In this document: piece by piece, positions 1-59,007 of the stretch
Layout of the letters: each line of letters opens with the position of its first letter
Position numbering within the stretch: the stretch's first letter is position 1
NCBI GenBank assembly: GCA_016177615.1
Contig: JACOUX010000030.1
Location: 1-59,007 of the forward strand
Length of the DNA: 59,007 nt
From: Candidatus Woesearchaeota archaeon
GTDB taxonomy: Archaea; Nanobdellota; Nanobdellia; Woesearchaeales; GW2011-AR4
Reading direction: 5' to 3'
The notes under the pieces: model-generated
Database searches by the model: none
The model's input: the letters and a program-made list of their open reading frames with translations, nothing else
What the model was told of the DNA's origin: nothing
Made by a program: the position numbers and the translations under genes

Positions 1-66
1 ACGATTCTTCACAGCTTAGTCGGTGGAAGCGGCTTAGTTATAGGATGCCTTGGAAAGTACAAATAA
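1..66 (+). CDS. C-terminal end of a truncated (window-edge) protein
   Basis: Frame 1 is open from the first base to TAA at 64-66. It encodes 21 residues ending in a Gly-rich hydrophobic stretch (LVGGSGLVIGCLGKYK), as in a glycine-zipper membrane helix. The gene starts to the left of the window. The next gene, on the minus strand, ends at base 67, so the two are convergent with no gap. The family cannot be named from this fragment. Confidence 0.5.
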   Translation, partial: TILHSLVGGSGLVIGCLGKYK

Positions 67-384
67 TCAGTTTAATGAGACTGGTGTGCTTTGATGATTA
101 TAATAAACTCTCGCTGAACTATAACACCCCCTGTCAAGAAAATACTTGGAGGCGGCAGGCACCCAATTTGACGCTTCTGTTTCAGCCAGCATGATTATGG
201 TTCCATCTATGCTTTTGCCGCAAAGATAGCATGCATAGCGTGATATGCCGCACTCAATTTCAAATGCCTCAATTGCGCCTTTCCTTATTTTTTCCATCAA
301 AGAAGCCCTCACTTGCTGGAACTTTGAGCCTATTATTGTCCCCCATAAAGCATGGGAATGGCTTCTTTTTATAAAATTAGTCAA
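67..384 (-). CDS. hypothetical protein, 105 aa
   Basis: I do not recognise this protein. It has a basic N-terminus, a central Glu-rich helix, and Cys residues including a CxxC pair (CYLCGK near residue 52) that could bind a metal. It is convergent with the fragment at the left edge. It diverges from the phosphoglycerate kinase gene across a 64-bp spacer containing AT-rich TATA-like sequence (around 415-428) usable in both directions. The intact frame and promoter make it a probable real gene. Confidence 0.55.
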   Translation of the reverse strand: MTNFIKRSHSHALWGTIIGSKFQQVRASLMEKIRKGAIEAFEIECGISRYACYLCGKSIDGTIIMLAETEASNWVPAASKYFLDRGCYSSARVYYNHQSTPVSLN

Positions 385-448
385 AATTCTTGCTTATTCC
401 GCACACTAAACCAAAAAACTTTAAAACAATAGCAGCTTAGCCTTTTCT

Positions 449-2032
449 ATGGCTGGAGCTTTATCTTTAAAAAATATTGACGTCAGTGGAAAAAATGTTT
501 TCTTGCGGTGCTCTTTTGATGTCCCTCTTGATTCCACAAAGGGCTTGCTTGATTCAAAAAGGGTCAGGGATGATTCTCGCATAAAAGATGCTCTTCCAAC
601 TTTGTCGTATCTGATAAAAAACAACGCAAAAATCATCTTGGCAGGGGGGTGGCTCGGAAGGCCTAAAGGCGAAGACCAAGAGTTAAGCATGGCACCTGTT
701 GCATTAAGGCTGCAGGAATTGCTCAAGGAAGCAGGCTTGCTTAAACACCCTGTAATTCTGACTCCGAACTGTCTTGATGGAAGCAATCCAAGAAGCGCCT
801 ACAAAAATAAAGATGAAGTTGCAAGGGATGTTGCTGGCTTGAAAGAAGGGCAGGTTATCCTTCTGGAGAATGTGAGATATGATCCTGAGGCTAATGCAGA
901 TAATCAGAAATTTGCGGAATTCATGGCATCGTTAGCCGGGAATGATGCGGTTTATGTCAACGAGGCAGAGGCCCAAAATCACAGGCCTGAAGCGACAATC
1001 ACGAGCGTGCCTTCTTTAATCTCCAAAAACAATGGCAAGGCGGCATTTGGGTTTAAAGTGGCGGATGTTATCAAATATCTTGGAAATTTGTCAAAGCTTC
1101 TTGAGAAGCAAGGCAGGGGTCCTTTCATTTTCTTCTTGTCCGGCAAAAAAATCGAGACCCAAGTTGGGATAACGTCAAAGATATCTGTAACTTATTCCCT
1201 GCTTGACAAAATGAAGGAAGGTGACATTATATTCGTGCAGGGCGCAGTTACTTATACATTTTTGATAGCAGAGGAGTATCTTGATGTAATAGAAAGAGAG
1301 CTGGACAGCATAAGCAGGATAATTGAGAGTTACAATAAAAAAATAAAGGAGGAAAGCGACAGGATAAAAAAAGAAGTTAAGGAAAATGCATCAGAAGCTG
1401 CGCTCAAGGCGCAGGAATCCCTTCAAAAAGAAAAAAGCGGCAGGCTGAAAGAGATAATTGGCATAACTGACAATGAAATAAGATATTTGATTGGAAACTC
1501 TTTTGTTGAATGGAAAGAGATAGGGGAGCAGATAATCTTTGCGGCACAGCTTTATATAAAAGCAAGATCAAAAAAAGTTGCCGTAATTACAAATGTTGAC
1601 CACACAATAACAAACAAATACCCGGACAAGTTTGGGAATCTCCCGCAGGACTCTGAGATAAAAACTTTTGGCTCTGCTGTTGGCATTCCAGAAGGATGGC
1701 TTGGAGTTGCCCCTGGCCCAAAAAGCCTGGATATTATAAGCAGCAACGTAAAAAGCGCCTTCATGCTCATCGTGGCAGGCCCCCTTTCAATTGAAGAGCC
1801 AAGAGTGGAAGAATTTTCAAAAACAAATAAAAAACTGCTGGAAGCTGTAAAAGAGGCAAAAAATAACGGCGTAATAACAATAGCTGCAGGGGGAGATACA
1901 GCTGCAATGGCCAGAACATACAAAGGTGAAGATGCTTTTACAGTAGTTTCAAATGCCGGCGGAGCTACACTAGAATTGATAGAAAAAGACGGGAAATTGC
2001 CTGGAATAATGGCAGTGGAAAATGCATATTAA
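449..2032 (+). CDS. pgk: phosphoglycerate kinase, divergent, with coiled-coil insertion
   Basis: Transfers phosphate between 1,3-bisphosphoglycerate and ADP in glycolysis/gluconeogenesis. Family landmarks in order: LGRPKG (about residues 69-74), LLENVRYDPE (138-147), YVNEAEAQNHRPEA (169-182), and the C-terminal nucleotide region with GGDTAAMAR and NAGGATLELIEKDGKLPG (from about residue 485). At 527 aa it is over 100 residues longer than usual. The extra length is a Lys/Glu-rich, predicted coiled-coil insertion at about residues 280-365, between the two Rossmann domains. Substrate-loop residues deviate: the usual VDFNVP motif reads CSFDVP and SHLGR reads GWLGR. A TATA-like box lies about 25 nt before the ATG, suggesting a leaderless transcript. 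Family assignment is firm; full activity is not assured. Confidence 0.9.
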   Translation: MAGALSLKNIDVSGKNVFLRCSFDVPLDSTKGLLDSKRVRDDSRIKDALPTLSYLIKNNAKIILAGGWLGRPKGEDQELSMAPVALRLQELLKEAGLLKHPVILTPNCLDGSNPRSAYKNKDEVARDVAGLKEGQVILLENVRYDPEANADNQKFAEFMASLAGNDAVYVNEAEAQNHRPEATITSVPSLISKNNGKAAFGFKVADVIKYLGNLSKLLEKQGRGPFIFFLSGKKIETQVGITSKISVTYSLLDKMKEGDIIFVQGAVTYTFLIAEEYLDVIERELDSISRIIESYNKKIKEESDRIKKEVKENASEAALKAQESLQKEKSGRLKEIIGITDNEIRYLIGNSFVEWKEIGEQIIFAAQLYIKARSKKVAVITNVDHTITNKYPDKFGNLPQDSEIKTFGSAVGIPEGWLGVAPGPKSLDIISSNVKSAFMLIVAGPLSIEEPRVEEFSKTNKKLLEAVKEAKNNGVITIAAGGDTAAMARTYKGEDAFTVVSNAGGATLELIEKDGKLPGIMAVENAY

Positions 2033-2034
2033 AC

Positions 2035-3306
2035 TCAAACCACAACCTTAATCTCATACTCAAAAACCTCTTTAACAGAGCTTTCTATCTCGCTTCTTAT
2101 GCTTTCAATTGAATTATTCAGCTTGTCAAGGTCATTGCCTAATTTCTTAAGCTCCTCGCTGTTCTTCTCTATCCTGAAATTTGACTCTTCAAGCCTTTGC
2201 TTGAACTCCTTCAGCTGCTCAGCAACCCCTGTTGCCTTAATCTTGCTTTCAAGTTCTTCGTTTTCTGCCTTAAACGAGTAGTATTTTTTCATGAACTGCT
2301 CAAGAAATTCTTTGCTTAGCCTCTTTATCTCCTCCAGGGATTTCTCTTTTTTTCTTTCATCCAGCCCAATCTTGCTTTCAGCAAGCAATTTTTCAAGATT
2401 TGCAAGGACTTGCAGTATTGCATATCCTTTGTCATTCGCCAAGCTCTCAATCGGGTTTTTCAGGTATTCAAGCACAATCTCTTCATGCTCAAATGCAATG
2501 TGCGAATACTTTCTAAGCGGCCTTTCAAGAACAGAAAATGCCTGAAGTATCTTGTTCTTGTCTTCTGCAAATGAGCTTTCCATTCTTTTCTTTTCCTCAT
2601 TCAGCCTAAGGAAGCTGCTGTATGCATCCCCTTTATTGAAGTTTTCTATTTCAGACAGTATTGCATCCTTTTCCCCGACTGCAAGCTCAGCCCTAGCATC
2701 TGCATCTTTCAGCTCAACATCAAGATTTATTTTTTGCTTGTTTTTCGCCTCAAGGATATGCGCCTTTTCAATCAGTACATTTACAGCCACTATCTTCCTG
2801 CCATTAAGAATGGCTTTAAGCTCCTTGAATATTTTGTCAAAATTCCTCAGGTTTTCAGCTATCTTGTTTGTCTCATTTGCGAAAAACTCCTGCAGTATAG
2901 TATAGCTTCTCAAGGTTGATTTATTCAGTTCATTTATCAGTTCGTCGAACTGCTTGCAGAACTCAATAAGATAAAAGTAATCCTTATTGTTTATCTCCAT
3001 ATGCCCAAGGAAAGAAGTGACAGCCCTTGCATATGCTTTTCTGTTGCCTTCCATATACTGCTTTGCCTTAAATGGTATGTTGGGATTCTGCAGCTTTGCA
3101 TTTTCAAGAATTTCTATATTGAAGCGGGCCCTTTGGAGCTCCTCGCTTATTTTCATAAGCATTTCTTCTGTCTGCAGCCTCAGCTCTTCTGTTATAGGCT
3201 TTGACATTTCCTTAAGCCAGTCTTCAAGTATGGGCAGCTTTATCTCCAGAAACTTTTTGGCTTCCTGCTCTTCATCCTTGAAGATTTTTTTGAGAAATTC
3301 CAGCAT
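2035..3306 (-). CDS. coiled-coil protein of unknown function, 423 aa
   Basis: I do not recognise a named family. The protein is highly charged (Lys/Glu-rich) and predicted to be mostly helical, with a long heptad-like coiled coil in the last 120 residues (EELKKLGNDLDKLNNSIESI region). There is no signal peptide, membrane segment or nucleotide-binding motif. It is convergent with pgk with only 2 bp between stops, and divergent from the pyrophosphatase gene. A cytoplasmic scaffold or SMC-like accessory role is possible but is a guess. Confidence 0.75.
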   Translation of the reverse strand: MLEFLKKIFKDEEQEAKKFLEIKLPILEDWLKEMSKPITEELRLQTEEMLMKISEELQRARFNIEILENAKLQNPNIPFKAKQYMEGNRKAYARAVTSFLGHMEINNKDYFYLIEFCKQFDELINELNKSTLRSYTILQEFFANETNKIAENLRNFDKIFKELKAILNGRKIVAVNVLIEKAHILEAKNKQKINLDVELKDADARAELAVGEKDAILSEIENFNKGDAYSSFLRLNEEKKRMESSFAEDKNKILQAFSVLERPLRKYSHIAFEHEEIVLEYLKNPIESLANDKGYAILQVLANLEKLLAESKIGLDERKKEKSLEEIKRLSKEFLEQFMKKYYSFKAENEELESKIKATGVAEQLKEFKQRLEESNFRIEKNSEELKKLGNDLDKLNNSIESIRSEIESSVKEVFEYEIKVVV

Positions 3307-3429
3307 TTTGACATAAAATTTTTCAATTTATGATTGGAAAATTTTTTTATATATAATTTTTACTATTTTGCAGGGCTAAAAACAAGTTTCACAAAAACCT
3401 TTATAAATAGATTTATTTTCCCACAGGAT

Positions 3430-5541
3430 ATGGTTTTTTTTAGTTTGGGGCTGTTGAGTTCGGTAATCATTATCAGCGTCTTGGCTCTATTATTTGCAGG
3501 CTGGCTGACAAGAGATGTTCTTAAAAGGGATTCCGGAACTCCGGCAATGAAAGAGGTTGCAAACGCAATCAAGATCGGCGCTGAAGCTTTCGTCAAGAGG
3601 CAATACACGACTATTGCTGTTTTATCAGCTGTTCTCGCTGTTATCATATTTGTTGCATACGCATTTTTTGCAAAAAACTATGCTTTGGGCTGGCGCACTT
3701 CAGTTTCATTTTTGTTCGGAGCAGCAAGCTCCGCTTTCGCAGGAATTTTTGGAATGTGGATATCAGTAAGGGCAAACTCCAGAACAGCAAGCGCTGCAAG
3801 AACAAGCATGAATGATGCATTCGTTACAGCTTTCAGGGGAGGCGCTGTTACCGGGATAGTAATTGTTGCGATGTCACTGCTTGGGGTTTCGATAATATAT
3901 TACTTATTCAGCATCGGAGTGCATACAAAAGATGTGCCTTTCCTGATTGTAGGATACGGCTTTGGCGCATCATTTGTAGCATTGTTTGCGCAGCTTGGCG
4001 GAGGAATCTATACGAAGGCAGCTGATGTCGGCTCAGATTTGGTCGGAAAAGTGGAAAAAGGAATTCCTGAAGATGACCCAAGAAATCCGGCTGTAATTGC
4101 TGACCTTGTGGGCGACAATGTAGGTGACTGCGCAGGAAGAGGAGCCGATTTATTTGAAAGCACAGCAGCAGAAAATATAGGTGCAATGATACTTGGAGTT
4201 GCTCTCTATTCTCAGGGTTTTGGAATCAAAGGAATATTATTCCCTCTCGTTGTCAGGGCATTTGGGCTTATCACAACAACGGTTGGAATCATGACAGTAA
4301 AGCTTAAGAATGAAAATGACAACCCTATGACTGCATTAAACAGGGGATATTATAAAACAAGCTTTTTGGCAGCTGTTGTATTTTATTTTACAACAAGATG
4401 GTTGCTTCCAGGAACAGGCAACTGGTTTTTTTATTCAGGATTGGTTGGAATTGCGACAAGCATACTGATTGTCTGGATTACAGTTTACTACACAGAATCA
4501 AACCCATTCTTTTTTAAGAACAGCCCCGTAAAAAAAATTGCAAAGGCTTCATTGACAGGGCACGCAACCAACATCATAAGCGGGTTTGCAGTTGCAATGG
4601 AAGCAACAGTGCTTCCTGTAGTGGTTTTATCTTTTGCTTTAATCTTATCATTTTACTTTGGAAAAATGTCAGGGGTCGCTCACGGAGGGTTATATGGAAC
4701 AGCTATTGCAACAATGGGTATGCTGTCAACTGCAGCCTATGTTCTTGCAATGGATAATTTCGGGCCGATAACCGACAATGCAGGCGGCATTGCTTCAATG
4801 AGCAAGTCCTCTGCTGAAGTCAGGAAAAGAACAGACAAGCTTGATGCTGTCGGCAACACGACAAAGGCGCTGACAAAGGGCTATGCAATCGGAAGCGCGG
4901 CATTGGCAGCTTTCTTGTTATTTACAGCTTATTTGGATGATGTAAAAGCGCATCTTCTCAAAAAAGGGATTGTGGTCGCATCAGTCACTGTTGATATTTC
5001 AAGGATACATGTTTTTGTAGGCGCTCTGATTGGAGCCATGCTTATCTTCCTTTTCAGCGCATTTGCTATAAAGGCTGTCGGAGACACTGCTTTTTCAATA
5101 GTCAATGAAGTAAGAAGGCAGTGGAAAGCGAAGAAAGGCATAATGTCAGGTAGGGATAAGCCGGATTATGCAAGAGTTGTTGACATTTGCGTCAAGGCAT
5201 CATTAAAAGAAATGGTGCTGCCCGGCCTGCTTGTTGTCATAGTCACAGTAGTTGTTGGAGTTGTTTTGGGATATGAATCTGTTGCAGCTTATCTGATGGT
5301 GGCAACAATAACGGGAATTTTGATGGCTTTACTGCTGAACACAGGTGGAGGAGCATGGGACAACGCAAAGAAGCTGATTGAGGAAGGGGAGCACGGTGGC
5401 AAGGGAAGCAACGCTCACAAGGCAGCAGTCACAGGCGATACAATCGGAGATCCTTTCAAGGACACAGCAGGGCCTTCATTGCACGTTTTGATTAAATTAT
5501 TGAGCACAATTACTTTGGTTCTTGTGCCGCTGTTTGTTTAG
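3430..5541 (+). CDS. hppA: membrane-bound proton/sodium-translocating pyrophosphatase
   Basis: Integral membrane pump that couples PPi hydrolysis to ion export. Catalytic signatures are intact: DVGSDLVGKVEKGIPEDDPR, then DLVGDNVGDCAGRGADLFES, and the C-terminal GDTIGDPFKDTAGPS. About 16 hydrophobic segments span the chain. GNTTKALTKG carries Lys at the position that is Ala in K+-dependent enzymes, so this should be the K+-independent subfamily; ion choice (H+ or Na+) cannot be read here. I place the start at 3430, not the upstream in-frame codon at 3334. A TATA box at 3400-3409 sits 28 nt before that ATG, and the protein then begins with a normal first helix (703 aa). A 32-residue upstream extension is unlikely. 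Confidence 0.95.
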   Translation: MVFFSLGLLSSVIIISVLALLFAGWLTRDVLKRDSGTPAMKEVANAIKIGAEAFVKRQYTTIAVLSAVLAVIIFVAYAFFAKNYALGWRTSVSFLFGAASSAFAGIFGMWISVRANSRTASAARTSMNDAFVTAFRGGAVTGIVIVAMSLLGVSIIYYLFSIGVHTKDVPFLIVGYGFGASFVALFAQLGGGIYTKAADVGSDLVGKVEKGIPEDDPRNPAVIADLVGDNVGDCAGRGADLFESTAAENIGAMILGVALYSQGFGIKGILFPLVVRAFGLITTTVGIMTVKLKNENDNPMTALNRGYYKTSFLAAVVFYFTTRWLLPGTGNWFFYSGLVGIATSILIVWITVYYTESNPFFFKNSPVKKIAKASLTGHATNIISGFAVAMEATVLPVVVLSFALILSFYFGKMSGVAHGGLYGTAIATMGMLSTAAYVLAMDNFGPITDNAGGIASMSKSSAEVRKRTDKLDAVGNTTKALTKGYAIGSAALAAFLLFTAYLDDVKAHLLKKGIVVASVTVDISRIHVFVGALIGAMLIFLFSAFAIKAVGDTAFSIVNEVRRQWKAKKGIMSGRDKPDYARVVDICVKASLKEMVLPGLLVVIVTVVVGVVLGYESVAAYLMVATITGILMALLLNTGGGAWDNAKKLIEEGEHGGKGSNAHKAAVTGDTIGDPFKDTAGPSLHVLIKLLSTITLVLVPLFV

Positions 5542-5606
5542 AAATTTCTTTTTTTTAAGAATTTAAGTTTCTTTAATTTGGTTAATCAATGGTTATTTCA
5601 ATTAAA

Positions 5607-5668
5607 GCGAACTTTGAACCCCGACCACCCACCCCTAATTTGAGAGGGTTTTTGCTTGGGTGATTCGC
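5607..5668 (+). other. nested inverted-repeat element, possible structured RNA
   Basis: The segment opens with GCGAA and closes with TTCGC. Inside, ACCC pairs with GGGT and CCCT with AGGG, giving a nested stem of roughly 60 nt. It lies between hppA and the promoter of the next gene. It could be a transcription-end structure for hppA or a small guide RNA. I see no clear C/D or H/ACA boxes. Confidence 0.3.
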
Positions 5669-5707
5669 ACATAGTTTTATAAATAAAGACATTTAAGACT
5701 TATTAAC

Positions 5708-6541
5708 ATGAGAACTAAATTTTTTCTAGCGATTTTATTTGTATTTGCTCTGGCAAGTTTCGTTTCTGCCGAAATTTGTCTCGATGCAGACAAGGGTGAT
5801 CTAGTGGAGAGGGGAAGGACTGCTATTTTAGATAATCAAGGTTATGAAAAATCATTTAATCTCGATTATTGTACTAACTCAAATAGTCAAATGGAACAAG
5901 ATGTTTTTTCTGAGATTAATAAATATCAAAGTTGTTCCGGTCCAGATTGTTACATTATAGAGTTTGTTTGTAAATCAGATACTGAAAGAAGTTATTCTAT
6001 AACGCCCTGTGCCACCGGTTGCACAAGTGGAGCATGTCCAACAGGGAGCTCTTATGATTATATTGGGAAAAGAATTGTATTGAATGAGGGAGAAACTAAA
6101 TTATTAACTATGAATAAAAAAGTTTATTCATTTCAACTTGATCCATTTATGGGCGACAAAGTAGGTATAGAAATAGATAGAAAGCCTTCTTATCTTTTAG
6201 CTGTAAATGATACTCATGAGTTCGACGATTTAGTTTTAACAATTTTGAATATTAGTATTGCTAAATATTATGGGGACACTGGAGAGGGTGATTTAGTAAA
6301 TGAAGAAAATGGCAGAGTAGTTTTTACAGTGAATAAAATAGGATGTGAACCTGTTGGTTTGAGGAAAGGCAATCAATACTGTTCACCCGAGAAGCAATGG
6401 GTTTCTCAGAGTGGTTCAGAAGAATTATGTCAGAATAACTTTGAGTGTTCAAGTAATCTCTGTATTTCTGCAAAATGTGTAAATCCAACGCTTTGGGAAA
6501 AAATCATAAATTGGTTTAAGCAACTTTTTGGTTCAGAATAA
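5708..6541 (+). CDS. secreted Cys-rich protein, 277 aa
   Basis: A Sec-type signal peptide (MRTKFFLAILFVFALASFVSA) is followed by an extracellular part with many Cys residues. There is a CxxxC-type knot around residues 100-112 and a C-terminal CQNNFECSSNLCISAKC motif of the kind often repeated in DPANN surface proteins. The last 20 residues (WEKIINWFKQLFG) form an amphipathic Trp/Phe-rich helix that may touch the membrane. TATA box TTTATAAATA at 5676-5685. Function unknown; probably cell-surface or secreted. Confidence 0.75.
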   Translation: MRTKFFLAILFVFALASFVSAEICLDADKGDLVERGRTAILDNQGYEKSFNLDYCTNSNSQMEQDVFSEINKYQSCSGPDCYIIEFVCKSDTERSYSITPCATGCTSGACPTGSSYDYIGKRIVLNEGETKLLTMNKKVYSFQLDPFMGDKVGIEIDRKPSYLLAVNDTHEFDDLVLTILNISIAKYYGDTGEGDLVNEENGRVVFTVNKIGCEPVGLRKGNQYCSPEKQWVSQSGSEELCQNNFECSSNLCISAKCVNPTLWEKIINWFKQLFGSE

Positions 6542-6576
6542 TCCTATAGTATAAGGTTTAAATTTATATTTTTGAC

Positions 6577-6672
6577 CTACACAGCCACCAATTTCTTCTC
6601 CTTAACCTCTGCATGAATAGCTTGTTTTGTAGTTTCCCAATAGAAATCCCTGAATTTATTATAGATAATTAT
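6577..6672 (-). pseudogene. 31-codon coding remnant without a start codon
   Basis: The minus strand is open for 31 codons. The residue pattern is protein-like (FRDFYWETTKQAIHAEVKEK then KLVAV and a stop), but there is no ATG, GTG or TTG start near its beginning and a stop lies just upstream. It looks like the preserved C-terminus of a lost gene. The family is not recognisable, and a chance open frame is possible. Confidence 0.3.
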
Positions 6673-6701
6673 TTAAATTGTAAGATGTTGTTTGGAGTAA
6701 A

Positions 6702-6935
6702 ATGGACCTTACTGCTGTTATAAGGAAGGGAGAAAAACAATTCGTGGCCCTATGCCCGGAACTGGATGTGGCTAGCCAAGGGCATACAATCGAGGAATCA
6801 ATTAAGAATTTAAAGGAAGCCTGCGAGCTATATATAGCGGAAATGGGGGCTCCTGAAGGAATCGGCTCGGAAGAAATCTTTGTTACAAGCATTGAGGTCA
6901 AAGAGCATGAAACTGCCGAGACTCTCAGGGCGTGA
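6702..6935 (+). CDS. hicB: HicB-like antitoxin
   Basis: Seventy-seven residues with the HicB partial RNase H-like fold: MDLTAVIRKGEKQFVALCPE, then LDVASQGHTIEESIKNLKEACELYI. This matches type II antitoxins that neutralise HicA mRNA interferases. A GGAG ribosome-binding site lies 5 nt before the ATG. The reading frame overlaps the start of the hicA-like gene by 29 bp, as expected for a co-translated pair. The partner gene is damaged (see hicA entry), so the antitoxin may be orphaned. Confidence 0.8.
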   Translation: MDLTAVIRKGEKQFVALCPELDVASQGHTIEESIKNLKEACELYIAEMGAPEGIGSEEIFVTSIEVKEHETAETLRA

Positions 6936-7089
6936 AGTTATCAAGATTCTCGCAAAGCAAGGATTTCATGCGGCAAGGCAGAAAGGAAGCCATATAATTC
7001 TTGTAAAAACTAATTTTTTAAAAAATGCCCCACAAAAAATACCACAAAAAGCCCGAAAAGCAGGTAAGGATAGCAAAAGCCCGAATTAA
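6907..7089 (+). pseudogene. hicA: HicA-like toxin, C-terminally replaced
   Basis: From its ATG at 6907 the protein has a textbook HicA N-terminus: MKLPRLSGREVIKILAKQGF, then RQKGSHIILVK with the catalytic His in GSH. After residue about 36 the match stops at base 7010. The remaining 24 residues are read out of frame from the start of the RNase P gene, ending in KDSKSPN. The usual C-terminal strand and helix of HicA are missing, so the toxin is probably inactive. The homology break lies 15 bp before the RPP21 start codon. Confidence 0.75.
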
Positions 7090-7339
7090 ATTTCTTTTTG
7101 ATGAAGCAAAAGAATCGTTCAGAAAAGACAGCAAGCTGTCTGACAAATATATAAAGCTGGCAAGAAGGATTGCAATGAGGTACAAGCTGAGGCTGCCTTC
7201 TGAACTGAAGAAAAGAATATGCAAGAACTGCCATAAATTTCTTGTCCCAGGGATTAATTGTAGGGTAAGGATTCATAAGCACAGGATAATCTATTTTTGC
7301 ATGAGCTGCAGGCATTATATGAGGTACCCTGTTAAATAA
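7025..7339 (+). CDS. rnp4: RNase P protein component 4 (RPP21/Rpr2)
   Basis: Archaeal protein subunit of RNase P, which trims tRNA 5' leaders. At 104 aa it has the usual size: a Lys/Arg-rich helical N-terminus (from KPEKQVRIAKARI) and a C-terminal zinc ribbon with CKNC (about residues 70-73) and FCMSC (about 92-96). The arrangement CxxC...CxxC is diagnostic. Its first 65 bp overlap the frame of the broken hicA gene. Confidence 0.92.
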   Translation: MPHKKYHKKPEKQVRIAKARIKFLFDEAKESFRKDSKLSDKYIKLARRIAMRYKLRLPSELKKRICKNCHKFLVPGINCRVRIHKHRIIYFCMSCRHYMRYPVK

Positions 7340-7452
7340 AGTCTATTATTTTCTTTCAATATAGAAAATAAATATATTCACTATTAGCAAGCGAAAACTT
7401 TATATAGTACTTATATCACTACCAAGTAACAAATACTTTGGGGGTACATGAT

Positions 7453-7563
7453 ATGTGTATTGCATGTTCGATAGCTGAAGGCAATCCTAACGCTAAAAAG
7501 GAAAAGGAGATTGATTACTCGGCTAATCAGCAGTATAACAGTTCAGGGAATTTAAATTATTAA
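7453..7563 (+). CDS. small peptide with N-terminal CxxC, 36 aa
   Basis: The ATG at 7453 follows a GGGGG ribosome-binding tract. The upstream segment holds a TATA-like box (around 7400-7412). The peptide starts MCIACSIAEGNPNAKKEKEI and ends in an Asn/Ser/Gln-rich tail. The CxxC pair could bind metal or form a disulfide. The next gene starts 8 bp after its stop, so they are likely one operon. Family unknown. Confidence 0.45.
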   Translation: MCIACSIAEGNPNAKKEKEIDYSANQQYNSSGNLNY

Positions 7564-7571
7564 AAGTTAAA

Positions 7572-7844
7572 ATGAGTATCGTAGAAATAATCAAACGTGA
7601 TAGGAGCAGGGGAAATCTGAAGATTCATAAAATTAGAGTAGGTGAAGAAGTTTTTTACTCAAGCTCATTAGCTCAAGAGATGCTTAGCATTTCGATAACG
7701 ACTTTAACAAAATGGCGTAAAACCGTTGAAGGGCAAGAAAGCGAAAACCCTTTAGTTTACCGCCTAGAAAATGGCGGTTATTATTACAGCCAATCTTTTA
7801 TTGATAGATTCAGTTTAGGAAACAGATTAAAACCCATAAGCTAA
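7572..7844 (+). CDS. small helix-turn-helix (MerR/excisionase-like) protein, 90 aa
   Basis: A probable winged-helix DNA-binding domain: YSSSLAQEMLSISITTLTKW reads like the helix-turn-helix of MerR/excisionase-type proteins, followed by a wing (YRLENGGYYYSQSFIDRF). It sits in a four-gene run of very small genes from 7453 to 8417 with gaps of 4-8 bp. A local regulator role is likely; the target is unknown. Confidence 0.55.
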   Translation: MSIVEIIKRDRSRGNLKIHKIRVGEEVFYSSSLAQEMLSISITTLTKWRKTVEGQESENPLVYRLENGGYYYSQSFIDRFSLGNRLKPIS

Positions 7845-7848
7845 GAAG

Positions 7849-7998
7849 ATGGAAACCGAAGAATTATTTTTGGACGAGGATATGGAGCAGATTGAGGTAA
7901 TGAGGGATTCAAGAAAAAAGATGAAGGACAAGGACTTCGCAAAGCTCATAAACAAAAAAGATCTTTCTGAGTTTGAGATGGACGAGATGTTTTTGTAG
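7849..7998 (+). CDS. small acidic protein, 49 aa
   Basis: Starts METEELFLDEDMEQIEVMRD and ends FEMDEMFL, so it is strongly charged and probably helical. It begins 4 bp after the stop of the helix-turn-helix gene and ends 5 bp before the LysM gene, which fits an operon. No family recognised. Confidence 0.5.
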   Translation: METEELFLDEDMEQIEVMRDSRKKMKDKDFAKLINKKDLSEFEMDEMFL

Positions 7999-8003
7999 GC
8001 AAA

Positions 8004-8417
8004 ATGAATTACTCTAACAACTATTATTTTAAAAAAGAAGTTCACCAATCTCATAAAGGGAGGAATATGCTTGCAGCAGCATTGGGCTTGGCTGGAATTC
8101 TTGCTGCGACAAAAACCGACTTGCCTAAGCGGGCAGGAGATATTTTTTCAAATGCAATTGATGACGCTATTTATGACCAAAATGTGACGTCTCAAAAATA
8201 TGAGGTTATTGATCATCGCATACAAAAGGGAGATATATTGCAAACATTGGTTGGCGGAAACAAAATGGCTGTTGATTATGCAATTGCAATCAACCCGGGC
8301 CTGAATCTTGGCAAACTAAAGCCTGGCAAATACATAAGAATACCAGTTCTTTCCAAAAATGGAAATGGATATACTATTCCTGAACTGTTCAGCAAGTTTT
8401 ACAGTACGCCCAAATAA
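8004..8417 (+). CDS. LysM-like domain protein with N-terminal membrane anchor
   Basis: A hydrophobic segment at about residues 20-36 (MLAAALGLAGILAATKT) follows a basic N-terminus, suggesting membrane anchoring. The C-terminal half resembles a LysM fold: YEVIDHRIQKGDILQTLVGG, then AIAINPGLNLGKLKPGKYIR and IPVL. LysM domains bind glycan chains. In a DPANN archaeon this may serve attachment to a host or to the cell envelope, which is inference. It is the last gene of the small-gene run. Confidence 0.55.
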   Translation: MNYSNNYYFKKEVHQSHKGRNMLAAALGLAGILAATKTDLPKRAGDIFSNAIDDAIYDQNVTSQKYEVIDHRIQKGDILQTLVGGNKMAVDYAIAINPGLNLGKLKPGKYIRIPVLSKNGNGYTIPELFSKFYSTPK

Positions 8418-8447
8418 ATTTTTAAATCAGAGGATATTCTTTTGGTT

Positions 8448-8714
8448 ATGGACAACTACGACCTTGAACTGAATAAAGTCATAGAACGCATAGTTAAAGA
8501 CAACGCCAAACTTGTGTGCATCCAGCTGCCCGACGGCTTAAAGCCAAGGGCAAAGGAAATCCAGCAGGCAATAGAGAAAAACACAGATGCAAATGTGCTA
8601 ATATGGATGGGCTCCTGCTTTGGCGCTTGTGACGTTCCTTTGCAGGTTGAAAGATTGGGAGTTGACTTGCTTATACAGTGGGGGCATTCCACCTGGAGGG
8701 GCAGCTGGTATTAA
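8448..8714 (+). pseudogene. dph2: truncated diphthamide synthase Dph2, N-terminal part only
   Basis: Dph2 starts diphthamide synthesis on elongation factor 2 with a radical 3-amino-3-carboxypropyl transfer using a 4Fe-4S cluster. The fragment has the first domain: KLVCIQLPDGLKPRAKEIQ and MGSCFGACDVP with the first cluster Cys, then LLIQWGHS. After about base 8690 homology stops and a stop codon follows at 8712. About 240 residues and the other two cluster cysteines of the usual roughly 330-residue protein are missing. The TATA box (TTTTTAAAT, about 8420) and start are intact. Confidence 0.8.
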
Positions 8715-8715
8715 T

Positions 8716-9156
8716 ATGTTAACACAACTGAATAGTATTGAAGAATTGACTGGAAGGCTAAATTATTATGTGAACTGCTATGTTTCTACAGGTGCAGGTG
8801 AATTAGAAGATATTTTTATGCAGATGGGATTTCAAGATGGTATTGATGCCGTAGACAGAAAAACTCTTTGGGACGATTATCTTTGTGTGGAAAATAATTT
8901 GTATTATGGTTCGGTTATTTGGCACGGTTTAGAAGTTGATTTTGTTGATATTCCTCTGGAAGAAGCACTAAGTAAAAGAAGAGATATCGATTTTATGCCT
9001 ATGTCTAAGTTTAGAGTTTACACAAACAGAAGTCCAAATGCCGATAAAATTTTACTTTCGGTTATGAAGGCCTTAGATAATGAAAGGCAAAACATGGCTT
9101 TTATTAATGATGCTGGTTCTACTGCGTATGTAAAGTTATCTGAGTTCTATAGGTAA
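8716..9156 (+). CDS. hypothetical protein, 146 aa, at dph2 break point
   Basis: I do not recognise this protein. It begins MLTQLNSIEELTGRLNYYVN and has an acidic centre (VIWHGLEVDFVDIPLEEALS). The frame is open 32 codons upstream across the dph2 junction, including GGIPPGGAAGI, so it may itself be the 3' part of a longer gene cut when dph2 was broken. A following TATA box belongs to the Nudix gene. Confidence 0.4.
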   Translation: MLTQLNSIEELTGRLNYYVNCYVSTGAGELEDIFMQMGFQDGIDAVDRKTLWDDYLCVENNLYYGSVIWHGLEVDFVDIPLEEALSKRRDIDFMPMSKFRVYTNRSPNADKILLSVMKALDNERQNMAFINDAGSTAYVKLSEFYR

Positions 9157-9210
9157 AAACATAGTTGCTAATTATCAAGTTTTATATATGCATTCAATTC
9201 TTCTCATTTG

Positions 9211-9609
9211 ATGAAAACCTATTTCGTTGTTACAGCAGTTGTAAAGCACAAGGACAAAGTCCTCATTCTCAAGAAATCCAAAGATGACTGGAACTATCCA
9301 AACAGATGGAGCTTCTGCTCAGGGTATGTGCAGGAGTTTGAGGCGGCAGAAGACACAGTTTTAAGGGAGATTAAAGAAGAGACAGGCTTGAAGGCAAAAA
9401 TAACAGGCAAAGGAAGGATGTTTCAGAAAGATGACAGAATAAAAGGAAAAAGATGGATAATAACGGTGTTTCTTTGCGAAGTCGAATCGCAAAATGTCAG
9501 GCTTGATCGTGAAAATGTTGATTTCAGGTGGATAGGTATAAATGAGCTTAGAAAATATCCTACTGTACCCGGCCTTAAGAAAGATTTAAAAGTATTGGGT
9601 TTGATTTAA
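9211..9609 (+). CDS. Nudix hydrolase
   Basis: A 132-residue Nudix protein that hydrolyses a nucleoside diphosphate linked to another moiety. The Nudix box is complete: GYVQEFEAAEDTVLREIKEE followed by TGL (about residues 39-61), with the REIKEE metal-binding glutamates. The ATG at 9211 lies about 30 nt after the TATA box at 9181-9188, a typical leaderless start. Substrate unknown; house-cleaning or nucleotide-sugar hydrolysis are options. Confidence 0.88.
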   Translation: MKTYFVVTAVVKHKDKVLILKKSKDDWNYPNRWSFCSGYVQEFEAAEDTVLREIKEETGLKAKITGKGRMFQKDDRIKGKRWIITVFLCEVESQNVRLDRENVDFRWIGINELRKYPTVPGLKKDLKVLGLI

Positions 9610-9620
9610 TGGAATATTGA

Positions 9621-10088
9621 ATGTATATGCAACAAACCAAAATTTTTTTAGGAGCTGACCATGCAGGCTTCAGGCTTAAGGAAGAAATAAAAAAATATCT
9701 CGATAATATTGGCTATAAATATGAGGATCTTGGCGCATATACTGATAAAACTCCATGCGACTACCCGGAAACGGCCCTTAACCTTGCAAAGAAAGTTGCA
9801 AAATCCAATGGAAAAGGCATCCTTATGTGCGGCACCGGAACCGGGGAGGCAATTGTCGCAAACAAGGTAAAAGGGATAAAGGCAGCCAACTGTTTTAACG
9901 AATACACTGCCAAAATGAGCAGGGAGCACAACAACAGCAATGTCCTCTGCATTGGTGCAAGGGTAATAGATGCCGGGAATGCAAAAAAAATAGCAAAAGC
10001 ATGGCTTGAAACTGAATTCAGCAAAGAGCCAAGGCACAGGAGAAGAGTTAAGCAGATTGAAAATATCGAGAAAACTTTGTGTAAATAA
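9621..10088 (+). CDS. rpiB: RpiB/LacA/LacB family sugar-phosphate isomerase
   Basis: Interconverts ribose-5-phosphate and ribulose-5-phosphate in the pentose phosphate pathway. Motifs: FLGADHAGFRLKEEIKKYL near the N-terminus, the catalytic Cys in ILMCGTGTGEA, and the EYTAKMSREHNNSNVLCIGA block that binds the sugar phosphate. Length 155 is normal for the family. It begins 11 bp after the Nudix stop, so the pair is probably co-transcribed. Confidence 0.88.
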   Translation: MYMQQTKIFLGADHAGFRLKEEIKKYLDNIGYKYEDLGAYTDKTPCDYPETALNLAKKVAKSNGKGILMCGTGTGEAIVANKVKGIKAANCFNEYTAKMSREHNNSNVLCIGARVIDAGNAKKIAKAWLETEFSKEPRHRRRVKQIENIEKTLCK

Positions 10089-10137
10089 TAAGAAAAAATT
10101 TCGAGTCTCAAAGACTTGAAATTTTTTTACAATCAAA

Positions 10138-10620
10138 ATGCAATTTATAAATTATTTTTTTGCTTCGGTTATATCTGCATCAGGGTTGCTTATTGGCGTT
10201 CTTCTGGTAAAAGCTGCCCCTGATGAGCAGAAGCCGCTTGCGAAATACTTTTCTTGCCTGAGGCCCATTTTTCTAATTTTGATTTTTGCATTTCAGATGC
10301 TTTATTTTTTTAATAATGCTTTTTACTTAATCATGCTGATAAGCTTTCTTGCAGTAATAATCTTCATTGAGTCAAGATTTAGAAGCCTGCATCTTAAATG
10401 CGCATGGAGCTATCCATTTTTTGCCATATTTTTTTTCATGGGCAGGGAAAACCTGAACCTGTTTGCAATAACCTCTTCCTTTGTGCTGCTTTATGGAATT
10501 CCTGCAGCTTCATTGATTTACAGCAGGAAAGAAAATAATTATTCCAGAGCATTCATTGGCGGCATTTTATATGTAGCTGCCAATATCATTTTCTTCACCA
10601 CTTCTCGTTTCTTATCCTGA
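10138..10620 (+). CDS. multi-pass membrane protein, 160 aa
   Basis: Five hydrophobic segments run through the chain with short polar loops; no signal for a known transporter family. It is convergent with CDP-archaeol synthase and their 3' ends overlap by 26 bp. The spacer before it contains a short inverted repeat around AAAAAATTT that may terminate rpiB. Function unknown. Confidence 0.65.
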   Translation: MQFINYFFASVISASGLLIGVLLVKAAPDEQKPLAKYFSCLRPIFLILIFAFQMLYFFNNAFYLIMLISFLAVIIFIESRFRSLHLKCAWSYPFFAIFFFMGRENLNLFAITSSFVLLYGIPAASLIYSRKENNYSRAFIGGILYVAANIIFFTTSRFLS

Positions 10621-11143
10621 GATAAAATGCAATATGGTTTACTGCAATATGGAGAATAAAGCTTAAAAGCAGCGCAGCTGCAAAAATTTTCAGCGTTAAA
10701 TCGAATATAGGCATCATGAAAATCAATGCCCCGAATACAAAGTCGGTCTGGTCAAATGGTATAAACCTGTCGCCTGGATTGATGTTAAGCCTTCTTTTTA
10801 CAATGCTTTTAATAAGGTCACCTGCCAATGCGCCAAACCCCGTCAGGAAGCCAAACAGGAGCCAGTTCTGGTAGTCAATAAATGACATGCTCTGGAATGC
10901 CTCTTTGCTGTACAGCAGATGTTGAATATAGGCAATAACGACTGCAGATAAAATCCCGAAAAATATTCCCCTAAATGTCTTGTTTTGGCCAAGAATCGGC
11001 TTTCCGCCTATCTTCCTATTGAAGTCAACAGGGTAAGCAAGAAAATTTATTCCGTTAGCTATTACAGGGGCCATATTGGCAAAATAAGCGGGAAGCATCA
11101 GATAGAAGCATTTCAGGGTGAAAAATGCAAGAGATTCTACCAT
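10595..11143 (-). CDS. carS: CDP-archaeol synthase
   Basis: Activates unsaturated archaetidic acid with CTP to CDP-archaeol, the branch-point donor for archaeal polar lipids. About 182 aa with several membrane helices. Family blocks: NGIN..VDFNRKIGGKPILGQNKTFRG and LKPN-like GALAGDLIKS, then GDRFIPFDQTDFVFGA. I use the ATG at 11143 rather than a TTG at 11185. The protein then starts MVESLAFFTLKCFYLMLPAY, and a TATA-like ATTTATAATC lies about 27 nt upstream on this strand. It is divergent from the phosphatidyltransferase fusion gene. Confidence 0.92.
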   Translation of the reverse strand: MVESLAFFTLKCFYLMLPAYFANMAPVIANGINFLAYPVDFNRKIGGKPILGQNKTFRGIFFGILSAVVIAYIQHLLYSKEAFQSMSFIDYQNWLLFGFLTGFGALAGDLIKSIVKRRLNINPGDRFIPFDQTDFVFGALIFMMPIFDLTLKIFAAALLLSFILHIAVNHIAFYLRIRNEKW

Positions 11144-11187
11144 CACTCTTAGAAAATTATTTAAGCGATTATAAATCTTGTGCAAAT

Positions 11188-12249
11188 ATGCAGTTTAAAT
11201 TCAACGTTCCCAATAAAATCACTATAATCAGGGTGGCGCTTATCCCTTTGTTTGCAGTAGTGCTTCTAGCGAACATTCCCTACAGGAACTGGCTCGCGGC
11301 TGTGATTTTTGGAATGCTTTCAATATCAGACATTCTGGACGGCTATTTTGCCAGAAAGAAAAAGCAAGTGACGGAATTTGGAAAGCTCATAGACCCTATT
11401 GCTGACAAGCTTCTCATATCAACTGCACTTGTATTTCTTATTGGCAAGGGTGTGGAATTCTGGATGGTTGCCGTAATAATCTCAAGGGAAGCTATATTGA
11501 CTGCAATAAGGATATATCTTCTTCCTGCAAGGCTTGTGGTGCCTGCAAGCAATTTGGGTAAATTAAAGACCGTAGTGCAGAGTTTGGCAATAATATCTGT
11601 GCTTTTGGGCTTTTCCATAAGCTGGCATGTGATGGTTGCTGCCGTTATTCTTACTATACTATCTGGCATAGAATACCTTTTTGAAATCAGGAAGCTTACA
11701 GGCAACAAGGTGGTTAACCTGCCAAACCTGATAACTTTGACAAGATTTTTGCTCATAATCCCGTTTGTTTATTATTTTATCCAACAAAGAATTGATGTTT
11801 CATTGATAATACTTGCAGTAATAACCTTAAGCGATAAGCTTGACGGCATTTCAGCCAGGATAATGAACCAGATGACTGAATTAGGTTCAGGCTTCGACTC
11901 TTTTACAGACTGGGCAGTTATAATAACAACTCTGATGCTTTTCCTTGTTCAGGGCTATATAAAAAATGTGTTTCTTGTTGTTCTTTTGCTGGTGCCGCCT
12001 ATTATAAGCGGAGCCATGAAAATGATTTATGCAAAAAGGCTAAAGAAAGTGCCTGTTACATTTATTGCGAAGATAAGCGTGGCAATGATTTATGTAACCT
12101 TCATTGTGATTTTGGTAAAGCTTACATATAATGTGAATATACTCAACCAATTAATAAACTACCTTTACATTGCGATACTTGTACTGGTTTACTTGACCAT
12201 GTTCGGCTATATTTTCAAGGCAATGAGCCTAAAGAAGAATAGCGCTTGA
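11188..12249 (+). CDS. tandem-fused CDP-alcohol phosphatidyltransferase (two catalytic domains)
   Basis: Members of this family transfer a phospho-lipid group from a CDP-lipid to an alcohol such as glycerol phosphate, inositol phosphate or serine. This 353-residue protein carries two complete domains of about 175 residues each. Domain 1 has SDILDGYFARKKKQ..FGKLIDPIADK; domain 2 has SDKLDGISARIMNQ..LGSGFDSFTDW. Both keep all residues of the signature D-x2-DG-x2-AR-x8-G-x3-D-x3-D. Domain 1 looks like PgsA (archaetidylglycerol phosphate synthase); the substrate of domain 2 is unclear. The start at 11188 fits a TATA box near 11158. CarS, which makes the likely substrate, is divergently encoded next door. 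Confidence 0.85.
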   Translation: MQFKFNVPNKITIIRVALIPLFAVVLLANIPYRNWLAAVIFGMLSISDILDGYFARKKKQVTEFGKLIDPIADKLLISTALVFLIGKGVEFWMVAVIISREAILTAIRIYLLPARLVVPASNLGKLKTVVQSLAIISVLLGFSISWHVMVAAVILTILSGIEYLFEIRKLTGNKVVNLPNLITLTRFLLIIPFVYYFIQQRIDVSLIILAVITLSDKLDGISARIMNQMTELGSGFDSFTDWAVIITTLMLFLVQGYIKNVFLVVLLLVPPIISGAMKMIYAKRLKKVPVTFIAKISVAMIYVTFIVILVKLTYNVNILNQLINYLYIAILVLVYLTMFGYIFKAMSLKKNSA

Positions 12250-12271
12250 TGCTTGATATTATTACTAAAAG

Positions 12272-12829
12272 TTATTTGACGCAAACATAAACAAAAGAAG
12301 GAGGCACATTTAAGGGGACAAATGTCCTTCCCACACTGTCAAAATAAGAATCTAACAAGTCTCCAATCCCATTAGTGTATTGGAAAAGTATGAATCTGCC
12401 CTGCTTTCCCAACACATTTCTGGCTTCCTGCAGGATTTTTCTCCTCGTTGGCTCTGTGAATGCCCTGAATGGCAAGCCAGATATTATGCAGTCAGCGTCC
12501 CCTATACTCAGCTTTTTAAGATTTGAGCATATCTCCTCAGCGCCTGCATTTACAATAACAAGCCTCTTGTCGTTTATAGTGTTGGAGATATGATGGCAGA
12601 ATTCTTTATTCACTTCAAAACATACCAGCTTTGTATCTGGCCTTGCTTTCTTCAGGATGGGCTTTGTAAAAGTGCCTAATCCAGGTCCGAGCTCCACTAT
12701 AGTCTTTGAGTTTTTGAAATCAATCCATTTAAGTATTTCCCTAGTTAGGTATTTTGAGCTTGGAGCTAGAGCCCCAACTTCCCTAGGCTTCTTTATGAAC
12801 TTTGACAACATGATTAAGGAATCTTTCAT
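12272..12829 (-). CDS. PmtA-like phospholipid methyltransferase (rRNA adenine dimethylase-like fold)
   Basis: Class I SAM-dependent methyltransferase, 185 aa. The start KFIKKPREVGALAPSSKYLT, followed by IVELGPGLGTFTKPIL, is characteristic of the phospholipid N-methyltransferase (PmtA-like) branch rather than KsgA. The usual NLPF/Y-type motif reads SGLPFRAF. Its place beside CarS and the phosphatidyltransferase fusion favours a lipid head-group substrate. It overlaps the upstream membrane protein gene by 4 bp (ATGA), so the two are translated together. Confidence 0.7.
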   Translation of the reverse strand: MKDSLIMLSKFIKKPREVGALAPSSKYLTREILKWIDFKNSKTIVELGPGLGTFTKPILKKARPDTKLVCFEVNKEFCHHISNTINDKRLVIVNAGAEEICSNLKKLSIGDADCIISGLPFRAFTEPTRRKILQEARNVLGKQGRFILFQYTNGIGDLLDSYFDSVGRTFVPLNVPPSFVYVCVK

Positions 12830-13065
12830 GCTAAATCACCTACATTCTGCGTAATTTTAGATCTAAAGCTTTTCAACGAATTGTTATTATAAGCCAATAA
12901 TATGATAGATACAACCGCTGTAACAATTCCATAAGCCAAATGCGTAATGTGTTGCTGCTCCTCAAAGCCTGCTCTTGCATGCAAAGTGTGAGGCAGGAAA
13001 GCAAAGAAAAGCCCAATGAAAAGCCAAATGATTCCAATAAAATCCAGCAATTTGCTGTGTTTCAT
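12826..13065 (-). CDS. small membrane protein, 79 aa
   Basis: Two predicted transmembrane helices (FIGIIWLFIGLFFAFLP and AYGIVTAVVSIILLAYN) joined by a His-rich loop (HTLHARAGFEEQQHITH). It precedes and overlaps the PmtA-like gene by 4 bp, so it may anchor or assist that enzyme; this is inference. No family recognised. Confidence 0.6.
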   Translation of the reverse strand: MKHSKLLDFIGIIWLFIGLFFAFLPHTLHARAGFEEQQHITHLAYGIVTAVVSIILLAYNNNSLKSFRSKITQNVGDLA

Positions 13066-13090
13066 GAGAAAAACAAAAAGAAAAGCTGCC

Positions 13091-13462
13091 TTATGCAGCC
13101 TCTTTTACTCCATATGCTACGCCAAGCGAAACAACTCCTACTGCTATATGCAAGTAGCTTATCTCGGCATTTATGGCAAAGATGCTTGCAAGCAAGCCGC
13201 TCGCTCCTGGAATGAACCATAGAACACCAACCACAAGAGCTATTATGCCTACCCACATGTTTGTTGGCTTTGCGCTTCCTTTTGAAGCAAGCCATAGTAT
13301 CAAGGCGCCTCCAACAAGGTGCAATATGTTCTGCGCAAGATTAACACCAAAAATCCCTAATATGGGTACCTGAAAAAACCCAACTAGACCTAAAAGCACC
13401 AGCACAACTCCAATCACCATTGCATATGTTTTTTGTACATCCGCGATATAGACCACCTCCAT
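13091..13462 (-). CDS. DUF4383-like membrane protein, 123 aa
   Basis: Four hydrophobic helices with Gly-rich turns and small loops, starting with GVVLVLLGLVGFFQVPILGI and followed by NILHLVGGALILWLA. This layout is typical of DUF4383/COG-type small membrane proteins often linked to stress in archaea and bacteria. A TATA-like TTAAATAT lies about 30 nt upstream of the ATG at 13462. First in a probable minus-strand run with the small membrane protein and the methyltransferase. Function unknown. Confidence 0.6.
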   Translation of the reverse strand: MEVVYIADVQKTYAMVIGVVLVLLGLVGFFQVPILGIFGVNLAQNILHLVGGALILWLASKGSAKPTNMWVGIIALVVGVLWFIPGASGLLASIFAINAEISYLHIAVGVVSLGVAYGVKEAA

Positions 13463-13593
13463 GGTTTACATATATCTTTTTGGGCAGGATATTTAAGCTT
13501 TTCGTGGAATTTTTATTATATTATATATTTTACAATAGATATTTTAGAAGAACTATTAGAAACATTTTTAAGTTCTTTGGCTTCCTTTTCCTC

Positions 13594-14931
13594 ATGACCT
13601 GTACAATAATAGACTGCTACACAGACGAGCCTGCTGGCTTAGGAGTTCCCCCTTACCTAGGGACATACCCAAGGTACATAGCAGGATACCTGAATGAAGA
13701 TGTTAATTACCTTACTATTGATGATTTAAGGCTTTGGAAAAAGCACAATTCTGTTGTGAAGGAAACCAAATTATCCCAAAAGACAGATATTACAACTTAC
13801 AATTTAACTGTCAATTACAGGAATGTTGGAAAAATACTTAATGAGACAGATACTTTAATTGTTGTCCTTGGCGTTCATGTTCCTGGCAAATACCTTTCTG
13901 CCGTTCCAGGCACTTTGAATGAGATAATCCCCATGATAAGGAATTTTAACTGCAAGAAAATACTTACAGGCCCTGCTGTCTTTGGAACACAATTGTTTGG
14001 AGGCAGGTTTTATGAGAAAGCTGATTTAAGTGTTTTTGACAAAGTTTCTTATGATATGTTCAATTTTCTATACAAGGATGTTAAGGAATATTCTCTCAAA
14101 GGAACTTCAATCCTTAAGCAAATTCCGGATCATAGGATGATTGAGATTGAGACAGGGCATGGCTGCGACATAGGGAAATGCTCATTCTGCACAGAGCCTT
14201 TGAAGAACAAGGTTGAATTTCGGGAGAAAGAAGATGTTTTGAATGAAATTATAGAGTTCTATAAACTAGGGGCCCGGTTTTTTAGATTGGGAAAACAAAC
14301 CTGCTTCTACACTTTGCCTTATGCTGGTAAATTATTGAAAGATATTCACTCCCATTGCCCTGAAATAAAAATTTTGCACATTGATAATGTTAATCCTGTG
14401 AAGGTCGTTCTTGATAAGAAAAATGATTTTGAAATAACCAAGGCAATTGTGAAATACTGCACTTCGGGAAATATCGCTGCATTCGGAGTTGAGTCTTTTG
14501 ATTTGGAAGTTGTGAAAGCAAACACTTTGAATACGCCTCCAACGATTGCTTATGAAGCTGTAAAGATTCTGAACAAGTACGGCGGAGAAAGGGGAAGCGA
14601 CGGAATGCCTAAATTCTTGCCGGGAATAAATATAATTTTTGGATTAAGAAATGAAAGCAAGCAAACACATCTTGAAAATATGAAATGGCTTTCAAGAATT
14701 TATGAAGAAGGGCTGATGCTTCGGCGCATTAATATTAGACAGGTTGCAATATTTGAAGGAACATCATTATTTAATGAAGGAAAAGATAAATTTCTGAGAA
14801 AAAATAAAAAATTATACTGGAAGTGGAGAAATGACATAAGGCAAAAGATAGACTGGCCGATGCTGCAGAGAGTTGTTCCAGGTCGATTACGGGGAAGGTT
14901 GTGGGGCAAATTAGTAAAGTTTTTTAAATAG
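13594..14931 (+). CDS. radical SAM protein (archaeal B12-binding-like N-terminus)
   Basis: I start the gene at 13594, where the conserved N-terminus MTCTIIDCYTDEPAGLGVPP begins and a TATA-like box lies about 30 nt upstream; the earlier in-frame start adds an unlikely hydrophobic segment. The 445-residue protein has the radical SAM cluster motif in ETGHGCDIGKCSFCTEP. The Cys spacing is C-x4-C-x2-C rather than the usual C-x3-C-x2-C, a variation I recall from this archaeal family. The N-terminal 180 residues resemble a cobalamin-binding or UPF0313-type domain. The reaction is unknown; RNA or cofactor modification is possible. Confidence 0.8.
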   Translation: MTCTIIDCYTDEPAGLGVPPYLGTYPRYIAGYLNEDVNYLTIDDLRLWKKHNSVVKETKLSQKTDITTYNLTVNYRNVGKILNETDTLIVVLGVHVPGKYLSAVPGTLNEIIPMIRNFNCKKILTGPAVFGTQLFGGRFYEKADLSVFDKVSYDMFNFLYKDVKEYSLKGTSILKQIPDHRMIEIETGHGCDIGKCSFCTEPLKNKVEFREKEDVLNEIIEFYKLGARFFRLGKQTCFYTLPYAGKLLKDIHSHCPEIKILHIDNVNPVKVVLDKKNDFEITKAIVKYCTSGNIAAFGVESFDLEVVKANTLNTPPTIAYEAVKILNKYGGERGSDGMPKFLPGINIIFGLRNESKQTHLENMKWLSRIYEEGLMLRRINIRQVAIFEGTSLFNEGKDKFLRKNKKLYWKWRNDIRQKIDWPMLQRVVPGRLRGRLWGKLVKFFK

Positions 14932-14952
14932 ACTTTTTATTCTTATTTTTAA

Positions 14953-15025
14953 GCCTCCGTAGCTCAGCAGGTAGAGCGTATCGCTGTTAACGATAAGGTC
15001 GTCAGTTCGAGTCTGACCGGAGGCG
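14953..15025 (+). tRNA. tRNA-Asn (GTT), no intron
   Basis: Acceptor GCCTCCG (14953-14959) pairs with CGGAGGC (15018-15024), and G15025 is the discriminator. The anticodon stem TATCG/CGATA encloses loop CTGTTAA with anticodon GTT. The T-arm is GTCAG-TTCGAGT-CTGAC. It is the only uninterrupted tRNA gene of the five here. Confidence 0.97.
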
Positions 15026-15028
15026 TAA

Positions 15029-15053
15029 GGGGCCCAAGTGGGCCTCAATTTTC
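15029..15053 (+). terminator. hairpin plus T-rich tail after tRNA-Asn
   Basis: GGCCC-AAGT-GGGCC is followed by a T-rich stretch (TCAATTTTCTT). It starts just after the tRNA 3' end, so it fits a transcription or processing end signal. Confidence 0.45.
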
Positions 15054-15060
15054 TTAATGT

Positions 15061-15230
15061 GCTTTGGATGAAAAAGAGAATGTTAAGCGAAACCGCATAA
15101 TTGATTTTTGTGCCAAAGACCGAAAAGCATTATTTAGCGGTTTTGCGTATTCTCTTTTTCATCCAAAAGATAGAGCTTGCCCTTTATAATAGTTCACAGC
15201 GCCATGTCCAGTGCTTTTTTGTCCAGTGGT
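15061..15230 (+). repeat. long-hairpin repeat element, copy A
   Basis: About 170 bp with a large imperfect inverted repeat. The left arm (from 15064) begins TTGGATGAAAAAGAGAAT, and its exact complement ends the right arm (15137-15166). The arms also share AACCGC at their inner ends. A conserved tail follows: CCTTTATAATAGTTCACAGC, then GCCATGTCCAGTG. Copies B and D share hairpin and tail; copy C has only the tail. It lies 36 nt after tRNA-Asn. It carries no coding frame, so it is MITE-like or a structured RNA. Confidence 0.85.
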
Positions 15231-15287
15231 CGGAGGCGTTTTTATTTCTCCACAACTATTATATATAATGCAGAAAATTCTAAACTC

Positions 15288-15584
15288 ATGCAACAAATCC
15301 CTTACACGCCAATAAAGCATATCCTTGTCTGCACCAATGAAAGAGAATCCGGAAAAGACTGCTGCTCCCATGTACAAGGCTATGAAATATTTCGGGAATT
15401 AAAAGACTGGGTCAAGTCAAATGGATTGGCTTCAAGAATCTGGATTACAAGAACAGGCTGCCTGGGATTCTGTAATAATGTCGGCGCGACTGTCGTAATC
15501 TATCCTGACCAGTTATGGTTCAGGGAAGTGAAAAAAGATGAAATTCAGAAGATAAAGGAATTTATTCTTGACGCGGTTAAATGA
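15288..15584 (+). CDS. thioredoxin-like [2Fe-2S] ferredoxin
   Basis: A 98-residue protein of the thioredoxin-fold 2Fe-2S ferredoxin family (COG3411 type): HILVCTNERESGKDCCSHVQ near the N-terminus, then RTGCLGFCNNVGATVVIYPD. The spacing Cys-x8/9-Cys ... Cys-x3-Cys supplies the four cluster ligands. The start at 15288 lies about 25 nt after a TATA box (ATTATATATA, 15257-15266). It probably acts as a soluble electron carrier, lying between two tRNA genes. Confidence 0.85.
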   Translation: MQQIPYTPIKHILVCTNERESGKDCCSHVQGYEIFRELKDWVKSNGLASRIWITRTGCLGFCNNVGATVVIYPDQLWFREVKKDEIQKIKEFILDAVK

Positions 15585-15624
15585 TAAAACTTTATAAATG
15601 AAGATATTTTTCAAACAGTATTTC

Positions 15625-15729
15625 GGGCCTGTAGCTCAGTCTGGTTAGAGCGTCGCTCTGATATAGGCTAGAGGTTGCTTTTTGCCTTCTAAAAGGCGAA
15701 GGTCGTGTGTTCAAATCACATCAGGCCCA
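15625..15729 (+). tRNA. tRNA-Ile (GAT) with one intron
   Basis: Exons are 15625-15663 and 15694-15729. Acceptor GGGCCTG pairs with CAGGCCC (15722-15728), discriminator A. Anticodon stem TCGCT/GGCGA, loop CTGATA+A, anticodon GAT. The intron (15664-15693, 30 nt) is at the canonical 37/38 site. Its internal helix TAGAGG/CCTTCTA leads to an AAA bulge on the 3' side; the 5' side is a relaxed form of the bulge-helix-bulge motif. T-arm GTGTG-TTCAAAT-CACAT. Confidence 0.93.
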
Positions 15730-15884
15730 TATTTTAATTCCTGGAATGAATATTGGAACCCCAATTCTTTAATAACCCCACTTAAGAAGATTTTTAATTT
15801 ATCGCTTTCGTTTTTATTTAGAGTTATAACATATGAATTTTTCCAGTGGTATTTTTCTCTACCGTATATAGCATGTTTTGGAAA
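15711..15884 (-). pseudogene. remnant of a LAGLIDADG-type endonuclease-like ORF
   Basis: The minus strand between repeat copy B and tRNA-Ile is open for about 57 codons without a start. It reads HAIYGREKYHWKNSYVITL.. and ..LGFQYSFQELKYGPD, a pattern like the last strands and helix of LAGLIDADG homing endonucleases. Its stop lies inside the tRNA-Ile 3' end, which it overlaps. I consider it a decayed C-terminus; the family call is tentative. Confidence 0.4.
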
Positions 15885-16022
15885 AAGAGAATGTCAAGCG
15901 GGAACTGCATAATTGATTTTTTATGCAATGGAAAATCTTAATTTGGCAGTTTTGCGTGTTCTCTTTTTCATCCAAAAGATAGAGCTTGCCCTTTATATAG
16001 TTCACAGCGCCATGTCCAGTGG
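15875..16022 (+). repeat. long-hairpin repeat element, copy B
   Basis: Second copy, same orientation as copy A, 146 nt after tRNA-Ile. The left arm contains GGAAAAAGAGAATGTCAAGC and the right arm GCGTGTTCTCTTTTTCATCC. From TCTCTTTTTC to CCATGTCCAGTGG it is nearly identical to copy A over about 60 bp, with one small indel. The loop between the arms has diverged (AT-rich), while the stem pairing is kept. Confidence 0.85.
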
Positions 16023-16195
16023 TTCACTCTTTCAATTTTCTTTTTCAGTTAAATTTATTTAGAAACCGCTGTTTCCGTGAAAAATAAAACCATGTCTAAA
16101 TTCATTTTAACTACCACAAAGTTTATATATAAGTATGTTATTTTTAGATAGCAACACTTTCATTTTGATTAAAAAATAAAAGATTGGAGGGGTAC

Positions 16196-17233
16196 ATGAT
16201 GGGTCTTAAAACAAATCTATTCATTGCAATTGCAGTCATATCTGTTTTCTTGCTGAGCGGATGCGAAGTTTATAATACGCTTTACGGGACATCGAACGCC
16301 ACAACAGGTCAGGTAATAGCTCCTCCCCAGGAAGGTGAAGAAGGAGAAACTGGCGAGACTGGCGCAACAGAGCCAGGAGAAGAAGTCATGGAAGAAAAGC
16401 CAAGCATTCCAGTTGTTGTTGAAAAGTCAGGAGAAAAGCCTGTTGTTATTGTTATCCAGGAAACTGATTTGGTTAACTTGATACCAAAAGCAGAAGATCC
16501 AGATAAGGATGCAAGGTTAACATTCACATTCACATCTCCTGTAAGCGACAGCGGGGAATGGCAGACAACTTATGGAGATGCTGGAGAATACACTGTCACA
16601 GTAACTGTATCGGATGGAGAGGTGGCAACCTCAAGGGATGTATTGATAATTGTAAACAAAAAGGAAGAAGCGCCTACAATAGACTCCAGCAAGCCGATTG
16701 AAAGCGGCCTGGAAATAGATGAAGGCGACTCTGTAGAATTCAGCGTCGCTGCAAGCGACTTAAACAAAGACCCATTATTTTTTTCATGGAAGCTTGATGG
16801 GGGAGCTGCAGGCCAAGGAAGCGATTACACTTACCAGACTGATTTTGACAGTGCAGGAACGCACACGGTCAAAGCCGATGTTTCAGATGGGATGGCTGCC
16901 GCAAGCAAAATATGGTCTGTCGATGTGCGCAATGTCAACAGGAAGCCTGTATTGGAGCAAATAAACAACCTGCGTGCCAAGGAAACTGACAGGATAGTAA
17001 TCACAGCGCTTGCAACAGATGACGACAAAGATACCATAGCCTACTCAATAAGCGATAATAAGTTTGCGCAGGACAACAATGTATTTTCTTGGCAGACAGA
17101 ATATGACAGCGCCGGCACTTATGAAGTGACGATAAGCGCAAGCGACGGCACAGACACATCAAAGCAGACATTCACGGTAACTGTTGAGAATGTAAACAGG
17201 CCGCCTGTGATTGTTGACGTGCTTCAGAAATAA
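16196..17233 (+). CDS. surface lipoprotein with PKD/cadherin-like repeats
   Basis: Begins MMGLKTNLFIAIAVISVFLL with lipobox LLSGC, so it is probably lipid-anchored. The mature part has a Glu/Gly-rich linker and three Ig-like repeats of about 85-90 residues, each ending like AGEYTVTVTVSDG, typical of PKD or dystroglycan-type cadherin-like domains. A strong ribosome-binding site (GGAGGGG) lies 5 nt before the ATG, and a TATA box (TTTATATATAAG) at about 16121-16132. The next gene is a longer paralogue, probably in the same operon. Confidence 0.8.
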   Translation: MMGLKTNLFIAIAVISVFLLSGCEVYNTLYGTSNATTGQVIAPPQEGEEGETGETGATEPGEEVMEEKPSIPVVVEKSGEKPVVIVIQETDLVNLIPKAEDPDKDARLTFTFTSPVSDSGEWQTTYGDAGEYTVTVTVSDGEVATSRDVLIIVNKKEEAPTIDSSKPIESGLEIDEGDSVEFSVAASDLNKDPLFFSWKLDGGAAGQGSDYTYQTDFDSAGTHTVKADVSDGMAAASKIWSVDVRNVNRKPVLEQINNLRAKETDRIVITALATDDDKDTIAYSISDNKFAQDNNVFSWQTEYDSAGTYEVTISASDGTDTSKQTFTVTVENVNRPPVIVDVLQK

Positions 17234-17271
17234 TTTTTTTATTTTTATATTTTCTTAGTTGGGGGAATTAA

Positions 17272-19539
17272 ATGAGAAAAAACATCGCGTTACTGCTGCT
17301 TATGCTTCTGGTTTTTCCCTATCTTGCTTATGCAGCGACAACATTTATAATCAAGGAGACAGAAAAGATAAGCCTGGTTCCAAATGCAACCGATCCCGAC
17401 AACGACAGGCTGGAATTTACCTACGAGTCCCCATTGAATGAGAATGGAGAATGGCAGACAACTTATGGAGATGCTGGAGAATACAGAACTTCGATAATCG
17501 CCTCTGACGGAGTTTCAACTGATTCAAAGGACGTGCTCATAATAGTTGAAAGAAAAGAGGAAGCCCCCTCAATAGACGATTTTTCTCCAAAAGAAAGCCC
17601 TATCAGCATATATGAACTTGATTCTATTGATTTTTGGGTGTCTGCAAGCGACTTGAACAAAGACCAGCTGTCATATATATGGCTTTTTGATGGCATAGAT
17701 TCAATGGAGGGGCAAAGATTTACTTATCATTCAGATTACAACAGCTATGGCCAGCATGAAATAAAAGTAATTGTTTCTGACGGAAAACTGGAAGCCAGCA
17801 AGAGATGGCTCATTAATGTTGCCAATGTTGATTTAGAGTCCTTAATCAGGCAGATAAGCGGCGTTTCAGTCAATGAGGGGGAAACTGCCAGATTAACCAT
17901 TCCTGAATTTGAGAAGTACGGGTTGGACTATGCAATTTCTGATCCTATAGGCGATGATAACGAATGGAAAACATCATATGATGATGCAGGGGCTTATAAG
18001 GTATGGGTGCGTGCCGAGGGAGAAGGGTTTAAGGGAGAGAAAATTGTCGAAGTGGTTGTTAATGATGTGGACAGGCCTCCGGTTTTTGATGCTATTGGAA
18101 ACAGGATAATAAGCGAGGGCGAGCAGCTTAAAATCATAATTAGTGCAGTTGACCCTGACGGAGACGAAGTAACTTATTCGGCTAGTGCGCTGCCTGAAGG
18201 CGCGGAGCTAAAAGGCAGCATTTTTACCTGGGTACCGGGCTACAACACAGTAAACAAACAGGGATTGGTTGACAGCTTAATCGGAAGGTTCAGCGATTTG
18301 GGCAAGAACTTCTATGTAAAGTTTGTAGCTTCCGCAAAAGACAAGAGAACAGAGCAAAATGTGGTAATGACAGTGAAAGATATCAACAGGGCTCCTGTTA
18401 TAGATGAAATACCTGATATAAGGTCTGCCCCTGGAGATACCATTGAGATCAAGGTTAATGCTTATGACCCTGACGGGGATAAGATAACTTTGAAATATTC
18501 AGGATTTATGGATTCTGATACATATAAGCCAGGCTACAACGATGCAGGCATTCATTCTGTCAAGGTTACTGCAAGCGATGGCGCTTTAGAGGCTTCGCAG
18601 ACAGTTAATATCATAATTGAGAAAACCAATAGGGCCCCTATTTTCAGCATCATTAAGGATACAAAAGTGGAAGAAGGAAATACAATAAGTATTTTGCTTC
18701 ACGCATCTGATCCTGATGGCGACGATGTGCAGTATTCGCTTAACAATCCTCCTGAAGGCTCCTCATTAAACGGAAATTCATTCTCATGGCCGATTGGCTT
18801 TGAAGTTGCAGGCAAAAAAGCAACAAAAGTCATTGAGCTGTATTTTGCCGCAAGCGATGGCCGAGAAGTTTCAGGACAGACAGCACGAATAGAAATAAAA
18901 GATAAGAATAGGGCTCCAAGAGTCATAAGCTCCAGCAGAAACGTTATTGTAAACATAAGCCAGCCAGTGCTGTTGGAAGTCAATGCAGTTGATGATGATA
19001 ACGACCCTATAACTTATACTTGGGATTTTGGGCTGTTTAGCAAGTACAGGGCAGGCAGCAGCTATTTAAGGTCATTTGACAGCCCTGGAAACAACCTTGT
19101 TAAAGTCAAGATAAGTGATGGCACAGACTCGATTGAGCAGCCTATTGATGTTTATCTCCAGGACAACGGAAAATCTCCATTTGGAAGTGTGTCTTTTGCT
19201 TCCCATAAGGTAAACATAACCTACAGGAAGCAGACTACAACATACAAGGCTTATCAAGCTGGAAACTCGCAAGCTTCGACTCAAGGGAATACATTGCCAA
19301 GAATCCTTGACTTCAGCAGGAATGTTGAAGCAAGTGTCAATAAGCCTGTAATCCTTTTTGTAAAGGCAGCTGATGAGGACACACTTTCCTACATGTGGGA
19401 GTTTGGCCCTTATGAAAAGTATATTGCAGGCCCTAGCATACAAAGAGTCTTTACAAGTGCAGGAGCAAAAACAGCCAAAGTCACTGTAAGCGACGGCAAG
19501 GGCTCTGTTGAGCAGGTTATTAATGTGAACGTGCGCTGA
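17272..19539 (+). CDS. large surface protein with multiple PKD/cadherin-like domains
   Basis: Signal peptide MRKNIALLLLMLLVFPYLAYA, then about eight Ig-like repeats in 755 residues. Repeats carry motifs such as DPDGDEVTYS, DAGIHSVKVTASDG and SFDSPGNNLVKVKISDG that are typical of PKD/cadherin-like adhesion modules. There is no C-terminal membrane helix, so it may be released or bind other surface proteins. The first repeat shares a 33-36 bp identical DNA stretch with the preceding gene, a sign of recent duplication or gene conversion. A role in adhesion to a host cell is plausible but inferred. Confidence 0.82.
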   Translation: MRKNIALLLLMLLVFPYLAYAATTFIIKETEKISLVPNATDPDNDRLEFTYESPLNENGEWQTTYGDAGEYRTSIIASDGVSTDSKDVLIIVERKEEAPSIDDFSPKESPISIYELDSIDFWVSASDLNKDQLSYIWLFDGIDSMEGQRFTYHSDYNSYGQHEIKVIVSDGKLEASKRWLINVANVDLESLIRQISGVSVNEGETARLTIPEFEKYGLDYAISDPIGDDNEWKTSYDDAGAYKVWVRAEGEGFKGEKIVEVVVNDVDRPPVFDAIGNRIISEGEQLKIIISAVDPDGDEVTYSASALPEGAELKGSIFTWVPGYNTVNKQGLVDSLIGRFSDLGKNFYVKFVASAKDKRTEQNVVMTVKDINRAPVIDEIPDIRSAPGDTIEIKVNAYDPDGDKITLKYSGFMDSDTYKPGYNDAGIHSVKVTASDGALEASQTVNIIIEKTNRAPIFSIIKDTKVEEGNTISILLHASDPDGDDVQYSLNNPPEGSSLNGNSFSWPIGFEVAGKKATKVIELYFAASDGREVSGQTARIEIKDKNRAPRVISSSRNVIVNISQPVLLEVNAVDDDNDPITYTWDFGLFSKYRAGSSYLRSFDSPGNNLVKVKISDGTDSIEQPIDVYLQDNGKSPFGSVSFASHKVNITYRKQTTTYKAYQAGNSQASTQGNTLPRILDFSRNVEASVNKPVILFVKAADEDTLSYMWEFGPYEKYIAGPSIQRVFTSAGAKTAKVTVSDGKGSVEQVINVNVR

Positions 19540-19580
19540 AAATCCCAAATTTTATAAATGCATGTGCTTCATTTTCTGAT

Positions 19581-21140
19581 ATGGCAATGTCCATAAAAAT
19601 TGATGATGATTCAGACAGCGCTGTGCTTAATATAGCGCTCGATACGATAAGAATCGGGAAGCAGGCGCTTATTTTTGCCAATACCAAGAGGTCAGCAGAA
19701 AAAACTGCAGAGGAAATTTCAAAAAAAGTCAGAATGGGTGACAAGATGCTAAGCAGCCTTGCAGACGATGCCCTAAACTCTTTGTCAAGGCCGACAAGGC
19801 AGTGCGAGAGGCTGGCTGCATGCCTCAAAAAGGGAATTGCATTTCATCATGCCGGCTTAACCCAATCTCAGAAGAATTTGATTGAGGACAGCTTCAGAAG
19901 CGGGATGATAAAAATCATATGTGCCACGCCAACTCTTGCGTATGGGGTTGATACTCCTGCTTATAGGGCCATTATAAAAGACCTTAAAAGATACACTGCC
20001 CATGGTCTGTCATGGATCCCTGTTTTGGACTATATGCAGATGTCAGGAAGGGCAGGAAGGCCGAATTATGACAGTGAAGGCCAGTCAATTGCAGTTGCTC
20101 TGGTAAAGTCTGAGAAGGAAAAGATTGAAGAGAGATATGTGAACGGGGCTCCCGAGGAGATTTATTCGAAGCTGGCAGTCGAGCCTGTCTTAAGGACATA
20201 TGTGCTGTCTTTAATAGCCGCGAATTTCACACCATCAAAAAAGCAGCTCTTTGGGTTCTTTGACAAGACATTTTATGCGCACCAGTTCAAAGACCTTAGG
20301 AGGGTGCATGCGCTCATTTCCAAAGTCATAGGGCTGCTTGAGGAATGGGAGTTTATAAAAGCTTCAGGTGATGATTTTTCAAGCGCAAGCGAGGTTGAAG
20401 ATGAAAGATTGCAGGCAACTTTGATAGGAAAAAGAGTTGCAGAGCTCTATATCGATCCATATACCGCCCATTTCATTATAAGCTGCATGAGAAACGCTTC
20501 TGACAAGAGGATAAGCCCAATTTCATTTTTGCAGATGATATCCCATACATTGGAGCTCAGGCCGCTGCTTAAAGTGGGGATAAAGGAATACGACAAAATC
20601 CAGGAGAAGATGCTTGAGGTCAGTAATTTTCTGCTTGAAAATGAGCCTTCAATGTACGAGCCGGAATACGAGGATTTTCTTAATTCAGTAAAGACAGCGC
20701 TCATGCTCAATGACTGGATTAGTGAGCAGGAGGAGGAATATTTGCTTGAACAATATAACATAAGGCCAGGTGAACTGAAGGCAAAGATGGACATCGCAGA
20801 CTGGCTTCTTTACTCCTCAGAGGAATTATGCAAAATGCTGCATTACCAGCCGCTGATAAAGGAAATCGTGAAGCTGAGGCTGAGGATGAAATATGGAGTG
20901 AAAGAAGAGCTGCTGCCACTTATAAGGCTTGAAAGCATTGGAAGGGTAAGGGCAAGAATATTATTTAGGAACAGGATTAGGGACATTAGGGATGTAAGAG
21001 GGGCTGATATTTCAACTTTAACCCAATTATTGGGAGAGAAAACTGCCCTTAGTGTTAAGAGGCAGGTTGGGCAGGAACAACTTGAAGCGCCTGAAAACAA
21101 GAGAAAAGGTCAGATAAGCCTGAGCGACTGGAAAGGATAG
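19581..21140 (+). CDS. Hel308/Ski2-type helicase, C-terminal half only
   Basis: Hel308 unwinds stalled replication forks 3'-5'. This 519-residue protein starts exactly at the second RecA domain (GKQALIFANTKRSAEKTAEE). It keeps motifs V and VI (CATPTLAYGVDTPA and YMQMSGRAGRPNYD), the winged helix, ratchet and C-terminal helix-hairpin-helix (ESIGRVRARILFRN). The first RecA domain with Walker A and DExH motifs is absent. A TATA box (ATTTTATAAAT) about 28 nt before the ATG shows it is a proper gene start, not a random break. It is either half of a split enzyme or a degraded one. Confidence 0.85.
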   Translation: MAMSIKIDDDSDSAVLNIALDTIRIGKQALIFANTKRSAEKTAEEISKKVRMGDKMLSSLADDALNSLSRPTRQCERLAACLKKGIAFHHAGLTQSQKNLIEDSFRSGMIKIICATPTLAYGVDTPAYRAIIKDLKRYTAHGLSWIPVLDYMQMSGRAGRPNYDSEGQSIAVALVKSEKEKIEERYVNGAPEEIYSKLAVEPVLRTYVLSLIAANFTPSKKQLFGFFDKTFYAHQFKDLRRVHALISKVIGLLEEWEFIKASGDDFSSASEVEDERLQATLIGKRVAELYIDPYTAHFIISCMRNASDKRISPISFLQMISHTLELRPLLKVGIKEYDKIQEKMLEVSNFLLENEPSMYEPEYEDFLNSVKTALMLNDWISEQEEEYLLEQYNIRPGELKAKMDIADWLLYSSEELCKMLHYQPLIKEIVKLRLRMKYGVKEELLPLIRLESIGRVRARILFRNRIRDIRDVRGADISTLTQLLGEKTALSVKRQVGQEQLEAPENKRKGQISLSDWKG

Positions 21141-21142
21141 GC

Positions 21143-21214
21143 ATTGAAAAGTTCTCATAAATATAAACATGCGAACTGATGGCAGCCCGAAGCGATTGCT
21201 GAGAACTTTTCAAT
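21143..21214. repeat. 15-bp perfect inverted repeat with 42-nt loop
   Basis: ATTGAAAAGTTCTCA at 21143-21157 and its exact complement at 21200-21214 form a perfect stem right after the helicase gene. The loop holds a GC-rich stretch (GCGAACTGATGGCAGCCCG) in otherwise AT-rich DNA. Terminator, small RNA or mobile-element end are all possible. Confidence 0.6.
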
Positions 21215-21266
21215 AACATCCAATTTAAATAATATTTATAAACGAACTTCTTATCCTTGATTTTAT

Positions 21267-21356
21267 GCTCCTGTAGTATAACGGACCAGAACGCGAGGTT
21301 GCGGTTTTTTATTTTGCAGAAACCTTGAAATCGGGGTTCAATTCCCCGCAGGGGCA
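21267..21356 (+). tRNA. tRNA-Arg (GCG) with one intron
   Basis: Exons 21267-21304 and 21322-21356. Acceptor GCTCCTG pairs with CAGGGGC (21349-21355), discriminator A. Anticodon stem CGAGG/CCTTG, spliced loop TTGCGGA, anticodon GCG. The 17-nt intron (21305-21321) has central helix TTGC/GCAG, 3' bulge AAA and 5' bulge GGT, but no stable intron-side stem. T-arm CGGGG-TTCAATT-CCCCG. The D-stem pairs poorly. A TATA box (TATTTATAAAC) lies about 30 nt upstream. The 3' end serves as attachment site for the neighbouring integrase element. Confidence 0.85.
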
Positions 21357-21357
21357 T
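21345..21357 (+). other. putative attachment core (attL) in the tRNA-Arg 3' end
   Basis: The 13-mer CCCGCAGGGGCAT spans the end of the T-arm, acceptor strand and discriminator. The same 13-mer occurs at 26593-26605, and 12 of its bases at 28035-28046. A tyrosine recombinase gene starts 63 bp downstream. This is the normal layout of an archaeal integrative element in a tRNA gene. Confidence 0.7.
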
Positions 21358-21419
21358 ATTACTTTTCTGTCCATAAAAAGGGAAAACTATAAATAGAAGA
21401 GCGACTTCTCCTCGACAAA

Positions 21420-22532
21420 ATGACAAATCCAACAATTGTGAAAGGCTCAAAAAAGACCAGTGAGCAAACCTATAGAAGTAGGGTTGCTGGCATAATGAAT
21501 GACAAATCAATAAGCCAAGAAAATAGACAAACAATAAAGCAATTTCTGGAACATTTAGAACTAGGCAAGAGTATTGGCAGGAAGAAAAGAAAACGATTAG
21601 GCATTGATACCTTATACAAATATCTTGGCTATTTAAAAAAACTAAGCTTGTGCTTTGATAAGCCGTTTATTCAATTAAAACAAGAAGATATTGACAGATT
21701 CAGGACACAATTAAAAAACGGTGAGTTGGGAAAATTTAGCGCAAGCACAAAACGTGATATAGAATACAAACTTCTCAGAATGACCTTAATTTGGCTCGGC
21801 AAAGAAAACATAGCAGATTTTTTTGATGATTACAGGGAAGTAAAAGAAATTCCAGCGCTCAAGCGAGAGCAAATTGAAAAAATGACAGCTATATTAAAGC
21901 TAAGAGATAAACTGGTAATCTGGATTTTGTTTGATGGAGGATTTCGTGCAGAGGAATTTTTAAGCATAAGATATTCTGATATCAAAGACGATGAAAGAAA
22001 AAATGGCTACTATAAATTAAGAACGAGGATAAGCAAAACAAAGCCAAGAACAATAAGCGTGCCTTTATGCACAGAATTACTAGACCAGTGGCTTGCAATA
22101 AATAAAGATAAAAAGGATTCTGAAGAATTTTTGATACCGATAAATTATGCAACATTAAGAAAATTAGTTTCCCGAGCAGCAAAGGCAATAAATGCTCCTT
22201 GGGTTACTCCGCATGTATTGAGGCATAGCTCTGCAACATATTACTGCAAAAAACTAAATCAATACCAGCTTTGCTTACGCTATGGCTGGAGCATGTCATC
22301 GGATATGCCAAAAAGGTACATTGACAGAGAAGGCGTAGAAGAAGACAAGGTTGGAGAATCAATTATTAATGATGAAGCTCTTAAATTCAGAGAAGAAAAT
22401 AAAAAACTAAAAGAAGAAATGATAATCTTAAGAGAAAAAATGGATTTAATATGGAACAGATTTGCCAAATCAGTAGGACATAAAAATAAAGAAGAATTAA
22501 TCGAAGGCATTAATGAAGATTTAACTTTATAA
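21420..22532 (+). CDS. tyrosine recombinase/integrase (Xer-like)
   Basis: Site-specific recombinase of 370 aa. The N-terminal SAM-like core-binding domain covers about residues 30-140. The catalytic domain has the first Arg in LFDGGFRAEEFLSIR, the HVLRHSSATYY box, a GWS motif, and the nucleophile Tyr in PKRYIDREG. The C-terminus is an added coiled coil (FREENKKLKEEMIILREKMD). It sits just downstream of the tRNA-Arg attachment site and probably excised or inserted this element. It abuts the convergent lipoprotein gene with no gap. Confidence 0.92.
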   Translation: MTNPTIVKGSKKTSEQTYRSRVAGIMNDKSISQENRQTIKQFLEHLELGKSIGRKKRKRLGIDTLYKYLGYLKKLSLCFDKPFIQLKQEDIDRFRTQLKNGELGKFSASTKRDIEYKLLRMTLIWLGKENIADFFDDYREVKEIPALKREQIEKMTAILKLRDKLVIWILFDGGFRAEEFLSIRYSDIKDDERKNGYYKLRTRISKTKPRTISVPLCTELLDQWLAINKDKKDSEEFLIPINYATLRKLVSRAAKAINAPWVTPHVLRHSSATYYCKKLNQYQLCLRYGWSMSSDMPKRYIDREGVEEDKVGESIINDEALKFREENKKLKEEMIILREKMDLIWNRFAKSVGHKNKEELIEGINEDLTL

Positions 22533-23306
22533 TCATTTACAATCTGCAATCATTTCATTCAAAGCTTCTTCTCCTGCGTAATAATATACCTCGTAACATG
22601 TACTCCAGAAAGTATCCTTAACATATGGAATGTTATATTGTTCTCCAGCACATAATTTTGCACATTCATCAACTTTGGAGTTTATTTTTTGCTGTTCCTT
22701 TAGTTTTTCTTGTAGTTGTTTTAATGAATCAGATATCGTTGATGCCTGACTTTCCACATTTTCGCTTATTTTTTTGATACATTTATAAGTTAAACATTCA
22801 TAATTTGAACTACAATCAGAATTAGATACACAATCAACATTACACTTACCTTTAATTAAACCTCGTCTAATGGAATTTTTACATCCGTCTAAATCACTTT
22901 CACAGCTTATAAATTCAAAACCAGAGCAACTATCGCTAGAACATTTATCAGAACATTCACATTTATAGGATTGGCACTTTTTGGCATTGCTACACTCAGA
23001 GTCTTGATTACATTCTACACCACATTTTCCTTTAACAATTCCTTTATTGATTTCTGATTTACAATCATCTTCTCCACTAAGACATAAAATATAGCTAAAC
23101 CCCTCACATCTATTTGAAGAACACTGGTTGATACAAGCTGGTTTTTCCTCTTTTATTTCTTTGATTTCTTGAGATGGAGGTGTTTTTGTTTCAATCTCAT
23201 TTACAGGTTCTTTTATGATATTTCCTGTTAGTGTTTCAGTTTCTGAACAAGCATTTATTAGAAAAATAAAGGCTACCAAAAATAAAAGTAGTTTATTCAA
23301 ACTCAT
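22533..23306 (-). CDS. Cys-rich lipoprotein with two internal repeats
   Basis: Signal peptide with lipobox INAC near residue 20, then a Thr/Pro/Glu linker. Two Cys-rich repeats follow, each running from a CSSNRC/CSSDSC-type motif through GI(V/L)KGKC to DSDC-like and CQSYKC/CLTYKC. There are about 24 cysteines in total. A Gln/Lys-rich helix near the C-terminus precedes a last Cys-containing segment. It is the cargo type expected for a DPANN surface protein. It belongs to the integrated element. Confidence 0.75.
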   Translation of the reverse strand: MSLNKLLLFLVAFIFLINACSETETLTGNIIKEPVNEIETKTPPSQEIKEIKEEKPACINQCSSNRCEGFSYILCLSGEDDCKSEINKGIVKGKCGVECNQDSECSNAKKCQSYKCECSDKCSSDSCSGFEFISCESDLDGCKNSIRRGLIKGKCNVDCVSNSDCSSNYECLTYKCIKKISENVESQASTISDSLKQLQEKLKEQQKINSKVDECAKLCAGEQYNIPYVKDTFWSTCYEVYYYAGEEALNEMIADCK

Positions 23307-23445
23307 TTTTACTCAACCCCAAATAATCTTATCTTGAAACAACTTTAATTTGGTCTATTTAAATATTCTTCTATATAAATGTTGTCATGTTAAAGCTATA
23401 CCAAAGCTAAATTACAATATAAACTTATTAAGCTATGTTCTTGCT

Positions 23446-23706
23446 ATGCAAGAGCTAATAAGCTTCGTAATGTCAGGAGAAATTAGAGTAAACATTCTTC
23501 AGATATTGGCAAAATCGAATAAGACCCCGTCATTGCTAGCTAAAGAAATGAAGACTCATCAATCGACTACAAGCAGAGCCCTCGCAATATTACAAAAGAA
23601 GGGTCTTGTGATTTGCCTAACTCCAAAATCAAAATTGTCTAGGATTTATTCTATTACAAATAAAGGTAAAAAAATAATAAATGAAATAAACAAAATTACT
23701 GGTTAA
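23446..23706 (+). CDS. winged-helix transcriptional regulator, 86 aa
   Basis: MQELISFVMSGEIRVNILQI, then SLLAKEMKTHQSTTSRALAI and LQKKGLVICLTPKSKLSRIYSI match an ArsR/MarR-type winged helix. Start chosen at 23446 because the domain begins there and TTATTAAG upstream can act as a promoter element. It probably regulates genes of the integrated element. Confidence 0.7.
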   Translation: MQELISFVMSGEIRVNILQILAKSNKTPSLLAKEMKTHQSTTSRALAILQKKGLVICLTPKSKLSRIYSITNKGKKIINEINKITG

Positions 23707-23894
23707 ACTATATCTGCATGGAAACTTAGACTGCAGAAATCACCCAGAAAATATCGAACTAACACCTTATTATTTTTTCTATACCGCATTATCTACTTCA
23801 AAATATATCTAAAATCACATAGAAAAACAGTGCTAGATATCAGACTTTAGCAGTCTTTTTATAGCTGTTAGCCTTCACTTTCTCGTCGGAAAAA

Positions 23895-24056
23895 ATGAAA
23901 TTGTACGCCCATAAAATAAGAGGTGAAGTAATCCAATATAGGCTTACAATACCAAAGAAGCTTGTAATTGCAAAAAACTGGAAAGCAGGAGAAAGCATTT
24001 CGATTGAAATTGATGGTAATGGTGATTTGATATTAAGAAAGAGCAAGGAGGAATAA
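23895..24056 (+). CDS. AbrB/SpoVT-like DNA-binding protein, 53 aa
   Basis: The fold signature is clear: KIRGEVIQYRLTIPKKLVIA, then WKAGESISIEIDGNGDLILR. Such swapped-hairpin proteins are transcription regulators or antitoxins. A TATA-like TTTTTATAGC lies about 35 nt upstream. The GGAGG near its stop codon is the ribosome-binding site for the next small gene, so they form an operon. Confidence 0.75.
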   Translation: MKLYAHKIRGEVIQYRLTIPKKLVIAKNWKAGESISIEIDGNGDLILRKSKEE

Positions 24057-24058
24057 AA

Positions 24059-24190
24059 ATGGAAGAACTAAAAAAAGAAGAAACAGACCCAAAGATAGCA
24101 AAGATGATAAAGAATCAAGCAGCGCTTGACCGCCTAGAGTACTTAATAAAGACTAGGAATAAGATAAGTGCGATTGTGAAATTTAAATAA
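24059..24190 (+). CDS. small helical protein, 43 aa
   Basis: Starts 2 bp after the AbrB-like gene and is preceded by AAGGAGG 6 nt before the ATG. Sequence MEELKKEETDPKIAKMIKNQ, then ALDRLEYLIKTRNK. It may be the toxin or accessory partner of the AbrB-like protein, but no family is recognised. Confidence 0.5.
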   Translation: MEELKKEETDPKIAKMIKNQAALDRLEYLIKTRNKISAIVKFK

Positions 24191-24224
24191 CGAAAGATTG
24201 TATAGATTAATTTAATCAAATAGT

Positions 24225-24420
24225 GCTTCTTCCACATATTTTCTTATAATCCTTTCCGCATTTTACTATAATTTCTGCTGTGTAAGGTGTTTTTCCGTCA
24301 TATTCTACTATAAAAGTCCGCTTTTCTCTTGAATTTTCTTCCCCTTTTGCTTGTAAAATTCCATAACTTATCGTATTCTTTCTTTAGTTCTTCTATTAAA
24401 TTGCCAGAGTCCCAAAAGCT
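24225..24420 (-). pseudogene. frame-shifted gene remnant
   Basis: Two minus-strand frames read like protein but do not join. Upstream: WDSGNLIEELKKEYDKLWNF. Downstream, shifted: REKRTFIVEYDGKTPYTAEI then IVKCGKDYKKICGRSTI and stop. No start codon is visible and a stop separates the frames. I read this as a short gene broken by a frameshift; chance is not excluded. Confidence 0.35.
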
Positions 24421-24555
24421 ATATATATTTAAAAAATTATAAGGACTTTATTAATTCGGCTATTATCCTATACAATCCTCTATAGAATATTTATATATGA
24501 TTCACGTATATATAATAATGAACGCAGATTATAAATATAAGAACATATAATCTTT

Positions 24556-24665
24556 CCTGACGTTATTGACGTTTCGGACGTTAAAGTATAATAAAAAATT
24601 AAAAATAATATTTGGATATCGTTATATTTTAACGTCAATAATGTCAAAAATGCCAAAACGTCAAT
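24556..24665. repeat. iteron array: seven 9-bp repeats in two opposed groups
   Basis: On the plus strand GACGTT recurs at 24559, 24568 and 24577, exactly 9 bp apart (consensus NTTGACGTT). Facing it, the complementary units AACGTC, AATGTC, AATGCC and AACGTC lie at 24631, 24640, 24649 and 24657. The two groups flank about 50 bp of AT-rich DNA at the 3' end of the replication-ATPase gene. Iterons of this kind mark plasmid origins or bind replication initiators. Confidence 0.65.
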
Positions 24666-26018
24666 TTATTTATCTGTCTGAGCTAAGTATTTTTTGTAAC
24701 CTAATCTATCAATCATTTCTAATACTTTTTTCTTTGTTATTCCGTATACTCTTGAGCCTGTCGACCTCGACATCTTAAAATTTAACCTTCTTAATCTACG
24801 TCCTATACTTTTAGGTGTAAATTCAAACTGCTTCTCTGATGTTGGATATGCCTTATTTAACCCTACTGCTATTTCAGATGGCGTATAGGATTTTAACTCT
24901 CGTTCTCCCAAATCAACATATAAATATTTTAATAATTTATAATCCCAATCACCTTCTAATAACTCATCATGCTTTTCTTCTATTTTATTTTTATAATAAT
25001 CTAGAATTAATTGCTCAACACCAAATATCTTAGCTAATGCCAATATAGGCTTAATAATTTGTTTATCTCTTGCTGTAAGCCATTCAGGTATTTCTAACGA
25101 TTTGTATGTTGTTTTAACTGATTCAAAATTTTGTAAATGCCAAATTAATACATCATCTCTTAACTTATTAAATCTTTTTTCTTCCTCTTCAGTTAGCTCG
25201 TCTATATCTTTTAGTAACTTATTTGTTCTTATAGTATTAATTTCTATCATCCTACTCTTTAAGGTCTTTATATTTAGTTGATTGACACTTGCCATCATTT
25301 TTGCACTAAACACATTATAAGATTTAATTTGTTCATAATTATTTGCTGCTGCTCTTTTTACTATAGCTCCTTTTCTGTAACCTGAATTAATTACGTCTAA
25401 AACATCTCTCCTTATCTGCATATCATAATTTTCAAATTCATCAAGATATAAGACATTTTGATTTGTATGTGTACTTCTAAACAAAGTTGCTCTAGTCGGG
25501 CTAGTTATTAGTTCTCCTTTGTTTGTTAGTCTAACGCATATTAACATTAAATTGGTTTTTCCACTATTTTCTCCTCCAAGAAGATGTATATATGGCGTAA
25601 CACAAAAAAAATTAATAATTGGTGCGTGAATTATCCATAAAGCTACAAGATGATACTCAGCTTCTTCTCGAAGCTCTTGATAATCTTTGATGATATTTAT
25701 TATATCTTTATACAGTTTAGCAGTATCAATCTTTTCTTTTCTAACAAATTTAAAAATTCCATCTCTTGATATTTGATATTGCTGTACATCTATCTCTGGA
25801 TTATAGAAAGTAACAGCTAGGTCTCCTCTTTTAAACTTACCGTTACTTAACAAAAAAATGTCTTCCTCAATGCCATTTAATTTTATCTTGAAACCAAAGA
25901 ACAGCTTTCCATCATATATATCGCAATTCTTGTTTAAGTACTTTGTTTCTTCTTTCAATAGTCCATCTATAAACTCCTCTGGGCTTAATCTTTTATTTTT
26001 GTCTTCTTTGTTTGTCAT
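24666..26018 (-). CDS. P-loop ATPase/helicase of the integrated element (D5/DUF927-like) with C-terminal winged helix
   Basis: A 450-residue probable replicative helicase. Walker A is LLGGENSGKTNLM (about residue 145), Walker B is NVLYLDEFEN, followed by an Arg/Lys-rich segment and a sensor-like FSAKMMASVNQLN. The last 80 residues form a winged helix (YTPSEIAVGLNKAYPTS to KKVLEMIDRL). The start is at 26018: GGAGGTG sits 6 nt before that ATG, while the in-frame ATG at 26033 lies within this ribosome-binding site. The iteron array abuts its 3' end, so it is probably the replication protein of the element. Confidence 0.7.
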   Translation of the reverse strand: MTNKEDKNKRLSPEEFIDGLLKEETKYLNKNCDIYDGKLFFGFKIKLNGIEEDIFLLSNGKFKRGDLAVTFYNPEIDVQQYQISRDGIFKFVRKEKIDTAKLYKDIINIIKDYQELREEAEYHLVALWIIHAPIINFFCVTPYIHLLGGENSGKTNLMLICVRLTNKGELITSPTRATLFRSTHTNQNVLYLDEFENYDMQIRRDVLDVINSGYRKGAIVKRAAANNYEQIKSYNVFSAKMMASVNQLNIKTLKSRMIEINTIRTNKLLKDIDELTEEEEKRFNKLRDDVLIWHLQNFESVKTTYKSLEIPEWLTARDKQIIKPILALAKIFGVEQLILDYYKNKIEEKHDELLEGDWDYKLLKYLYVDLGERELKSYTPSEIAVGLNKAYPTSEKQFEFTPKSIGRRLRRLNFKMSRSTGSRVYGITKKKVLEMIDRLGYKKYLAQTDK

Positions 26019-26214
26019 TATTGACACCTCCAAGTTATTTTTTCTGAAACGATTTTTTATCCGAACGTCCTCACCGAAACGTCGCAGGGCGCTGATACGT
26101 TACGATTTTCGAGAGATTTCGGGTTCGGTAAGGAAATACTACCAACCGAAAATTTTTCGTAAAATCTTAGATAATTTCGTATTTAGAATTTATAAATAAA
26201 ACGGAACGTAATTA

Positions 26215-26247
26215 GTTTACGATACGTAAATATTTACGTCACGTAAA
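26215..26247. promoter_or_regulatory. overlapping palindromic operator upstream of the AbrB-like gene
   Basis: A perfect 16-bp palindrome ACGTAAATATTTACGT (26224-26239) overlaps TTTACGT-C-ACGTAAA (26233-26247), with a further TTTACG half site at 26215. A TATA-like GATTTATATG follows at about 26253, and the ATG of the regulator is at 26286. This looks like an autoregulatory operator. Confidence 0.65.
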
Positions 26248-26285
26248 AAGAAAGATTTATATGACATCCCTTAACCACTCATAGC

Positions 26286-26549
26286 ATGGGAAGACCAAGA
26301 GGACAATACAAAGAGATAAGAGTGCTAAAAAAGAGAAGTTCTGACTATATGGTTCTTCTACCAGAAAGCTTGATTGAAGACCAGTTGGGATTAAAAGAAG
26401 GAGATAAACTAATCCTTTCTCATAACAATGAGAAAGGATTTATAGTTCTAGGAAAGATAAATTATAAAAAACCATTGCCAAAAGAAGTTGAAGATACTCA
26501 TAAACAGACAGTAAAATATTTGAAAAAAGAAACAGAAAAAGACCTATAG
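26286..26549 (+). CDS. AbrB/SpoVT-like regulator, 87 aa
   Basis: MGRPRGQYKEIRVLKKRSSD, then YMVLLPESLIEDQLGLKEGD and KLILSHNNEKGFIVLGK show the swapped-hairpin fold. A Lys/Glu-rich tail follows. It is transcribed away from the helicase gene across the palindromic operator, so it may repress both. It lies just inside the right attachment repeat of the element. Confidence 0.7.
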   Translation: MGRPRGQYKEIRVLKKRSSDYMVLLPESLIEDQLGLKEGDKLILSHNNEKGFIVLGKINYKKPLPKEVEDTHKQTVKYLKKETEKDL

Positions 26550-26592
26550 AATCAATAAATCTTCCCCAAATCTGGACAGAAAACTATCCTGA

Positions 26593-26647
26593 CCCGCAGG
26601 GGCATTTTTTTCCTCGTCGACAAATTTTTTGAGAAAAGTCGGGGCAT
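26593..26647 (+). repeat. direct repeat carrying tRNA-Arg 3' core (att copy 2)
   Basis: Begins CCCGCAGGGGCAT, identical to the tRNA-Arg end, continues through CTCGTCGACAAATTTTTTGA and ends with a second GGGGCAT at 26641. A near copy lies at 28035-28087. It probably marks the right end of the integrase-bearing element. Confidence 0.7.
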
Positions 26648-26751
26648 TGAACATTTAGTATACTTCAAGAGAGTTTTGCCCAATAACTAAAATCTTATTT
26701 CTAATGGGAGGTTTTTTAAAGAACAAGACAATGAGGCTTAAAAGAGAGAAG

Positions 26752-27162
26752 ATGAAATATAAAACATCATTTACAATATTACTGACTTTCATGATATTAA
26801 TTCTAATCAGTGGATGTGCTAAAAAACAAGAAATTGTTGAAGTTGAAACGCCAGTAATGGTTGAAACTAAGAATAATACCCAAATCAAAGTGATTGAAAA
26901 TGAAACACAAATAATTGAAATTGAAATTTCCAAAGAGGAATTAAAAAGATGCTCTCAAGATTCTGACTGTATAAAAATTCAAGGAGGTTGTTGTCCATGT
27001 ACCGATGGTGGCGGTAATATAGCCATTAATAAAAAGTATGAGGAATATTGGAATAATAAATTAACTAAAGAATGTATTGGAACACGTAACATATGTTTAG
27101 CTGTGATGATGGCATGTGGTGGAAATGTTGGATGTATAAATAAGAGCTGTACTTTTGTATAA
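26752..27162 (+). CDS. Cys-rich lipoprotein
   Basis: Signal peptide MKYKTSFTILLTFMILILIS with lipobox ISGC. After a Thr/Glu/Val linker comes a compact Cys domain: RCSQDSDCIKIQGGCCPCTD, then NKKYEEYWNNKLTKEC and a C-terminal CxxxxC pair. This CSxDSDC..GGCCPC domain recurs in DPANN and bacterial lipoproteins of unknown role. I use the ATG at 26752 because it gives a normal signal peptide; two earlier in-frame ATGs exist. Confidence 0.7.
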   Translation: MKYKTSFTILLTFMILILISGCAKKQEIVEVETPVMVETKNNTQIKVIENETQIIEIEISKEELKRCSQDSDCIKIQGGCCPCTDGGGNIAINKKYEEYWNNKLTKECIGTRNICLAVMMACGGNVGCINKSCTFV

Positions 27163-27226
27163 AATTAATTTATATAAAAGAACATCACTCAAAACTAAAT
27201 GGAAACTGCTTTTAAATGCAATCGAG

Positions 27227-27930
27227 GTCGGCGAGCTTAGATTCAATCTTTGCTAAACTTTTCAATAAATTTAAATAAAATCCAAATTTAATCTATAAAT
27301 AATGAAGAAATATTATTTGTTATTTGGATTGATTGTAATAATTGGTGTAATTGTAGTTATTTTTACTATCCCTAATAATCCGCCAATAGATTTAACAAAA
27401 TCTGAACCTAACATATTGAAGAGTGAGTTACCTAATGATACTAAAGTTGATAAGGTAGAATATAATATGACTGAAATAATGCAGAAAGGACTACATTATG
27501 ATACTACACTTGAAAAAGTAGAGTATAACATCACAGAAGTTTTTAACCGAGCGAAAATTGAAGGTTATGGTATTCGACTTGATGGGGAATTCATAAATGT
27601 TATTTTTAATTTAAGTGATGAAAAAAGAGGTTATATGACAATTGAGGGAGCATGGGAAAACTCGCCAAAACATATAGGAATTAATGGTAATAGGTTTGAA
27701 GTCATAGACTTTAGAACAGATGATTATTGGGTACATATTCTCGATTTATATCCAAACCAATGGTTTGTTAAATTTGTTCCGCTTAAAGACATGCAAATCG
27801 AAAATGCTAAAGAGATTATAAATCAAGAATTTATAAAATTAGGAATATTTCCAGAAGGATTTAAAAGCAGTATAGTGTTTGGAGAAGGATACCCGCCTCC
27901 ACAATTAGCTTAATAAAATAGCTCGCCGAC
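27227..27930. repeat. 11-bp inverted repeats flanking one gene
   Basis: GTCGGCGAGCT at 27227-27237 and its exact complement AGCTCGCCGAC at 27920-27930 bracket the 203-residue gene. Both are GC-rich in AT-rich DNA. They could be ends of a small mobile cassette or paired termination hairpins. Confidence 0.5.
27302..27913 (+). CDS. membrane-anchored protein, 203 aa
   Basis: One N-terminal membrane helix (YYLLFGLIVIIGVIVVIFTI), then an extracellular domain of unknown family. Two related segments (LPNDTKVDKVEYNMTEIMQK and YDTTLEKVEYNITEVFNRAK) repeat a VEYN(M/I)TE motif near the helix. It lies between the two direct att-like repeats and between the 11-bp inverted repeats, so it looks like cargo. 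Confidence 0.6.
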   Translation: MKKYYLLFGLIVIIGVIVVIFTIPNNPPIDLTKSEPNILKSELPNDTKVDKVEYNMTEIMQKGLHYDTTLEKVEYNITEVFNRAKIEGYGIRLDGEFINVIFNLSDEKRGYMTIEGAWENSPKHIGINGNRFEVIDFRTDDYWVHILDLYPNQWFVKFVPLKDMQIENAKEIINQEFIKLGIFPEGFKSSIVFGEGYPPPQLA

Positions 27931-28034
27931 TTCAACCCCTATTTAAATTAAACATTAGTATACAATTATTGAAAGCATATATAAACATTTGTAGAATAAT
28001 AAATTCCCCAAAAGTATACTTTTTGTCAACAACT

Positions 28035-28087
28035 CCGCAGGGGCATAAAATCTCTCGTCGACAAAATTTTATTAAAAGTAGGGGCAT
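28035..28087 (+). repeat. direct repeat carrying tRNA-Arg 3' core (att copy 3)
   Basis: Starts CCGCAGGGGCAT, continues through CTCGTCGACAAAATTTTATT and ends with GGGGCAT at 28081-28087. It closely matches 26593-26647. The 1.4-kb segment between the two holds two surface-protein genes and no integrase. Confidence 0.7.
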
Positions 28088-28152
28088 AATCCCCACTATT
28101 GAGCTTACTGCGTTTGGCCTAGGCAAATTCTTAAATACATTCTTGGGTTAAA

Positions 28153-28719
28153 TCATGATTTCCTGTATTTCTCAACAACTTCCCTAATTTTTTCCAGCTC
28201 CTGCGCTTGCGGCTTTGGGATATTCTCTCCTATCTTCCAGTATTTCAGCTTGTGGTATGCGAGAGGCTCCTTGCCCTCGTTTAATGACGCATCAATGGCT
28301 TCGCCAACTATCATGGTGTGGTCACCGAGGATAATCTCCTTAAATAGCTTGCATTCTATATTCATCACTGCGCCTTCTATCATCAATGCATTTATTTTTT
28401 TGGCGTTGTAGAATTTGAATCCCAACTCTTTCAAAGCTGCAACCTTATCAATATTTTTGCCTGAGCTTCCTCCTGCAACGCTAGCCATAACATTCTGCTC
28501 AGTCGATGCTATGCTTATTCCAAACTCCTTTGATTTTCTTATGTTTGCAATAGTCGCTTTGTCATGTCCAATGCAGACTGCAATCAATCCAGGGCTGTAA
28601 GAAACATGGTGCGTCCATTCTGCAGACATCACATTGTGCCCGTAAACTCCATTGCTTGTGATAAGCCCTACGTTTGTAATAAACTGTACAGTTTTTTCAT
28701 CTCCCCATGGTAGATCCAT
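28153..28719 (-). CDS. flavin reductase-like (FMN-binding split barrel) protein
   Basis: A 188-residue protein of the flavin reductase/flavoredoxin family that binds FMN and transfers hydride or electrons. Recognisable blocks: VGLITSNGVYGHNVMSAEWT (FMN phosphate site), SYSPGLIAVCIGHDKATIAN, KEFGISIAS and GDHTMIVGEAID near the C-terminus. It lies 13 bp downstream of the metalloprotease gene on the same strand. Electron partner unknown. Confidence 0.85.
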   Translation of the reverse strand: MDLPWGDEKTVQFITNVGLITSNGVYGHNVMSAEWTHHVSYSPGLIAVCIGHDKATIANIRKSKEFGISIASTEQNVMASVAGGSSGKNIDKVAALKELGFKFYNAKKINALMIEGAVMNIECKLFKEIILGDHTMIVGEAIDASLNEGKEPLAYHKLKYWKIGENIPKPQAQELEKIREVVEKYRKS

Positions 28720-28732
28720 TTTTATCCCTCCG

Positions 28733-29230
28733 TTAGTTTATGTAATTAATGTTTTTCTTGTCAATTCCCTTTACAAACTCTATGTTAATATCTTGCGGCG
28801 GCTGGTAGCCTTGGATTGGGTAAGCCAGGTTTGGCATGAATTTTTCGATATTGGAAGAGAGCTGGGTCACAGGATGATTTTGGCCGAAATAACGCTCGCT
28901 GATTTCGTGTACTAGCTGCCTTGCCTGCGCCTCGTCAAATGCGCCTACTGAATGAACATACTCGTGAAGCATGACATGGAATAAATAATAGTTATAGATG
29001 GATGGATTTGTCTGCAATATCCTTGCCAGCGGCCTCTTATTGATTATTATCATGTTCGCATCAGGAGAATAAAATGCGCCAACAAACCCGTTGCTGTAAG
29101 CGCCTAAGTCCGTGACACCCACCATCAGGCCAGCCTGGTCTGTTCCAATATATTCCCTGACAATTTCCTTAACTATTTCAAATATATCAGAAAATGTTTT
29201 CGCCTTCCCTAATTCCTTGTCGAAATCCAT
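28733..29230 (-). CDS. zincin-like metallopeptidase
   Basis: The zinc-binding HExxH motif is in YYLFHVMLHEYVHSVGAFDE (about residue 80-98), with a possible third ligand downstream in the helix HEISERYFGQNHP. At 165 aa it is short, like the small archaeal zincins of COG-type minimal proteases. No signal peptide is seen, so the target is probably cytoplasmic. A 14-15 bp inverted repeat lies in its upstream region. Confidence 0.7.
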   Translation of the reverse strand: MDFDKELGKAKTFSDIFEIVKEIVREYIGTDQAGLMVGVTDLGAYSNGFVGAFYSPDANMIIINKRPLARILQTNPSIYNYYLFHVMLHEYVHSVGAFDEAQARQLVHEISERYFGQNHPVTQLSSNIEKFMPNLAYPIQGYQPPQDINIEFVKGIDKKNINYIN

Positions 29231-29241
29231 TCGTTGAAGAT

Positions 29242-29283
29242 TATATGGGTCGGATAAAGAGGGTAAAAATCCGACCGCATATA
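29242..29283. promoter_or_regulatory. inverted repeat upstream of the metallopeptidase gene
   Basis: TATATGGGTCGGAT (29242-29255) faces ATCCGACCGCATATA (29269-29283), complementary apart from one extra base. It overlaps the likely promoter (TTATATGC near 29283) and 5' region of the gene starting at 29230. It could be an operator or the terminator of the Cys-rich gene upstream. Confidence 0.5.
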
Positions 29284-29308
29284 ATGCATTTGAATGCCAC
29301 TTGTTAAT

Positions 29309-29614
29309 TCACTTCATCGCGTTCCTGAGCTTTTCCTCGAATTCGGCCCAGGCGCCTTCTTCTTTCATCTTGTTGCTCCAGTAAGCCATGCACGCCTCGA
29401 CGCTCATTTGCGCAACCCTTTCCATCTTTTCGCCTTTTGCTTTCTCGAAAGCCACTTTCATCTTTTCCTTCATCAGCTCTTCCCAGGCGCGGTCAGCAAG
29501 GCCCATCATATATTTCCCTTTGCTCATTGATTCTTCGCAACAGCAGCTTTCCTCACAGCACCCGCTCCCTTTGCCAGATTCGCAGCAGCCATCTCCACAA
29601 CACTCTTCTCCCAT
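29309..29614 (-). CDS. Cys-rich metal-binding-like protein, about 101 aa
   Basis: The N-terminus is packed with cysteines (GEECCGDGCC, then SGCCEESCCCEE), followed by a helical Lys/Glu/Met-rich domain without Cys. Such CC-x3-CC clusters usually bind soft metals such as Cu, Zn or Cd. The start is uncertain (ATG 29614, 29623 or further up). It is divergent from a PadR-like regulator over a promoter with a palindrome, suggesting the regulator controls it. Function unknown. Confidence 0.65.
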   Translation of the reverse strand: MGEECCGDGCCESGKGSGCCEESCCCEESMSKGKYMMGLADRAWEELMKEKMKVAFEKAKGEKMERVAQMSVEACMAYWSNKMKEEGAWAEFEEKLRNAMK

Positions 29615-29679
29615 TTTTCGCATCCTCCGCTTTTGTTTAATAAAGTTCAATTTGGATAATACAATCTAATATTTAAATG

Positions 29680-29695
29680 TATCGGTTATACGATA
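29680..29695. promoter_or_regulatory. palindrome in the divergent Cys-rich/PadR promoter
   Basis: TATCG-GTTATA-CGATA forms a 5-bp inverted repeat in the spacer between the two divergent genes, next to ATTTAAATG. It is a good candidate operator for the PadR-like protein. Confidence 0.4.
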
Positions 29696-29767
29696 TAAAA
29701 CATGAAAGCCCGCAATCTGAAGCTGTAAGAAAAAATATTTATACTTGGCGAATTCTTGCATCCTTAT

Positions 29768-30082
29768 ATGAAAGAATGCTGCGACATGAAGGGTTTTTTG
29801 AGCTTTCTTGTTCTCAAGCTCATAAGCAACAGGAACATGTCAGGGGACGAAATAAGAGAAGAGCTCAAGGTAAGAAAGGGGACCATGCCAAGCCCCGGAA
29901 CAATATACCCTGTTCTAAAATCGCTGAGCCAGAGCGGATTTATCCAGGAAATAAAAGGAAAGGGAAAGACAAAGAAATACAGGATAACAAAAAAAGGAGA
30001 GAAGGAAATTAAAATCGCAACAAGGAAATTCTGCGCTATATTCTATGATATGAAGGATGACTTCAGGAATTGCGGGTGTTGA
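29768..30082 (+). CDS. PadR-like winged-helix regulator
   Basis: Transcription regulator of about 104 aa. The domain reads FLVLKLISNRNMSGDEIREE, MPSPGTIYPVLKSLSQSGFI and KGKTKKYRITKKGEKEI, a classic PadR wing. Cys residues near both ends (MKECCDMKG and FRNCGC) could act as a metal or redox sensor. The ATG at 29768 lies about 30 nt after TATA box AATATTTATA (29733-29742). It probably controls the divergent Cys-rich gene. Confidence 0.8.
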   Translation: MKECCDMKGFLSFLVLKLISNRNMSGDEIREELKVRKGTMPSPGTIYPVLKSLSQSGFIQEIKGKGKTKKYRITKKGEKEIKIATRKFCAIFYDMKDDFRNCGC

Positions 30083-30130
30083 TTATCCTGAAAAGCAACA
30101 TTTAAATTAATCTTTCTTTTTCTTTATAAT

Positions 30131-30787
30131 ATGCCCAAATACAAGCTGGTATGCTTTGACGTTGACGGAACTTTGATAGACAATGTCACATTCTCCTGGC
30201 AGGTATTTCATGACCATTTTCAGACGGACAGGCACAGGAGGGAAGATGCAAAAAACAGGTTCTTCAATGGCGAGATAACTTATAAGGAATGGGCGGAGCA
30301 CGACATCAATCTGTGGAGGGAAAGAAACGCCAAAAAGCCTGAATTCCTGAAGGCAATAGGGCACTTAAGGCTGATGGAAGGTGCAATGGAAACCCTGCAT
30401 GAGCTGAAAAAAAGAGGCATAAAGCTGGCTGTAATTTCCGGCTCCCTTAACATACTGCTTGAGAAATTCATTCCAAATTTTGAGGAATTCTTTGATGATG
30501 TTTTTTTGAGCAGAATCTATTTTGATGAGGATGGAAGCATATCCAAGGTTGAAGCCACCGAATACGACCTTGACGGAAAAGCCCTGGCTCTGAGGAAAAT
30601 AGCGAAAAGGGAAGGAATCAGCTTAAAGGACTGCGTTTTTATAGGCGACTACCTGAATGACTTAAAGATAATGCAGGAAGCGGGATTGGGCATAGCATTT
30701 AACTGCGAATATGAGGAATTAAAGAAAGCAGCAGATGTTGTTATAGAAAAAAAAGACTTGAGGGAGATTTTGAGGTACATCTTATAG
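30131..30787 (+). CDS. HAD-family phosphatase (SerB-like)
   Basis: Haloacid dehalogenase superfamily, 218 aa. Motif I CFDVDGTLID gives the nucleophile Asp, motif II is IKLAVISGSLN, motif III the downstream Lys region, motif IV DCVFIGDYLND, where the usual GDGxND reads GDYLND. Overall similarity is to phosphoserine phosphatase, but the substrate cannot be set from sequence. It is convergent with the phosphopantothenate synthetase gene, overlapping it by 6 bp. Confidence 0.82.
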   Translation: MPKYKLVCFDVDGTLIDNVTFSWQVFHDHFQTDRHRREDAKNRFFNGEITYKEWAEHDINLWRERNAKKPEFLKAIGHLRLMEGAMETLHELKKRGIKLAVISGSLNILLEKFIPNFEEFFDDVFLSRIYFDEDGSISKVEATEYDLDGKALALRKIAKREGISLKDCVFIGDYLNDLKIMQEAGLGIAFNCEYEELKKAADVVIEKKDLREILRYIL

Positions 30788-31513
30788 CCTTCTTATCTGC
30801 TTAATCGCCTCTTTCAACGTTTCTTTATTATTAAAATTTTTAACTATGCTTTCTAATTTCCTTCTGGCATATTTTTTATGCCTGTTTGTTGCTTTGATCA
30901 ATAGTGGCATTGCCCTTGTTATATTGTCAACAATTGTTACAGTCGCATTATTCGCAGTCCTGGCTAATGGATTGAGGTCAACAGCTATTATTTTTTTGCC
31001 ATTCTTAATCAGCGCCTCTGCCCTATCGCCGTCCTCCAGCGGGACAAAAACAACATCTGCCTTAAGAATCCCATTTGGATTGATGTATTTCCTGTTTGAC
31101 TCAAGAAACCTAATTTTATATCTTTTATCTGGCAAAAGCACATTTTTTGCGCCATAATTTTCCAAATGAGCTTTTATTCTTAATTCCCTCTTTTTTGAGG
31201 GGTGGAATATATTCACTTCCAGAGGGGCATTTAGGAGACTTGATAAAGTTGCTAATTCTTTTGGAACCAATGCAGCAGCATTCCCATTTACAGAAATAAC
31301 TGGTTGTTTGGCCAACAACAGCAATGCAGCTGCGCTGTCGATTGATTTTTTTGCGACAATGCTCGTCTTCTCTCCAATTAGATAGTCAAAAGCTTCTCCC
31401 CTCCCATGCGCTATCAGTCCGTGCTGTGAAGTTATTCCCTTTTCCACTCCTTTGGCTATCAATTCCCTCATCATTAAGGATTCATATCTTGGATGGGATT
31501 TGGGTATTTTCAT
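30782..31513 (-). CDS. 4-phosphopantoate--beta-alanine ligase (phosphopantothenate synthetase)
   Basis: Archaea-specific step of CoA synthesis: 4-phosphopantoate + beta-alanine + ATP give 4'-phosphopantothenate. The 243-residue protein matches the family (DUF137) from the start IPKSHPRYESLMMRELIAKG through GEAFDYLIGEKTS and SVNGNAAALVPKE to KIIAVDLNPLARTANNATVT. The gene overlaps pantoate kinase by 4 bp, so the consecutive enzymes are translationally coupled. Confidence 0.92.
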   Translation of the reverse strand: MKIPKSHPRYESLMMRELIAKGVEKGITSQHGLIAHGRGEAFDYLIGEKTSIVAKKSIDSAAALLLLAKQPVISVNGNAAALVPKELATLSSLLNAPLEVNIFHPSKKRELRIKAHLENYGAKNVLLPDKRYKIRFLESNRKYINPNGILKADVVFVPLEDGDRAEALIKNGKKIIAVDLNPLARTANNATVTIVDNITRAMPLLIKATNRHKKYARRKLESIVKNFNNKETLKEAIKQIRRL

Positions 31514-32352
31514 AAGATGCGTGCACCTTTTCCTGAAATCATGAATCTTTTTGCTCCGTTAAACGGCTTGTCGCTGAATACTGCATTGCCGAGCATTATC
31601 ATTGAGGCATTTCCTTTGCCTCTTTCTATTTTTTTTATAGTTTCTGATGTTTTTTTATCTTTGAGCAATCCGCTGCTGACAGCAAATCTTTTTGAGATTT
31701 TTATTATATCTCGAAACTCAATATGTTTTTTATTTTTTAATCTTAATAATGCCTTTATATCATTCAATGCAGCAGCGGCAGCCATGTTTATCATGTTTTT
31801 TATTTTTGTGTTGGCAATGACCGATTTCGTCGAAATTCTGCTGAAACGCCTGCAATAAACATCAATACCATAAATAGGCAGCTTTACGACCTCAAAATGT
31901 GAGCTGGGCCTGAGCTTTACACAAAATCCCCCATAATACTGGTTGGCGACATCACCCAATCCCGTCTTATTTTCTGCATCCGCAGTATGCGCGATAATCG
32001 CAAGTTCTTTTTTTGATTTTTTTAAGCCCAGCAATTTGTTGATGGCATATGCACTTGCCAATGCGCTTGCCCCGCTTAACCCGAATCCGCAGCCAAGTGG
32101 CAGCTTTGTGGTAATTCTTATTTTTAATTTTTTGCTTGTTAATCTCTTGATAGCTGAGGAAACAGCAGGAAAACTTATTTTTTTATCGTTGAATAACACG
32201 ATATTCTTATCTGACTCAGCAGCTTCTGCAATAACGCCTTCATTTAATGTAAATCCAACTCCGTAAGAGCCTGCCCATCTCGGATTTTTGTGGCTGTAAA
32301 TCCTAAAGATGCAGCTTATGCTTGCAGGGGCGAATGCTTTGCTGGATTTCAT
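31510..32352 (-). CDS. pantoate kinase (GHMP family)
   Basis: Phosphorylates pantoate to 4-phosphopantoate, the archaeal route to CoA. A 280-residue GHMP kinase: N-terminal FAPASISCIFRIYSHKNP, the ATP-binding KLPLGCGFGLSGASALASAY, and the third motif near the C-terminus (NASMIMLGNAVFS). It is the upstream partner of the ligase gene in a two-gene operon. With PanB and CoaBC nearby this covers most of the pathway from ketopantoate to phosphopantetheine; pantothenate synthetase PanC/PanK are not needed. Confidence 0.9.
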   Translation of the reverse strand: MKSSKAFAPASISCIFRIYSHKNPRWAGSYGVGFTLNEGVIAEAAESDKNIVLFNDKKISFPAVSSAIKRLTSKKLKIRITTKLPLGCGFGLSGASALASAYAINKLLGLKKSKKELAIIAHTADAENKTGLGDVANQYYGGFCVKLRPSSHFEVVKLPIYGIDVYCRRFSRISTKSVIANTKIKNMINMAAAAALNDIKALLRLKNKKHIEFRDIIKISKRFAVSSGLLKDKKTSETIKKIERGKGNASMIMLGNAVFSDKPFNGAKRFMISGKGARIL

Positions 32353-32427
32353 ATTTTTGAGAAGGAAGAATTTGTTTAAAAGTTAATCGCTTTGATACTC
32401 AAAAATAGAAAGATTTATATATTGATT

Positions 32428-32448
32428 ATCACTATATAACCTAGTGAT
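32428..32448. promoter_or_regulatory. operator-like inverted repeat of the toxin-antitoxin promoter
   Basis: ATCACTA (32428-32434) and TAGTGAT (32442-32448), separated by 7 nt, lie between the TATA box (GATTTATATATT, about 32412) and the toxin ATG at 32455. The position suits binding by the antitoxin. Confidence 0.55.
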
Positions 32449-32454
32449 TAATTA

Positions 32455-32706
32455 ATGCAAAAAGATTTTGATATTGAAAAATGCAAAATCGAAGCAAGTA
32501 AGCATTTCATGTTAAAATATATGAAGAAATGGAATTGGGACTTTGATGATCTAAGAGATGCGATAAATAATGCTTATAAGATTGGCAAAGTCGGAAAGAA
32601 AAAATATGAAGCCTACACAAGGAAAAGTGGCTCAAAAAAGATTATTTTTGTTTTTTACGCTGAATATGATAAAATATTTGTAATAACTGGCTCAGAAGGT
32701 GATTAG
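32455..32706 (+). CDS. RelE/DUF4258-like toxin
   Basis: An 83-residue basic protein: KHFMLKYMKKWNWDFDDLRD, then KYEAYTRKSGSKKIIFVFYA and EYDKIFVITGSEGD, with the strand pattern of small mRNA interferases (DUF4258/MqsR-like). It precedes a zinc-finger antitoxin gene by 1 bp. The toxin-first order and the inverted repeat in the promoter suit the MqsRA-like type. The catalytic residues are not certain. Confidence 0.7.
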   Translation: MQKDFDIEKCKIEASKHFMLKYMKKWNWDFDDLRDAINNAYKIGKVGKKKYEAYTRKSGSKKIIFVFYAEYDKIFVITGSEGD

Positions 32707-32707
32707 A

Positions 32708-33046
32708 ATGAAATGTCCAAGCTGTGAAGATGATAAATTTGTGGAAGTGGATGATATAGTCTCAGAAATAGAAGGTCATTTTTTTGTTGTTAAAGGCAGA
32801 AGATGCTTATCTTGCGGAGAGGAATTTATTTCGGAGAAAGAAGGTCAAAAAATGATACAGATAGCCCGTAATCTTGGCATCTGGGGAGAGCCATTAAAAC
32901 TGCATCGCAAATTAAGCCAAAGCGCAAGAGGAACGATAATCAGAGTTCCGACTGACATAGAAAAAAACATGAAATTAAAGGGCGATGAAGAAATATTAAT
33001 TTCAAAAATAGGCAAAAATAAATTATTGGTTGAGATAGTTACCTGA
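32708..33046 (+). CDS. YgiT-type zinc-finger antitoxin with AbrB-like C-terminus
   Basis: Zinc ribbon MKCPSCEDDKFVEV..RRCLSCGEEF (CxxC...CxxC), then a linker and RKLSQSARGTIIRVPTDIEK, then DEEILISKIGKNKLLVEI like an AbrB swapped hairpin. That is 112 aa in all. The ATG at 32708 comes one base after the toxin stop. It probably neutralises the toxin and represses the promoter. Confidence 0.75.
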   Translation: MKCPSCEDDKFVEVDDIVSEIEGHFFVVKGRRCLSCGEEFISEKEGQKMIQIARNLGIWGEPLKLHRKLSQSARGTIIRVPTDIEKNMKLKGDEEILISKIGKNKLLVEIVT

Positions 33047-33217
33047 GCATTTCCGCCTTCTCCCAGACTTTGTCAAAGTAATGGGTCAAAGCTTTGGACA
33101 GTTCTTCGCTTTGGATTAAAATATTTGTCCTGTCCTGCAGATTATTTTTGTTCAGTATCTGTATGTTGGATTCCTTTCCATCTTTGATGAAAATTCTTAT
33201 TTCCTGGAGCAGGAAGC
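33039..33217 (-). pseudogene. TrmB-like regulator C-terminal fragment
   Basis: Open for about 58 codons without a start. The text IRIFIKDGKESNIQIL..NILIQSEELSKALTHYF then DKVWEKAEML resembles the C-terminal sensor end of TrmB-type regulators (sugar-responsive), where an aromatic-rich LW/YF..LWEKA helix closes the domain. It overlaps the antitoxin 3' end by 8 bp and meets the PEP-domain fragment from the other side. It is the tail of a lost gene. Confidence 0.45.
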
Positions 33218-33554
33218 TTTAGCTCATGCCCATACCCAAATTAATGGAACTGCCGCAAATAAAGGCAGCGCTAAAGGAAAGGTAAAAATAGTTTTCAATA
33301 GGGGGCAATTAAGTAATTTTAAGGAAGGAGAAATCCTGGTTGCTCCAATGACTTCTCCATGGTATGTGCCGATTATGGAAAAAGCAGCAGCAATTGTCAC
33401 TGACGAGGGTGGAATAACATGCCACGCAGCCATAATATCCCGTGAAATGAGCAAGCCCTGCATAATAGGCACGAAGTTTGCCACTAAAGTCCTGAAAAAT
33501 GGGGATTTGGTGGAGGTGGACGCCACAAAAGGCATTATTAAGAGAATAAAATGA
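33186..33554 (+). pseudogene. PEP-utilising mobile (His) domain, N-terminally truncated
   Basis: The C-terminal phosphohistidine domain of PEP synthase-type enzymes is intact: LAHAHTQINGTAANKGSAKG, KVKIVFNRGQ, EGEILVAPMTSPWYVPIM, and the catalytic His in VTDEGGITCHAAIISRE, ending KNGDLVEVDATKGIIKR. The partner domains are missing, and no good start precedes GTAANKG; the first in-frame ATG is at 33348. It is likely the relic of a larger enzyme, though a free-standing short protein is possible. Confidence 0.6.
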
Positions 33555-33559
33555 AGTCA

Positions 33560-34798
33560 CTATAAAACCTTACAGATTATAATATCCAGCAGCCTATCGC
33601 CCACAATCCTCTTATCCGCCAATTTAATATGCTCGACTTTCTTTTTCCTGTCAACCACAAAAACCTCGTTAGTGTCAACTTCAAACCCGGCATTTTTTCT
33701 GCCAACATCATTGGCAACAACCAAATCTGCATCTGCAGATTTTAAAAGATTAAAAGCGCTGTTGATTAGCTTGTCTTTGGAAAATTTATATTCTGCCTTG
33801 AATCCAACAAGAAATATTTTTTTATTTAATTTTTTGAGATGTTCAAATATCTTTGTTGTCGGGCTTAGCTCTAGGTGCAATTCACTGCTGCTCTTTATCT
33901 TCTCGCCCTTTTTTTCATTTACCTCAAAATCAGAAACAGCGGCGCAATGAATCATTATATCCATATCTTTAATATTTTTTTTAATTTTATCAAATAAATC
34001 ATTGACTGTTGTAAATTTTTCCTCATTGATATCATAATTCGGCTCGACTGAGGAATACCCCCTTAATAAAAGCACATCAGCGCCTCTTAGATAAGCCTGC
34101 TCTGCAATGCTTGTTCCCATCTTTCCAGAGCTCTTATTGGTTATTATCCTGACAGGGTCGATTTCCTCAAAAGTAGCGCCCGAGGTAACAAGTATTCTTT
34201 TGCGCTTTAAATCATTTCTTTGCTTTATCAATAATTGAATCCTATCAATTATTTTTTTAAGATTCGCAAGTCTTCCAACTCCCTTATAGCCACAGGCCAG
34301 CTCTCCATACTCAGGCTCGGCAAAATGATAATTGTGATTTTTCAGTTTTTTTACATTTCCCTGCACAATCGGATTTTTCCACATTTTCACGTTCATTGCA
34401 GGGCATACAAGGACAGGCGCAATAGTGGCTATGATAGAGGTTGAAAGCAAATCGTCTGCAATCCCGTTCGCTATTTTTCCGATTATATTTGCTGTGGCTG
34501 GGCATATAAGAAATAAGTCAGCAATGTCAGCCAATGAAATGTGTTTAATAGGCTTATTTTTTTTGATGTAATCTTTATAATCTATTTTTGGATGAAACAG
34601 GGTTGTTTGAACTTCATTTCCGGATGCTTTCTCAAAATCTTTTATGCCAACAAGATGAGTGGAATGCTCTGTCATGATGACATGGACATTGGCGCCTTTA
34701 TCCCTTAGCTCCCTGATTAAATCAATGGATTTGTAGCAGGCAATGCCTCCTGTTATTCCTATTACTACGTTTTTATTTATAAGAATACTTTTTTCCAT
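33560..34798 (-). CDS. coaBC: bifunctional phosphopantothenoylcysteine decarboxylase/synthase
   Basis: Catalyses two CoA steps: ligation of cysteine to 4'-phosphopantothenate (CoaB) and decarboxylation to 4'-phosphopantetheine (CoaC). The 412-residue protein has the flavoprotein CoaC half (GITGGIACYKSIDLIRELRD, ICPATANIIGKIANGIADDL, CPAMNVKMW) and the CoaB half (VTSGATFEEIDPVRIITNKS, SGKMG, AAVSDF and KAEY, ANDVGRKNAGF). It belongs to the CoA group with the pantoate kinase operon and PanB. Confidence 0.95.
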   Translation of the reverse strand: MEKSILINKNVVIGITGGIACYKSIDLIRELRDKGANVHVIMTEHSTHLVGIKDFEKASGNEVQTTLFHPKIDYKDYIKKNKPIKHISLADIADLFLICPATANIIGKIANGIADDLLSTSIIATIAPVLVCPAMNVKMWKNPIVQGNVKKLKNHNYHFAEPEYGELACGYKGVGRLANLKKIIDRIQLLIKQRNDLKRKRILVTSGATFEEIDPVRIITNKSSGKMGTSIAEQAYLRGADVLLLRGYSSVEPNYDINEEKFTTVNDLFDKIKKNIKDMDIMIHCAAVSDFEVNEKKGEKIKSSSELHLELSPTTKIFEHLKKLNKKIFLVGFKAEYKFSKDKLINSAFNLLKSADADLVVANDVGRKNAGFEVDTNEVFVVDRKKKVEHIKLADKRIVGDRLLDIIICKVL

Positions 34799-34901
34799 AT
34801 GCTTTTAAGAAGGAATATTGGTTTATAAATGTTGTTTTGTGCAAATTTGCTTGAAACTATAGAAATATTTTTAAAGTGGTAACTACTTCCTAATAGTTAT
34901 C

Positions 34902-35678
34902 ATGGACAAGAGCTTAGTAGCATTATTGTTGAAAGCATCACCAAGCGAACTGAAGCAACTCGGAGATATAGCTGTCGGAGTTGAGTCTCTTAAGAGAACA
35001 TACTCCGCAAAACTGGACACTATCCTGGAATCTGATGACCCGATTCATGGGCTGAAACAATTCCGTGATCATATTGTTGCATACAAGGGCGGAAAAGTTC
35101 CCAGAAGTTTAAGCATTAAGCGTAGGAGTGAAAAATTATCTCCTAAAGGATACGATGGCAGGCAGCAAAAACTTGAAAGATTAATCGTCGCGTATCATGA
35201 TTCAAATTCTGATGCGCCTAAGTTTGGACTAACTGCCAAAGACTTCTTAAGCTACCCGGGAGTTAGTGAATCATATTCAGGCAATCCTAAATCTGCTGTT
35301 GTTTCATTGGGCTTGGACTTAAGGGCTATAATTCAAAAAACAGGTACAAGAATCAGCCATGGTAGCAATAAGACAACATACGTCGTTTCGCCCGAGGTAA
35401 GCTATGAGTCAGTCAAAGAGGCAGCGGATAAAGTTTATCGAAAACAAAAAATAGTCACATGGATTCATGTAGGACAAGAGCTGGGTTTGGACGGCCATGG
35501 CAGGAGTATAGGGAAACACTTGTCCAAATGGGCTGATGAAAGGGGGATGGGATATGAAACCAGAAGCATGGGAACTGGTTATGGTTCTATAAGCATCTAT
35601 TATAATAAAAATAATAAAAGAGGTAAATTTCCTGCAGAAGAATTCAAAAAAGTGCGAGAAGCTACTGCTTCAAAGTAA
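34902..35678 (+). CDS. hypothetical protein, 258 aa, possible helix-turn-helix
   Basis: I do not recognise a family. The central and C-terminal parts have helical segments that may be DNA-binding (TAKDFLSYPGVSESYSGN and VTWIHVGQELGLDGHGRSIG). The protein is basic and Ser/Gly-rich. The promoter has a TATA box (ATTTTTAAAG) and an inverted TAACTA..TAGTTA (34880-34899) just before the ATG. A 3' hairpin follows. Confidence 0.55.
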   Translation: MDKSLVALLLKASPSELKQLGDIAVGVESLKRTYSAKLDTILESDDPIHGLKQFRDHIVAYKGGKVPRSLSIKRRSEKLSPKGYDGRQQKLERLIVAYHDSNSDAPKFGLTAKDFLSYPGVSESYSGNPKSAVVSLGLDLRAIIQKTGTRISHGSNKTTYVVSPEVSYESVKEAADKVYRKQKIVTWIHVGQELGLDGHGRSIGKHLSKWADERGMGYETRSMGTGYGSISIYYNKNNKRGKFPAEEFKKVREATASK

Positions 35679-35685
35679 GATTAAG

Positions 35686-35713
35686 GGTCAACTAATTATT
35701 TTTGAATTAGACC
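35686..35713 (+). terminator. hairpin after the 258-residue gene
   Basis: GGT-CAA-CTAATT / AATTAG-ACC form a stem of about nine pairs around an ATTTTTG loop, starting 8 nt after the stop codon at 35678. A larger GGTCAA..TTGACC pair surrounds it. Confidence 0.45.
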
Positions 35714-35762
35714 AGAAAAGCTATTGACCTTAGCGCGTTTGAATTTGTTTATTGAAAAAATA

Positions 35763-36524
35763 TCAATGAAAGCTATGCTCCTCATCAGGAAACTTCCCTT
35801 CCCGCACATCTTTTGTGAAGGATTCAAAAGCTTTCTTCATATCATTTCCAATCTCAGCATAACTTTTCAGAAACTTCGGCTTGAAATCGCCGTACAGGCC
35901 AAGAATATCATGCGATACCAGAACCTGCCCATCGCAATGAACTCCTGCCCCTATCCCTATTGTTGGAATTCTAATTTTATTGGTTATATTTTTTGCCAGT
36001 TCCATTGGAATGCATTCTAGTACCAGCGAAAAACATCCAGCTTCATCTAATTGTATCGCTTCTTCAAGAATCTTATCAGCACTTTCTTTATCCTTGCCTT
36101 GCACTTTGAAATCTGTTATTGTCTGCGGAGTTAATCCGATATGCCCCATGACCTCAATTCCGTTCCTGACAAGAAATTCAGCAATCTCAGGCTTTTTCTC
36201 AATTTTGACGGCATGAGCGCCAGCTTCCAAAAATAATTTAGCGTTTCTTAAAGCATCTTCCTCATTGTCATAGGTTCCAATCGGCATGTCCCCAACTATC
36301 AATGCTTTCTTTGCGCCTCTTGCAACAGCCCCAGTTGCGCGAAGCATGTCATCCATAGTAACTTTAGTCGTGTTTTCATAGCCGAGAACAACCATTCCAA
36401 GAGAGTCTCCGACAAGAATTATATCAACAATGCCGTCCATCAGCCTTGCCATGGAATAATCATAAGCTGTAAGCATCACTATCTTCTGCCTTTTCATTGA
36501 TTTGATTTGGTTTATATTTATCAT
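35763..36524 (-). CDS. panB: 3-methyl-2-oxobutanoate hydroxymethyltransferase
   Basis: First committed step to pantoate: adds a hydroxymethyl group from methylene-tetrahydrofolate (or its archaeal analogue) to ketoisovalerate. The 253-residue protein matches PanB throughout: IVMLTAYDYSMARLMDG, DIILVGDSLGMVVLGYENT, MGHIGLTPQTITDFKVQG, and PTIGIGAGVHCDGQVLVSHD near the C-terminus with the catalytic Glu in VLECIP. It lies 9 bp downstream of the deoxyhypusine synthase gene on the same strand. Confidence 0.95.
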   Translation of the reverse strand: MININQIKSMKRQKIVMLTAYDYSMARLMDGIVDIILVGDSLGMVVLGYENTTKVTMDDMLRATGAVARGAKKALIVGDMPIGTYDNEEDALRNAKLFLEAGAHAVKIEKKPEIAEFLVRNGIEVMGHIGLTPQTITDFKVQGKDKESADKILEEAIQLDEAGCFSLVLECIPMELAKNITNKIRIPTIGIGAGVHCDGQVLVSHDILGLYGDFKPKFLKSYAEIGNDMKKAFESFTKDVREGKFPDEEHSFH

Positions 36525-36533
36525 TTCTCAAAT

Positions 36534-37460
36534 CTATTTAATCCTTTCCTTCAGCGCAGCAAACATTATCGGCATTGCAATAGTTGCATCGCATATCAAA
36601 TCAACAAAATTTCCTTTTGGGTTCATCTTGCCCCATGATATGCCTTCCCTCAATTCTGCTCCTGAAGATCCTCCTGGCTCTGGCCTGTCCATTGTAACCT
36701 GGACTCCGTAAGATGCTGATTTAGGTGCAAGCTGCATTGACTGTTGTATGTAGTTTTTTGGAACCCCTCCCCCAAAATAAACTACGCCTGCTTTTTTTGA
36801 AGTCCATGCAATATCCATTATCTCCTTCAAATCTTCAAATGCTTTCGTTTTGGCACTTCTCCCCCTTGCAAGCTGCCCCCATACCATCAATCCAATTCCG
36901 GAATCAGCCAATGCAGGGCAGAATACGGAAATCTTCCTCTCAAAACAAGCTTTTAATATTGATTTTTTGGGAGTCAGCCTTCCAAGCTCCCAGAGGAAAT
37001 CTTTTATTGATTCTTTTTGTCTTAAGCTTTCGAAGTTCGCCTCGATAAAATCCTCCATTCCTTCATAGATTCTGTTGTCCATATAAGACTCGTAAACCCT
37101 GTCAAATCCTTTTTTGTGAAGCTCTGCATCATCTGCTTGGGCGCTGCCCTGGTAGTGCCTGTATCCAAGCGCCTCCCCAAGGTCATGGGTTAATGTAGCT
37201 CCAGTCGTGACAATAACATCGACCCATTTTTTCTCAATAATGTCAATTATTATGTCCCTCATCCCACCCGGAACTAGAGGGCCTGCCAATCCAAGAAAAA
37301 CTCTGCATTCCCTGTCTTTAATCATTGCCTCGCAGATATTGACAGCCTTGCCAAGCCTGCCTGCCCCAAGAACTCCGGAGGAATCCATCTTACTAACCAA
37401 TTCATTCACACTCATTGATTTGCTTATTTTGATGTGGTTTACGGGCTTCATATTATTCAA
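36534..37460 (-). CDS. dys: deoxyhypusine synthase
   Basis: Uses NAD and spermidine to turn a lysine of aIF5A into deoxyhypusine. 308 aa; the NAD-binding stretch TTGATLTHDLGEALGYRHYQ and the active-site region PGGSSGAELREGISWGKMNP, where Lys in SWGK carries the enzyme intermediate, are intact. FFGGG-type YFGGGVPKNYIQQSM is also kept. The start may be ATG 37460 or 37451. The aIF5A encoded at 53.8 kb lacks the usual acceptor lysine, so the true substrate is uncertain. Confidence 0.93.
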   Translation of the reverse strand: MNNMKPVNHIKISKSMSVNELVSKMDSSGVLGAGRLGKAVNICEAMIKDRECRVFLGLAGPLVPGGMRDIIIDIIEKKWVDVIVTTGATLTHDLGEALGYRHYQGSAQADDAELHKKGFDRVYESYMDNRIYEGMEDFIEANFESLRQKESIKDFLWELGRLTPKKSILKACFERKISVFCPALADSGIGLMVWGQLARGRSAKTKAFEDLKEIMDIAWTSKKAGVVYFGGGVPKNYIQQSMQLAPKSASYGVQVTMDRPEPGGSSGAELREGISWGKMNPKGNFVDLICDATIAMPIMFAALKERIK

Positions 37461-37505
37461 AAGAACCCCAATAATTATTTAAATGTTCTTAAAATATTTA
37501 ATAAA

Positions 37506-38288
37506 ATGAGCCTCTTAATAGACATCCATTCCCACCTTGACCACACATTAATAATTGACAAGATAGACGAAATAGTGCAGAGAGCGAAAAATGCAGGCTT
37601 GAGACATATAATAACAAACGGCATCAACCCGGAAACCAACAGAAAATGCCTTGAGCTGTCTAAAAGATATGATATAATCAAATGCGGCATGGGCATTTAT
37701 CCCAGAGATGCCCTGAAAAAGGAAGCCGAAAGCGGGGAAGCGCAGTTAAAAGTAGAAGATTTTAACATTGATGAGGAAATCAGCTTTATTAAAAAAAATA
37801 AAAATAATATAGCTGCGATAAGCGAGGTTGGCTTGGATTTTGTGAATGGCGAAAGCAAGAGTCAAATAGAAGACTTCCAAAAGATGATAAGCCTTGCAGA
37901 AGAGCTGAACAAGCCGATTGTCGTCCATTCAAGAAAAGCTGAATTAAAGTGCATTGAGCTGCTGGAATCTTCAAAAAGCAGGAAAATCATAATGCACTGC
38001 TTTTCAGGAAAAAAATCCCTTGTGAAAAGAATAGCAAACAATGGCTGGTTTTTGACTATACCGACTAATGTGGTCAGGAGCTTTCAGTTCCAGGATATCG
38101 CGAAAACTGTCCCAATTACGCAGCTATTTTGTGAAACAGACAGCCCATACCTAAGCCCTTACAAAGATAGGCATAACGAGCCTGCTTATGTCATGGAAAG
38201 CTATAACAAAATTGCTGAAATAAAAGGAATGGACATTAATGAGGTGGTAAACAATATATACATGAACTGGCAGAGAGCATTCGAATAA
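37506..38288 (+). CDS. tatD: TatD-family metal-dependent nuclease
   Basis: TIM-barrel amidohydrolase-type DNase, 260 aa. Metal ligands: DIHSHLDH near the N-terminus, ISEVGLDF, VVHSRKAE, IMHCFSGK and the final Asp in CETDSPYLSPY. The start at 37506 fits a TATA box (TTATTTAAATG, about 37478) and removes an unlikely 24-residue extension. Divergent from dys. The role is DNA repair or 3' exonuclease activity. Confidence 0.9.
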   Translation: MSLLIDIHSHLDHTLIIDKIDEIVQRAKNAGLRHIITNGINPETNRKCLELSKRYDIIKCGMGIYPRDALKKEAESGEAQLKVEDFNIDEEISFIKKNKNNIAAISEVGLDFVNGESKSQIEDFQKMISLAEELNKPIVVHSRKAELKCIELLESSKSRKIIMHCFSGKKSLVKRIANNGWFLTIPTNVVRSFQFQDIAKTVPITQLFCETDSPYLSPYKDRHNEPAYVMESYNKIAEIKGMDINEVVNNIYMNWQRAFE

Positions 38289-38326
38289 TCATTAAGTTTA
38301 AATATTTTGAATAAAAGTAAGCCTCT

Positions 38327-39970
38327 ATGAAAAGATTGACATTTTTCTTCTTGATTTTGCTGCTTTTCCCGGCTGCTGCTTTTGCAGAAATACTGGTATT
38401 CTCAGGGGCCGTAATAACCGGCAGGGATTATGAAATAGATAAAAAGACTTTTAGTTTCGGCTATGATGAAAGCAGCAGCAAAGTTTATGTTCAGAATCCA
38501 TACAGCAATATGATTGTGCCTACGGGAGAATGCAGGTCAAATGACATATTCAAGGTTTGCGCGGCAAATGCAAGCTATTATGATAAAAACATTACTACCT
38601 GGGTGTTTTTTTACAAAATAGACATTTCAGTTTATAAATTGACAGGCAGCCTTGAGACAGACACCGCAATTTCACAAGCAACTTTGTTGCAGAACGAGCC
38701 TGTGGATTTTTCCATAACAATCAGGAACCCAACAAGCTTTGATGTGACCGGCATAAGCTATACCGAGGATTTGTCGCCTTTTACGGTAATAGAGTCAACC
38801 GGATGCTCTCTTGACGGCACAATCATGAGTTGGCAGGGCTCGCTCAAGCCGAATTTCGAGAAAAAATGCTCTGCAAAGCTCTATTCCGGCGCAGGAGGTT
38901 CATTTATATTGTCCGGCAACCTAAGCTATTTCAATTCCTACGAAAATGAGAAAATCAGCGTTGACACAGCCTCTGTCAGCGTGCTCCCTGAGCAGCTTAA
39001 GGTGAGCAGGCTTGTTGACAGCAATGTTGAAGTTCAGCAGCCATTTTACATGAATATGTCGCTGCAAAACCTGCATCCTAGCGAGAAAATGCGGGTTGTG
39101 ATTGCAATAGAGCCCCCAGAAAACTTTGCCATTCTGAAAAAGCCCTATGAGATGCTTTTGGACAAAAATTCCATTAAACACATAATTTCCTTGGAGCACG
39201 GCTCAAGCTATGCCTATTCACTATATTTAATTGGAAAATCCGAAAGCAAAGCTTCCATAAAGCAGTCATTCGATTATGAAATCAAAGGCATAAGGAGCAT
39301 ATTGGAGAACTATACCTTTGTGCAGGCAGCAGAGCCAAACCCAATCATAAATTTTACTTCTGATCCGCCTCAGCCTGCCATAGGGCAAAGTTTCAATGCC
39401 TATGCTAGGCTCACAAATCCAAGCTCCATTTACTCGCTTAAGGGAATTAAGGCAAAGATAAATGCGCCTTCCAACAGCCTGATTGAGAAAAGCTTCAGCA
39501 AGCTTGGGCCAAAAGAAGATTTTCTGGTAAGCGCCCCTTTGTCAATTCCAGATGATTTTGATAAAGCGTCATTTGAAATTGATGTTGATGTTGAATACGG
39601 ATTTGAAGATCACACCCGCTCTTTAAGCGAGTCCTATGAGTTAAAAATAAACAGTTCAAAGGAGCCCATTTCACCAATACAACCAGTGGCAGAGCCTGCT
39701 GCTGCTAGCCAAATCACCAATGGGGCAAATAATTCAGTTCAGTTAGGTTCTCAGGCCAGCACATCTTCCGAGCTCCAAACAAACAATGCAGCGGAAATGC
39801 AATCGGAAATTCCTGAAAATGGCTATTCAAACCTGTGGAAAACAGCCTTGCTTGGAATTTTGACTTTTGGGATAATTGTGGCTTCTGTAGTTGCAGTATT
39901 CAGAATAAGGAAGAAGAAAAAAAGTATAATTCCTCAAGAAATCAGCAGCACCCAAACTAAACCCAAATAA
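38327..39970 (+). CDS. surface protein with DUF11-like repeats and C-terminal anchor
   Basis: Signal peptide MKRLTFFFLILLLFPAAAFA; extracellular repeats of beta-sandwich type (QNEPVDFSITIRNPTSFDVT and TSDPPQPAIGQSFNAYARLT resemble DUF11/CARDB-like modules); a Ser/Thr/Gln-rich stalk; and a transmembrane helix (WKTALLGILTFGIIVASVVA) followed by a basic tail. This is the layout of a cell-wall or envelope protein. It lies between TatD and a conserved acidic protein. Function unknown; probably envelope assembly or contact. Confidence 0.75.
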   Translation: MKRLTFFFLILLLFPAAAFAEILVFSGAVITGRDYEIDKKTFSFGYDESSSKVYVQNPYSNMIVPTGECRSNDIFKVCAANASYYDKNITTWVFFYKIDISVYKLTGSLETDTAISQATLLQNEPVDFSITIRNPTSFDVTGISYTEDLSPFTVIESTGCSLDGTIMSWQGSLKPNFEKKCSAKLYSGAGGSFILSGNLSYFNSYENEKISVDTASVSVLPEQLKVSRLVDSNVEVQQPFYMNMSLQNLHPSEKMRVVIAIEPPENFAILKKPYEMLLDKNSIKHIISLEHGSSYAYSLYLIGKSESKASIKQSFDYEIKGIRSILENYTFVQAAEPNPIINFTSDPPQPAIGQSFNAYARLTNPSSIYSLKGIKAKINAPSNSLIEKSFSKLGPKEDFLVSAPLSIPDDFDKASFEIDVDVEYGFEDHTRSLSESYELKINSSKEPISPIQPVAEPAAASQITNGANNSVQLGSQASTSSELQTNNAAEMQSEIPENGYSNLWKTALLGILTFGIIVASVVAVFRIRKKKKSIIPQEISSTQTKPK

Positions 39971-40027
39971 TTTATCGCCTGCCGCAGACCAAAAAGTATT
40001 TAAGCCGAACATCATAATTTTGCAGGC

Positions 40028-40453
40028 ATGAAAGTCAGCATAGACACAAAAGAGGATTCTCATGAGGAAATAAGAAAAGTGATAAAGATGCTGCAAAACC
40101 TTGTTGGAGAATCACAGGAAATTTTTACCAATGACCTGTCTGTTTCTTCTGCCGAGGCATCTCAGGAGCCGGCAGCAAACCCTTTTTCCAACATTTTCGG
40201 AGATGTATCACCACAGCAAGCCGCTCCAAGCGGGCAGCCGGAATCTTCATTAATATCAGCTTCAGCAGCAGAGCAGCAGCCATCCCAGGCAGCCGAACCT
40301 GAAGGCGAATCAGAATCGTCAGAAGACCTTTTTGCGGAGCTCTTCAGCGAGGAAGAATTGAAGAAGATGGACGTCAAGAAGAATGAAGAAAAGGAGGAAG
40401 ATGAAGTTGAGCTGAAGCCGAAAAGCAAGAAATACGATATAGAATTTTATTAA
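40028..40453 (+). CDS. acidic conserved hypothetical protein, 141 aa
   Basis: A folded N-terminus (MKVSIDTKEDSHEEIRKVIK) is followed by a low-complexity Gln/Ser/Pro/Ala linker and an acidic tail (SSEDLFAELFSEEELKKMDV). No motif of known function. It starts after a TATA-like TATTTAAG (about 39999). Convergent with the phosphoesterase gene. Confidence 0.65.
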   Translation: MKVSIDTKEDSHEEIRKVIKMLQNLVGESQEIFTNDLSVSSAEASQEPAANPFSNIFGDVSPQQAAPSGQPESSLISASAAEQQPSQAAEPEGESESSEDLFAELFSEEELKKMDVKKNEEKEEDEVELKPKSKKYDIEFY

Positions 40454-40462
40454 ATAATTCAC

Positions 40463-41089
40463 TTAAATCTCAATAATTTTGCCCTTTTTCCCCACACTAA
40501 TAACTTTAGTCTTTCCGATCATTTCCTCAATTCCCTGGGCTTCATGAACGTGGCTGCAAATCAGGATATCGGGCTTGAATGTGTCAATTGCTTTCTTGAC
40601 TCCTTCGCTTCCAGGAAAAAAGCTTGTGAATTTCTCCATCAAGGAGCCTGTGGGATGAACGTGCGTTACAAGAATCTTTTTCTTGGCGTCCTTTATCCTA
40701 TCATAGCCCTTCTTTATTAATTCAAAAATCTCATCTTCTCCAAGCTGGAACATGCCAATGTTTGCGCCTCCGCATCCGAAGAAGCCAATATCCTTATACT
40801 TTATCGAGTACCCATGCAGGTTAGTTGCGCCATACAGCTCAGCCAGAAAATCAGCGGTAGCAACAGTCTCATGGTTTCCGGGAATCAGGACTACTTTTTT
40901 GCCCTTCTTTACAAACGGGCCTATTATTCCTTCTGTCGAGGTTTCGGCATAAGTCAAATCTCCGGAAAGCACTACCAGGTCAATGTTTTCCCTCTCTGCC
41001 TGCTCCGCAAGCTTTTTGGCCTGCGAGGTATCGCCGTGAATGTCCCCGGCTGCGAGAATCCTTAATCTCGACTTGTCTTTCTGCTCCAT
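40463..41089 (-). CDS. metallophosphoesterase (calcineurin-like)
   Basis: Two-metal phosphoesterase of 208 aa with all family blocks: AAGDIHGD, VVLSGDLT, LIPGNHET, LVTHVHPTG and CSHVHEAQG. It is related to the archaeal Icc/YfcE-type enzymes. Substrate is unknown (phosphodiester or protein phosphate). On the same strand as sua5, 31 bp downstream of it, so probably one transcript. Confidence 0.88.
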   Translation of the reverse strand: MEQKDKSRLRILAAGDIHGDTSQAKKLAEQAERENIDLVVLSGDLTYAETSTEGIIGPFVKKGKKVVLIPGNHETVATADFLAELYGATNLHGYSIKYKDIGFFGCGGANIGMFQLGEDEIFELIKKGYDRIKDAKKKILVTHVHPTGSLMEKFTSFFPGSEGVKKAIDTFKPDILICSHVHEAQGIEEMIGKTKVISVGKKGKIIEI

Positions 41090-41120
41090 AAAGCCCTATA
41101 CAAAGAATTCGTTTAAAAAT

Positions 41121-41690
41121 CTATCTCTCGCTAATCCTCAATTTTCCAGCTAAGCTAATTATTTTGCTGGGCTTGCCCTCTTTTTTGCCTTCATAGAGAA
41201 TAAAATCTACCTTTTCTTTTGTTCCTACATCAAGATCCTCTAGAGAAGTCATATAATCCTCTCCGCTTTTGTTGACAGATGTTGTGACAACAGGAATTTC
41301 TGCTTCCGCAACAATATTTTTGAACCAATGATTTGGAATTCTGACCCCCAAAGTATCTAATCCCGGATTTACATTTTTCGCAACGCATTTTTTATTTTTC
41401 AGCTTCAGTATTAAAGTATATGGGCCAGGAAGCCTGTCAAGCCATTCTTCTGCTTCTTTTGTAACAATGCAATTTTCTCTAATCCATTCTATGGAAGGGG
41501 CAATGACTGAAAATGGGTTTGTTGCTCTTCCCTTGAGATTTCTTATTTTTTTGACAGAATCTAAAAACTGGGCAGTGCATCCGAGGCCGTAGATTGTATC
41601 TGTGGGGTAAATGAAAACAGCGCCTTCTATTATTGCGTTGATAATTTGCTCTTTCTCCAGCTTTAATTCGTCTGCATTAAGAATCCTCAT
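41121..41690 (-). CDS. L-threonylcarbamoyladenylate synthase (Sua5/YrdC)
   Basis: Makes threonylcarbamoyl-AMP from threonine, bicarbonate and ATP, the first step of the t6A37 tRNA modification. 189 aa with AVFIYPTDTIYGLGCTAQ, KKIRNLKGRATNPFSVIAPS (the KxR/SxN ATP-binding block), GPYTLILKLKNK and TTSVNKSGEDYMTS. It is the YrdC-length form without the Sua5 C-terminal domain. Confidence 0.93.
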   Translation of the reverse strand: MRILNADELKLEKEQIINAIIEGAVFIYPTDTIYGLGCTAQFLDSVKKIRNLKGRATNPFSVIAPSIEWIRENCIVTKEAEEWLDRLPGPYTLILKLKNKKCVAKNVNPGLDTLGVRIPNHWFKNIVAEAEIPVVTTSVNKSGEDYMTSLEDLDVGTKEKVDFILYEGKKEGKPSKIISLAGKLRISER

Positions 41691-41748
41691 GAAAAAAACG
41701 TAAAAGAAAAGGGTATTTATAGTTTGTGTTAATAAAAAACAAAAAAAT

Positions 41749-41883
41749 TTACTGAAGATAGCCCAGCATGAAGCCTTCCTCCATTCCGCTTATCTCATCA
41801 TCTTCAGTGTAGCTTTCAAGATTGGTCTGGCTGTAAAAATCCTGCAGGTCATCTTCATGCTCTTCCTCAAATTTTCTTTTCAT
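41749..41883 (-). CDS. tiny acidic protein, 44 aa
   Basis: MKRKFEEEHEDDLQDFYSQT, then NLESYTEDDEISGMEEGFML. It has its own ribosome-binding site (GAGGTGG 6 nt before the ATG) and follows the 36-residue gene by 10 bp. Acidic and probably helical. I have no family name for it. Confidence 0.65.
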   Translation of the reverse strand: MKRKFEEEHEDDLQDFYSQTNLESYTEDDEISGMEEGFMLGYLQ

Positions 41884-41893
41884 TTAAACCACC

Positions 41894-42004
41894 TCACCCG
41901 CTGAACTGCTTGTCAAAGCTGCTTAATTGCTTGTTTGACTTTATTGTCAGTTCTTTCATCTGCCTGAAAAACAATTCCTCAATAAACTCGTTGCTTAATT
42001 CCAT
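41894..42004 (-). CDS. tiny charged protein, 36 aa
   Basis: MELSNEFIEELFFRQMKELT, then IKSNKQLSSFDKQFSG. An AGGTGA ribosome-binding site lies 6 nt before the ATG, and AT-rich promoter sequence (TATTTAAATTTTATT) precedes it. It is the first gene of a two-gene operon with the 44-residue acidic protein. Function unknown. Confidence 0.6.
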   Translation of the reverse strand: MELSNEFIEELFFRQMKELTIKSNKQLSSFDKQFSG

Positions 42005-42048
42005 TTTACATCACCTGTTTTTGTTTTTTATTAATAAAATTTAAATAT

Positions 42049-42102
42049 TAGCAGGAAACTCTGGGGGTGAAAGCCAGATTTTTCTTTCCAGCTTGTTTTC
42101 CT
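42049..42102. other. 54-nt hairpin with complementary ends
   Basis: GCAGGAA at 42049 pairs with TTCCTGC near 42096, and a purine-rich internal part (CTGGGGGTGAAAGCCAG) can fold on itself (CTGG..CCAG). It lies upstream of the tiny acidic genes and 25 nt before repeat copy C. It could be a small RNA or regulatory leader. Too short for a tRNA. Confidence 0.35.
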
Positions 42103-42125
42103 GCCATCCAATAAGCTGGATGCTG

Positions 42126-42170
42126 TCCTTTAAATAGTTCACAGCGCCATGTCCAGTGTCCAGTGGTTAC
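42126..42170 (+). repeat. hairpin repeat element, copy C (tail only)
   Basis: Only the conserved tail of the element is present: CCTTTAAATAGTTCACAGCG, then CCATGTCCAGTG with GTCCAGTGG doubled. The hairpin arms are missing. There is no tRNA gene beside this copy. Confidence 0.75.
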
Positions 42171-42225
42171 TTACAATATTGAAAATAAAGAATTTATAAC
42201 TAAACCTCCAGACTTTAAAAACAGC

Positions 42226-42363
42226 ATGTGCGGATTAAACATATTTGTAATTGGCGCAACTATTACATTCACTCCTTTAGGAATTTTAGTTATAGTTACC
42301 GCACTTTTCATTTTGCCTTACTTGATAGCATGTTTGGCAAGCTATTTCGTAAAAAGGAAATGA
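42226..42363 (+). CDS. small membrane protein, about 45 aa
   Basis: MCGLNIFVIGATITFTPLGI and ILVIVTALFILPYLIACLAS form two possible membrane helices ending in FVKRK. The frame is also open upstream to a GTG at 42163 inside repeat copy C. No ribosome-binding site is obvious. May be real or chance. Confidence 0.3.
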   Translation: MCGLNIFVIGATITFTPLGILVIVTALFILPYLIACLASYFVKRK

Positions 42364-42425
42364 TGCAGAATTCTTTCATTTTCTTAACAATAAACTATAT
42401 AAAATCAACGAATATTTCTTAATTT

Positions 42426-42695
42426 ATGAAATGTACCCATATCACAGTTTTCGGCAAAGTGCAGGGAGTTTTCTTCAGAGATAGTACAAGAAGAAAAGCA
42501 ACAGCGCTGGGGCTAAAAGGGTATGCCGAGAATTTGGCAGATGGGAATGTAGAGGTTGTCGCAGAAGGCAGCGAAGAAAAAATAAAAGAATTGATTAGCT
42601 TTATTAAGCAGGGTCCTGGGGTTTCCAGAGTAACAGGAGTCCAAATAAAGCACAGGGAACCAGAAAACTTTAAAAGTTTTGAAATCAGACATTAA
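42426..42695 (+). CDS. acyP: acylphosphatase
   Basis: Hydrolyses carboxyl-phosphate bonds. 89 aa; the family signature is intact: VFGKVQGVFFRDSTRRKATA (phosphate-binding loop with catalytic Arg) and LKGYAENLADGNVEVVAEGS (catalytic Asn). TATA box CTATATAAAA at about 42394. The lipoprotein gene starts 5 bp after its stop. Confidence 0.93.
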   Translation: MKCTHITVFGKVQGVFFRDSTRRKATALGLKGYAENLADGNVEVVAEGSEEKIKELISFIKQGPGVSRVTGVQIKHREPENFKSFEIRH

Positions 42696-42700
42696 AAAAG

Positions 42701-43789
42701 ATGTCCAAAATAATAATTATTAAATCTTTTAATGGAATAAAAACAATACTCATTTCCATATTATTATCTATTTTTCTAATTTCCTGCACACAACAACCAG
42801 AACATATTGTTGATCAAGCGTCTCAAAATCAAGTAAAAAATGTCGATATACTCAAAAACGGAAATGCTTCAGGAATCGCAACAGAAACAGTGAATTATTA
42901 TGGCAATGCGAATGGATTTCTTGCAAAGCCCAAGAAGGAGGGAATTTACCCTGCTGTTGTGATGGTGCATGAATGGTGGGGGTTAAATGACAACATAAAG
43001 GAGATGGCTAGGCAATTGGCAGCAGAGGGCTATGTTGTATTGGCTGTTGATATGTTTGACGGAAAAGTTGGGAAGGATGCAAATGAAGCCAGAGAGCTTT
43101 CATCAAAAGTCAGAAATAATCCAGGCGAAGCAATCAGAAACGCCAAAGCAGCAGTTGAATTCCTGAAAAAGGAGGAAAATGTCGATAAAGATTATATTGC
43201 GTCAATCGGCTGGTGCTTCGGCGGACAATGGTCTTTGCAGCTTGCTTTGAATGAGGAGATGGCAGCGACTGTCATCTATTATGGAAATCTTGAAACAGGC
43301 AAGGAAAAGCTCAAAGTCATTAAATGGCCTGTGCTTGGGATTTTTGGCGAGAAAGACACTTCAATTCCTGTTGAGAGTGCAAGAAAGTTTGATGCTGCAT
43401 TGGACGAGCTTGGAATTGAAAATGAAATTTATATTTATCCAAATGTGGGTCATGCTTTTGCAAACCCGTCAGGAGCAAATTATGCGCCTAAGGAGACCAA
43501 AGATGCATGGGAGAAGACTCTGAAGTTTCTTGAGAAGAATTTGAAAACAGATTCCAAAATAGATGATAAAATACCTCAAGAAGATAATATTGAGATTAAA
43601 GAAGATTACTGTGAGAAAGACAGCGACTGTGTGCCTGACAAATGCTGTCATCCTTCCAAATTGGTTAATAAAAAGTTTGCGCCGAAATGCGATGGAGCTA
43701 TATGCACTGCGGTATGCAGCGGGCCATTGGACTGTAGGCAATGGAAAGCTATATGTAAGAATAATGTTTGCACCGTGGATTATGATTAA
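42701..43789 (+). CDS. dienelactone hydrolase lipoprotein with C-terminal Cys-rich domain
   Basis: Signal peptide with lipobox LISC (about residue 26-29), an alpha/beta hydrolase domain of the dienelactone hydrolase family (PAVVMVHEWWGLNDNIKEMA, nucleophile Cys in SIGWCFGGQWS, Asp in GEKDTSIP, His in PNVGHAFANP), then a Cys-rich module (YCEKDSDCVPDKCCHPSKLV to CRQWKAICKNNVC). Putting such an enzyme outside the cell as a lipoprotein with a Cys module is unusual. Substrate unknown; a surface ester hydrolase is likely. Confidence 0.82.
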   Translation: MSKIIIIKSFNGIKTILISILLSIFLISCTQQPEHIVDQASQNQVKNVDILKNGNASGIATETVNYYGNANGFLAKPKKEGIYPAVVMVHEWWGLNDNIKEMARQLAAEGYVVLAVDMFDGKVGKDANEARELSSKVRNNPGEAIRNAKAAVEFLKKEENVDKDYIASIGWCFGGQWSLQLALNEEMAATVIYYGNLETGKEKLKVIKWPVLGIFGEKDTSIPVESARKFDAALDELGIENEIYIYPNVGHAFANPSGANYAPKETKDAWEKTLKFLEKNLKTDSKIDDKIPQEDNIEIKEDYCEKDSDCVPDKCCHPSKLVNKKFAPKCDGAICTAVCSGPLDCRQWKAICKNNVCTVDYD

Positions 43790-43846
43790 GCTATGATAAG
43801 AAATTTGCGAATCTTTTTATTTCTGGCGCAATTACCGCTAATTGAA

Positions 43847-44440
43847 ATGGATACTGGACAAATTATTAAAATTGATAAGAAATTTGGGGCTAGAGGGCTG
43901 TATTATCAAACTGACGCAGAGTACCATGACCAAAATGGGATATTTGACGGCGAAATTCCCTTAACCCTTTGGAAAGATGGAGCATGGCTGGCGACTGCCT
44001 GCTTGAATTGGGGTTTAGATGAATATTTTGATGCATTATTTGATGTTGATTGGCCAAAAGAATGGTATATTGGGCAGGGCTATGTCAAAGAGGATGCATT
44101 TAGGCAGCACGAGACAGCTGCCTTATTTGCTAGAGATTTAGTGGGCGTAGTACAAATGCAGGCTATGCCGCAAACAAGCCGAATGAGAGGAGGGATTCCA
44201 TATCATGATATTTTAATGGAAGGGCTGGAAAAGATTGCGGCTAAAGAGAAATTCCAAATCAAGTTCTTTCTGCCTGCAGAACTGAACAGATGGATAAGCC
44301 CTCACTTAATTTGGGAAAATGAATGGACAAATGAGCATGCCAAGCACTTCCTGGAGGGATTAATAAGAAACTATAATAAGGTTGCAGAAAGGCATGGGTT
44401 CATGTATGATGGTACTTCTGGACTATATTTGATGGCCTAA
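43847..44440 (+). CDS. hypothetical protein, 197 aa
   Basis: Starts MDTGQIIKIDKKFGARGLYY and contains EIPLTLWKDGAWLATACLNW and a conserved-looking aromatic-rich core (WDLYIG-type YIGQGYVKEDAF; NRWISPHLIWENEWTNEHAK). I do not recognise the family. The start at 43847 suits a TATA-like TTTTTATTT about 30 nt upstream; an upstream start would add a hydrophobic N-terminus. Convergent with Orc1/Cdc6. Confidence 0.55.
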   Translation: MDTGQIIKIDKKFGARGLYYQTDAEYHDQNGIFDGEIPLTLWKDGAWLATACLNWGLDEYFDALFDVDWPKEWYIGQGYVKEDAFRQHETAALFARDLVGVVQMQAMPQTSRMRGGIPYHDILMEGLEKIAAKEKFQIKFFLPAELNRWISPHLIWENEWTNEHAKHFLEGLIRNYNKVAERHGFMYDGTSGLYLMA

Positions 44441-44462
44441 TAAATAATCAGATTCACAAATC

Positions 44463-45536
44463 CTAAAACTCCGTTAGCTTCCTCTCCCCATTAACCTTGA
44501 CAATAGTAGTGTTGCCTTCATCCCCGCCGGCAGTCTTCTCAACCATAATGAATTTATTTTTCTCCAATTTGTCAATTTTCCTCTGGAATGACTTGTAGAC
44601 GAGCTTGCCGCCCTTTTCCTGATAGCATTTGAACAAATCTCCAATTTTTTTCCCTGAATTTGCCCTGGTCAATTCCAGAATCATCTGCTCGTCAGAAGCA
44701 AGCTCGCCAATATTTTTGACTGTGAAATCCTTGATCTTCTCAAATGCCTGCAAAGTATGCGCCTCGAGTATTTTTCTTGAGGACTTGTCTTCTGCAATGT
44801 GCGCAGACTCTTTCATCAAATACAGCCCCATCCTGATATCCTGCATTTCATAAGCTTTTTTTGCTATGATTTCCAGAGATTCATCGCTAAGGACATTTGG
44901 AGGAAAGGCATACTCACTTCTCAATTTCAAAATGCTTTTTGTTTCCTCAAATGTGTAAGGCCTGAAATCAATCATCTCCGGCAATAATCTTGACTTCACT
45001 CTTTCCTCAACATTTGCAAGCCATTCCCTGTAGTTTGTAATCATTATAACGGTTTTCCTGTAGATATCTTCCAATATCATGTACAAAAAGTTCATCTCTT
45101 CAAGCTTGTCAACCTCATCAAATACGAACACGACTGATTTCTTGTTCAAAGCCTGCTTTATAAGCCTGAAAAGCTCTTCTGTCTTCTTGTTCTCGATGAA
45201 CTTGAAGCCCATCTTGTCGCATATTTCCAGTATTATCTTGAATGTTGTGTTGTGCTTCCAGCAGTTAATCTCAAGAGGGATTATTTCGTCTGTTTCGTCC
45301 TCAATTTCTGTGAGGATGTGCCTGCATGCAACTGTCTTTCCGACTCCTGGCTGGCCGTAGATGAAGGCATTCTTGCCGTTCTTCTCCTGAAACAGCGGCT
45401 TTATGCAACCCGCTATTGCCCTCTGCTGCGCTTCCCTATAAGGGACGAGCTTTGGCTGGTAGTCAAAATCAAGAGCCACATCGTTCTTGAAAAGAGATTC
45501 ATCGCTTTTAAGGATGTCCTTGAATAGCTCTCCCAT
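44463..45536 (-). CDS. Orc1/Cdc6-type AAA+ protein
   Basis: Replication-initiator ATPase, 357 aa from ATG 45536. Walker A is IYGQPGVGKTVACRHIL, Walker B is VVFVFDEVDKLEEMNF, sensor 1 VIMITNYREWLANVEE, and the Orc-type arginine/lid region RPYTFEETKSILKLRSEYAF. A C-terminal winged helix follows (SKKIGDLFKCYQEKGGKLVY). I chose ATG 45536 (MGELFKDILKSDESLFKN) because it fits the family N-terminus and a TATA box (TTTATATAAG). No origin repeats are seen next to it. Confidence 0.88.
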   Translation of the reverse strand: MGELFKDILKSDESLFKNDVALDFDYQPKLVPYREAQQRAIAGCIKPLFQEKNGKNAFIYGQPGVGKTVACRHILTEIEDETDEIIPLEINCWKHNTTFKIILEICDKMGFKFIENKKTEELFRLIKQALNKKSVVFVFDEVDKLEEMNFLYMILEDIYRKTVIMITNYREWLANVEERVKSRLLPEMIDFRPYTFEETKSILKLRSEYAFPPNVLSDESLEIIAKKAYEMQDIRMGLYLMKESAHIAEDKSSRKILEAHTLQAFEKIKDFTVKNIGELASDEQMILELTRANSGKKIGDLFKCYQEKGGKLVYKSFQRKIDKLEKNKFIMVEKTAGGDEGNTTIVKVNGERKLTEF

Positions 45537-45618
45537 TTTACAGATATTAATTTCAAACGGTTTATATAAGTTTTGATAAGAAAAACTCATTAAATATAAG
45601 TTACAAAAAGATAGTCCA

Positions 45619-46140
45619 ATGAAAAAATATTATATTTTAATTTTAATATCATTTATAATCTTCATTTCTGCATGCAAAGTTCAAGAAACTCTACAAGGTA
45701 ATAAACAGAAATATGAAAATAAGGATTTAGGAATAGCATTCGAATATCCTCAGAATTTTAAAATTTATCAATCAGACAAGAATACTATAAGTATAGATAG
45801 CGGCTATGAAGATACTGAACACCCATTGCTTCAGATTTCAATAGGAATAAAGAAATTTAGCCCCAACAAAGAAAGCTTGGAAAAGATTAAATCGATGACA
45901 CAGCCCTTTGCAGATTGGACTAAATCTGAGCTAACCTACAATATCCAAAACAAAGGCAATTACGATATTGTTATTGTGGAGTCTTCTTTTGGTTACCTCC
46001 CATACTATATATTAAGCGACAGAGGATCATTTGTTGTAGACCATCCGGGACCAATTTGGAAAGAGCAACTAACAGAAAGCTTATACTCGGATTATAAGAT
46101 GAAGTTTGATGCTATAATAGAATCTATAAAGATTATTTAA
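45619..46140 (+). CDS. lipoprotein with PsbP-like domain
   Basis: Signal peptide MKKYYILILISFIIFISACK with lipobox ISAC. The rest has a YENKDLGIAFEYPQNFKIYQ start and ESLYSDYKMKFDAIIESIKI end as seen in PsbP/DUF1795-type lipoprotein domains. Divergent from Orc1/Cdc6. Function unknown; surface-attached. Confidence 0.65.
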   Translation: MKKYYILILISFIIFISACKVQETLQGNKQKYENKDLGIAFEYPQNFKIYQSDKNTISIDSGYEDTEHPLLQISIGIKKFSPNKESLEKIKSMTQPFADWTKSELTYNIQNKGNYDIVIVESSFGYLPYYILSDRGSFVVDHPGPIWKEQLTESLYSDYKMKFDAIIESIKII

Positions 46141-46159
46141 CAAAAAATAGTCTCAAGCC

Positions 46160-46462
46160 CTAATTTCTCGCCCCGCACCTGCTGCAAAATCTATCGTGAA
46201 CTTTCATGATATTGCCGCACTCTTGGCATCGCTTTAGCCCCTGCTGGTGCCCTAAGTAAACTGGCTTGGGCTGCCGATGGGCCTTTGTTAATTCTGGTTT
46301 CTTATTCATCAGAATCCCATAAATCAGCTTGATAACTCCTATCGAAACAAAAATCCATCCAGTATAGAAGAAGAAAATGAATTTTTCATAGTCAAGTTTC
46401 CATGACGCGATTGAAACAAAAAGCCCCACAATAAAATAGATTAACCAGTGTATTTTTGCCAT
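46160..46462 (-). CDS. membrane protein with C-terminal zinc ribbon, 100 aa
   Basis: Two membrane helices (WLIYFIVGLFVSIASW and KFIFFFYTGWIFVSIGVIKL), then a zinc ribbon CQECGNIMKVHDRFCSRCGA. Zinc-ribbon proteins of this kind are common in archaea. It begins directly after the SerRS stop on the same strand (no gap), so they are probably one operon. Confidence 0.7.
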   Translation of the reverse strand: MAKIHWLIYFIVGLFVSIASWKLDYEKFIFFFYTGWIFVSIGVIKLIYGILMNKKPELTKAHRQPKPVYLGHQQGLKRCQECGNIMKVHDRFCSRCGARN

Positions 46463-47737
46463 TTATCCTTTTCCTATTATCTTTTTTCCAAGATACTCTT
46501 GCAGAACACTTGGCACTTTAATTGTTCCATCTTCCTGCTGGTAATTCTCTACAATCGCCCTTAAAGCCCTGCTTGTCGCTATTGCAGTGCTGTTCAATGT
46601 ATGCACATATTCTTTTTCATCCCCTTTCCTGTATTTTATATTTAATCTGGTAGCCTGGTAGGATGTGCAGTTTGAGCAGCTGACAACTTCCCTGTACAAA
46701 TTCTCCCTTGGGAACCATGCCTCTATGTCGTATTTTTTTGCGGCAACTATCCCAATATCCCCTGTACATATGTTGACAACCCTGTAAGGCAGCTTCAATT
46801 TCTGGAATAGATGCTCCGCATTACCCAACAGCTCTTCATGGAACTTCCATGAATCCTCGGGCCTGCAGAAGATGAACTGCTCTATCTTGTTGAAATGGTG
46901 CACCCTGAATATTCCCTTGGTGTCAAGGCTGTGGCTGCCAAGCTCTTTCCTAAAGCAAGGCGAGTAGCCGACAAATTTCAATGGCAGCTGCTTTTCTTCA
47001 CAAGTCTCATTCATCAGCAGCGCAGCAATAGGATGCTCTGAAGTTGCTATCAAAAGCAAATCCTCATTATCAATCTTGTACATCATTGTCTCAAAATCTT
47101 TCAGGTCTGTAACGCCTTCATACGGCTTTCTTCTCAGCATCAATGGCGGCTCAACCAAGGTATAGCCTTTCTCTGCAAAAAAATCAACAGCAAAATTTAC
47201 TAATGCCAATTCCAATCTTGCAATATCGCCCATAAGGTAATAGAACCCATGGCCGCTGACTTCAGCAGCCTTTTCAAAATTAGCCATGCCAAGCTCTTGG
47301 AGAAGCTCGCCGTGCGGCTTCAACTCAAAATCAAATTTTGGCTTTGTGCCCCATTCCTTTACAACAGCATTATCGTTAGCATCTTTTCCGGCTGGAACGG
47401 ACTCGTGCAGGATGTTAGGGATCCTCATAAGGTAATAATCAATCTTTTCTTTGAATTGGCTGATTATTTCATCGCTTTGCTTTATTTTTTCTGGCAATTC
47501 CTTCGCTTCCAGTACCTTTTCCCTGAAATCCTTTCCTTGTTTTTTTAGGCTGTTTATCTCGTCTGTAATTTCGTTTCTTCTCTGCCTTAATTTCTGGTTT
47601 TCCTGAAGCTGCTTCCTGTACTCAACATCGCTTTTCAGCAGGTCATCAAGCCATTCTAGCTTTTCCTTGTCGTTTCTCTTCTGGAGGTCTTTCCTTACAA
47701 TGTCAGGATTTTCTCTTATGAATTTAATATCGAGCAT
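46463..47737 (-). CDS. serS: seryl-tRNA synthetase
   Basis: Charges tRNA-Ser with serine, here the intron-rich tRNA-Ser at 53.5 kb among others. 424 aa with the normal two-helix tRNA-binding arm (residues about 25-110, rich in KLR/ELP) and class II motifs: motif 2 PCFRKELGSHSLDTKGIFRV with HHFNKIEQFIF and motif 3 SRALRAIVENYQQEDGTIKV. It is the standard (bacterial/eukaryotic and most archaea) type, not the rare methanogen form. Confidence 0.96.
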   Translation of the reverse strand: MLDIKFIRENPDIVRKDLQKRNDKEKLEWLDDLLKSDVEYRKQLQENQKLRQRRNEITDEINSLKKQGKDFREKVLEAKELPEKIKQSDEIISQFKEKIDYYLMRIPNILHESVPAGKDANDNAVVKEWGTKPKFDFELKPHGELLQELGMANFEKAAEVSGHGFYYLMGDIARLELALVNFAVDFFAEKGYTLVEPPLMLRRKPYEGVTDLKDFETMMYKIDNEDLLLIATSEHPIAALLMNETCEEKQLPLKFVGYSPCFRKELGSHSLDTKGIFRVHHFNKIEQFIFCRPEDSWKFHEELLGNAEHLFQKLKLPYRVVNICTGDIGIVAAKKYDIEAWFPRENLYREVVSCSNCTSYQATRLNIKYRKGDEKEYVHTLNSTAIATSRALRAIVENYQQEDGTIKVPSVLQEYLGKKIIGKG

Positions 47738-47873
47738 TTTATACTGATTATCGGAAGAATGTATAAAAATGTTTTGGAAGGTTTGAGTTGGAAGCGGACG
47801 GAAGCGGAAACGAAAGATATATAAAGGAGTTTTTAAATTTAAATAAAAAAGGTTATTGCTTTAGAAGAGTAAC

Positions 47874-47966
47874 ATGTTCGCGAAGCAGGCCAAAATCAAA
47901 ATTATCAGGCAATCTCTTCATATTTCTTGGACTCGATTTTTTTCTTCAGTGGCCAGGGTGAAATAA
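47874..47966 (+). CDS. short upstream ORF abutting the next gene
   Basis: Thirty codons (MFAKQAKIKIIRQSLHISWT to SVARVK) whose TAA directly touches the ATG at 47967. The next gene's ribosome-binding site (AGGGTGA) lies in its last codons. This layout suggests a leader peptide or translational coupling; it could also be chance. Confidence 0.35.
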   Translation: MFAKQAKIKIIRQSLHISWTRFFSSVARVK

Positions 47967-48716
47967 ATGGCGCCTTTAGCCCAGATGATTAGGGAGGAAG
48001 TGGTTAGGCCTCCACTTGGCAATGAAAACCTTGTAATTAATGATTTGGAGCTAAAATTAAGGGAACTTGAATCACAAGGCAGAATCAAGCCAAAGCCAAG
48101 GTCACTTGGAGACCGCCAACCGTATAAAGTTGGCCAATATTGCACAATAGGCGAACAGTACGGAAAGGCAACTGATGTAATTTTGTATATTCCACTCGGG
48201 CAAGCGGGGCCAATGACCAGTCTTTATCATGTTGGTTCTGATTCAGAGGATAACAACCGTGTGTTCCTTTGGGATTCTTTAAGCAAGGCGGAAAGAGTGT
48301 ATACATTGCAAGGTCTCATAGCGGCAGGAAAATTCCTTCAATCTAGAGGTGTCCCGCCTGATTTTGCATTTGACAGGCTCGAGTTGCTTACTTCAGTAGA
48401 CACTCATGAGAGCAGTGTCATTTTGGCAGTTTATAAGGGGTTTAGCAACCCGGACGAAAGGTATATGGTGGTTACTGGTAGAGATGAAAAAGGCCAAATC
48501 GAGCAGAGGGAACTTAATAATTTTAAGCTATCTTCTGATGCACGGATGAAACAGATAGAAACAATTAGAGGAGGAGTATCCTCTTTCGGATTTACTGATG
48601 CAATTTTGTGTGAAGAAATTCGAAAGGTTCATCAATTCCCATTAAGGGCGGTGACGCATTTTGATCCAAAATTTCCAGAATATCAGCTTGTGTATGGACA
48701 TTTAAGGGCAGCTTAG
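47967..48716 (+). CDS. hypothetical protein, 249 aa (paralogue 1)
   Basis: I do not recognise a family. The C-terminal half (SSVILAVYKGFSNPDERYMV, then VTGRDEKGQIEQRELNNFKL) resembles the same part of the next gene (KIFVAAYSGQQSSDPKLYVV, TGKNNNKAEWRVIELPEHLI), so they are duplicated relatives. No signal peptide or membrane segment. A ribosome-binding AGGGTGA precedes the ATG by 6 nt. Confidence 0.6.
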   Translation: MAPLAQMIREEVVRPPLGNENLVINDLELKLRELESQGRIKPKPRSLGDRQPYKVGQYCTIGEQYGKATDVILYIPLGQAGPMTSLYHVGSDSEDNNRVFLWDSLSKAERVYTLQGLIAAGKFLQSRGVPPDFAFDRLELLTSVDTHESSVILAVYKGFSNPDERYMVVTGRDEKGQIEQRELNNFKLSSDARMKQIETIRGGVSSFGFTDAILCEEIRKVHQFPLRAVTHFDPKFPEYQLVYGHLRAA

Positions 48717-48787
48717 GCAAAAAAATCTTGAAGTTCTTGCTTGTAACGAAAATTATAAATAGAAGTTATTTTAATTATTTAAAATTA

Positions 48788-49432
48788 ATGACAACTGCTG
48801 TGCCTTCCTTGGACGAAGTAGCCCATTTCCATATAGAAACACCTTCCGATATCACGTCCTTAATGGAAAGGGTCCACAATGCAGGCACCGCCCTTGTTCA
48901 TAGCCATATTCAAGAAATTGGGAGAAATTTATTTCCTAATACTGGTGCCTCCAACCTTGCTGCAATTATTGGAAGCAAGAATATCATCCTTGACCCAAGC
49001 AAGCGCACTGTGTCTTTAACTGACAGTCTCGATTATTCTGGCGAGCATTCTGGCTCTTATGTCTTTGACGAGCAGCAGGCTGCAAAAGATTTTTACTTTA
49101 TAAGGTGTATTAATGAGATTTCCTCATTGTTGAAAGCTAATAATTTCCCGGTTGACGTGGAATTTAATGAACTCCTCAGAAATTTTTCAGTATTGAGCTA
49201 CGGAAGCCAAAAAATTTTTGTAGCTGCATATTCGGGTCAGCAATCTTCAGATCCAAAATTATATGTTGTAACTGGAAAAAACAATAACAAGGCAGAATGG
49301 AGGGTCATAGAGCTTCCTGAACATCTCATTCTTCCTCAGGTGAAAGACCAAATAGGCAAGCTTGGCTATGACGCAGTCATGCAGGGGAATATTGGCTTAA
49401 ATAAATATGAATTGCTGATAAGGCCGTTATAA
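48788..49432 (+). CDS. hypothetical protein, 214 aa (paralogue 2)
   Basis: Related in its C-terminal half to the preceding gene and, like it, without signal peptide or membrane helix. It begins MTTAVPSLDEVAHFHIETPS and has a TATA box (AATTATAAATAG) about 30 nt before the ATG. It is convergent with the PIN-KH ATPase gene with a 6-bp gap. No family recognised. Confidence 0.6.
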   Translation: MTTAVPSLDEVAHFHIETPSDITSLMERVHNAGTALVHSHIQEIGRNLFPNTGASNLAAIIGSKNIILDPSKRTVSLTDSLDYSGEHSGSYVFDEQQAAKDFYFIRCINEISSLLKANNFPVDVEFNELLRNFSVLSYGSQKIFVAAYSGQQSSDPKLYVVTGKNNNKAEWRVIELPEHLILPQVKDQIGKLGYDAVMQGNIGLNKYELLIRPL

Positions 49433-49438
49433 GTCAAG

Positions 49439-51301
49439 CTAAACTAGCATCCTGACTTTCTCACGCCTGTTTAGAGCATCCATCATCCTTCTTCCGATAT
49501 TATTGCTTTTCTTAATCTTAATAGTTCCTGTCTTTCCGGCTTTGGCGCTCAAAAGAAACTCGTCCCCAACATAAATGTCAACATCGCGATTCTGCATGCC
49601 CATCCCCAGCTCTATAAGCAGCGCGTTCTTCTTATGGGCTATTTCAAACGGAACTTCTTTCTGCTCTTTTGCAGCGCCTTTTATGCTGTTATCTTTTTTG
49701 TATTTCTCTTCAATGCTTTCGATATCTATGCTGATTCCAAGCTTTTCTTCCAGCCTGGTAATGTTTGCGCCCTGCTTTCCTATAATTCTTGCAATATCTT
49801 CATCTGGGACATGCACAATGCACTTGTTGTCAGAAACCACATCAACTTCCACATTCCTTGAGTATTTCTGAAATTCGGCAAGTATAGTTGCTTCAGCCAG
49901 CTTGTGGGTTCCTCTCTTCTCCCTGCCTTCCTGGACAGGAATTACTACAGTCTGCTCTCCATAGCTGTAAATCTCATAAGCCAGTTGCCCAGTCTCAAAG
50001 TCGTTCACAACAACAACAGGCCTTGCCAAGTCTGCTTCTGTCATTCCTGATGGCACCTTGACAGTCATTTTCAATGCCAAAACTTTGTTGACAAATCCGT
50101 TCTTTATGAATATTACAGTATCTATCACCTGCGGGATTACCCCCATTTCTACCCTTCCGATAAACCTCTGGATTGCATCAACTGGAGATGTTGCATGGAC
50201 AACCCCAACCATCCCTACCCCTGCCAGCCTTAGATCAGCAAAAAGCTTGAAATCATCTGTGTTTCTCATCTCATCAAATATTGTATAATCGGGCCTTGAA
50301 AGCAGCAAGATGTCATGAATTTCCTGCGCATCGCCATAAGATATTGCATATTGGGTTATTCTTTCTGGAAGTATCAAGTCTCTTGGGGCTTCTACTGTCT
50401 TTACAATCTTGTCCTGAGCGGCATAATACTCTGACAATGCCTGTGCAAAAGTCGACTTCCCTGCCCCTGGCGAACCCGCAACGCAAACCCCTTCTGCCTG
50501 CTTTGCAACCCTGTCCATCAGCTTTTCGCTTAACTTATAGTCGCTCAAATTAAGTTTTTTAACAGGCCTCACAGCAGTTATCTCCCATCCATCAGAAAAA
50601 GGGGGCTTTGTTATCACAATTCTGAAGCTGCCCAACTGTACAATCGTCGAGCCGGGCCTTTCAATCTCAATAAAGCCGTCTTTTCTTAATTTTGCATCCT
50701 CAATAATCTCTCTTGACATATCTTGGATCTCTTCCTGCCTCAAAAGGGCCTTCCTTAGCTCCTTAAACTGCCAGTTTCCCGGCATTCCCTTTTTAGCATA
50801 AGGAGGCACATTTTCCCTTAAATGAACACTCATGGTAGTTTCATCAAAGAACCTTTCAAGCTTTAGCTTTCTAAGCCCTTTGTCAGGATGTTTGTAATAT
50901 ACTGATTTCATTCCTTTTGCCAAAGCCACTTCGCTTTGGACTTTATCAGATGTAACAAGGGTGGCATCTTCGTCATAAGCAAGCTGCCTTATCAAGGAGT
51001 CTATCTCTCCAAGTGAAGCATGCCTGATTTCTGCTGCTTTTGGCCTTTGGCCTTTGAATGATAACTCAAATCCTTTTTCAACAGAAAGTACTTTTATTCT
51101 CTTTATCTCATCCAAGCCAAGAAACCCAATTGCCTTGTTCGAATTTGCCTGATGCTCAAGCTCTGCAATCACAGCTTCGTGTATTATAATCTCCTTTGAT
51201 ACTATTTGGCCATGCCTAATCTTTTCTGATAAAAGACCTTCAATAATTACAGAAGTGTCAGGCACAATCTTATCTATAATTTGTGAGTTAATCTGTTCCA
51301 T
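49439..51301 (-). CDS. PIN-domain ATPase with KH domain (PilT-like)
   Basis: Fusion protein of 620 aa. N-terminal PIN nuclease fold (KIVPDTSVIIEGLLSEKI with catalytic Asp; IIHEAVIAELEHQANSNKAI; ATLVTSDK); a secretion-ATPase (PilT/GspE-like) core with Walker A VAGSPGAGKSTFAQAL and Walker B DYTIFDEMRNTDDF; and a C-terminal KH RNA-binding domain with IIGKQGANITRLEEKLGI. The combination is archaeal and its role is unclear; RNA processing coupled to ATP hydrolysis is likely. Confidence 0.93.
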   Translation of the reverse strand: MEQINSQIIDKIVPDTSVIIEGLLSEKIRHGQIVSKEIIIHEAVIAELEHQANSNKAIGFLGLDEIKRIKVLSVEKGFELSFKGQRPKAAEIRHASLGEIDSLIRQLAYDEDATLVTSDKVQSEVALAKGMKSVYYKHPDKGLRKLKLERFFDETTMSVHLRENVPPYAKKGMPGNWQFKELRKALLRQEEIQDMSREIIEDAKLRKDGFIEIERPGSTIVQLGSFRIVITKPPFSDGWEITAVRPVKKLNLSDYKLSEKLMDRVAKQAEGVCVAGSPGAGKSTFAQALSEYYAAQDKIVKTVEAPRDLILPERITQYAISYGDAQEIHDILLLSRPDYTIFDEMRNTDDFKLFADLRLAGVGMVGVVHATSPVDAIQRFIGRVEMGVIPQVIDTVIFIKNGFVNKVLALKMTVKVPSGMTEADLARPVVVVNDFETGQLAYEIYSYGEQTVVIPVQEGREKRGTHKLAEATILAEFQKYSRNVEVDVVSDNKCIVHVPDEDIARIIGKQGANITRLEEKLGISIDIESIEEKYKKDNSIKGAAKEQKEVPFEIAHKKNALLIELGMGMQNRDVDIYVGDEFLLSAKAGKTGTIKIKKSNNIGRRMMDALNRREKVRMLV

Positions 51302-51428
51302 AAGAATGAGAATACTTGTTTCTTTATAAATTTATGTATTTTTATTTTATTACTATATAGAAAAATAATTTAAAATTGATTAGATTAATTATTTATAATA
51401 TTGAAAAGAAATTATATAGAATTAGTAT

Positions 51429-53426
51429 TTATCCTGTCTTTTTCCTAAACAACACCAGCACAACAGCCAAGAAAGCTATAGTAAGCACCAATCTCTGAAA
51501 TGGCGAAGCATCTGTCAGCATTACTTTAAATTCCTGGCTCGCAACCTGCCTGCTATTCAGCTCATCAGTATAATATACATTTAACTTGTATTCATTCTTT
51601 CCATACCTTAGCTCGCTTCCAGCAAGATTCACCACAAACTTTTTGTCCTCACTCAATTCGCCAACAGCCCATTTCTCCTCAACCCCGTTCTGCAACAAGA
51701 CAACCTCCACATTATTTGGATTTGTAATTGATTTTTTTGCAATTGCAAAGGATATGGTGAAATTCCGGCCAAAAGAGGCATTTTCAGGATATTGCAGATT
51801 CTCAATCTCTATCCTTGGCTTGTCCTTGATTTCAAATCTGACATAGCTGGACTTTGATACCAAAGCATTCCTTAATGTTACAATTTCCTGTATTTGGCCA
51901 ATTGATGACTTATTAATTTCAAATTCAAGCTCTTTTGATTGTGATATCCCGAAATCTGCATTGCTGCATTTGCCTTCAAAGCAAACCTCAACATCCTCTA
52001 GGAAAATGTTGCCCGTATTCTTCAAAATGCAGTTCAGCTTAACATCCTCATAAGTGAAAAAGGTATCCTTTGAGGTGTTGCAGGCAAACAAGACATTTCC
52101 TGAATATTTTTTCTCTTTCTCTTCCTCCAATAATTTTGCGGCATCACTCACCTCATCCAGCGATGCGTACCTGTTTCTGACATTAGACTCAAATTCGGTT
52201 TGGGAGGAAATATTATTTATTGTCCTGACCACTATGGGGAATGTATAAGAATACCTGCTGTCAAGGCCGCTGTCTATTTTTACTATCCAGTACAGCTTCT
52301 TTTTTTCCTTGGGCATCAGAAGAATGCTTTTCAGCTCCCTGCCAATAACCTGCACCTCACTTGGATTGTTTAAATAAATTTCATTGGAATAATAAAAGCC
52401 ATTTGGATTCTCAACAATTGCCTCTATTAGATTGTAGGAGCCGAAACTGACGGTCTTCTTCAGGGCACTTGCCTCTATTTTTAGGGGAATCTTATAATCT
52501 CCTATCTTTTCAACCACCTTTGCTTTTATGTCAAGGTCATGAGAAATCAAATCGGCATTTTTTGCAAGCAATTGGTAGTGTGCAGTGGGCTCGTCAGGGT
52601 CATAAGATTCCTTGAATTTTATATGAGTAGGGTCAACCCAGCCGAACTGGCCATAAGTGACATCAAAAGGAATCCATCCATAATTTGGAAAATAGACTTC
52701 TGCCCAGCCATGAGGCCCCCACTTGTCAGGAAACAGGTCAGATTCGGTATAGGCAATGCCCGAAACAAACTTTGCTGGAATTCCCACAGCCCTGTTCAAT
52801 GCTATAAACAATGAGGTGAGCTCGTCGCAAACTCCCTGCTTGTTCTCCAAAACCCATGACGCCTTCTGGCTTACCTCAGCAGTCAATGTGCTTAAGTCAT
52901 AGTCAATGTTGTTTTTAGTCCATTCAGCCAATGCGAATACCGCGGAATACAAGTCATCCTCTCCTTTGACCAGCTCAGAAGCAAGCTTGATGATGCTTTC
53001 CTGGTCCGAATCGATAGTTATTGTTGGCTTTGTGTATATTAGAACATCTTCAGGCAGCTCTTCAATAGGAAAATCAATTTTATCCCTTACTTCTATGAAT
53101 GAATTTGTTGTCTTTACCTCTGCCTTCATGCCGAAATCAATCCTTTTTTCAGGCCTTCTCCAAGTAAACTTCATGGTTTGCTCGCTAACCTCAGCCTCAG
53201 GATCTGTATCGAGCTTAAGCAAATCCTGCATTTCAGCCTGTTTCGGAAAGAATGTCAGCGCAACTGTTGCGCTTTCCGCATAGCCGTTTGGAGATAACAG
53301 CTTTATATCGGCATAGGAATTAATCTCAATTTCAGTTCTCAGCTGCTGGCTATTGTGTTGCCACTGGGCAAAAGAAAAGGGAGCCAATATCGCTAAAATT
53401 GCTAAGGCTATAAGGATATTTTTCAT
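51429..53426 (-). CDS. secreted transglutaminase-like protein with membrane anchor
   Basis: Signal peptide MKNILIALAILAILAPFSFA. The transglutaminase core spans about residues 190-270: Cys in NKQGVCDELTSLFIALNRAV, then PHGWAEVYFPNYGWIPFDVT with the catalytic His and Asp. Repeats of beta-sandwich type follow, and a C-terminal membrane helix (LVLTIAFLAVVLVLFRKK) anchors it. It probably cross-links or cleaves envelope proteins. I use ATG 53426; an earlier in-frame codon would precede a normal signal peptide. Confidence 0.82.
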   Translation of the reverse strand: MKNILIALAILAILAPFSFAQWQHNSQQLRTEIEINSYADIKLLSPNGYAESATVALTFFPKQAEMQDLLKLDTDPEAEVSEQTMKFTWRRPEKRIDFGMKAEVKTTNSFIEVRDKIDFPIEELPEDVLIYTKPTITIDSDQESIIKLASELVKGEDDLYSAVFALAEWTKNNIDYDLSTLTAEVSQKASWVLENKQGVCDELTSLFIALNRAVGIPAKFVSGIAYTESDLFPDKWGPHGWAEVYFPNYGWIPFDVTYGQFGWVDPTHIKFKESYDPDEPTAHYQLLAKNADLISHDLDIKAKVVEKIGDYKIPLKIEASALKKTVSFGSYNLIEAIVENPNGFYYSNEIYLNNPSEVQVIGRELKSILLMPKEKKKLYWIVKIDSGLDSRYSYTFPIVVRTINNISSQTEFESNVRNRYASLDEVSDAAKLLEEEKEKKYSGNVLFACNTSKDTFFTYEDVKLNCILKNTGNIFLEDVEVCFEGKCSNADFGISQSKELEFEINKSSIGQIQEIVTLRNALVSKSSYVRFEIKDKPRIEIENLQYPENASFGRNFTISFAIAKKSITNPNNVEVVLLQNGVEEKWAVGELSEDKKFVVNLAGSELRYGKNEYKLNVYYTDELNSRQVASQEFKVMLTDASPFQRLVLTIAFLAVVLVLFRKKTG

Positions 53427-53521
53427 TTTGACACATTTGTTACTAATATTTATAAGTTTTATTGAAAATGCCGGCAAATAAACAAAATTTTATAAATAGC
53501 CAAGATAAACCAAAACCCACT

Positions 53522-53777
53522 GCCGAGGTCGCATAGCCCGGCCATTGCGGTGATTTTTGGTGGCAAAGTGAGCGGTTTTCGCTCGCATCTAACTAAAAAC
53601 TGCAAGATTGCTATGGGCTTTAACCTTTCAGGTGGCACAAAAATCCACTGTCCGAAAGGACACGGGAGTTCAAAACAACCTTTTTGCAAGCAAAAAGCTT
53701 GACCAAAAATAGTTTCCTCCGGAAACTTAAAGGATTTGCTTCGCAAATCTTCGGTTATGAAAGTCTCCCCCTCGGCG
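53522..53777 (+). tRNA. tRNA-Ser (GCT) with three introns
   Basis: Exons 53522-53552, 53606-53613, 53643-53674 and 53764-53777 (85 nt mature). Spliced, they give acceptor GCCGAGG/CCTCGGC with discriminator G, D-stem GCA/TGC, anticodon stem GTGGA/TCCAC with loop TTGCTAA (anticodon GCT), variable arm GTCC-GAAA-GGAC and T-arm GGGAG-TTCAAAT-CTCCC. Introns: 29/30 (53 nt), 37/38 (29 nt), 59/60 (89 nt). Intron 1 has central helix GCGG/CTGC, bulges TGA and AAG, and a TTTTT/AAAAA stem; intron 3 has TTCA/TGAA between bulges AAA and AGT. Intron 2 is relaxed. TATA box TTTTATAAATA lies about 30 nt upstream. Confidence 0.93.
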
Positions 53778-53791
53778 TTTAATATTTTAAA

Positions 53792-54169
53792 ATGCCCATC
53801 GCATCAGAGCTGGAAAAGGGAAATTACTTCATCTACAATGGAGAGCCTGTGAAAATCTCAAGGAAGGAAGTCATTTCAGTAGGAACGCATTCGCACACCA
53901 AATTAAAATTCTATGTTCAGGGCTTAAGGGAAAAAGGCGAAAGGCAGGTTGTTTTCTCGCACACTGACAGGGTTGAGAAAGTTGACATAATGAGGAAACA
54001 GGGGCAAGTAATATCCAAAACAGGAAACAAAGTGCAGGTGATGGATGCAGTCAGCTATGAAACTTTGGATTCAATTGTTCCGCAGGAGCTGGTTGAGGAT
54101 ATAAATGAGGGCGATGATGTTACTTTCGTTGAGATAGGCGGAAAGGTTGAAATTCTGGACAGGAGATAG
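53792..54169 (+). CDS. translation factor aIF5A without hypusine lysine
   Basis: 125 aa with the SH3-like N-terminal domain and OB-fold C-terminal domain of the aIF5A/EF-P family. The modification loop, usually TGKHGHAK, reads VGTHSHTK, so Thr replaces the hypusine lysine. The N-terminus MPIASELEKGNYFIYNGEPV and the C-terminal VTFVEIGGKVEILDRR suit the family. It helps the ribosome pass polyproline stretches in other archaea and eukaryotes. Starts 14 bp after the tRNA-Ser gene. Confidence 0.88.
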   Translation: MPIASELEKGNYFIYNGEPVKISRKEVISVGTHSHTKLKFYVQGLREKGERQVVFSHTDRVEKVDIMRKQGQVISKTGNKVQVMDAVSYETLDSIVPQELVEDINEGDDVTFVEIGGKVEILDRR

Positions 54170-54170
54170 A

Positions 54171-54404
54171 TTAACCAGAAAAAGTATGATCTAGCCCTTC
54201 TATCGCTTTTTTAACAGTTTTGTCAAATTCAGATGGATCAAATTCTGCTTTACGCTCTTTAGGAAATCTATAATTTATTCTTAGGGCGAAGGTATCACTT
54301 AAAGTGTCAGATGGAGAAGTACCATCACCCACCATTATTCCAAGCATCCAATAACCACCATCTACACAATAATCTAAAGTTCCTACAGTAAACTCATGTT
54401 GCAT
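54171..54404 (-). CDS. hypothetical protein, 77 aa
   Basis: MQHEFTVGTLDYCVDGGYWM, then LRINYRFPKERKAEFDPSEF. No family recognised. It ends 1 bp after the aIF5A stop (convergent) and its start lies inside the upstream 56-residue gene (22-bp overlap), so the two small genes are translationally coupled. Confidence 0.5.
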   Translation of the reverse strand: MQHEFTVGTLDYCVDGGYWMLGIMVGDGTSPSDTLSDTFALRINYRFPKERKAEFDPSEFDKTVKKAIEGLDHTFSG

Positions 54405-54553
54405 TTTTTTCCAGATTCACCCATCTTTGAATTCGCAAAACCAACTTTAGATAATTGATTTTTATCGTATGCCGTCAATAGCAATTCTGCAAGTTCCTTA
54501 GCGCTCATTTGCACCGGTGTTTTAACTAAATAATCTGCTTGAGTTATTGTCAT
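54383..54553 (-). CDS. hypothetical protein, 56 aa
   Basis: MTITQADYLVKTPVQMSAKE, then LAELLLTAYDKNQLSKVGFA. Overlaps the following gene by 22 bp. Upstream TTTAAAAAGG (about 54588) could serve as promoter. Possibly a two-gene accessory or phage-like pair; no family recognised. Confidence 0.45.
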   Translation of the reverse strand: MTITQADYLVKTPVQMSAKELAELLLTAYDKNQLSKVGFANSKMGESGKKCNMSLL

Positions 54554-54614
54554 CTCTAATCCCCAAGCAAGGAACTGAAATACCTTTTTAAACCTATGGC
54601 TAATAGTTTGTTAT

Positions 54615-55346
54615 GTGTCAAAGAAAATATCATTAAAGCAGTTCCTGATGAAATCAGGCAAGTTTGAAAGGGCGCAGGACTGCGAGCAGGCAATCAGGAA
54701 CGGAGAAGTAACTGTCAACAGCAGGAAAATAACCAGTCCAAATTATTTTTTCAAGGTGAAGAACCCTCTTGTTAAATTTGCCAATGAAAAGCTCAAGGCA
54801 GTAGAGCCACTTTATTTTCTCCTGAACAAACCATCAGGTTACCTGTCTCAAAAAACTGAGAATGAAAAGACGATTTATGACCTTCTTGTGAAAACTGGGC
54901 TGGATAAAAACACAGTAAACTCTCTGTTTGCAGTCGGAAGGCTCGACAAGGACACAGAAGGGCTTATGATAATAACCAATGACGGAAAGCTGTCAGATTT
55001 TTTAATGAATCCAAAAAATGAAATCATAAAAAAATATTATCTGATTTTGGAAAATCGTGCTGATAAAGGGAAAATAATCCAGCTTGAAAAAGGGATTGAG
55101 ATAAAAGCTGATGATATCAAATTCAAGACCAAGCCGTGCAGGATAAAGATTACGGGGGAAAAAGAAGCCTATATCTCAATTATAGAGGGCAAAAAGAGGC
55201 AGATAAGGAAGATGTTTGAGGCGATAGGAAACAATGTTGTTTATTTAAAAAGAGTTTCGATTGGGGGACTGCAGCTGGGAAGCCTGAAAACCGGGGAGAT
55301 GAGGCAGCTGGAAAGAGAAGAGATTATGGAGAAATTGGAGTTTTAG
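54615..55346 (+). CDS. RsuA/RluB-family pseudouridine synthase
   Basis: Converts uridine to pseudouridine in rRNA. 243 aa with an S4-like N-terminal domain (ISLKQFLMKSGKFERAQDCE) and the catalytic domain: LFAVGRLDKDTEGLMIITND with the catalytic Asp, then GKKRQIRKMFEAIGNNVVYL. This is a bacterial-type family, rare in archaea, so horizontal transfer is likely. Start is GTG at 54615 with a TATA-like box (TTTTTAAAC) about 25 nt upstream; an ATG 2 bp before it is out of frame. Confidence 0.88.
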   Translation: MSKKISLKQFLMKSGKFERAQDCEQAIRNGEVTVNSRKITSPNYFFKVKNPLVKFANEKLKAVEPLYFLLNKPSGYLSQKTENEKTIYDLLVKTGLDKNTVNSLFAVGRLDKDTEGLMIITNDGKLSDFLMNPKNEIIKKYYLILENRADKGKIIQLEKGIEIKADDIKFKTKPCRIKITGEKEAYISIIEGKKRQIRKMFEAIGNNVVYLKRVSIGGLQLGSLKTGEMRQLEREEIMEKLEF

Positions 55347-55351
55347 CGAAA

Positions 55352-55873
55352 ATGATAGAACAGGTTATTTTAGTCGATAAATATGACAACGAAATCGGGT
55401 TTGAAGAAAAACTAAAAGCGCACAGGGAAGGCTTGCTGCACAGGGCATTTTCTACTCTGGTTTATAATGAGAAAGGGGAAATTTTATTGCAGCAAAGAGC
55501 TTATTCTAAATATCATTCAGGAGGATTATGGGCTGACACTTGCTCAGGACATCCAAGGTCGGGAGAAATTACTTCTCAAGCTGCAGAACGAAGATTAAAG
55601 GAAGAAACGGAGCTTGAATGCAAGCTTGATTTTTCATTCAAATTTTATTACAAAGTTAAATTTGAAAATGGGCTGACTGAGCACGAGATTGATCATGTTT
55701 ATGTTGGCAGGACGAGCAAAGAGCCAAAAATAAACCAAAATGAAGTTGCAGCTTATGAATGGACGACTTTGGATAAAATTTATCAGGATATCTCAGAACA
55801 CCCAGAAAAATATGCACACTGGTTTAAATTGATTATTCCTCAAATAATGGAAAGCCCAATGCATCTTCAGTAA
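55352..55873 (+). CDS. idi: isopentenyl-diphosphate delta-isomerase, type 1
   Basis: Interconverts IPP and DMAPP for archaeal isoprenoid lipids. 173 aa with the Nudix-like fold: LWADTCSGHPRSGEITSQAA (catalytic Cys in TC), ERRLKEETELECKL (Nudix-like helix), and GLTEHEIDHVYVGR (catalytic Glu). Type 1 is bacterial/eukaryotic; many archaea use type 2. It starts 5 bp after the pseudouridine synthase gene, which is also bacterial-type. Confidence 0.9.
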   Translation: MIEQVILVDKYDNEIGFEEKLKAHREGLLHRAFSTLVYNEKGEILLQQRAYSKYHSGGLWADTCSGHPRSGEITSQAAERRLKEETELECKLDFSFKFYYKVKFENGLTEHEIDHVYVGRTSKEPKINQNEVAAYEWTTLDKIYQDISEHPEKYAHWFKLIIPQIMESPMHLQ

Positions 55874-55907
55874 CGTTTATAAAAGAGGTTTAATTCTCAG
55901 ATAGTAT

Positions 55908-56129
55908 AGCGGGATAGGGCTTTTGCGGCCTTAACCGACCGCAGACCTAAGAGCCAGGAGTGCCCGATGATTTTGTCAGGTTTCTGGCATGATCGGATGG
56001 CTCATACGGCGTGTCTGCCTTAGACACCCATATTAGTCAAATACTAAGGGCATAGGTCGGTGGAGGTAGTCAAAAACTATCGCCGAATTCAAACTGAAGC
56101 TTGGCTTCATGGAAGTCCACCTCCCGCTA
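55908..56129 (+). tRNA. initiator tRNA-Met (CAT) with six introns
   Basis: Exons 55908-55920, 55952-55969, 55999-56006, 56026-56031, 56054-56063, 56088-56093, 56116-56129 (75 nt). Spliced: acceptor AGCGGGA/TCCCGCT with the initiator A1-U72 pair, D-stem GGGC/GCCC, anticodon stem ATGGG/CCCAT with the initiator G-C triplet, loop CTCATAA, T-arm GGTGG-TTCAAAT-CCACC, discriminator A. Introns at 13/14 (31 nt), 29/30 (29), 37/38 (19), 43/44 (22), 53/54 (24), 59/60 (22). Central helices include TAGG/CCTA, CCGA/TCGG, CGGT/GCCG and TTCA/TGGA, each between 3-nt bulges, with intron stems of 5-9 pairs. The 37/38 intron is relaxed; the 43/44 cut is uncertain by 1-2 nt. TATA TTTATAAAAG at about 55876. Confidence 0.93.
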
Positions 56130-56188
56130 TCAGAAATAGTTTGCTTGAGGGGTTTTTCCTCTCAAGCTTCTTTCTATTCTTACGAAAT

Positions 56189-56346
56189 ACCACTGGACAT
56201 GGACGCCTAAAATATATAAACCTACTCTCCGTCTGAAAAGCTGAAAAAGAGAACACGCAAAACTTCCAAATAATGATTTTTGCCTATTAGCGAAAAATCA
56301 ATTACGCAGTTTCGCTTAATATTCCCTTTTTCTTTGGAGTCCAAAG
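56189..56346 (-). repeat. long-hairpin repeat element, copy D (reverse orientation)
   Basis: Read on the minus strand it has the same order as copies A and B: a left arm with AAAAAGGGAATATTAAGCGA, a central ATTGATTTTT, a right arm with GTTTTGCGTGTTCTCTTTTT, then a degenerate tail with TTTATATATT and CCATGTCCAGTGGT. It starts 59 nt after the six-intron tRNA and ends just before the LAGLIDADG-type gene. Confidence 0.8.
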
Positions 56347-56382
56347 TCTTTGTAAAAATAAAAAACTTTGGAGTTGATTGAA

Positions 56383-57567
56383 ATGAAAATTAATGAAAAT
56401 ATTGCTGGGAGTGAAAATTACTTGCAGATACTAAAAAAAGATGTTCCAGAAATTTTTCAATTTATTGATGATAAGATTTATCTAAAGAATTCAAAAGCTA
56501 GACCATTCAGAATTGAATTTCCACTTTTCTTAAATGAAGACATAGCAAAAATTTCTGCAATGGTTTTAGATGGCTGTATCTTAAAAGATCTTAAGTCATG
56601 CATGTTTGCTCAGAAAAAGGATAGGTCAAAAGTCACAGAATTTTCAGATATTGTGAATAAACTATTTAATGTTACAGGAAATATTTACATAGACAAGGGC
56701 ACGAATACTTCAAGAGTAGATTATCCAAGAAAAGCACTTGTTAATTTTTTCTATTTTTGTTTAAATATCCATAAGTGTGATGAATCAGCACGAATTCCAA
56801 ATTGGATCTGGAATTCTCCAAAATCTGTTGTGATAGAATATCTAAGATACGCTTTTGCCATGGAAGGTTCTATTGGTCAATACTTAAAAGGAACTGAAAT
56901 CAAGTTTCACAGCGTTGATTTACCTTATTTGGAAGATTTAAAGAAAATTTTAAGAGAAAAATTTGATATTTATTCAAATATTCAGAAATACTACATAAAA
57001 GAATATGGTTGGAAATATTATTTGACTATTTCCAGTCAAGATGGAGTCATTAAATTTCAAGAAGTTGGCTTTGCACTTGAATCTCACCAAAGCAGATTAA
57101 CAGAATTAGTTGCTTCATTTAAGAATAAAGCTTGGGAAATTACACTTATTAAAATATTAAATGAGCATAATTACAATATTTTTACTCTCAAAGAAGCCTG
57201 CTGTATTATGCCGTATCTTTGCAAAAGAGCCGTCCATCATAGATTGTCTGAGCTGCTAAAACTTGGATATTTGCAAAAGGAAGAAGTTGGCTATTTTTTG
57301 ACTGATAATGGCAGGAAAGTGGCAATTAATATTAAAAATCAAGTCAAGTTTACCGAATTAAGAACTAATCCAAGGGAAAATGAACACAAAGTTTTTCAAT
57401 TTCTTTTAATGAAAGGCGAAAGCTATAGAAATGAAATAGCTAGAGAATTAAAAATTACCCCTAATACAATTCGTGACACTTTGAAAAGACTCTCAAATCG
57501 GAATAAAATTCAATTAATAAGTGTAGATAAGTTTCAAAGGAAATATTATAAGGTCAAAACTGACTAA
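56383..57567 (+). CDS. free-standing LAGLIDADG-type protein with C-terminal winged helix
   Basis: 394 aa with two degenerate LAGLIDADG helices: IAKISAMVLDGCILKD (about residues 55-70) and VIEYLRYAFAMEGSIGQ (about 160-175), each ending in an acidic residue. The repeat continues with IKFHSVDLPYLEDLKKILRE and YYLTISSQDGVIKFQEVGFA, a standard homing-endonuclease half. The last 100 residues form winged-helix modules (NEIARELKITPNTIRDTLKR). It is not inside an intron but stands next to the six-intron tRNA and repeat copy D. Start ATG 56383 has GGAG 8 nt upstream. It may be an active or domesticated endonuclease, or a WhiA-like regulator. Confidence 0.75.
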   Translation: MKINENIAGSENYLQILKKDVPEIFQFIDDKIYLKNSKARPFRIEFPLFLNEDIAKISAMVLDGCILKDLKSCMFAQKKDRSKVTEFSDIVNKLFNVTGNIYIDKGTNTSRVDYPRKALVNFFYFCLNIHKCDESARIPNWIWNSPKSVVIEYLRYAFAMEGSIGQYLKGTEIKFHSVDLPYLEDLKKILREKFDIYSNIQKYYIKEYGWKYYLTISSQDGVIKFQEVGFALESHQSRLTELVASFKNKAWEITLIKILNEHNYNIFTLKEACCIMPYLCKRAVHHRLSELLKLGYLQKEEVGYFLTDNGRKVAINIKNQVKFTELRTNPRENEHKVFQFLLMKGESYRNEIARELKITPNTIRDTLKRLSNRNKIQLISVDKFQRKYYKVKTD

Positions 57568-57645
57568 TCACAGAATTATCTGCCTCTTTTCCCCAAAACC
57601 TTTTTATAAATTAGCTATTATTCTTTAAATAAAGGTGATAACAAG

Positions 57646-58521
57646 TTGGTTTTGATTTGCGGTATTGATGAAGCAAGGCGCGGTCCAGTACTTGGCCCAA
57701 TGGTCATGTGCGGCGCCTTTATCGATGAAGATGATATGCCTAAATTAATTGCTCTTAAGCCAAAAGACTCAAAATTATTGACCAAAGAAGAGCGAGAAGA
57801 AATCTATCCAAAATTAATTAATGTTCTGAAAAGCTACAAGTTATTCATCATACAGCCTGATGAAATAGATAAAGCGGTAAAAGGAGGCGACGGCTTAAAC
57901 TTAAATCGTCTTGAAGCAGTAAAGCAGGCGGAAATCCTGAATGAATTCAATCCCGATATGGCAATAATTGACTGCCCGAGCAATAATATTAATTCTTACA
58001 GGCTTTATTTAAAAAAACTATTAAAAAATAAAAATGTTGAGCTGATTCTCGAGCATAAGGCAGAGCGGTATCCTTTGGTTGCAGCAGCCTCAATAATTGC
58101 AAAAGTCACAGGCGACAGAGAAATTGAAAAAATTAAAAAACAAATCAGAATAGACTTCGGCTCGGGCTATTTAAGCGACCCAAAGACAGTTGAATTCCTA
58201 AAGAACAATTTTGAAAAATACCCAGAACTGTTCAGGAAAAGCTGGTTTCCCTATCAGGACCTGGTAAACAAGAAATTCCAAAAATCATTGTCGGATTTCT
58301 CCCAGTTTCTCAAAGAAGAGAAGAAGCACCATGGGCATACAATTGACGACCTGAAAAAGCTGGAAGACTTCGGGTTTCATTTTGAAACTCCAAAGTCAGA
58401 GCATGAACTGGCTATAATGAAAGGCTCTTGCACTGTAATTCTTTACAAGAGCGGAAAGCTGCTGGTGCAGGGAGATGAAAAGACAAAGAAGAATGTAATG
58501 GGATTGCTTGGAATTTCTTAA
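57646..58521 (+). CDS. rnhB: RNase HII with altered GRG motif and C-terminal extra domain
   Basis: Removes ribonucleotides and RNA primers. 291 aa: catalytic Asp/Glu in ICGIDEARRGPVLGPMVMCG, then KPKDSKLLTKEE, DMAIIDCPSNN, HKAERYPLVAAASIIAKVTG and the final acidic Asp in GSGYLSDPKT. The usual DEAGRG reads DEARRG. The C-terminal 45 residues (MKGSCTVILYKSGKLLVQGD) resemble part of the TBP-like substrate-binding domain of RNase HIII. The start is TTG 57646, supported by AAGGTGA 9 nt upstream. It ends 12 bp before the CRISPR array. Confidence 0.85.
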   Translation: MVLICGIDEARRGPVLGPMVMCGAFIDEDDMPKLIALKPKDSKLLTKEEREEIYPKLINVLKSYKLFIIQPDEIDKAVKGGDGLNLNRLEAVKQAEILNEFNPDMAIIDCPSNNINSYRLYLKKLLKNKNVELILEHKAERYPLVAAASIIAKVTGDREIEKIKKQIRIDFGSGYLSDPKTVEFLKNNFEKYPELFRKSWFPYQDLVNKKFQKSLSDFSQFLKEEKKHHGHTIDDLKKLEDFGFHFETPKSEHELAIMKGSCTVILYKSGKLLVQGDEKTKKNVMGLLGIS

Positions 58522-58533
58522 TAGAAAAGTTTC

Positions 58534-59007
58534 GTTGCATTCCTTCATTCGTCTATTCGGGTTCTGCAACAAGTGAGTATACCATCCTATCTCTCTTTTC
58601 TTCTCTAAAGTTGCATTCCTTCATTCGTCTATTCGGGTTCTGCAACGCTCCTGAAAATGTTGAAGATGATATGTTTGTTTTGTTGCATTCCTTCATTCGT
58701 CTATTCGGGTTCTGCAACATTGTACCATATCCTTATTTACTTTCGGCTTAAAATAAGTTGCATTCCTTCATTCGTCTATTCGGGTTCTGCAACTATTGCT
58801 ATCAATCTTGGTACGAGATTCAATGCCGTAAAGTTGCATTCCTTCATTCGTCTATTCGGGTTCTGCAACGCGCCTCTCCAAAAAAAATAACAGGATTCAC
58901 AACCAGTTGCATTCCTTCATTCGTCTATTCGGGTTCTGCAACTGCAAATGTTGTATTATGATTTACCAAATTATTACATAGTTGCATTCCTTCATTCGTC
59001 TATTCGG
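58534..59007 (-). CRISPR. CRISPR array, distal end, repeat of the Cas12f1 (Cas14a) type
   Basis: Seven copies of a 37-bp repeat at 58534, 58610, 58682, 58757, 58833, 58906 and 58981 (the last cut by the window edge) separated by six spacers of 35-39 bp. All repeats are identical. The ends are inverted (GTTGCA/TGCAAC). On the minus strand the repeat begins GTTGCAGAACCCGAATAGAC and ends GAATGAAGGAATGCAAC, which I recall as the Cas12f1 (Cas14a1) repeat. The crRNA strand is therefore minus, and the leader and cas genes should lie to the right. No cas gene is within the window. Confidence 0.95.

Follow-up and report, generated by a model that had tools for sequence, protein, structure and literature searches.

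An initiator tRNA-Met gene very probably split by six bulge-helix-bulge introns in a Woesearchaeota genome

The initiator tRNA-Met locus of an uncultured, small-genome Candidatus Woesearchaeota archaeon is very likely a functional gene carrying six bulge-helix-bulge (BHB) introns, each of which is spliced out. Seven colinear exons (13, 18, 8, 6, 10, 6 and 14 nt) lie at 55908-56129 (+) of the window, by which we mean the whole 59,007-nucleotide stretch of DNA analysed, and together they form a 75-nt initiator tRNA-Met with introns at 13/14, 29/30, 37/38, 43/44, 53/54 and 59/60 (tRNA numbering). This conclusion rests on near-identical intron-less genes, the presence and absence of the introns in relatives, covariation in introns 1 and 2, the BHB register and a conserved promoter; the exon sequence, the exact cloverleaf, the presence of an EndA gene and the failure to find a second initiator gene are also shown. 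Transcription, cleavage at these sites, the order of removal, ligation and the ligase itself are inferred, without RNA or biochemical data. The original prediction, made from sequence alone, had proposed the seven exons with these lengths and position and the six intron sites, and both claims held exactly (the exons by sequence, ARAGORN and RNAfold). Its interpretation as a six-intron initiator is now supported by independent evidence, with splicing still an inference. The features of the locus are as follows.

55876-55883, +: TATA-like box TTTATAAA, beginning 32 nt upstream of exon 1
55908-55920, +: exon 1, AGCGGGATAGGGC; acceptor 5' strand and D-stem 5' strand
55921-55951, +: intron 1, site 13/14, 31 nt; BHB TAGG/CCTA, bulges GC^T and AG^A, 7-bp stem
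55952-55969, +: exon 2, AGCCAGGAGTGCCCGATG
55970-55998, +: intron 2, site 29/30, 29 nt; BHB CCGA/TCGG, 9-position stem with one mismatch
55999-56006, +: exon 3, GGCTCATA; anticodon CAT
56007-56025, +: intron 3, canonical site 37/38, 19 nt; BHB CTCA/TTAG (3/4 pairs)
56026-56031, +: exon 4, ACCCAT; boundary set by G018, G012 and G001
56032-56053, +: intron 4, site 43/44, 22 nt; BHB ACCC/GGGC (3/4 pairs), TTAGT/ACTAA stem
56054-56063, +: exon 5, AGGTCGGTGG; variable loop and T-stem 5' strand
56064-56087, +: intron 5, site 53/54, 24 nt; BHB CGGT/GCCG, GGTAGT/ACTATC stem
56088-56093, +: exon 6, TTCAAA; T-loop
56094-56115, +: intron 6, site 59/60, 22 nt; BHB TTCA/TGGA, TGAAGC/GCTTCA stem
56116-56129, +: exon 7, TCCACCTCCCGCTA; T-stem 3' strand, acceptor 3' strand and discriminator A, CCA not encoded
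56143-56180, +: possible terminator, hairpin GCTTGAG...CTCAAGC with a T-rich stretch after it (direct sequence reading)

Neither ARAGORN nor Rfam reported a tRNA in the unspliced locus, and ARAGORN allowing intron lengths up to 300 also gave no match there, which is expected because the gene holds six introns. Once spliced, the sequence was called tRNA-Met(cat) by ARAGORN over positions 1-75, and the minimum-energy fold of the 75-mer is the cloverleaf, at -34.2 kcal/mol (RNAfold). The product shows the initiator traits, namely the CAT anticodon, the A1-U72 pair and an AUGGG/CCCAU anticodon stem whose three G-C pairs adjoin the loop, as archaeal initiator tRNA-Met demands; the A1-U72 pair and the three G-C pairs had been predicted and held in the spliced fold. 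The original prediction would have been refuted by a fold search yielding no cloverleaf, which was not the outcome, or by a second complete initiator gene, which was looked for in the genome carrying the window (G000; 1.54 Mb, 67 contigs, 99% complete by markers) and not found. With the spliced initiator as query, no contiguous copy was detected within G000, where the exon-1 pattern has a single occurrence.

Contiguous, intron-less initiator genes from two other genomes of the same phylum match the spliced 75-mer closely: that of G114 is identical at 73/75 positions (97%, E 6.6e-31), and that of G271 shows 95% identity over 75 nt (E 2.5e-28). When these independent genes served as queries for spliced alignment, the locus scored 94 and 86 (2 and 4 mismatches over 75 nt), compared with a best score of 26 among 200 dinucleotide shuffles and of 28 elsewhere on both strands of the 59-kb window.

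A single BHB register fits 6/6 junctions. In this register a run of four exon bases, ending two bases short of the intron, pairs with four bases close to the intron 3' end; the three-base bulges are cut behind their second base, and the inner intron stem comes next. The central helices form 22/24 pairs (4, 4, 3, 3, 4 and 4 out of 4 for introns 1 to 6), so that introns 3 and 4, with one central-helix mismatch each, represent the relaxed BHB form; in intron 6, the T-stem can act as the outer helix. The central and first inner pairs together number 50, against a maximum of 36 in 100,000 intron shuffles, and the register was matched in none of the 100,000. The original prediction had recognized BHB logic at five junctions, which is corrected here to six, the mismatched introns 3 and 4 included. 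When the entire unspliced precursor is folded, the predicted minimum free energy (MFE) structure (-86.8 kcal/mol) does not accommodate all six BHBs at the same time, and constraining the fold to all six gives about -61 kcal/mol; therefore, intron removal would have to be co-transcriptional, stepwise or assisted.

We then compared the gene with its counterparts in 19 other members of the genus and 16 further members of the family. The 24 further initiator loci of the family hold between 0 and 4 introns: none in G022; one in G013, G016, G002, G003, G019, G020, G024, G029, G028, G030 and G032; two in G005 and G021; three in G015, G009 and L197, and by reading also in G031 and G035; and four in G018, G001 and G012. 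Six introns occur only in G000 within this family series. The G017 gene shows three introns up to the contig end, and that of G004 (L123), with introns at 13/14, 29/30 and 37/38, resembles the three-intron genes but has an irregular D-loop. Several bases of the AGCCAGGAG stretch normally present there are missing, reflecting either an assembly error or an altered tRNA.

For every one of the six sites, at least one relative has an intron there while carrying a different intron subset overall. The 13/14 intron is also found in G018, G015, G009, G004 and G028 (in the last of these alone), and the 29/30 intron in G018, G015, G009, G004, G012, G017, G005, L197, G031 and G035. Introns at 37/38 and 43/44 are both present in G018, G001, G012 and G017, while a shorter 37/38 intron (13-14 nt) occurs in G015, G009, G004, G005 and L197. 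The 53/54 intron is the sole intron of G013 and G016, and the 59/60 intron recurs in G001 and G012. Relatives also use additional sites, at 15/16 and 22/23 in linear numbering. After splicing, the locus of the window and each of eight other loci that were tested were called tRNA-Met(cat). The comparison also settles one boundary: the 43/44 junction can slide three bases when G000 is taken alone, and the intron ends in G018, G012 and G001 fix it. Several relatives carrying the 29/30 intron come from groundwater.

The stems of introns 1 and 2 show covariation among these genomes. In intron 1, 11/11 pairs are kept across six genomes, three stem pairs have changed on both sides in a compensatory manner, and 100% of cells are paired; in intron 2, four stem pairs show compensatory changes in nine sequences. 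Paired fraction and covariation score are both higher than in nearly all shuffles and in every slid control. Because the sequences are related, we regard this covariation as support rather than proof. Upstream of exon 1, a TTTATA or TTTTTAAA box lies at a distance of 30-34 nt in 22/23 initiator loci examined in the family, with G029 as the sole exception, and this conserved TATA-like box therefore argues for a live gene.

In the model we propose, the gene's own TATA-type promoter would direct a single precursor of about 222 nt plus flanks, EndA would cut the six BHB motifs, each between the second and third bases of its three-base bulges, and the seven exons would be joined by a ligase, after which end trimming and CCA addition would yield the mature tRNA. 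In the central helix of each motif, the last exon bases before the intron would pair with that intron's own 3' end; each intron would thus bring its own splicing signal and be removable singly. The absence of RNA evidence, a precursor MFE fold without the six BHBs, the relaxed introns 3 and 4, and the lack of an RtcB gene in the assembly all count against the model.

The putative splicing endonuclease is encoded by one gene. G000 has one PF01974 match, inside a 201-aa ORF (EndA), which is near in sequence to the catalytic subunit of N. equitans (3iey_A) and to M. jannaschii EndA (1a79_A) and, over its length, aligns with archaeal EndA proteins of known structure. The alignment with the M. jannaschii enzyme is almost gapless and reveals no extra loop. 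It suggests that the G000 enzyme could be of the plain, single-gene alpha type, although its oligomeric state is inferred and a divergent beta subunit is not excluded. Alpha-type EndA has been described as stricter in specificity (PMC12397907, PMC4090602), which fits poorly with the relaxed junctions of introns 3 and 4 and weighs against the six-BHB model. A divergent ORF beside EndA (L087, 2155-3045, +) resembles RNase Z, the tRNA 3'-end nuclease (named by eye).

RtcB, the expected ligase, had no match in the G000 assembly by profile or protein search, and the ATP-dependent RNA ligase family PF09414 had none in G000 or the genus. Since 15/19 other genus members possess RtcB, an assembly gap is the simplest and probable reading, and the question remains open; G008, G014, G017 and G018 also lack it, but they are only 71-84% complete, compared with 99% for G000. 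In relatives, rtcB is split by 30-33-nt inserts (L199 in G003, L200 in G009, L202 in G001, L204 in G010, L205 in G012, L206 in G024, L201 in G006, L203 in G016 and L207 in G031), and once these are excised the conserved GHWGYGFP or GFDINCG motif is intact again. Among those tested, the inserts of G003, G012 and G024 form a BHB with 4/4 central and 9-10 inner pairs, and those of G016, G006 and G031 form a weaker one at another site. In relatives with such BHB inserts, the RtcB message would itself need splicing. Two RtcB frames of 992 and 1021 aa (G019:C18 and G025:C23) match the family in two pieces and might hold an insertion such as an intein.

Three other explanations of the locus were weighed. 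The first is a chance mosaic, in which seven short exons let some stretch of DNA resemble a tRNA: exons of 6-8 nt are indeed short, and six breaks allow many degrees of freedom. This possibility is all but excluded and we count it as already refuted, by the intron-less gene matches, by the intron patterns of the relatives, among which one-intron genes hold the same exons contiguously, and by the independent-query scan, which gave 86-94 at the locus and no more than 28 elsewhere. A decayed initiator pseudogene that has collected insertions, with the true gene in an unassembled part, is very improbable. An assembly of 67 contigs at 99% completeness could miss a gene, and RtcB is already missing. 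However, 75/75 exon bases fit a perfect cloverleaf, a BHB in one shared register accompanies each insertion, the promoter is conserved, and the relatives' own initiator genes hold the same insertions, of which introns 1 and 2 carry compensatory changes in their stems; random insertions would not yield such a pattern.

It could also be that the gene is real but that introns leave in composite steps (for example 3+4 or 5+6), or that the cut sites differ somewhere by at least one base. Exons 4 and 6 are just 6 nt, the 43/44 junction has its three-base slide in G000, and the central helices of introns 3 and 4 are imperfect, all of which would favor this view. Composite removal, however, would lose exon bases needed for stem and loop, and relatives have 37/38 without 43/44, 53/54 without 59/60 and 59/60 without 53/54; the separate occurrence of the members of each pair argues for separate units. 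We therefore hold composite or shifted cutting to be very unlikely and retain the model of six individually removed introns.

The published ceiling for archaeal tRNA genes is three introns. The tRNAscan-SE 2.0 paper gives up to three per gene (PMC8450103), and a review states "a maximum of three introns" (PMC4033280), bearing out the figure of about three that the original prediction had quoted. Nothing relevant on more than three introns per tRNA gene was found in the literature searched, where Woesearchaeota and tRNA introns together gave only a study of group I rRNA introns (PMC6125680). Six introns would thus be twice the published maximum, in a tRNA essential to the cell. The record claim stays provisional because multi-intron tRNAs are numerous in the Asgard genomes of another study (PMC11291895), whose per-gene counts may be higher. 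The kind of intron is already known (ordinary BHB introns), and what would be new is the number per gene.

Comparable systems share some features of the locus and differ in others. Thermoproteales (Pyrobaculum and relatives) likewise carry several BHB introns per gene at canonical and non-canonical sites, with stepwise removal assumed, but their published maximum is three per gene rather than the six of the Woesearchaeota initiator, and they use a crenarchaeal alpha-beta heterotetramer endonuclease, in contrast to the single alpha-type EndA gene inferred in G000. The Asgard Atabeyarchaeia and Freyarchaeia (PMC11291895) have introns in most tRNA genes, often at non-canonical sites and over half with several; they belong to a different phylum, and a higher per-gene count there is not excluded. 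ARMAN-1 and ARMAN-2 (PMC4033280, PMC12397907) likewise combine small genomes with unusually placed tRNA introns and relaxed BHBs, but they possess the epsilon2 enzyme, built on a three-unit epsilon protein, whereas G000 encodes just one 201-aa EndA, which seems to have none of the extra loops associated with relaxed specificity. In Thermofilum pendens the initiator tRNA gene is also disrupted, there by permutation of its parts (PMC4090602), whereas the exons of G000 are colinear and separated by introns.

Orthologues with 0, 1, 2, 3, 4 and 6 introns, in which shared sites are variously combined, make up a natural series usable for studying tRNA intron gain and loss and how the endonuclease copes. 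A bolder reading, which we consider likely, is that this gene is spliced at six positions, more than known for any other tRNA gene, and that in its Woesearchaeota family BHB introns have spread widely through tRNA genes and into rtcB, so that the machinery has to splice the message for a part of itself.

Other tRNA genes place the initiator in context. Only 15 tRNA genes in G000 exceed the Rfam cut-off; at E 1e-6, all family members have 2-21, while counts of 30-42 are reached in several other families within the order. A hidden tRNA-Ser(GCT), unseen by ARAGORN and Rfam, lies at 53522-53777 (+) of the window and becomes perfect once three introns (53, 29 and 89 nt) are removed. Because of the low tRNA counts across the family and this three-intron gene, we view the initiator as the extreme of a family-wide tRNA intron habit. 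Hidden intron-split genes help account for the mere 15 or so tRNA genes that standard tools return for this near-complete genome and for the comparably low numbers in the rest of the family, and tRNA counts read too low as a completeness gauge for such archaea. The tRNA-Ser(GCT) gene overlaps a doubtful ORF at 53459-53746 (-). A tRNA-Asp-like locus with six apparent introns (L025) was rejected as a second six-intron case; on reading, it resembles a tRNA-Leu(GAG) with about one intron. Intron counts for other isotypes are approximate and qualitative only, as the simple spliced aligner is noisy with a distant query, and many other tRNA loci of G000 (L004-L028) seem to hold 1-3 introns, for example at T-loop site 59/60.
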